DNA of 17,620 nt from Methanobacteriota archaeon. Its GTDB lineage: Archaea > Thermoplasmatota > Poseidoniia > Poseidoniales > Poseidoniaceae. Every line of letters begins with the position of its first letter. Position 1 is the first letter of the stretch. Positions 1 through 17,620 of this stretch are shown piece by piece. The translations under genes and the position numbers were made by a program. The stretch lies in contig PBUZ01000051.1 in the NCBI GenBank assembly GCA_002728035.1, forward strand, positions 37,154 through 54,773, in the 5' to 3' direction. The notes beneath the pieces are model-generated. The model made no database searches. It saw only the letters and a list, made by a program, of their open reading frames with translations, and was not told where the DNA came from.

Positions 1-1677
1 GAGGCCCTCTGCCGTGCCATGAAAGAATCTCCCAGTTTATTGGTTGCCAATTCTGGGTTTGAGGTCTATGCTGACAGCCCCTATACCAAGGACGGCTCTC
101 CCAACGACGAGGTTGTCTGGCCAGCGAGCATGCTGATGCCGTTCCTACCCAACGAGCGTCCAATGACCAAGGAAGCGCTTGAAGCATGGGCGATGCGGCG
201 CTGCGAGATTCATTTGCCACAAGCCTTGCAACGGGCTCACGATGAATGGCTCAGCGATGAACGCAGGTCTGGAGATTGGTCTGAAGTTGACCCCGAACGT
301 TGTTTGGCGATGGTCAAAAGCGGCATGAAGTTCCATTTGGCGCAAGTTGAGCGTTGTTATGCAGAAGGCGGAGGGCCGTTTTTTGAGCGATGGAGGCGAG
401 GCGATCGCCCCGATTGGCCAGCACCCGACGGTTTTCCCTTTGCTTCCTTTGAAGGAGGCCATCCACTTGCAGAAGAAGGTCCTGTTTCTTGGACGGAAGC
501 TTGGGAAGTGGCAAGGCCTTGGTTTGTTGACCCTTCAGCACCAAAATTTACCATGAACACCGTTCACCCAGACCATTGGTTTCAGGGAGAATACGATCTT
601 GTCTATCAATGGACGGGCGACGCCGTCATCGTTGACATCAAAGCAAGTGTTGGTGCCACCGACCGTTCGGGAGATTATGTTGAACAGATGCGAACCTATG
701 CCATGCTTTGGAACGTGACACACGACAGAGCTGAACACGTCGCAGGTTTGGAAATATGGTACCTTGGCCACCCCAGCATTAAGGAAGTTGAGGTTCCAAA
801 TGAGGCCGAATTAATCGCTATAGAAAAAGAACTTGAGGACATGTGGAATCAAATACGAAGAGAGAAACCATCGCTCGAGGATTGCCCTCCAGCACCAGCA
901 CCGATGCGAGGCTTTGCGGCTGGAGGGAAACCTACGGAAGCCCCCGACGTCAAACGATGCGCTCGATGCGATTGGCGCACCGTTTGCCCTGGTGGTGAGG
1001 GGGACGATGAAGCGGTGCTTGAGGGCAGTGTTCAACTTCCAGGCGCAACCCAACAAACGCCATTGGAAAGGATCGATTCCTTGGAGCCAAGAGCCACCAT
1101 TCGTGGAGAAATTTCCAAAGTAGGGTACGTTGGCAACAATCAGCCATTGAACATGACCGTTCAACAAGACGCCTATTCTGCAAAGGTTCAGGTTGCAGCG
1201 GTCGAACACAGTGACGGCGAACCGACCTTGGCAGTCCCTGCCGTTCGTGGACAGGAAGTGCTCATCAAAGATGCCGTCTTTACGGTCAACTGGAAGGGAG
1301 AAATCGTTCTGAAAATCGATCCCTTTGCTCGGGTGATGCCTGATGACGACCCATCGATTGAATCTCAGAATTTGTTTGACATTCAGGCCAAACACAACAT
1401 TGCTGGTCGGGTGATTTACGCCTACGAAAAGAAGGGGGTTGGGAAAACTGGGAAAACATGGCACAGAAAGGGTATCATGATCATGGACCACACCGGGGCG
1501 ATCAAGGTCGAAGGTTGGGCTGACGATTGGAACGCTCAATTCGGCTGGGTAGAGCCCGGCGATGTCGTGGTTTGTGCCAACGTTGGCTTGGACGCATGGG
1601 CCGTGGATGTTCGTGCCGACTATACGCGGAACTCACGCCTCCAAATCATTGCACAGTCAGACCCTTCAACCGCCTGA
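1..1677 (+). CDS. PD-(D/E)XK nuclease (Cas4/AddB-like Fe-S type) fused to OB-like region, 5' partial
   Basis: The frame is open from base 1. The first ATG is at 19, with no ribosome site or TATA box visible, so the protein probably begins before the window. Counting from that ATG (552 aa), residues 189-230 carry the PD-(D/E)XK core: GEYD with D193, VDIK with D206 and K208, then Q223xxxY227. C314-x2-C317-x5-C323 matches the C-terminal cysteine triplet of the iron-sulfur cluster in Cas4/AddB-type nucleases. The fourth, N-terminal cysteine would lie upstream; in-window candidates are the codon at 10-12 and C62. Residues about 345-550 are beta-rich and look like two OB-fold modules, suggesting single-stranded DNA or RNA binding. 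Inferred role: DNA repair or end-processing nuclease. No helicase and no CRISPR array is nearby. The 3' end overlaps the convergent SAMP-like gene by 12 bp. The nuclease class is fairly secure; the OB assignment is a fold impression. Confidence 0.72.
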   Translation, partial: EALCRAMKESPSLLVANSGFEVYADSPYTKDGSPNDEVVWPASMLMPFLPNERPMTKEALEAWAMRRCEIHLPQALQRAHDEWLSDERRSGDWSEVDPERCLAMVKSGMKFHLAQVERCYAEGGGPFFERWRRGDRPDWPAPDGFPFASFEGGHPLAEEGPVSWTEAWEVARPWFVDPSAPKFTMNTVHPDHWFQGEYDLVYQWTGDAVIVDIKASVGATDRSGDYVEQMRTYAMLWNVTHDRAEHVAGLEIWYLGHPSIKEVEVPNEAELIAIEKELEDMWNQIRREKPSLEDCPPAPAPMRGFAAGGKPTEAPDVKRCARCDWRTVCPGGEGDDEAVLEGSVQLPGATQQTPLERIDSLEPRATIRGEISKVGYVGNNQPLNMTVQQDAYSAKVQVAAVEHSDGEPTLAVPAVRGQEVLIKDAVFTVNWKGEIVLKIDPFARVMPDDDPSIESQNLFDIQAKHNIAGRVIYAYEKKGVGKTGKTWHRKGIMIMDHTGAIKVEGWADDWNAQFGWVEPGDVVVCANVGLDAWAVDVRADYTRNSRLQIIAQSDPSTA

Positions 1678-1866
1678 TGAAATGGTCGTTACCAACAAGG
1701 TGACATCGCTGTTGAGCGGTGTGGAGTGCGGCAACACCACGTTCTCATGACTCACGATGACCATTGATGCGAGGATTCCAGCGGCATGAAGGACATCGCG
1801 AACGGTCGTCCCTGGCTCAACATGGACGGATTGTTCACCGTCCGAACCGGTAAGGCGTACTTCCAT
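1666..1866 (-). CDS. Small ubiquitin-like modifier / sulfur carrier (SAMP, MoaD/ThiS-like)
   Basis: This is a 66-aa beta-grasp candidate. It starts MEVRLTG, has the helix signature TVRDVLHAAGI (residues 21-31), then VIVSHENVVLP and LNSDVTLLVTTISSGG. The C-terminal Gly-Gly is what E1-like enzymes adenylate for protein conjugation (archaeal SAMPs) or for sulfur transfer to molybdopterin, thiamine or tRNA. Length and ending fit Haloferax SAMP2/Urm1-like proteins, but sequence alone cannot separate modifier from sulfur carrier. The frame stays open upstream to 1989, but that part runs antisense through the tRNA-Ser gene. The ATG at 1866 has a CATAAG element (1889-1894) 23-28 nt upstream, fitting a leaderless mRNA. 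The gene converges on the nuclease gene with a 12-bp overlap. No E1 or JAMM protease gene is in the window. Confidence 0.8.
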   Translation of the reverse strand: MEVRLTGSDGEQSVHVEPGTTVRDVLHAAGILASMVIVSHENVVLPHSTPLNSDVTLLVTTISSGG

Positions 1867-1884
1867 GGCACATCTGTGCAGCAT

Positions 1885-1894
1885 CATGCTTATG
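1885..1894 (-). promoter_or_regulatory. TATA-like element of the SAMP-like gene
   Basis: On the minus strand this reads CATAAGCATG, with the A/T core 23-28 nt before the ATG at 1866, the spacing expected for a leaderless archaeal transcript. The other strand (CTTATG) lies about 30 nt upstream of the tRNA-Ser 5' end, so the same short region may serve both divergent genes. Call based on spacing and composition only. Confidence 0.4.
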
Positions 1895-1921
1895 ACGGTC
1901 GCGCCGAAGCGAGTTGGTAGA

Positions 1922-2004
1922 GCCGAGGTCGCATAGCCCGGTATTGCGGTGGATTCGAAATCCACTGTCCCTTGGACGCGGGGGTTCAAATCCCTCTCTC
2001 GGCG
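1922..2004 (+). tRNA. tRNA-Ser (anticodon CGA)
   Basis: A complete class II cloverleaf can be drawn. The acceptor stem is GCCGAGG (1922-1928) with TCTCGGC (1997-2003), one G-U pair, and discriminator G at 2004. The D stem is GCA/TGC. The anticodon stem is GTGGA/TCCAC with a TTCGAAA loop, placing CGA at 1956-1958. The long variable arm has stem GTCC/GGAC. The T stem is GGGGG/CCCTC around TTCAAAT. The long variable arm, G73 and the CGA anticodon identify tRNA-Ser reading UCG. CCA is not encoded (CTC follows) and no intron is visible. A weak TATA-like CTTATG lies about 30 nt upstream. Confidence 0.95.
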
Positions 2005-2114
2005 CTCTTCAACACCCTTGATTGTGCAACAGACTTCCCACGGTGCGTGTGCTTGGCAGGTGCAACATTCACCCGCTATGGCCCTGCGCTCGAAGATTCA
2101 GCGATGACGGACCT

Positions 2115-2870
2115 TCAAACATAGAAGGCATCGTGGCTTGCCGTCAACTCCTTGACGAAATCGTCGCTCTTCTTTGGTGCGATGGTGCTCAATCGGTCCT
2201 TGAGCCAATCTCCGCCGTCAGCGGGTTGCTTGAGTCCGAAGCCAAACCACTGCTCAAGGTGTTCCAACAGGCGTTGGCTTGCGAGAATGTCACCGCTGCT
2301 TCCAACCGTTGAACCGATGATGCAACCAGAATTGATGCCGTACAGCGGGCCCATTGAGGCGAGGAGTGCTGAAAGGCCAATGGCTCCTGCCTTTGGCTCA
2401 TCACGACGAACATCGACACCCATGCTCTCTAAATCGATGCGGAAGGAAGCAGAACTCGCCACCGCAAACGTTTCTTTGCGGTTTGGCTCATCGGTCATGC
2501 CCACCAAAACGAGGATTGTTTTCACTTCTTGTTGTTCAAAGAAGTCCATCAGTTCACGAGCCAAACTGGATTGATGTGAAGGCTCGTTCGGTTGGGCCTT
2601 TCCCGTCAGTGTTAGCAAGGATGTTCCCGTTTCAGTGATCGATTCGCACAATGAAAAGTGGGGCGGTGCGAGAAGACCGTCCTCATCAAGTTCAGCGAGT
2701 GGCGGCAGCCCAACAGGGTGCAGCCTCGCGCGTTCGACCGTGTCCTCAAGGTCGCGCAGATTGTCGAGTGCAACCTTCCCGATGTTCCCCACGCCAGGAA
2801 ATGCGATGAGAACTGTGGATCCCTTCGGCAGAACTTCGTTGCCTTTCCGCCACTCAATTCTCATGGTCAT
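2115..2870 (-). CDS. PAC2 family protein (proteasome assembly chaperone-like)
   Basis: The 251-aa protein carries PAC2-family marks: a strand and glycine loop LIAFPGVGNIGKVAL (residues 21-35), a central strand VKTILVLVGM (116-125), and GAIGLSALLASMGPLYGI (162-179) followed by a small-residue stretch. Eukaryotic relatives help assemble the 20S proteasome. Many archaeal PAC2 genes sit beside nop10 and aIF2-alpha, as here, but the archaeal function is not well established. The ATG at 2870 is chosen because a CATTATAG box lies 26-33 nt upstream, giving a leaderless transcript; a second in-frame ATG is at 2864. A frame opening at 2954 adds about 28 unconvincing residues and would run through the promoter. 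The 89-nt gap after nop10 and this promoter allow transcription apart from the ribosomal genes. Confidence 0.85.
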   Translation of the reverse strand: MTMRIEWRKGNEVLPKGSTVLIAFPGVGNIGKVALDNLRDLEDTVERARLHPVGLPPLAELDEDGLLAPPHFSLCESITETGTSLLTLTGKAQPNEPSHQSSLARELMDFFEQQEVKTILVLVGMTDEPNRKETFAVASSASFRIDLESMGVDVRRDEPKAGAIGLSALLASMGPLYGINSGCIIGSTVGSSGDILASQRLLEHLEQWFGFGLKQPADGGDWLKDRLSTIAPKKSDDFVKELTASHDAFYV

Positions 2871-2895
2871 GAACCAGCGAACCCATCTACACGCG

Positions 2896-2903
2896 CTATA
2901 ATG
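2896..2903 (-). promoter_or_regulatory. TATA box for the PAC2 gene
   Basis: Minus strand CATTATAG sits 26-33 nt upstream of the ATG at 2870, in the 89-nt gap between nop10 and the PAC2 gene. The distance predicts a transcription start almost at the start codon, so the mRNA would be leaderless or nearly so. No Shine-Dalgarno-like sequence precedes the ATG, which agrees. Confidence 0.5.
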
Positions 2904-2959
2904 TTTGACATTCAATGGGGTAAGAGAACGACGATTTATGCAGTCGTTTTTCACGGCGA

Positions 2960-3196
2960 CTATTCTTCTTCGCTGGCCGATGCAGCCATCTCTTCAAGCG
3001 AGGGGAGGGTCGCAAGGGATGCGGGCCATTCGGGTGATTCCACGCGATTCATCTTTCGGCGAAGTGATGCTCTGTGGTCCTCTGGTGACCACTTGAGAGG
3101 TGCAGCGGCTTGGGCGGCTTCACCGCAATGTGGGCAGGTTGTCTTCAAGGAAAATTTCCCACAAGTCAAGCATTGTTGCATTCGCTGACGGGCCAT
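2960..3196 (-). CDS. nop10: Nop10, H/ACA ribonucleoprotein subunit
   Basis: Nop10 is a small zinc-ribbon subunit of the H/ACA particle, which directs pseudouridylation of rRNA with Cbf5, Gar1 and L7Ae. This 78-aa protein has C9-x2-C12 and C21-x2-C24, the conserved linker GKFSLKTTCPHCGE, and the downstream LKWSPEDHRASLRRKM segment that contacts Cbf5 in family structures. Archaeal Nop10 is usually about 60 aa; here an acidic tail of about 25 residues ends in EEE, with no homology I recognise. The ATG at 3196 lies only 4 nt after the aIF2-alpha stop, implying translational coupling. An internal ATG six codons in is possible. Position directly after aIF2-alpha is a classic archaeal arrangement and supports the call. 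Confidence 0.93.
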   Translation of the reverse strand: MARQRMQQCLTCGKFSLKTTCPHCGEAAQAAAPLKWSPEDHRASLRRKMNRVESPEWPASLATLPSLEEMAASASEEE

Positions 3197-3200
3197 GAAA

Positions 3201-3989
3201 TCACTCTCGCATGGCCGAAGCCTCGCCCCCGGCGTTCACCATGTGGTCGACGACGGCTTTGGTGGACTGTTCCCAAAGAGACTCAGCGACTTTGAAGTCA
3301 GGCGCACGAAGTTCCAATCGGTAGTTCGGTGCTCCATCGTAGAAGCATCTCACTTGGATTTCTTCGGCTTCATTGCTCAAAGATTCTGCGGCCTCAAGTG
3401 CCGTTCGAATGACTGAAACGCCATCGGTGATGTTGATGCTGAGGGTGAGGATGCCACGTACTTCAACGAAGGGAGGTATGATGTTCTCGATGGCGATTTC
3501 AATGAATTCTGAAAGCCATTCACCTTCAAATCCAGCGTTGCTGAGGGCTCCTTCTTGCATCGCTGCTTCCTCAAATGCTGCGTACAAGGTTCCGAACACA
3601 TCGACGAGTTCTTCCGATTGCGCTTCAAGTTCCTCATCGCTCCAACCGATTTTCTCTCCCAATACCTTGAACAGTTGGTGGGCGCGTTGCTCGTTCTTCC
3701 ATTCTTGAAGACGGTCCCTGCGTCGTTCTTCCGAGACCGATTTGAGTGACAATTCGAGGGATGTTCCGTCGCGACGGGTGCGCAAGACTTTGCAGATCAC
3801 TCGCTGACCTTCTCGCACGAAACCTCGAATGTTCTTGACCCAACCAGAAGCGATTTCACCGATGAAAATGAATCCTTCAATGCCTTCGTACTCGTCAAGG
3901 TCGACGTATGCACCGTTTTGTTTGACGGTTTTGATGGTCGCAACCACCAGTTCTCCTTCTTCGGGAGCGGCGATGGCTTCAGATGACAC
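3201..3989 (-). CDS. eif2a: Translation initiation factor aIF2, alpha subunit
   Basis: aIF2-alpha is part of the heterotrimer that brings initiator Met-tRNA to the small ribosomal subunit. The 262-aa protein has the expected three parts: an N-terminal S1/OB domain (about residues 10-83, with EEGELVVATIKTVKQNGAYV and FIFIGEIASGWVKNIRGFVREGQ), a helical middle domain (about 90-170), and a C-terminal alpha-beta domain (about 180-262) that docks on the gamma subunit. The loop holding Ser51 in eukaryotes reads ASGWVKNI, with no obvious equivalent serine cluster. The start is GTG, since no ATG precedes the conserved S1 domain. The only bases between the S27e stop and this GTG form a perfect hairpin that contains the GGAGG ribosome site, so initiation may depend on translation of S27e. 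Confidence 0.95.
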   Translation of the reverse strand: MSSEAIAAPEEGELVVATIKTVKQNGAYVDLDEYEGIEGFIFIGEIASGWVKNIRGFVREGQRVICKVLRTRRDGTSLELSLKSVSEERRRDRLQEWKNEQRAHQLFKVLGEKIGWSDEELEAQSEELVDVFGTLYAAFEEAAMQEGALSNAGFEGEWLSEFIEIAIENIIPPFVEVRGILTLSINITDGVSVIRTALEAAESLSNEAEEIQVRCFYDGAPNYRLELRAPDFKVAESLWEQSTKAVVDHMVNAGGEASAMRE

Positions 3990-4004
3990 GGAGGCTCAGC
4001 CTCC
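3990..4004 (-). promoter_or_regulatory. Perfect 6-bp hairpin between S27e stop and aIF2-alpha GTG
   Basis: In the mRNA sense this reads GGAGGC TGA GCCTCC: two perfectly complementary 6-base arms around a 3-base loop. It occupies exactly the 15 nt between the S27e stop codon and the GTG start of aIF2-alpha. The 5' arm is a Shine-Dalgarno-like GGAGG, so the stem would hide the ribosome site until a ribosome finishing S27e melts it. The structure is seen in the sequence; the regulatory role is inferred. Confidence 0.55.
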
Positions 4005-4175
4005 TCAATCCAATGCTTCAACCACGGTGCAGCCAACGAGCTCGGCTTTGCCGCCAGATGGCTTGGTCAGTGTTGCACTGCAAACATCGCACGTGATGGC
4101 GGTGACGGCGCGGGAGTAGATGGTTGATTCGTTGCCGCAGTCACGGCAGCTCACTTTGAGGAAATAGTTGTTCAT
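4005..4175 (-). CDS. rps27e: Ribosomal protein S27e (eS27)
   Basis: This 56-aa zinc-ribbon protein of the small ribosomal subunit begins MNNYFLKVSC. It has C10-x2-C13 and C29-x2-C32, and the family core LTKPSGGKAELVGC. All four zinc ligands are present, unlike in the neighbouring L44e. The ATG follows the L44e stop by 10 nt, which include GGTGA, a ribosome site. It ends just before the hairpin preceding aIF2-alpha. Length (usual about 60 aa) and the L44e-S27e-aIF2-alpha order agree with the standard archaeal operon. Confidence 0.95.
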   Translation of the reverse strand: MNNYFLKVSCRDCGNESTIYSRAVTAITCDVCSATLTKPSGGKAELVGCTVVEALD

Positions 4176-4185
4176 GGTGTTCACC

Positions 4186-4470
4186 TCATCGGTCGATCAA
4201 TTCGAATTTCTTTGCTCGCTTGCAAGGAGCATAGTGTGCTTTTCCGGTCTCCGTGCATCGGTAGAGAATGTTGACTCGCTTGGTTGGCTTTTCTCGGCCA
4301 TCGGGCTTTGGACGTGGGAAACCGCGGTAACCTGCCATGACGCGTCGGAAGCGTCGCTGACCCCACCGAAGTTCCGAAGCACGCTTTTTCTTGACGCGCT
4401 CAACGGTGTGGAGTGTGTGCTTGCCAGCAGAGGGGCTGTATCGCTTGACTTGACGGGGACGCTTCACCAT
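4186..4470 (-). CDS. rpl44e: Ribosomal protein L44e (eL42), variant lacking the zinc finger
   Basis: This 94-aa large-subunit protein, located near the E site in known ribosomes, starts MVKRPRQVKRYSPSAGKHT. It contains HTVERVKKK, then KPTKRVNILYRC and a C-terminal GKAHYAPCKRAKKFEL. Typical L44e binds zinc through an N-terminal CxxC and a second CxxC about 55 residues later. Here the first pair is SPSA and the second is CTET, leaving single cysteines and so a degenerate metal site. The frame opens much further upstream (to 4866), but that extension runs through the neighbouring membrane gene and the promoter. The ATG at 4470 has AGGTG a few bases upstream and a TATA box at 4506-4513. It is the first gene of the L44e-S27e-aIF2-alpha-Nop10 operon. 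Confidence 0.93.
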   Translation of the reverse strand: MVKRPRQVKRYSPSAGKHTLHTVERVKKKRASELRWGQRRFRRVMAGYRGFPRPKPDGREKPTKRVNILYRCTETGKAHYAPCKRAKKFELIDR

Positions 4471-4505
4471 GGGAACACCTAAGCATTCAGCCCACAGAGG
4501 TCGGG

Positions 4506-4513
4506 TATTTATG
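4506..4513 (-). promoter_or_regulatory. TATA box for the L44e operon
   Basis: Minus strand reads GCATAAATACC with the box at 36-43 nt before the L44e ATG. A start about 25 nt downstream would give a leader of 10-15 nt carrying the AGGTG ribosome site. It lies back to back with the plus-strand box at 4572-4579 in a 129-nt divergent promoter region. Confidence 0.6.
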
Positions 4514-4571
4514 CCCTCCGCCATCGGTCTTGGTGAGAACCGAAGCACTGCGTTGTTGTTTACGGGATTCT

Positions 4572-4579
4572 CTATAAAT
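4572..4579 (+). promoter_or_regulatory. TATA box for the seven-span membrane protein gene
   Basis: CTATAAAT lies 21-28 nt upstream of the ATG at 4600, the position expected for a leaderless archaeal mRNA. No ribosome binding site is found between it and the start codon, which agrees. Confidence 0.6.
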
Positions 4580-4599
4580 CTGTCCAGCCTGCCTCTGCC

Positions 4600-5397
4600 A
4601 TGGAAGAAGCGATGCAAGCCTTCGTTTTCTTCTGGCTTGCTGGCCTGCTTGCACTGCTCGGCTTGATGTTCGCTTTCTTTTCCAAAGCAGCCATGGGGCG
4701 AAAAATCGGCAGCATCATGCTTGCAGTCGGTTTCTTGTCCTTGCTTGCCACACCTTGGACCATTCCGTTTTCCCCTTCGAGCGCCTACGGTCATTTGCTG
4801 GGCAGCATCATTGGTCCAACGGTGCTTCTTGGTGTAGGGTTCTATCAGATTGCGTTTTCGGGACATGTTCCTGTTGGTCGCCTGTCAAAGGGGGACCGCA
4901 ACACAGGGGTCATCATGGTCATCATCGGTGTGCTTTGGATCGAAGCCATGCATTGGTTCGTCCTCACGCCCGTTTATCCCAATGAAGTCAACCGTTACTG
5001 GCTGATCTTTTGGCCCACCCTGCTGCTCTTTGGCCTGGCTTGTTCTACGGGGGCGTATGCGATGGTTGGCATTGTCGGCGATGAACGCCATCAAGAGCGC
5101 CGCCTCATGCTGGTACTTGGCGTCTTTTTTTCTGCGCTGATCGTGCTCGGTGCCAGTCTCGACGGTCCCAACGTTGAGCATGAGCGATTTGCCATTGAAT
5201 TGTTGTTGTCGGGTGCCGATTTGTTCGGTGTTGCTGTTGGTGCAGCTTTTTCCGTCGTGTTGTTCGCTCTGGTGATGCTGATTTACGAGGCTCAACAACC
5301 TGCTCCTCATCGCCTTGCGCCTCCAACCTCAGAACAACTCCAACAAGCAGCAACCACCATCGCAACACATGTTTCAGGGGGTGAAGAAGATGAATGA
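4600..5397 (+). CDS. Polytopic membrane protein, about seven spans, unknown function
   Basis: I do not recognise a family. The 265-aa protein has hydrophobic segments near residues 7-27, 36-54, 66-86, 102-122, 132-157, 168-186 and 205-229, then a soluble tail of about 35 residues ending in GGEEDE. The odd number of spans would put the ends on opposite sides of the membrane. Glycines within the helices and charged short loops (SKGDR, DERHQERR) are visible, but no transporter, kinase or redox motif. The start is supported by CTATAAAT 21-28 nt upstream (leaderless). The stop overlaps the start of the next membrane gene by 8 nt, so the two are probably translated together and may form one complex. 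Likely a lineage-specific integral membrane protein. Confidence 0.8.
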   Translation: MEEAMQAFVFFWLAGLLALLGLMFAFFSKAAMGRKIGSIMLAVGFLSLLATPWTIPFSPSSAYGHLLGSIIGPTVLLGVGFYQIAFSGHVPVGRLSKGDRNTGVIMVIIGVLWIEAMHWFVLTPVYPNEVNRYWLIFWPTLLLFGLACSTGAYAMVGIVGDERHQERRLMLVLGVFFSALIVLGASLDGPNVEHERFAIELLLSGADLFGVAVGAAFSVVLFALVMLIYEAQQPAPHRLAPPTSEQLQQAATTIATHVSGGEEDE

Positions 5398-5851
5398 ACC
5401 CTCGCCAGGCAAAAGCGTTGTTCGTTTGTTCTTGTGGCTCATCAGTCCTGTCTTGGCGGTCATGCTCTGGCTGATATGGGTGGTGGAAACGCCAACCGAT
5501 GGGTCATTCATACGATTCGTAAACGCCATGTTGACCTCCTTCACGCTGGTTTCGTTCATGTTGCTGCTGACCTTGGTCGTCTACGGTGATGCGAGGAAAA
5601 GGCCCGTTTCCCCGTTGTTTGGGATGTTGCTTTGTGTCTCTGTTGGCGCCGCATTAACCTTGTTCTTCCTCTCACAAGGGGATCTGTTGATGGAAGCCAA
5701 CGGTTCGGTTCGGGCTCAAGCGCTGTCGAACATCATCCGCTTTGCAACCACGGCGTTGGCCGTGGTGGTCGCCGTGATGATCGTCGGAGGCACCCTCTTT
5801 TCCTCCCTTCTCAACTCGCCCCCGAGGACGATTTCCTTTGAAGAGGAGTGA
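5390..5851 (+). CDS. Four-span membrane protein, unknown function
   Basis: The 153-aa protein begins MNEPSPGKSV and has hydrophobic segments near residues 12-32, 45-65, 76-95 and 116-138. A basic stretch DARKRP lies between the second and third, and the tail is short and acidic (SFEEE). No family is recognised. The frame opens earlier, at 5315, but the ATG at 5390 is preferred because GGGGGTGA (5377-5384) precedes it at ribosome-site distance and it overlaps the upstream stop by only 8 nt, a common coupling arrangement. With both ends predicted on the same side, it could be an accessory subunit of the seven-span protein encoded just upstream. That partnership is inferred from gene order only. 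Confidence 0.75.
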   Translation: MNEPSPGKSVVRLFLWLISPVLAVMLWLIWVVETPTDGSFIRFVNAMLTSFTLVSFMLLLTLVVYGDARKRPVSPLFGMLLCVSVGAALTLFFLSQGDLLMEANGSVRAQALSNIIRFATTALAVVVAVMIVGGTLFSSLLNSPPRTISFEEE

Positions 5852-5880
5852 AAGGCCGTCGCAGAACCCTTGCCGTTGAT

Positions 5881-5888
5881 TTCATAAG
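5881..5888 (+). promoter_or_regulatory. TATA-like box for the L37e gene
   Basis: TTCATAAG lies 36-43 nt upstream of the L37e ATG, in the 72-nt gap after the membrane gene pair. Initiation about 25 nt downstream would leave a short leader containing AGGTGAT (5914-5920), a good ribosome site. Confidence 0.45.
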
Positions 5889-5923
5889 GGGGAGGTCGGT
5901 GGGCAGGCTGTTCAGGTGATTGC

Positions 5924-6103
5924 ATGTCCAAAGGTACACCATCCATGGGTCGTCGCCAAAAGACCACCCACATTCGTTGTCGCCGATGCGGCCGCAATGC
6001 ATATCACAAGCAAAAGAAGGTGTGCGCCTCTTGTGGATACGGTGAGACCTCGCGCATTCGCAAGTACAACTGGTCCAAGAAGACCCACCGCCCCAAGGCT
6101 TGA
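5924..6103 (+). CDS. rpl37e: Ribosomal protein L37e (eL37)
   Basis: This small zinc-ribbon protein of the large ribosomal subunit is 59 aa. It begins [19 protein letters not shown], carries C19-x2-C22 and C34-x2-C37 ([20 protein letters not shown]), and ends in a basic tail [16 protein letters not shown] that is typical of the family. All four zinc ligands are intact. The ATG at 5924 has AGGTGAT at 5914-5920 as ribosome site; an internal ATG at codon 8 would lose the conserved N-terminus. It is transcribed alone on the plus strand, with a TATA-like box at 5881-5888 and purF starting 59 nt after its stop. Many archaea pair L37e with an Sm-like protein gene; none is seen here. Confidence 0.95.
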
Positions 6104-6120
6104 ACGCTTTGGCATCGCAA

Positions 6121-6130
6121 GCATAAGAAG
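6121..6130 (+). promoter_or_regulatory. TATA-like box for the purF operon
   Basis: GCATAAGAAG lies 33-42 nt upstream of the purF ATG and resembles the CATAAG/CATAAA elements before L37e, L44e and the SAMP-like gene. A start about 25 nt downstream would place GAGGCGA (6152-6158) in a short leader. A second A/T cluster, CTATACA at 6144-6150, seems too close to the start codon to be the box. Confidence 0.4.
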
Positions 6131-6162
6131 CGAGTTTTGTTTCCTATACACGAGGCGACTCC

Positions 6163-7704
6163 ATGTGTGGCATTCTCGGAATCGTCGGTCGTCAGGGTCT
6201 TCATGTGAATCAGCTGCTCTATGATGGCCTCACCGTCCTCCAGCACCGTGGTCAAGACGCCGCAGGCATTCTTACCGATGCAGAGGGTAATTTTCGTCTT
6301 CGAAAGTCAAACGGATTGGTGGCTGATGTTTTTTTCAAGCGGCACATGATGCGCCTAGAGGGCAACGTTGGCATTGGCCATGTACGCTACCCAACCGCAG
6401 GGTCCTCTTCACGGGCAGAGGCTCAACCGTTCTATGTCAACTCCCCTTATGGCATTGCCCTTGCTCACAACGGCAACTTGACCAATGCAGAAGAGTTGGC
6501 CTTGTATCTTCGAGATGAATGCATGCGCCACATCAACACCACCAGTGATTCTGAGTTGCTCCTGAATGTGCTCGCAGTTGAACTGAACCAACGCTCGAGG
6601 AGCCTCCGTATCGAGGGCAATCCTCACATCAACATCGAGACCATCTTCGGTGCGATTGGCGCCATGAATGAACGCGTTCGAGGAGGTTACGCCTGTGTCT
6701 CCGTGATCGCAGGTTACGGGCTGCTCGCTTTCCGTGACCCATACGGGATTCGCCCTCTTGTTTATGGGAAGCGTGAGACGGAAGGGTCAACCGAATACAT
6801 CGTGGCCAGTGAATCCGTAGCGATTACTGCTCTTGGCTTTGAAGTGGTTCGCGATGTTGCTCCTGGCGAAGCGGTCTTCATCAGTTCCTCTGGACACCTT
6901 TTCTCCCGCCAGTGCTCCCCTCAAATCAGTTATTCACCCTGTATCTTCGAACATGTCTACTTTGCAAGGCCAGACTCCGTTATCGACGGAATGTCGGTCT
7001 ACCAATCTCGTCTGAACCAAGGTCAGCGATTGGCGGAACGGCTGCTTGAGGAGTGGCCTGACCATGATATCGATGTCGTCATACCGATCCCAGATTCTGG
7101 GCGTATTGCAGCCTTGCAAATGGCAAAAGCGCTGAACCTTCCTTACCGAGAGGGCTTTGTGAAAAACCGATATGTTGGGCGTACCTTCATCATGCCCGGT
7201 CAAGCCCTTCGAGAGAAATCAGTACGCAGAAAACTCAATGCTATCGAACACGAATTCGCTGGGAAGAACGTCTTGCTCGTTGACGATTCCATCGTTCGCG
7301 GCACCACCAGCGCACAAATCATCGAAATGGCGCGTGATGTGGGTGCAGCAAAGGTGTATTTTGCCTCCGCAGCGCCCCCGGTCCGCCACCCGAACGTCTA
7401 CGGGATCGACATGCCAGCCGTGAACGAGTTTATCGCCAACGGGCGGACCATCGATGAAATCAATGCCACGATTGGAAGCGACCGCCTCTTCTATCAAACG
7501 CTCGAGGATTTGATTGAAGTCACCCTTCAACCAACATCAACCGTGAATGCGTTTGATTCAAGTTGCTTCGACGGCGTTTACATCACCGGCGACATTGATG
7601 AGGCCTATCTCCAACGCCTGCACGACAAGCGTAACGATGCTGCAAAAAGCGTAGCCGACCCAGAAGATTCCGGTGTCGATTTGCACAACGACGAACAAAA
7701 TTGA
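6163..7704 (+). CDS. purF: Amidophosphoribosyltransferase (first step of de novo purine synthesis), E. coli type
   Basis: PurF makes 5-phosphoribosylamine from PRPP and glutamine in the cytoplasm. The 513-aa protein starts MCGILGIVG, so Cys2 becomes the glutaminase nucleophile after Met removal and there is no propeptide. [25 protein letters not shown] and AHNGNLTN mark the Ntn glutaminase domain. [14 protein letters not shown] (about residues 370-383) is the PRPP loop of the phosphoribosyltransferase domain. The iron-sulfur cysteines of Bacillus-type PurF are mostly absent: HPNVYG replaces HPCFYG and the C-terminal CxxC is missing. The C-terminus with [11 protein letters not shown] and the overall length resemble E. 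coli PurF (505 aa), suggesting acquisition from bacteria. GAGGCGA precedes the ATG. The stop overlaps the next frame by 4 nt. Confidence 0.96.
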
Positions 7705-9380
7705 GCAATGAATCAATTCGTGGGAGTTCTTTTGAACATCCCCCTTCACCATGGCTCATGGTCTTGACACGAACGGTTTCCCCCCTCGTGCGGCCATCCA
7801 ACAAAGTATCCCATCTCGCTTTGGACAACGAAGGGGTGCTGTTGGCTTGGAATGAGGGGCGTCATGAGGTGTTTATCGGTCGAATCGAGTCGAACCAAGT
7901 TCGCATGGAGGCCTCTGTTCAGCATCCACATTCCATAACAAGCCTCCATTTCCATCGGGACTCATTGATCGTGGGTGATGAACTTGAAGGATTCACCGTC
8001 TATTCTACTGCTGGCGTGTTGAAGCAGACCGTCGAGGTGGACGGGGGCGTCCAGTCCATCGCTTCTCTGGGGTCTCGCTTGGCATTCCTCTCCGGTATGG
8101 GCGAGGTCCATTTGATCGACATTGAAGGGGAGATGAGCGTTAACCTGTCCGAACTCCATGGCTGCCATGATGTGGTTCATTTCGCCGTGCACAGTCAGAA
8201 ATTGGCCGTTGCAACTCAAGATGGGCGCGTCTTCGTGATGGATGATGACAAAGGCCCTTGGAGCAGGCCACCCCGCGGGACCATGGGTGAGCGAATAACG
8301 GGTCTCGGATTTACCCAACAGGGTTCGTTTTTCCTTTCCAGAGAAGGTCATGCTTTGGTGGCCGGTGAAGAAGAGGCCATTGAGTTTGAGTTGTGGCGGG
8401 ATGGCGAATTAATCGTCCGCTTAGAACAACGTATGCGTTTACTTACATCCAACCCTGCTGCGCAGGGAGCCGTGCTAGGATTCGATGATGGCTCCGTCTA
8501 TTCACTTGACGAGCAGGGTGAACTCACCTTGGTGATGGAAACAAAGCATCCTGTCTTTGCTTGCCTGCAGGTCAACGACAGCATTGTGGCAAGCTCTTGG
8601 TTTTACGTTCACGGCAAGACGAAGGATATGCTTTGGAAGGTCGAGCACCAAGGCATGCCCACGTGTCTTGCTGGCAACGAAACTTCAGGGTCGGTGATTT
8701 TTGCAGGTGATGACCAAAACGACTACACTGCTCCAGAACCCATCGGCTTCGTTGACCTGAACGAATCCACATACGAATGCGATGAAGCCGAACTTTCCCT
8801 GTGGTTTTCTGTTGAATCTACCCCGCCTTCTCTGAGCGCTGAAGAACTCTACGCCGATACCGATGACCTCTTGATGCACCTCACCCAAGACGAACAAGAC
8901 GCCTACACGAACACGCCTTCTGCCGATTCAAGCGATGTGTTGTTGGAAGCCATGGGCGATGTGGCTGATGACGTTCACGATGCGACCTCAGCGTTTGATG
9001 AAGACAGCATGACCGAGGAGTTGAACAAAATTGAGCATCTCTCCGTTGAAGAAACGAGTGATCTGATGGACGCTCTTTCGGCCACCGTCGACCATGTGTT
9101 CAAGCCACAAGCCGTTGCAGGCGAGGCTCAAGACCACCTTGCGGACGCGGACGGTACTTGCGTTGTCTTGTTGGATGGTCGTGGCACTGAGGATCCTCAC
9201 AACCATATTTCTTCATGGTCTTGGCACAATGAACGAGGTGAGGAAGTCGCTGCAGCACCTCAAGTCAAGGTTCGTCTTCCAATCGGTAAGCATGTCTTTG
9301 AATTGAGGGTCGTCGATCGGGACGGTTCGTGGACCACAGATCGGGTCGAAATACTGGTGCGCGATGGCTCAACCTCATGA
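7701..9380 (+). CDS. Cytoplasmic beta-propeller-like protein with C-terminal PKD-like domain, unknown function
   Basis: This is 559 aa from a TTG at 7701 that overlaps the purF stop (TTGA); an ATG at 7758, 19 codons in, is an alternative, and neither has a clear ribosome site. Residues about 35-370 form repeated four-strand units of the WD40/PQQ kind (for example [54 protein letters not shown]). Residues about 380-470 are strongly acidic and probably flexible. Residues about 484-556 look PKD-like: [21 protein letters not shown], then [19 protein letters not shown]. No signal peptide or membrane span is seen, which is unusual because PKD domains are mostly extracellular. Position after purF suggests co-transcription, but I see no purine-related motif. 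Possibly a scaffold or interaction protein. Confidence 0.72.
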
Positions 9381-10167
9381 AGGTCATCTCCATCAGCGCT
9401 TCATGGCGCTCTCTCAACCTTGGATTGACCATTTCTTTGTAGGGCCTTTGCAGCAACGCTGTTCTGTGGTCACCGATCCAAAAACTGGCGACACGATCAT
9501 CATTGATGGAGGCGATGAGCCTGAGCGGATCATTGCCTGGGTCGACGGGTTTCAGGGTGCAGGGCCAAATTGGACAACAGGGCCTCAACATGCCGATGAA
9601 GCAAGCGATTTGCCTCAACGCAAGGTCGTTGCCCTTGTCAACACCCATGCCCACTTTGACCACAGTGGATTTGTGCCGGTGTTGCGTTCACATTACGGTG
9701 TTGATTGGTACCTCCATCCCGATGATAATTTCCTGCAAAGTCTTGCTCAATCATCGGGGCGTCGCTACGGGCTGAACCTTCCTGAACCCGCCGTCGCAGA
9801 CCAAGCCTTCGAGGCAGGAAAGACGTATTCATTTGGCAGCATTGAATTGCATGTGCTTCACACACCTGGCCACACCCTGGGTGGTTGTTGCCTCTTGATT
9901 CCAGCCGATGACGGCCCCGACCATGTCTTCGTTGGTGACACCTTGTTTGCGGGGTCGGTTGGTCGAACCGACATCGCCAATTCAGGAGGAGATTTCTCAG
10001 TTCTCGCGCATTCCATCCACTCCCAACTCTGGCCTTTGCCAGAAGATACGGTGGTGCATCCAGGTCATGGTCCGCTGACCACTATTGGTCATGAACGACG
10101 AACCAACCCTTTTGTGGGCGATGATGCCGGGGCGGGCGGAACGTTTGGCTTTGGAAAATACGCCTGA
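9364..10167 (+). CDS. Metallo-beta-lactamase-fold hydrolase (glyoxalase II-like)
   Basis: The 267-aa protein has the metal-binding set of the MBL superfamily: T94-H95-A-H97-F-D99-H100 (HxHxDH), H170 in HTPGHTLGG, D192 in GDTLFAGSVGRTD and H235 in HPGHGP. The order and the GDTLFxxSxGRTD block are typical of hydroxyacylglutathione hydrolase (glyoxalase II)-like and related thioester hydrolases that use two metal ions. No rhodanese domain is attached, so a persulfide dioxygenase fusion is unlikely. Substrate is unknown. The ATG at 9364 overlaps the previous gene by 17 nt; a second ATG at 9403 (MALSQPWIDHF) avoids the overlap and may be the true start. The stop touches the stop of the convergent etfA with no base between them. 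Confidence 0.88.
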   Translation: MAQPHEGHLHQRFMALSQPWIDHFFVGPLQQRCSVVTDPKTGDTIIIDGGDEPERIIAWVDGFQGAGPNWTTGPQHADEASDLPQRKVVALVNTHAHFDHSGFVPVLRSHYGVDWYLHPDDNFLQSLAQSSGRRYGLNLPEPAVADQAFEAGKTYSFGSIELHVLHTPGHTLGGCCLLIPADDGPDHVFVGDTLFAGSVGRTDIANSGGDFSVLAHSIHSQLWPLPEDTVVHPGHGPLTTIGHERRTNPFVGDDAGAGGTFGFGKYA

Positions 10168-11094
10168 TCATCCCATCATGGACTTGAGACTATCGTGGAG
10201 AACGGGGAGGGCTTCTTCCCATGTGGCCACGATGCCGTAATCGGCGTGTTGGAAAATCGGGGCATCTGCGTCCTTGTTGATCGCCACGATGTATTTTGAG
10301 GAACGCATGCCGGCAAGGTGTTGGATAGCGCCTGAAATCCCAACGGCAATGTACAGATTCGGATTCACCGTTTTGCCGGTCTGGCCAACTTGCATTGCAT
10401 GGGGGATGGCTTCCCATGTATCAACGGCGGCTCTTGAAGCACCAACGGCCGCACCGATGGTATCGGCGATGGCTTCGAGGTGGACGAAATTCTCCGGTGA
10501 ACCCATGCCGCGACCTCCAGAGATCACGATGTTCGCCTCAGCCACATCAAGGCGCTCAGAGGCACGTGCCATGAATTCTTGAACGGAGGTCGCAACATCG
10601 CCGGTGGTGTCGACGATCGTTGGCTCCCCTGCTCCTCCAGATGCAGGGGCGAAGACGTTCGAGCGAACGGAGATCACGGCTGGTCCTGTGATGGAAACCG
10701 TCTGCATGGCCTTGCCGGAGTAGACGGGCGAGGTGATGTTGTTGCCGTCGATGGCCACCGCATCTTGGACCACGGAAAGCCCACGACGAGCGGCCAAACG
10801 AGCAGCGAGGTCCTTGGATTGTGGGCTTGCGCCGGTGATGAGGGTGCCTTGGGGGACGACGGCGTCGAGTGCTGATGCCCATCCTTTTGCGTCGTAGTGC
10901 GTAAATGCCCCAGATTTGGCTGCGATGATGCTACCTGCACCCATGTTTGCGGCTCCTGCGGCTTGGTTGGCGTCGACACATGGGACGACGACGGTGGGTT
11001 CGCCACCGAAGGTTTTGGCAGCCGCGACGAGTTCGGCGGTGCTGCTGTGAACGGCGTTGTTGCTCATTTCTGCAATTACAATGGTTTGTGTCAT
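10168..11094 (-). CDS. etfA: Electron transfer flavoprotein, alpha subunit
   Basis: EtfA binds FAD and, with EtfB, carries electrons from acyl-CoA dehydrogenases to the membrane quinone oxidoreductase. This 308-aa protein has an N-terminal alpha/beta domain ([10 protein letters not shown], then alanine-rich helices), and the C-terminal FAD-binding domain with [12 protein letters not shown] (residues 192-203) and the signature [20 protein letters not shown] (237-256) followed by [24 protein letters not shown]. Length is normal for the family. The ATG lies 9 nt after the etfB stop, with GGTGA as ribosome site, so the two are co-translated from one mRNA. The glutaryl-CoA dehydrogenase gene about 5 kb away is a plausible electron donor. 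Confidence 0.96.
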
Positions 11095-11103
11095 GGTTTC
11101 ACC

Positions 11104-11841
11104 TCAGAGTACATTGGCTTCGTCACGAAGCAAGTTTGCGACCTCGGCTGCGGCAGCGCCGCCTTCGTAGGTTTTTCCCGCAGGTTTGGCGGGTGGGAGG
11201 GATTGGTTCACAACGGTAATGCTTGAAGCGGGAACCTCTATAGAACGGACATCAACAGCGGCTCGCTTGGCTTGCATAATCCCTTTCACGTTGGGCTTAC
11301 GCACCTTGAAATCACCTTTGTCACACGAGATGACCGCTGGCAAGGAGAGCGACATTTTTGCATGGTCGCCACCGCTCGGAGTCACGACGCTGAAGCCACC
11401 GTCAAAGGTGGCGCCGATCACGTTCGAGACCGAAGTCCAACCCAGGCGTTCAGCCAAGCCAGGACCGGTTGAACCAGCACCGGTGTCCGCTGCTGACTTA
11501 CCACAGTAGACCACTTCCCCGCCCAATTCGGTGACGGCTTGGGCGAGCACCGTTTGCAAGGCATTGGAATCCATTTCTTGACTTGCTTCAACCCTTACGA
11601 TGTGGTCAACGCCAATGGCTTTGGCATCCTTGAGGATCTTGTCAGCACCTGCGCCCCCAACGGTGAGTGCGGTGACTTCACCACCTGCGGCTTCCTTGTG
11701 CTTCATGGCTGTTTCAACGGCGAATTCATCGTACGGACTCATGACCATCTTGACCGATGAGAGGTCAACACGGTCGCCACTGACGACGATTTTTGCGTTG
11801 GTGTCGGGGACTTGTTTGACGAGGACGATGATGTTGGGCAT
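11104..11841 (-). CDS. etfB: Electron transfer flavoprotein, beta subunit
   Basis: The 245-aa protein begins MPNIIVLVKQVPDT, the standard EtfB start, then MSPYDEFAVETAMKHKEA, VTALTVGG and the C-terminal KPNVKGIMQAKRA segment near the partner interface. The nucleotide loop at about residues 112-125 reads GKSAADTGAGSTGP; in ordinary EtfB this holds AMP, in bifurcating ones a second FAD. The glycine-rich form here differs from the common DDDxxQTG version and does not settle the type. An in-frame GTG five codons earlier (11856) is possible, but the ATG at 11841 fits the family start, and GTGGAG just upstream can serve as ribosome site. I see no convincing TATA box in the last 100 nt before the gene. 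Confidence 0.95.
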   Translation of the reverse strand: MPNIIVLVKQVPDTNAKIVVSGDRVDLSSVKMVMSPYDEFAVETAMKHKEAAGGEVTALTVGGAGADKILKDAKAIGVDHIVRVEASQEMDSNALQTVLAQAVTELGGEVVYCGKSAADTGAGSTGPGLAERLGWTSVSNVIGATFDGGFSVVTPSGGDHAKMSLSLPAVISCDKGDFKVRKPNVKGIMQAKRAAVDVRSIEVPASSITVVNQSLPPAKPAGKTYEGGAAAAEVANLLRDEANVL

Positions 11842-11948
11842 GGCTGTACGCTCCACTTCTGCAATGAACGACCTGCAAGCAATTCATGAACCTTGCCACT
11901 TCGCCCAATGGGGGAATGTTGAGGCGGACGATACCTCGGTATGCGCGG

Positions 11949-11958
11949 TTAATATTAA
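11949..11958 (+). promoter_or_regulatory. Palindromic TATA-like box before the MCM-like gene
   Basis: TTAATATTAA is a perfect 10-bp palindrome, 28-37 nt upstream of the ATG at 11986, in otherwise GC-richer sequence. It fits a TATA box for the MCM-like gene, with GGGGAG (11974-11979) as ribosome site in a very short leader. Being palindromic it could also direct transcription leftward toward etfB, about 107 nt away. Confidence 0.45.
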
Positions 11959-11985
11959 GAACCGTCCCGATAGGGGAGAAACTCC

Positions 11986-12834
11986 ATGTCGCCACCGAAA
12001 AAAGTAGATGTCAATCCGAAGGAGCAAACGATCTTGCGAGAATGGCGTGAACTCGTTGAGGAGCATTACCTCGACGACATCAAGCACTTGAAAGGCCATC
12101 CAGACATTGTTTGGGGATTTGAGGTCAGTCACGCACACATCGACGAAAAAGAAACGCTACGTTTGGAGTTTCACATCAATCCAACACGGATGCTCAAATT
12201 GGGCACCCGAATCATGCGCGAGCAATTCGAGGCACAAGGTGTACAGATGCGTCCCGTGATTCGAATCATCGAACTTCCCGAACATTATCTCCGACGCCTT
12301 GACACCCTGCGCATGCGAGACCGTAACCGTGTGGTGTCCATCGATGTGAAAATCACCAATGTCTCACAGGCCTACGGTTGGTTGAAGATGGCTGTGTACG
12401 AATGCAAGCGCTGTTCGACTCAGACCCATATCGACCAGCGCCGTGCAAGGGAACGGGAGAGTCCAGGATTCTGTCAGCCCTGTTTCGATGATTTGCTTGA
12501 AGCATCGGAGAAGGGAGAAACATCGCCTCGTGACCTTCTCCCCCCAGTCTTCAAGATGTTGACAGAGGAATGCAAGTACGAGGATGTTCAAGACCTACAA
12601 ATGTGCCAAGTTACCTACAACAGCGACCACCACGTGCTCAACACTTCAACCCGACATCAGATCCTCGGGACGGTGAACGATGACCTGGTTGGTGAGGTGT
12701 TGACCTCGACCTATGCCCGTGTCAACGGCATCGTGCGGGTGCAACCCATTCCTGAGCGAACCTTTGCCAAGGACACGCGACGTTTGTTGTCCATCGACGT
12801 CCTGAGCGTGGAAATGTTGCCCCTTGAGGATTGA
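11986..12834 (+). CDS. Stand-alone MCM N-terminal-domain-like protein (no AAA+ helicase domain)
   Basis: This 282-aa protein resembles only the N-terminal half of the archaeal/eukaryotic MCM replicative helicase. Residues 1-105 are mostly charged helices and strands, like MCM subdomain A. Residues 102-140 (LRRLDTLRMRDRNRVVSIDVKITNVSQAYG, then MAVYECKRC) match the OB-fold entry IGKLVxVxGIVT. C140-x2-C143-x19-C163-x2-C166 is the MCM zinc ribbon. YEDVQDLQMCQ (198-208) corresponds to the FxDxQxIxIQE segment, and DDLVGEVLTSTYARVNGIVRV (232-252) to the strand before the helicase domain. The protein stops there: no Walker A, Walker B or arginine finger, and a convergent gene follows after 3 nt. Likely a DNA-binding paralogue of MCM; function is inferred. 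GGGGAG and a TATA-like palindrome precede the ATG. Confidence 0.75.
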   Translation: MSPPKKVDVNPKEQTILREWRELVEEHYLDDIKHLKGHPDIVWGFEVSHAHIDEKETLRLEFHINPTRMLKLGTRIMREQFEAQGVQMRPVIRIIELPEHYLRRLDTLRMRDRNRVVSIDVKITNVSQAYGWLKMAVYECKRCSTQTHIDQRRARERESPGFCQPCFDDLLEASEKGETSPRDLLPPVFKMLTEECKYEDVQDLQMCQVTYNSDHHVLNTSTRHQILGTVNDDLVGEVLTSTYARVNGIVRVQPIPERTFAKDTRRLLSIDVLSVEMLPLED

Positions 12835-12837
12835 TGT

Positions 12838-13983
12838 TCAGCCTTGGGTGAGGGCCGTTACCTTGTCCAAGCTTTCTGGGTGCTCTTCAAAAAAAGCCGC
12901 TACGCCAGCAAGGCCTTTTGCCAAGCCATCAGCGACACCGAACTTTGCATCCAGTGGGTGCAGGGTCCCGTCCATGACCGCCTCTCGAAACGCCTCGAGA
13001 CTGGTCCACGTGCTGGGTTCTCCAAACTTGGGGTCGGGCGTGACTTCAATGCTCCCGAATTCTGCAAGCACGATGTGCTCAGCCAATTCATAGACCGGTG
13101 AATTTGGGTCATCGGGGGAAATGTAGGCCTTGCGCATTTTTTTGCGAATTTGTTCCGCAGTATCGTGAATCAACAATGCTCCGCTGGGGTCGGATTTCGA
13201 CATCTTGTGGTCAAAGGATTCCATGCGGCTACCGGACGCCTTGAGTGAAGAGATGATCGGTGTGTGAATGCAAGTTGCTTTTTGCCAACCGTACTTTGAG
13301 GCGACATCCCGCATGAACATGTGCGCTTTGCGCTGGTCCATGCCACCCATCGCCACATCGATGTTCATTTCGAAAATATCGGCTGCTTGCATGGCAGGGT
13401 AGTAAAATTTTGAGAGGTCGTGATCCGATGACGCTTCATCCCTTCCCATGATGGTGAACGTTTTTCGAACCATGGACAGCGTTGCACCTTTTGAGCAACG
13501 GAGAACCCGGGCCCAGTATTCGCTGGACTCCATGATCGTTGAAGCCCAAACAAAGCGAAGTTGTCCAGGGCCGTCACCCTCGGGTGGATGGTTGAGCAAG
13601 GCACGGAAGGTCTCCTCCATGTAGGTGGCCGTGGTTCGAATCGCCTCCATGTCTCCGTTGAACTTGTCGTTGACCCAGGCGTGCCAGTCGGCGAGGAAAA
13701 TCATGACGTTGGCGTCGGCCTCCAGCATGCGTTGACACTGCAGGGCAAGCACTTTCCAACCGATGTGGGCCTTCCCACTGGGCTCAAAGCCGACGTAGCA
13801 GCGAACCACCTCGTCTCCGCCGTGCGTTTGTTTGTTGGCGAGTGCCTCAACGAGGTGTTGAACACCCACGACTTCCTCAACGCCACCCACCATTGAGACG
13901 ATTCGCTCTTGGTCGGTTGAATTCAATTCAGAAAACCCTTCGGTTCCTGCCAGAAGTGCAGGGATGTCTTGGGTTTCTGACAT
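12838..13983 (-). CDS. tyrS: Tyrosyl-tRNA synthetase, archaeal/eukaryotic type
   Basis: TyrRS charges tRNA-Tyr with tyrosine. The 381-aa class I enzyme has Y63-V-G-F-E-P-S-G and K71-A-H-I-G (the HIGH-box equivalent), FLADWHAWVND (96-106), the tyrosine pocket Y195-P-A-M-Q199-x2-D202, GGMDQRKAHMFMRD (213-226), and K260-M-S-K-S. YP.MQ..D and GGxxQRK distinguish TyrRS from the related TrpRS. Archaeal enzymes often have KMSSS; KMSKS here is a minor difference. It is longer than the Methanocaldococcus enzyme (about 306 aa), owing to an N-terminal extension of about 60 residues and insertions such as the stretch near 131-142. LHPLDAKFGVADGLAKGL near the end matches the archaeal C-terminus. The ATG is 9 nt after the upstream stop, with GGCGA as ribosome site. 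Confidence 0.93.
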   Translation of the reverse strand: MSETQDIPALLAGTEGFSELNSTDQERIVSMVGGVEEVVGVQHLVEALANKQTHGGDEVVRCYVGFEPSGKAHIGWKVLALQCQRMLEADANVMIFLADWHAWVNDKFNGDMEAIRTTATYMEETFRALLNHPPEGDGPGQLRFVWASTIMESSEYWARVLRCSKGATLSMVRKTFTIMGRDEASSDHDLSKFYYPAMQAADIFEMNIDVAMGGMDQRKAHMFMRDVASKYGWQKATCIHTPIISSLKASGSRMESFDHKMSKSDPSGALLIHDTAEQIRKKMRKAYISPDDPNSPVYELAEHIVLAEFGSIEVTPDPKFGEPSTWTSLEAFREAVMDGTLHPLDAKFGVADGLAKGLAGVAAFFEEHPESLDKVTALTQG

Positions 13984-13992
13984 GCTTTCGCC

Positions 13993-14517
13993 TCAAAACA
14001 GGTCGTTCAATTTCTTGACTTGCGTTTCGCTGGGGGGCTCCCCGCTCTCGATTTTTCCTTCAAGTACGGCGATCAGTTCGTTTGCCTTGTCGATGGTTTC
14101 TTGGTCGAGATTTTTCATCAGTTCCATCGATTTGTGAGCCATTTTTATAGCGGATTTGGCCTTGGAGAATTTCTTGGCTTCCTCTTTGGCCTTGTCCCCT
14201 CGCTGTTTTGCATTGTAGCCCGTTGCTTCATCGAGGAAGGTGGACCATCGGCGTCGGGATTCCATGGCCTGATCTCGACCGTCCTCTCTGTCGAGGAATT
14301 CGGCGAGGTCTCCGCCCTTGAGTTGTTGAACATCAACTGCAAGTTTTCCTGAGGCGTCGTAGGACCCTTGAACCGAGACCAACAATCCGTAAGAGCCCGT
14401 AAACACACCTTCAGCATCCACGTTGATGTTCTCAAAATAATTCGTGGCGAGCTTGGCCAAGCCAGCGTTTCCACCGATCGATTTTACCAAGCCGCGTTTC
14501 ACTGCAAATCGCTCCAT
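13993..14517 (-). CDS. DUF5611-like archaeal protein, co-transcribed with TyrRS
   Basis: From the ATG at 14517 this is 174 aa. The start MERFAVKRGL, a middle strand block (GVFTGSYGLLVSVQGSY), and FLDEATGYNAKQR (about residues 94-106) recall what I remember of the archaeal family DUF5611, whose members begin with a KRG motif and have a FLEEATGYTAKER-like stretch; function unknown. The last 70 residues are a charged, helical tail (KAKEEAKKFSKAKSAIKMAH) not typical of the shorter family members I recall. The frame opens earlier, with an ATG at 14565 and TTG at 14568; I prefer 14517 because the family starts near KRG and a TTATG element lies about 26 nt upstream. The stop is 9 nt before the TyrRS start, so the two form an operon. 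Confidence 0.65.
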   Translation of the reverse strand: MERFAVKRGLVKSIGGNAGLAKLATNYFENINVDAEGVFTGSYGLLVSVQGSYDASGKLAVDVQQLKGGDLAEFLDREDGRDQAMESRRRWSTFLDEATGYNAKQRGDKAKEEAKKFSKAKSAIKMAHKSMELMKNLDQETIDKANELIAVLEGKIESGEPPSETQVKKLNDLF

Positions 14518-14620
14518 GGAAGTGGCAGCGGCCACGGTCACATAAGGCTCACCGTTGGCGACCATCAAACGGAGCCGTTCAAGGGGGAGGTGTTTTCATG
14601 GAAAGGGGAGTGGACAAACC

Positions 14621-15796
14621 ATGGCAAGGAACCGTTGGGTTGCGTTTTCCCTCCTGTTGGTCCTCCTGCTACCGCTGGCCTCAGCAGATTTGGTTTCGAG
14701 AGTTCAGCTCACCGATGCAGGCGCACTTGCAGAAAGCGACCTCGGTGTTACCGTAGGTGCCGTTTCACCGGATGGCAAGGATGTGCTCATCGGTGGTATG
14801 AACGGCTACGCTCGTTTGCTTTCCGCTGAAGAAGCGGACAACCGTGAGATGGATGTCGAACTCGTAACTGGAAAGAACGCCACCGTACACGACATCGCAT
14901 GGCACCCCCGTGGAAACACAGCGCTCTTGATGGGTGAACAAGGATTGGCCATGAGGTACGATACCTACGACCACAGCGTGACCAACGTGAACGGTTCATT
15001 CAGCGTTCTCGGGCAAGCCCTCACGACCGTTGTTTGGCGACCTTCGGGTGACTTTGCCTATGTTGGCTCGGTCGATGGGAGCGTTTGGAAATTTGCAGAG
15101 CACACGGGCTTTGAACTGCTCGACAACCTCGGTTCCAGCGAAATCATGGACATTTCATGTCATCGAAACTACAACGTCTGTTTTGTGGCCTCAAAGGATG
15201 ATGGCATCGCAGTGATCGACGAGGGTCACGCCCTCTCTTGGATCGCTCAAACAGCAGCAGAAACTTGGGTTGGCATTGATTGTGCAGACCCCACCCTCAA
15301 CGAATGCGTTGGGTTCGCGAGCGGTTTGGTCAGCAAGGCCATTCGTATCAATACCATCGATGCGAGCAAGTCCGCCGCAGAAGAAGCGTTGCGACTGGAA
15401 CTTCCCTCAGGGGAGCATATCGGCGTCACGAGCGGGCACGACGGCACCAGTCTGGTTCATCTTGCACCGTTGGGACTCGTTCGCCACAAGCCACTTTCGG
15501 GTGAGGCGTTCACCGTGTTGGTGCCAGAGCACGCTGCTGAATGGGATGCAGTCATTGCAGGACGCAGCCTCGCCGTCGTTTGGGAAACGGGTTTGCATTC
15601 GGGATACATGATCACCGAGTTTGGAAACATCATCGCCTTTTCACCTGCAGTTGAAGAGGTTGAGATGAACATCATGGATGTGCTTGTCCTCGGGGCGGTG
15701 GCAATTTCCGTCCCGGGTGTTATCCTCGGTCTCATTTACATGAACAGCCCTTGGATGCAGCGAAAGTACAAGCAATGGCGGTTTGGGAAGAAATGA
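14621..15796 (+). CDS. Exported beta-propeller protein with C-terminal membrane anchor
   Basis: The 391-aa protein starts with a signal peptide: MARNR, a leucine-rich core (about residues 6-20), then LASADL with cleavage likely after ASA. The body (about 25-345) consists of repeated WD40-like blades (VTVGAVSPDGKDVLIGGMNG, VHDIAWHPRGNTALLMGEQG, LTTVVWRPSGDFAYVGSVDG). A membrane span at about residues 352-375 (VLVLGAVAISVPGVILGLIY) is followed by a basic tail ending KQWRFGKK. This is type I topology: propeller outside, short basic tail inside. Ligand unknown; perhaps a surface binding or sensor protein. The frame opens 22 codons earlier, but the ATG at 14621 gives the signal peptide its proper start and has GGGGAGTGG just upstream. 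The nearest A/T-rich element, CATAAGG, is about 75 nt upstream. Confidence 0.85.
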   Translation: MARNRWVAFSLLLVLLLPLASADLVSRVQLTDAGALAESDLGVTVGAVSPDGKDVLIGGMNGYARLLSAEEADNREMDVELVTGKNATVHDIAWHPRGNTALLMGEQGLAMRYDTYDHSVTNVNGSFSVLGQALTTVVWRPSGDFAYVGSVDGSVWKFAEHTGFELLDNLGSSEIMDISCHRNYNVCFVASKDDGIAVIDEGHALSWIAQTAAETWVGIDCADPTLNECVGFASGLVSKAIRINTIDASKSAAEEALRLELPSGEHIGVTSGHDGTSLVHLAPLGLVRHKPLSGEAFTVLVPEHAAEWDAVIAGRSLAVVWETGLHSGYMITEFGNIIAFSPAVEEVEMNIMDVLVLGAVAISVPGVILGLIYMNSPWMQRKYKQWRFGKK

Positions 15797-15869
15797 GTGT
15801 TCACTTTCTATCATGCGCAGGGACATGTTGATGAAGCACCCGCGTGGCAGGTAACAATGAGGGACCCCT

Positions 15870-17045
15870 ATGGAACCGTTCGAAGGCCTTGACTTCTATG
15901 ACATCGAAAGCCTCCTCACAGAAGAAGAAATCATGATTCGCGACATGGTGCGCGAATGGGTGGATGAAGAGGTCATTCCAAAAATTGAACACGCCTGCGA
16001 GGAAGGCGTTTTTCCAGACGAATGGCGTGTTGCACTCGGCGAGATGGGCGTCTTGGGGGCGCCCTTGAAGGGCTATGGATGCCCGGGCTTGTCCTACGTT
16101 GCCTACGGCCTGATCTGCCAAGAACTCGAGCGCGGCGACAGCGGTCTGCGCTCGTTCGCTTCTGTTCAGGGTTCGCTTGCGATGTATCCCATCTGGGATT
16201 TTGGTACAGAGGAACAGAAGGAGAAGTACCTCCCGAAGATGGCCTCCGGTGAATGGGTCGGATGTTTTGGCCTCACCGAACCCGACTACGGCTCCAACCC
16301 AGGAGACATGGTGACCAAGGCGGAAGACAAGGGTGACCACTACCTCCTCAACGGTGCAAAAATGTGGATTACCAACGGAACCATCGCCGATGTTGCCGTC
16401 GTTTGGGCAAAGCTTGACGGCGTTATCCGTGGCTTCATTGTTGAGAAAGACGACGAAGGCTTTAGCGCTCCTGAAATGAAGGGAAAGCATTCGCTGAAGG
16501 CCAGTGTGACCAGTGAACTGGTGTTCCAAGACTGCAAGATTCCAAAGGATCGCATGTTGCCCGGCGTCAAAGGTCTTCGAGGACCGTTTTCCTGCTTGAA
16601 CAACGCTCGATACGGCATTTCATGGGGCGCTCTGGGCTCAGCCATGGCGTGTTTCCACAGTGCGAAGACGTATGCGCTTTCTCGCATTCAATTTGACCAC
16701 CCCATCGCCTCCTACCAATTGGTGCAAAACAAATTGGCTTGGATGCTTCGGGAAATCACCAAAGGACAACTGTTGGCCTACCATCTCGGCAAAAAGAAAG
16801 ACGATGGTTCATGGTTCCCCGAGCAAATTTCCCTTGCCAAGATGAACAACGTGGACATCGCTTTGGAAATCGCAAGAACATCCAGAGACATCCACGGTGC
16901 GAACGGCATTCTTGACGAATACCCGGTGATGCGTCACATGGCCAACCTTGAGTCGGTGAAAACTTACGAAGGCACCCACGACATTCACAACTTGATTTTG
17001 GGACGTTACATCACGGGCATTCAAGCCTTCACCAGAAATGCTTGA
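15870..17045 (+). CDS. gcdH: Glutaryl-CoA dehydrogenase (acyl-CoA dehydrogenase family)
   Basis: The enzyme oxidises and decarboxylates glutaryl-CoA to crotonyl-CoA, a step in lysine, tryptophan and aromatic degradation, passing electrons to ETF. The 391-aa protein (usual size) has SGLRSFASVQGSLAMYPI with R94, the arginine that holds the glutaryl carboxylate in GCDH; CFGLTEPDYGSNPGDM (132-147) for FAD and substrate; NNARYGISWGALG (244-256); QFDHPIASYQLVQNKLA; and the catalytic base E367 in TYEGTHDIHNLILGR. These GCDH-specific blocks separate it from ordinary acyl-CoA dehydrogenases. TGAGGGA (15858-15864) is a ribosome site 5 nt before the ATG. The stop overlaps a possible TTG start of the next gene. 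EtfAB are encoded about 4 kb upstream on the other strand. Confidence 0.94.
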   Translation: MEPFEGLDFYDIESLLTEEEIMIRDMVREWVDEEVIPKIEHACEEGVFPDEWRVALGEMGVLGAPLKGYGCPGLSYVAYGLICQELERGDSGLRSFASVQGSLAMYPIWDFGTEEQKEKYLPKMASGEWVGCFGLTEPDYGSNPGDMVTKAEDKGDHYLLNGAKMWITNGTIADVAVVWAKLDGVIRGFIVEKDDEGFSAPEMKGKHSLKASVTSELVFQDCKIPKDRMLPGVKGLRGPFSCLNNARYGISWGALGSAMACFHSAKTYALSRIQFDHPIASYQLVQNKLAWMLREITKGQLLAYHLGKKKDDGSWFPEQISLAKMNNVDIALEIARTSRDIHGANGILDEYPVMRHMANLESVKTYEGTHDIHNLILGRYITGIQAFTRNA

Positions 17046-17065
17046 GCCGATTGCAGCGTGTTGTG

Positions 17066-17476
17066 ATGCTCATGGATGAACACGAGGTCACGGAACTCTA
17101 CATGAAGTATATTCGCGCCTTTGAGCAGAAAAATCACGCCTTCATAGCGGATGTTTGTCGAACGCCGTTTTTTGCCTCATCCCCCTCGGGCACGACCATC
17201 TTTCACGACAGGGAAGAATTGGTCAATGGGTTCGCCTCTTTGCGGGATGCGCTTGACGTGGACGGCTATATCGGTAGCCGCATCAACCACCTCAAGTTCT
17301 CAAGCATCGCAAAAACCACCGGAACACTCCACGTTGACTTTGATCGCATGGATGCTGAGGGCACGGCTTACTTCAACGGGCAGGCATTGTATCTGTTCCA
17401 GGTCGCAGAAGGCGGTCTCGAGATTATCGGCATTGCTGTTTTGGACAGCACGACGGTCTCGAATTGGACCGATTAG
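17066..17476 (+). CDS. NTF2-like (SnoaL-type) small protein, unknown function
   Basis: The protein is 136 aa from the ATG at 17066 (another ATG at 17072; the frame is open from a TTG at 17042 that overlaps the gcdH stop as TTGA). It begins with helix-forming DEHEVTELYMKYIRAFEQKN, followed by CRTPFF, HDREELVNGFASLRDAL and strands such as TGTLHVDFDRMDAEG and ALYLFQVAEGGLEIIGIAVL. This helix-then-curved-sheet pattern is that of cone-shaped NTF2-like proteins, which include isomerases, dehydratases and ligand-binding proteins. No catalytic residues can be assigned. Tight linkage to glutaryl-CoA dehydrogenase suggests co-expression. None of the candidate starts has a good ribosome site. Confidence 0.68.
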   Translation: MLMDEHEVTELYMKYIRAFEQKNHAFIADVCRTPFFASSPSGTTIFHDREELVNGFASLRDALDVDGYIGSRINHLKFSSIAKTTGTLHVDFDRMDAEGTAYFNGQALYLFQVAEGGLEIIGIAVLDSTTVSNWTD

Positions 17477-17491
17477 GACTCAACGCTCAAT

Positions 17492-17620
17492 TTAACCAAT
17501 TTGGCCGTTCACAACGGTAGCGTCTGTATCGACCCACTGAATCCCCTTTGTATCAGAAAATAAAATACAAAGAGGTTTCGGATGAACCCTTGCGATTTCA
17601 TGGAAATGATATGTCGGTTG
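17492..17620 (-). CDS. C-terminal 42 residues of a gene cut by the window edge, unknown
   Basis: Reading leftward from the edge, one frame is open for 42 codons to a TAA at 17492-17494, with protein-like composition (HEIARVHPKPLCILFSDTKG, then IQWVDTDATVVNGQIG). The ending loosely recalls the last strand of amidohydrolase-type enzymes (I..V.V.G..V..G), but the match is too weak to name it. It would converge on the NTF2-like gene with a 15-nt gap, in line with the tight packing elsewhere. The competing reading is a plus-strand gene starting at the ATG at 17581, just after an A/T-rich stretch. Too short to be sure. Confidence 0.4.
   Translation of the reverse strand, partial: QPTYHFHEIARVHPKPLCILFSDTKGIQWVDTDATVVNGQIG
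17543..17575. repeat. Inverted repeat with A/T-rich spacer
   Basis: Arms CCCCTTTGTAT (17543-17553) and ATACAAAGAGG (17565-17575) are complementary except for one C/A mismatch; the inner 8 bp are perfect. The 11-nt spacer is CAGAAAATAAA. It lies inside the putative partial minus-strand gene, or alternatively just upstream of a possible plus-strand start at 17581. It could be an operator overlapping a TATA element, an RNA hairpin, or chance. Confidence 0.45.

Follow-up and report, generated by a model that had tools for sequence, protein, structure and literature searches.

Can the N-terminal part of an MCM helicase persist as a gene of its own, without the motor, and what would such a protein do? 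The question is raised by a coding sequence at positions 11986–12834 (+ strand) of the window, i.e., the whole 17,620-nucleotide stretch of DNA that was analysed, which encodes a protein of 282 aa (P0001) with relatives elsewhere, referred to below as SA (stand-alone MCM N-domain protein). Model secondary structure, structure comparison, and alignment gave SA the fold of an MCM N-terminal domain, composed of subdomain A, a zinc ribbon, and an OB fold. The model aligned with archaeal MCM N-domain structures (1LTL, 4POF/5IY0, 2VL6, 4ME3) over residues 11–278 at 16–20% identity, and the subdomains matched, as the preliminary description of this DNA had expected. The equivalent of subdomain A (residues ~11–88; 12016–12249, + strand) was mostly helical according to the model secondary structure and the alignment to MCM-N, and the zinc ribbon cysteines named in that description, Cys140, Cys143, Cys163, and Cys166 (12403–12483, + strand), were present in 141/141 distinct family sequences. 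The MCM_OB family was matched by 38 of the 48 aligned SA members individually, with ten giving no match at E 0.01, and several SA relatives carry the JGI annotation label "DNA replicative helicase MCM subunit".

No AAA+ domain with Walker motifs was detected within the SA protein, either in the frame of the window or at the 87 loci read through (a set that includes L045, a duplicate), and at most 25 residues remained after the end of the domain at these loci. Since no frame continued into an AAA+ domain in the 87 loci, a truncation or frameshift, which had been doubted from the outset, does not account for the gene. A protein search returned 61 relatives, 54 of which measured 282–289 aa, while a profile search returned 212, the best 120 of the 212 being 275–319 aa long. 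One of the database proteins (P0043, from Candidatus Poseidonia alphae) was 99.3% identical to the copy of genome G133 (L027), which belongs to the window's own genus. The fold match and the family of relatives confirm the original claim of a real, conserved MCM N-domain protein standing alone, and SA is almost certainly a motorless MCM N-domain paralogue.

The distribution of SA was analysed in family f1 of the genome searches, read as Ca. Poseidoniaceae (Marine Group II; class Ca. Poseidoniia) because NCBI assigns Ca. Poseidonia alphae, whose protein is nearly identical to the G133 copy, to that family. By hand count, 106 of the 170 f1 genomes were carriers, that is, 114 genomes with a match minus eight matching by a full MCM only; the carriers include partial copies (e.g., G156, G143, G064, G069, G083, G095, and G115), a split copy (G139), and an interrupted one (G107). 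By genus, SA was found in 30/30 genomes of g1 (three of these copies being partial or split), 46/62 of g5, 20/24 of g6, 7/9 of g7, 1/1 of g8, and 2/2 of g9, and no carrier was found in g2 (0/5), g3 (0/27), g4 (0/2), g10 (0/6), or g11 (0/2). The f1 genomes are often incomplete, so single absences mean little; the lack of any carrier found in the latter genera indicates that SA is dispensable there. Among the matches listed for 169 genomes of the class outside f1, none exceeded 53 bits to SA, and the matching frames were at least 500 aa long. Likewise, in a draw of 389 genomes from the phylum, the SA rows scored at least 163.5 bits and the next row 84.9 bits among the matches listed. Four lower matches in shorter frames outside f1 (G448, G463, G469, and G380) all ran off a contig end, and the Walker A motif was already present in three of these four cut frames. 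A scan of genome contigs, based on brief exact patterns taken from a single protein, gave no SA match and carries little weight. As side observations, genome G100 contained two different SA genes (L120 and L121), which may reflect a mixed assembly since this genome is listed with 6% contamination; the copy at G139:C13:35640-36490 is split across two frames, and L129 (G107) has an internal stop, either of which could be a sequencing error or decay.

In the window, SA is located between a convergent gene of the tyrosyl/tryptophanyl-tRNA synthetase family (12838–13983, − strand; PF00579 and synteny) and a divergent ETF beta-type gene (11104–11856, − strand; PF01012 and synteny). The same arrangement, in which the TyrRS and ETF-beta genes share one direction and SA runs the opposite way between them, was found in g1, g5, g6, g7, and g8, while in g9 SA was situated nearby, past an acyl-CoA dehydrogenase gene. 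Other genes around SA encode an acyl-CoA dehydrogenase, beta-propeller-like proteins, a member of the metallo-beta-lactamase superfamily, and, at several loci, a PurF-like protein; no replication genes were found in the neighbourhood of SA at the loci compared. For the non-carriers, 16 of the 64 genomes were searched for TyrRS, 13 matched, and 11 stretches were read, none of which contained an SA hit. In eight of the 11 (three g5, three g3, and two g4), ETF-beta directly adjoined TyrRS, and the remaining three (g10, g11, and g2) had a different gene order. These empty sites indicate a clean presence or absence of SA at this position. Elsewhere in the window, positions 19–1677 encode a 552-aa protein matching the PD-(D/E)XK nuclease superfamily (PF12705, E 1.1e-9), and the beta-propeller-like proteins at 7701–9380 and 14555–15796 share ~26–53% identity with their counterparts outside g1, diverging faster than the adjacent enzyme genes.

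The promoter-like element that the preliminary description had attributed to SA was found again across the family. In the window, the putative element GGTTAATATTAAGAACCGTC (11947–11966, + strand) lies 20–39 bp before the ATG, and at 76 of 85 SA loci an A/T-rich part preceded CCGTC, or a close variant of it, some 25 bp ahead of the start codon, a count that omits L045, L050, and L118 and depends on the start codon chosen. We take the A/T-rich part to resemble an archaeal BRE/TATA box. The element is conserved across genera although the SA proteins share just ~30% identity, and CCGTC/CCGCC was absent from the MCM promoter region in 7/7 genomes. A longer g1 form occurred once each in 22 of 29 genomes of the genus, 16 of the 22 at SA (control 0). 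We also considered a private regulatory motif and rejected it: the shorter form occurred 56 times in seven genomes (control 26), mostly away from SA (only two at SA), and the window contained seven one-mismatch matches vs. 4.5 expected. Given these counts, only a promoter-like element is claimed, and the conservation supports its role as SA's own promoter.

Between close species, SA is under strong purifying selection. Across 20 g1 loci, using pairs with 0.02<dS<2, SA had a median dN/dS of 0.045 (19 of 190 pairs), with one pair reaching 0.33; the corresponding medians were 0.050 in TyrRS, from 37 pairs, and 0.063 in ETF-beta, from 105. Over longer distances, the median non-synonymous difference of SA was 0.311, vs. 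0.155 for TyrRS and 0.119 for ETF-beta. A tree of the N-domain was built from 46 chosen rows, comprising 17 SA and 29 MCM sequences; a 30th MCM row (L041 of G130) was dropped because the SA profile did not match it. In this tree SA formed one clade opposite all MCMs (100/99), to be read with a long-branch warning and without a fixed root placement, and the paths between the same genera were several-fold longer for SA than for MCM. Genus g9 lay at the outer edge of the SA clade and likewise of the f1 MCMs, in keeping with vertical inheritance followed by losses.

Does SA occur beside a complete MCM or in place of one? The genome that contains SA also encodes a full-length MCM with its motor (L036, 719 aa), to which SA is 27% identical over residues 17–163, MCM_OB being matched in both. 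The expectation that every genome bearing an orthologue would also encode a full MCM held for most: an MCM match was present in 97 of the 106 carriers and was not found in nine, compared to 12 of the 64 non-carriers (hand count). A recheck of eight of these nine carriers with PF00493 returned none, with the control carriers G035 and G132 positive, and these eight are incomplete assemblies (74–90%). Carriers therefore lack MCM no more often than non-carriers, giving no sign that SA replaces MCM, and the suggestion of such a replacement is weakened accordingly. The one-contig genome G035 contained one SA and one separate full MCM. We also considered whether the missing motor half of MCM is encoded by another gene. 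In SA's own genome, PF00493 gave five matches: the full MCM (303 bits), a 367-aa frame at C10 that passed the cut-off with 34 bits, and three matches that did not pass it. The C10 protein presumably resembles a MoxR-type ATPase. All 14 control genomes matched PF00493, indicating that the family cross-matches other AAA+ proteins, and the idea of a separate motor half in this genome was rejected. Carrier G130 encodes, besides its normal MCM and SA, a second full-length MCM-like protein (L041:934-3111, 725 aa) that may derive from a virus or a mobile element.

To what extent the known functions of the MCM N-tier could survive in SA was read from 141 distinct sequences out of 144 rows (58 database proteins and 86 loci, some being of the same species; the loci exclude L129, which has a stop, and L045, a duplicate). 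Positions were mapped by alignment and by the residue numbering in PMC3970758 and PMC4627082; for F179 and R186, we infer the correspondence from a seven-residue spacing and the Sso positions named in these papers. Among the retained features is Tyr198 (12577–12579, + strand), found in 140/141 sequences with X in the remaining row, which probably takes the place of the aromatic at the interface between MCM subunits (Pf F179/Mcm4 Chaos3; PMC4627082 and alignment). The N-terminal beta-turn (residues 253–268; 12742–12789, + strand), with the signature RxFxKDTRRxL, also kept its basic core RxFxKDTRR, with Arg258 in 139/141, Lys/Arg262 in 133, Thr264 in 141, Arg265 in 139, and Arg266 in 140. Features private to SA include Arg111, Arg113, Gly131 with Trp/Tyr132, Arg155, and Arg157. 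The first two belong to the segment RMRDR (residues 109–113; 12310–12324, + strand), where Arg109, Arg111, and Arg113 were present in 141/141 SA sequences and the MCM of the same genome has RADDI. The last two lie in the basic segment QRRARERESP (residues 151–160) between the zinc cysteine pairs.

Other MCM features were lost. The MSSB arginines that bind ssDNA (Pf R124 and R186; PMC3970758) were not kept: the first position (SA 125) was basic in 4/141 (D 55, E 21, H 19, S 18, N 8, G 7, P 5, Arg 4, others 4). At SA 205, the second position, a basic residue was present in 10/141 (S 67, E 26, N 17, Q 9, Arg 8, H 5, D 3, Lys 2, others 4). These counts speak against the earlier proposal of a single-strand binding platform. 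The own-genome MCM, unlike the two-arginine Pyrococcus motif, has Lys at the first site and Glu at the second, which makes the second site of SA weak evidence. The SA residues corresponding to the allosteric communication loop of MCM (206–224; 12601–12657, + strand, by family alignment) were not conserved, block 211–220 being among the most variable (2.75 bits). At the interface, Pf P130 corresponds to the invariant Gly131 of SA, and TRRL stands where MCM has the TPIF segment; an SA ring may therefore differ or not form. Charge complementarity between SA and MCM was also considered. Between the cysteine pairs, 16 of 17 SA sequences had a net positive charge and the other a charge of zero; of 29 MCM sequences, 25 were negative, three positive, and one zero. 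This pattern is suggestive; it is contradicted in g9, where both MCM (+2) and SA (+6) are positive.

With ring and duplex features kept and ssDNA and motor-coupling features dropped, the simplest reading of SA is a ring, complete or partial, that sits on duplex DNA and has no motor. The loss of the allosteric loop and of the ssDNA-binding arginines makes SA an unlikely N-tier under an AAA+ ring and, equally, an unlikely ssDNA platform. By way of their N-tier interface, SA copies would join into a small ring or ring segment that has no motor, and the basic beta-turn would grip duplex DNA. With its basic zinc face, SA may dock on the N-terminal side of the replicative MCM, and the docked protein may limit or tune MCM loading or activation; a contact between SA and MCM would be plausible by kinship. 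To this mechanism as a whole we assign a probability of roughly 0.35. Weighing against it are the altered interface elements, the Kd of 60 uM of the isolated Pf N-domain, the g9 charges, the genera in which no carrier was found, the setting away from replication genes, the MCM promoter regions lacking CCGTC/CCGCC, and the nine carriers in which MCM was not found. A more specific version, in which the ring acts as a collar on duplex DNA that caps the MCM N-face head-to-head as a licensing brake or anchor, seems rather improbable.

A role independent of MCM is nearly as likely as the motorless-ring mechanism. SA could tentatively be seen as a nucleic-acid-binding protein that has given up contact with MCM, such as a clamp or a factor in transcription or repair, consistent with the invariant Arg111, Arg113, Arg155, and Arg157 absent from the own-genome MCM, with a neighbourhood devoid of replication genes, and with fast divergence; the retention of the three-subdomain MCM architecture and of the ring-interface aromatic argues in the other direction. 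Alternatively, SA could enter mixed rings with MCM as a poison or regulatory subunit, the AAA+ gap lowering helicase activity. The shared fold, the retained interface aromatic, and the co-occurrence with MCM in most carriers would allow this, but it is unlikely given the distance of SA from its own MCM, the differing residues of the interface strand, and the missing allosteric loop; moreover, the much longer branches of SA would make matched interfaces hard to keep.

Viral connections were also searched. The window protein had no match in phages, and in viral contigs, where five stretches matched a pattern, no relative was confirmed with the SA profile. Relatives of the own-genome MCM were encoded by 74 viral contigs (L169–L242), and at these loci the SA profile reached at most 26.6 bits (49 hits in 1084 frames), below the 38.8–84.9 bits of 29 cellular MCMs. 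A viral origin of SA was rejected on these grounds. The related idea of an antiviral decoy, i.e., a host N-ring that blocks a virus-encoded MCM, draws on the MCM that Aoguangviridae, a virus of marine archaea, encodes for itself (PMC10768690), on the patchy absence with empty sites, and on fast long-term divergence. It appears very unlikely considering that no PADLOC model matched SA (0 families at E 0.1), that SA has a fixed place beside housekeeping genes, and that it is present in every g1 genome under strong purifying selection between close species. Least credible, to the point of being negligible, is a decaying MCM fragment or assembly artefact: the internal stop in one copy (G107) and the two-frame split in another (G139) would suit it, but a dN/dS of 0.045, the uniform length of most database relatives, the same locus in five genera, and a one-contig genome with SA beside a separate full MCM contradict it.

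The MCM N-tier has been cut off in laboratories for study on its own; here evolution did the same and kept the product under selection. The SA family separates the ring-forming and duplex-gripping features, which were kept, from ssDNA binding and motor coupling, which were lost, so the solo capacity of the N-tier becomes directly testable, with carrier and non-carrier genomes at hand. If the capping version is true, one family of marine archaea has a head-to-head MCM partner that is not itself a helicase. In open-licence full-text literature, which leaves subscription papers mostly outside, no match listed described a stand-alone MCM N-domain protein in its title or the start of its abstract, and such a motorless family is likely new in print.

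Among known systems, the extra MCM genes of Methanococcales and Thermococcus are likewise additional archaeal MCM homologues; the accessible parts of PMC3984812 and PMC3307487 describe no motorless one, whereas SA has no AAA+ domain. The virus-encoded archaeal MCM (PHROG 10371) is matched by SA at E 4.5e-11, but this profile is full length (683), and the own-genome MCM shares a homologous N-tier with SA but has the motor that SA does not. According to PMC4619765, an N-tier supplied in trans can raise the processivity of the MCM motor half in laboratory constructs; the coupling is said there to depend on the allosteric loop, a feature not conserved in SA. The isolated Pyrococcus N-domain is a monomer/hexamer mix (Kd 60 uM). 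Mutation of F179 to Ala or deletion of the zinc element leaves it monomeric, a beta-turn mutant is a pentamer, these mutants bind ssDNA very weakly or not at all, and the beta-turn is a likely dsDNA contact (PMC4627082). With the archaeal MCM N-domain structures, SA has in common the fold, the C4 zinc ribbon, the OB fold, the beta-turn, and the interface aromatic; compared to the archaeal N-domain constructs, it is a natural gene, without the MSSB positions and the allosteric loop and with private arginines of its own.
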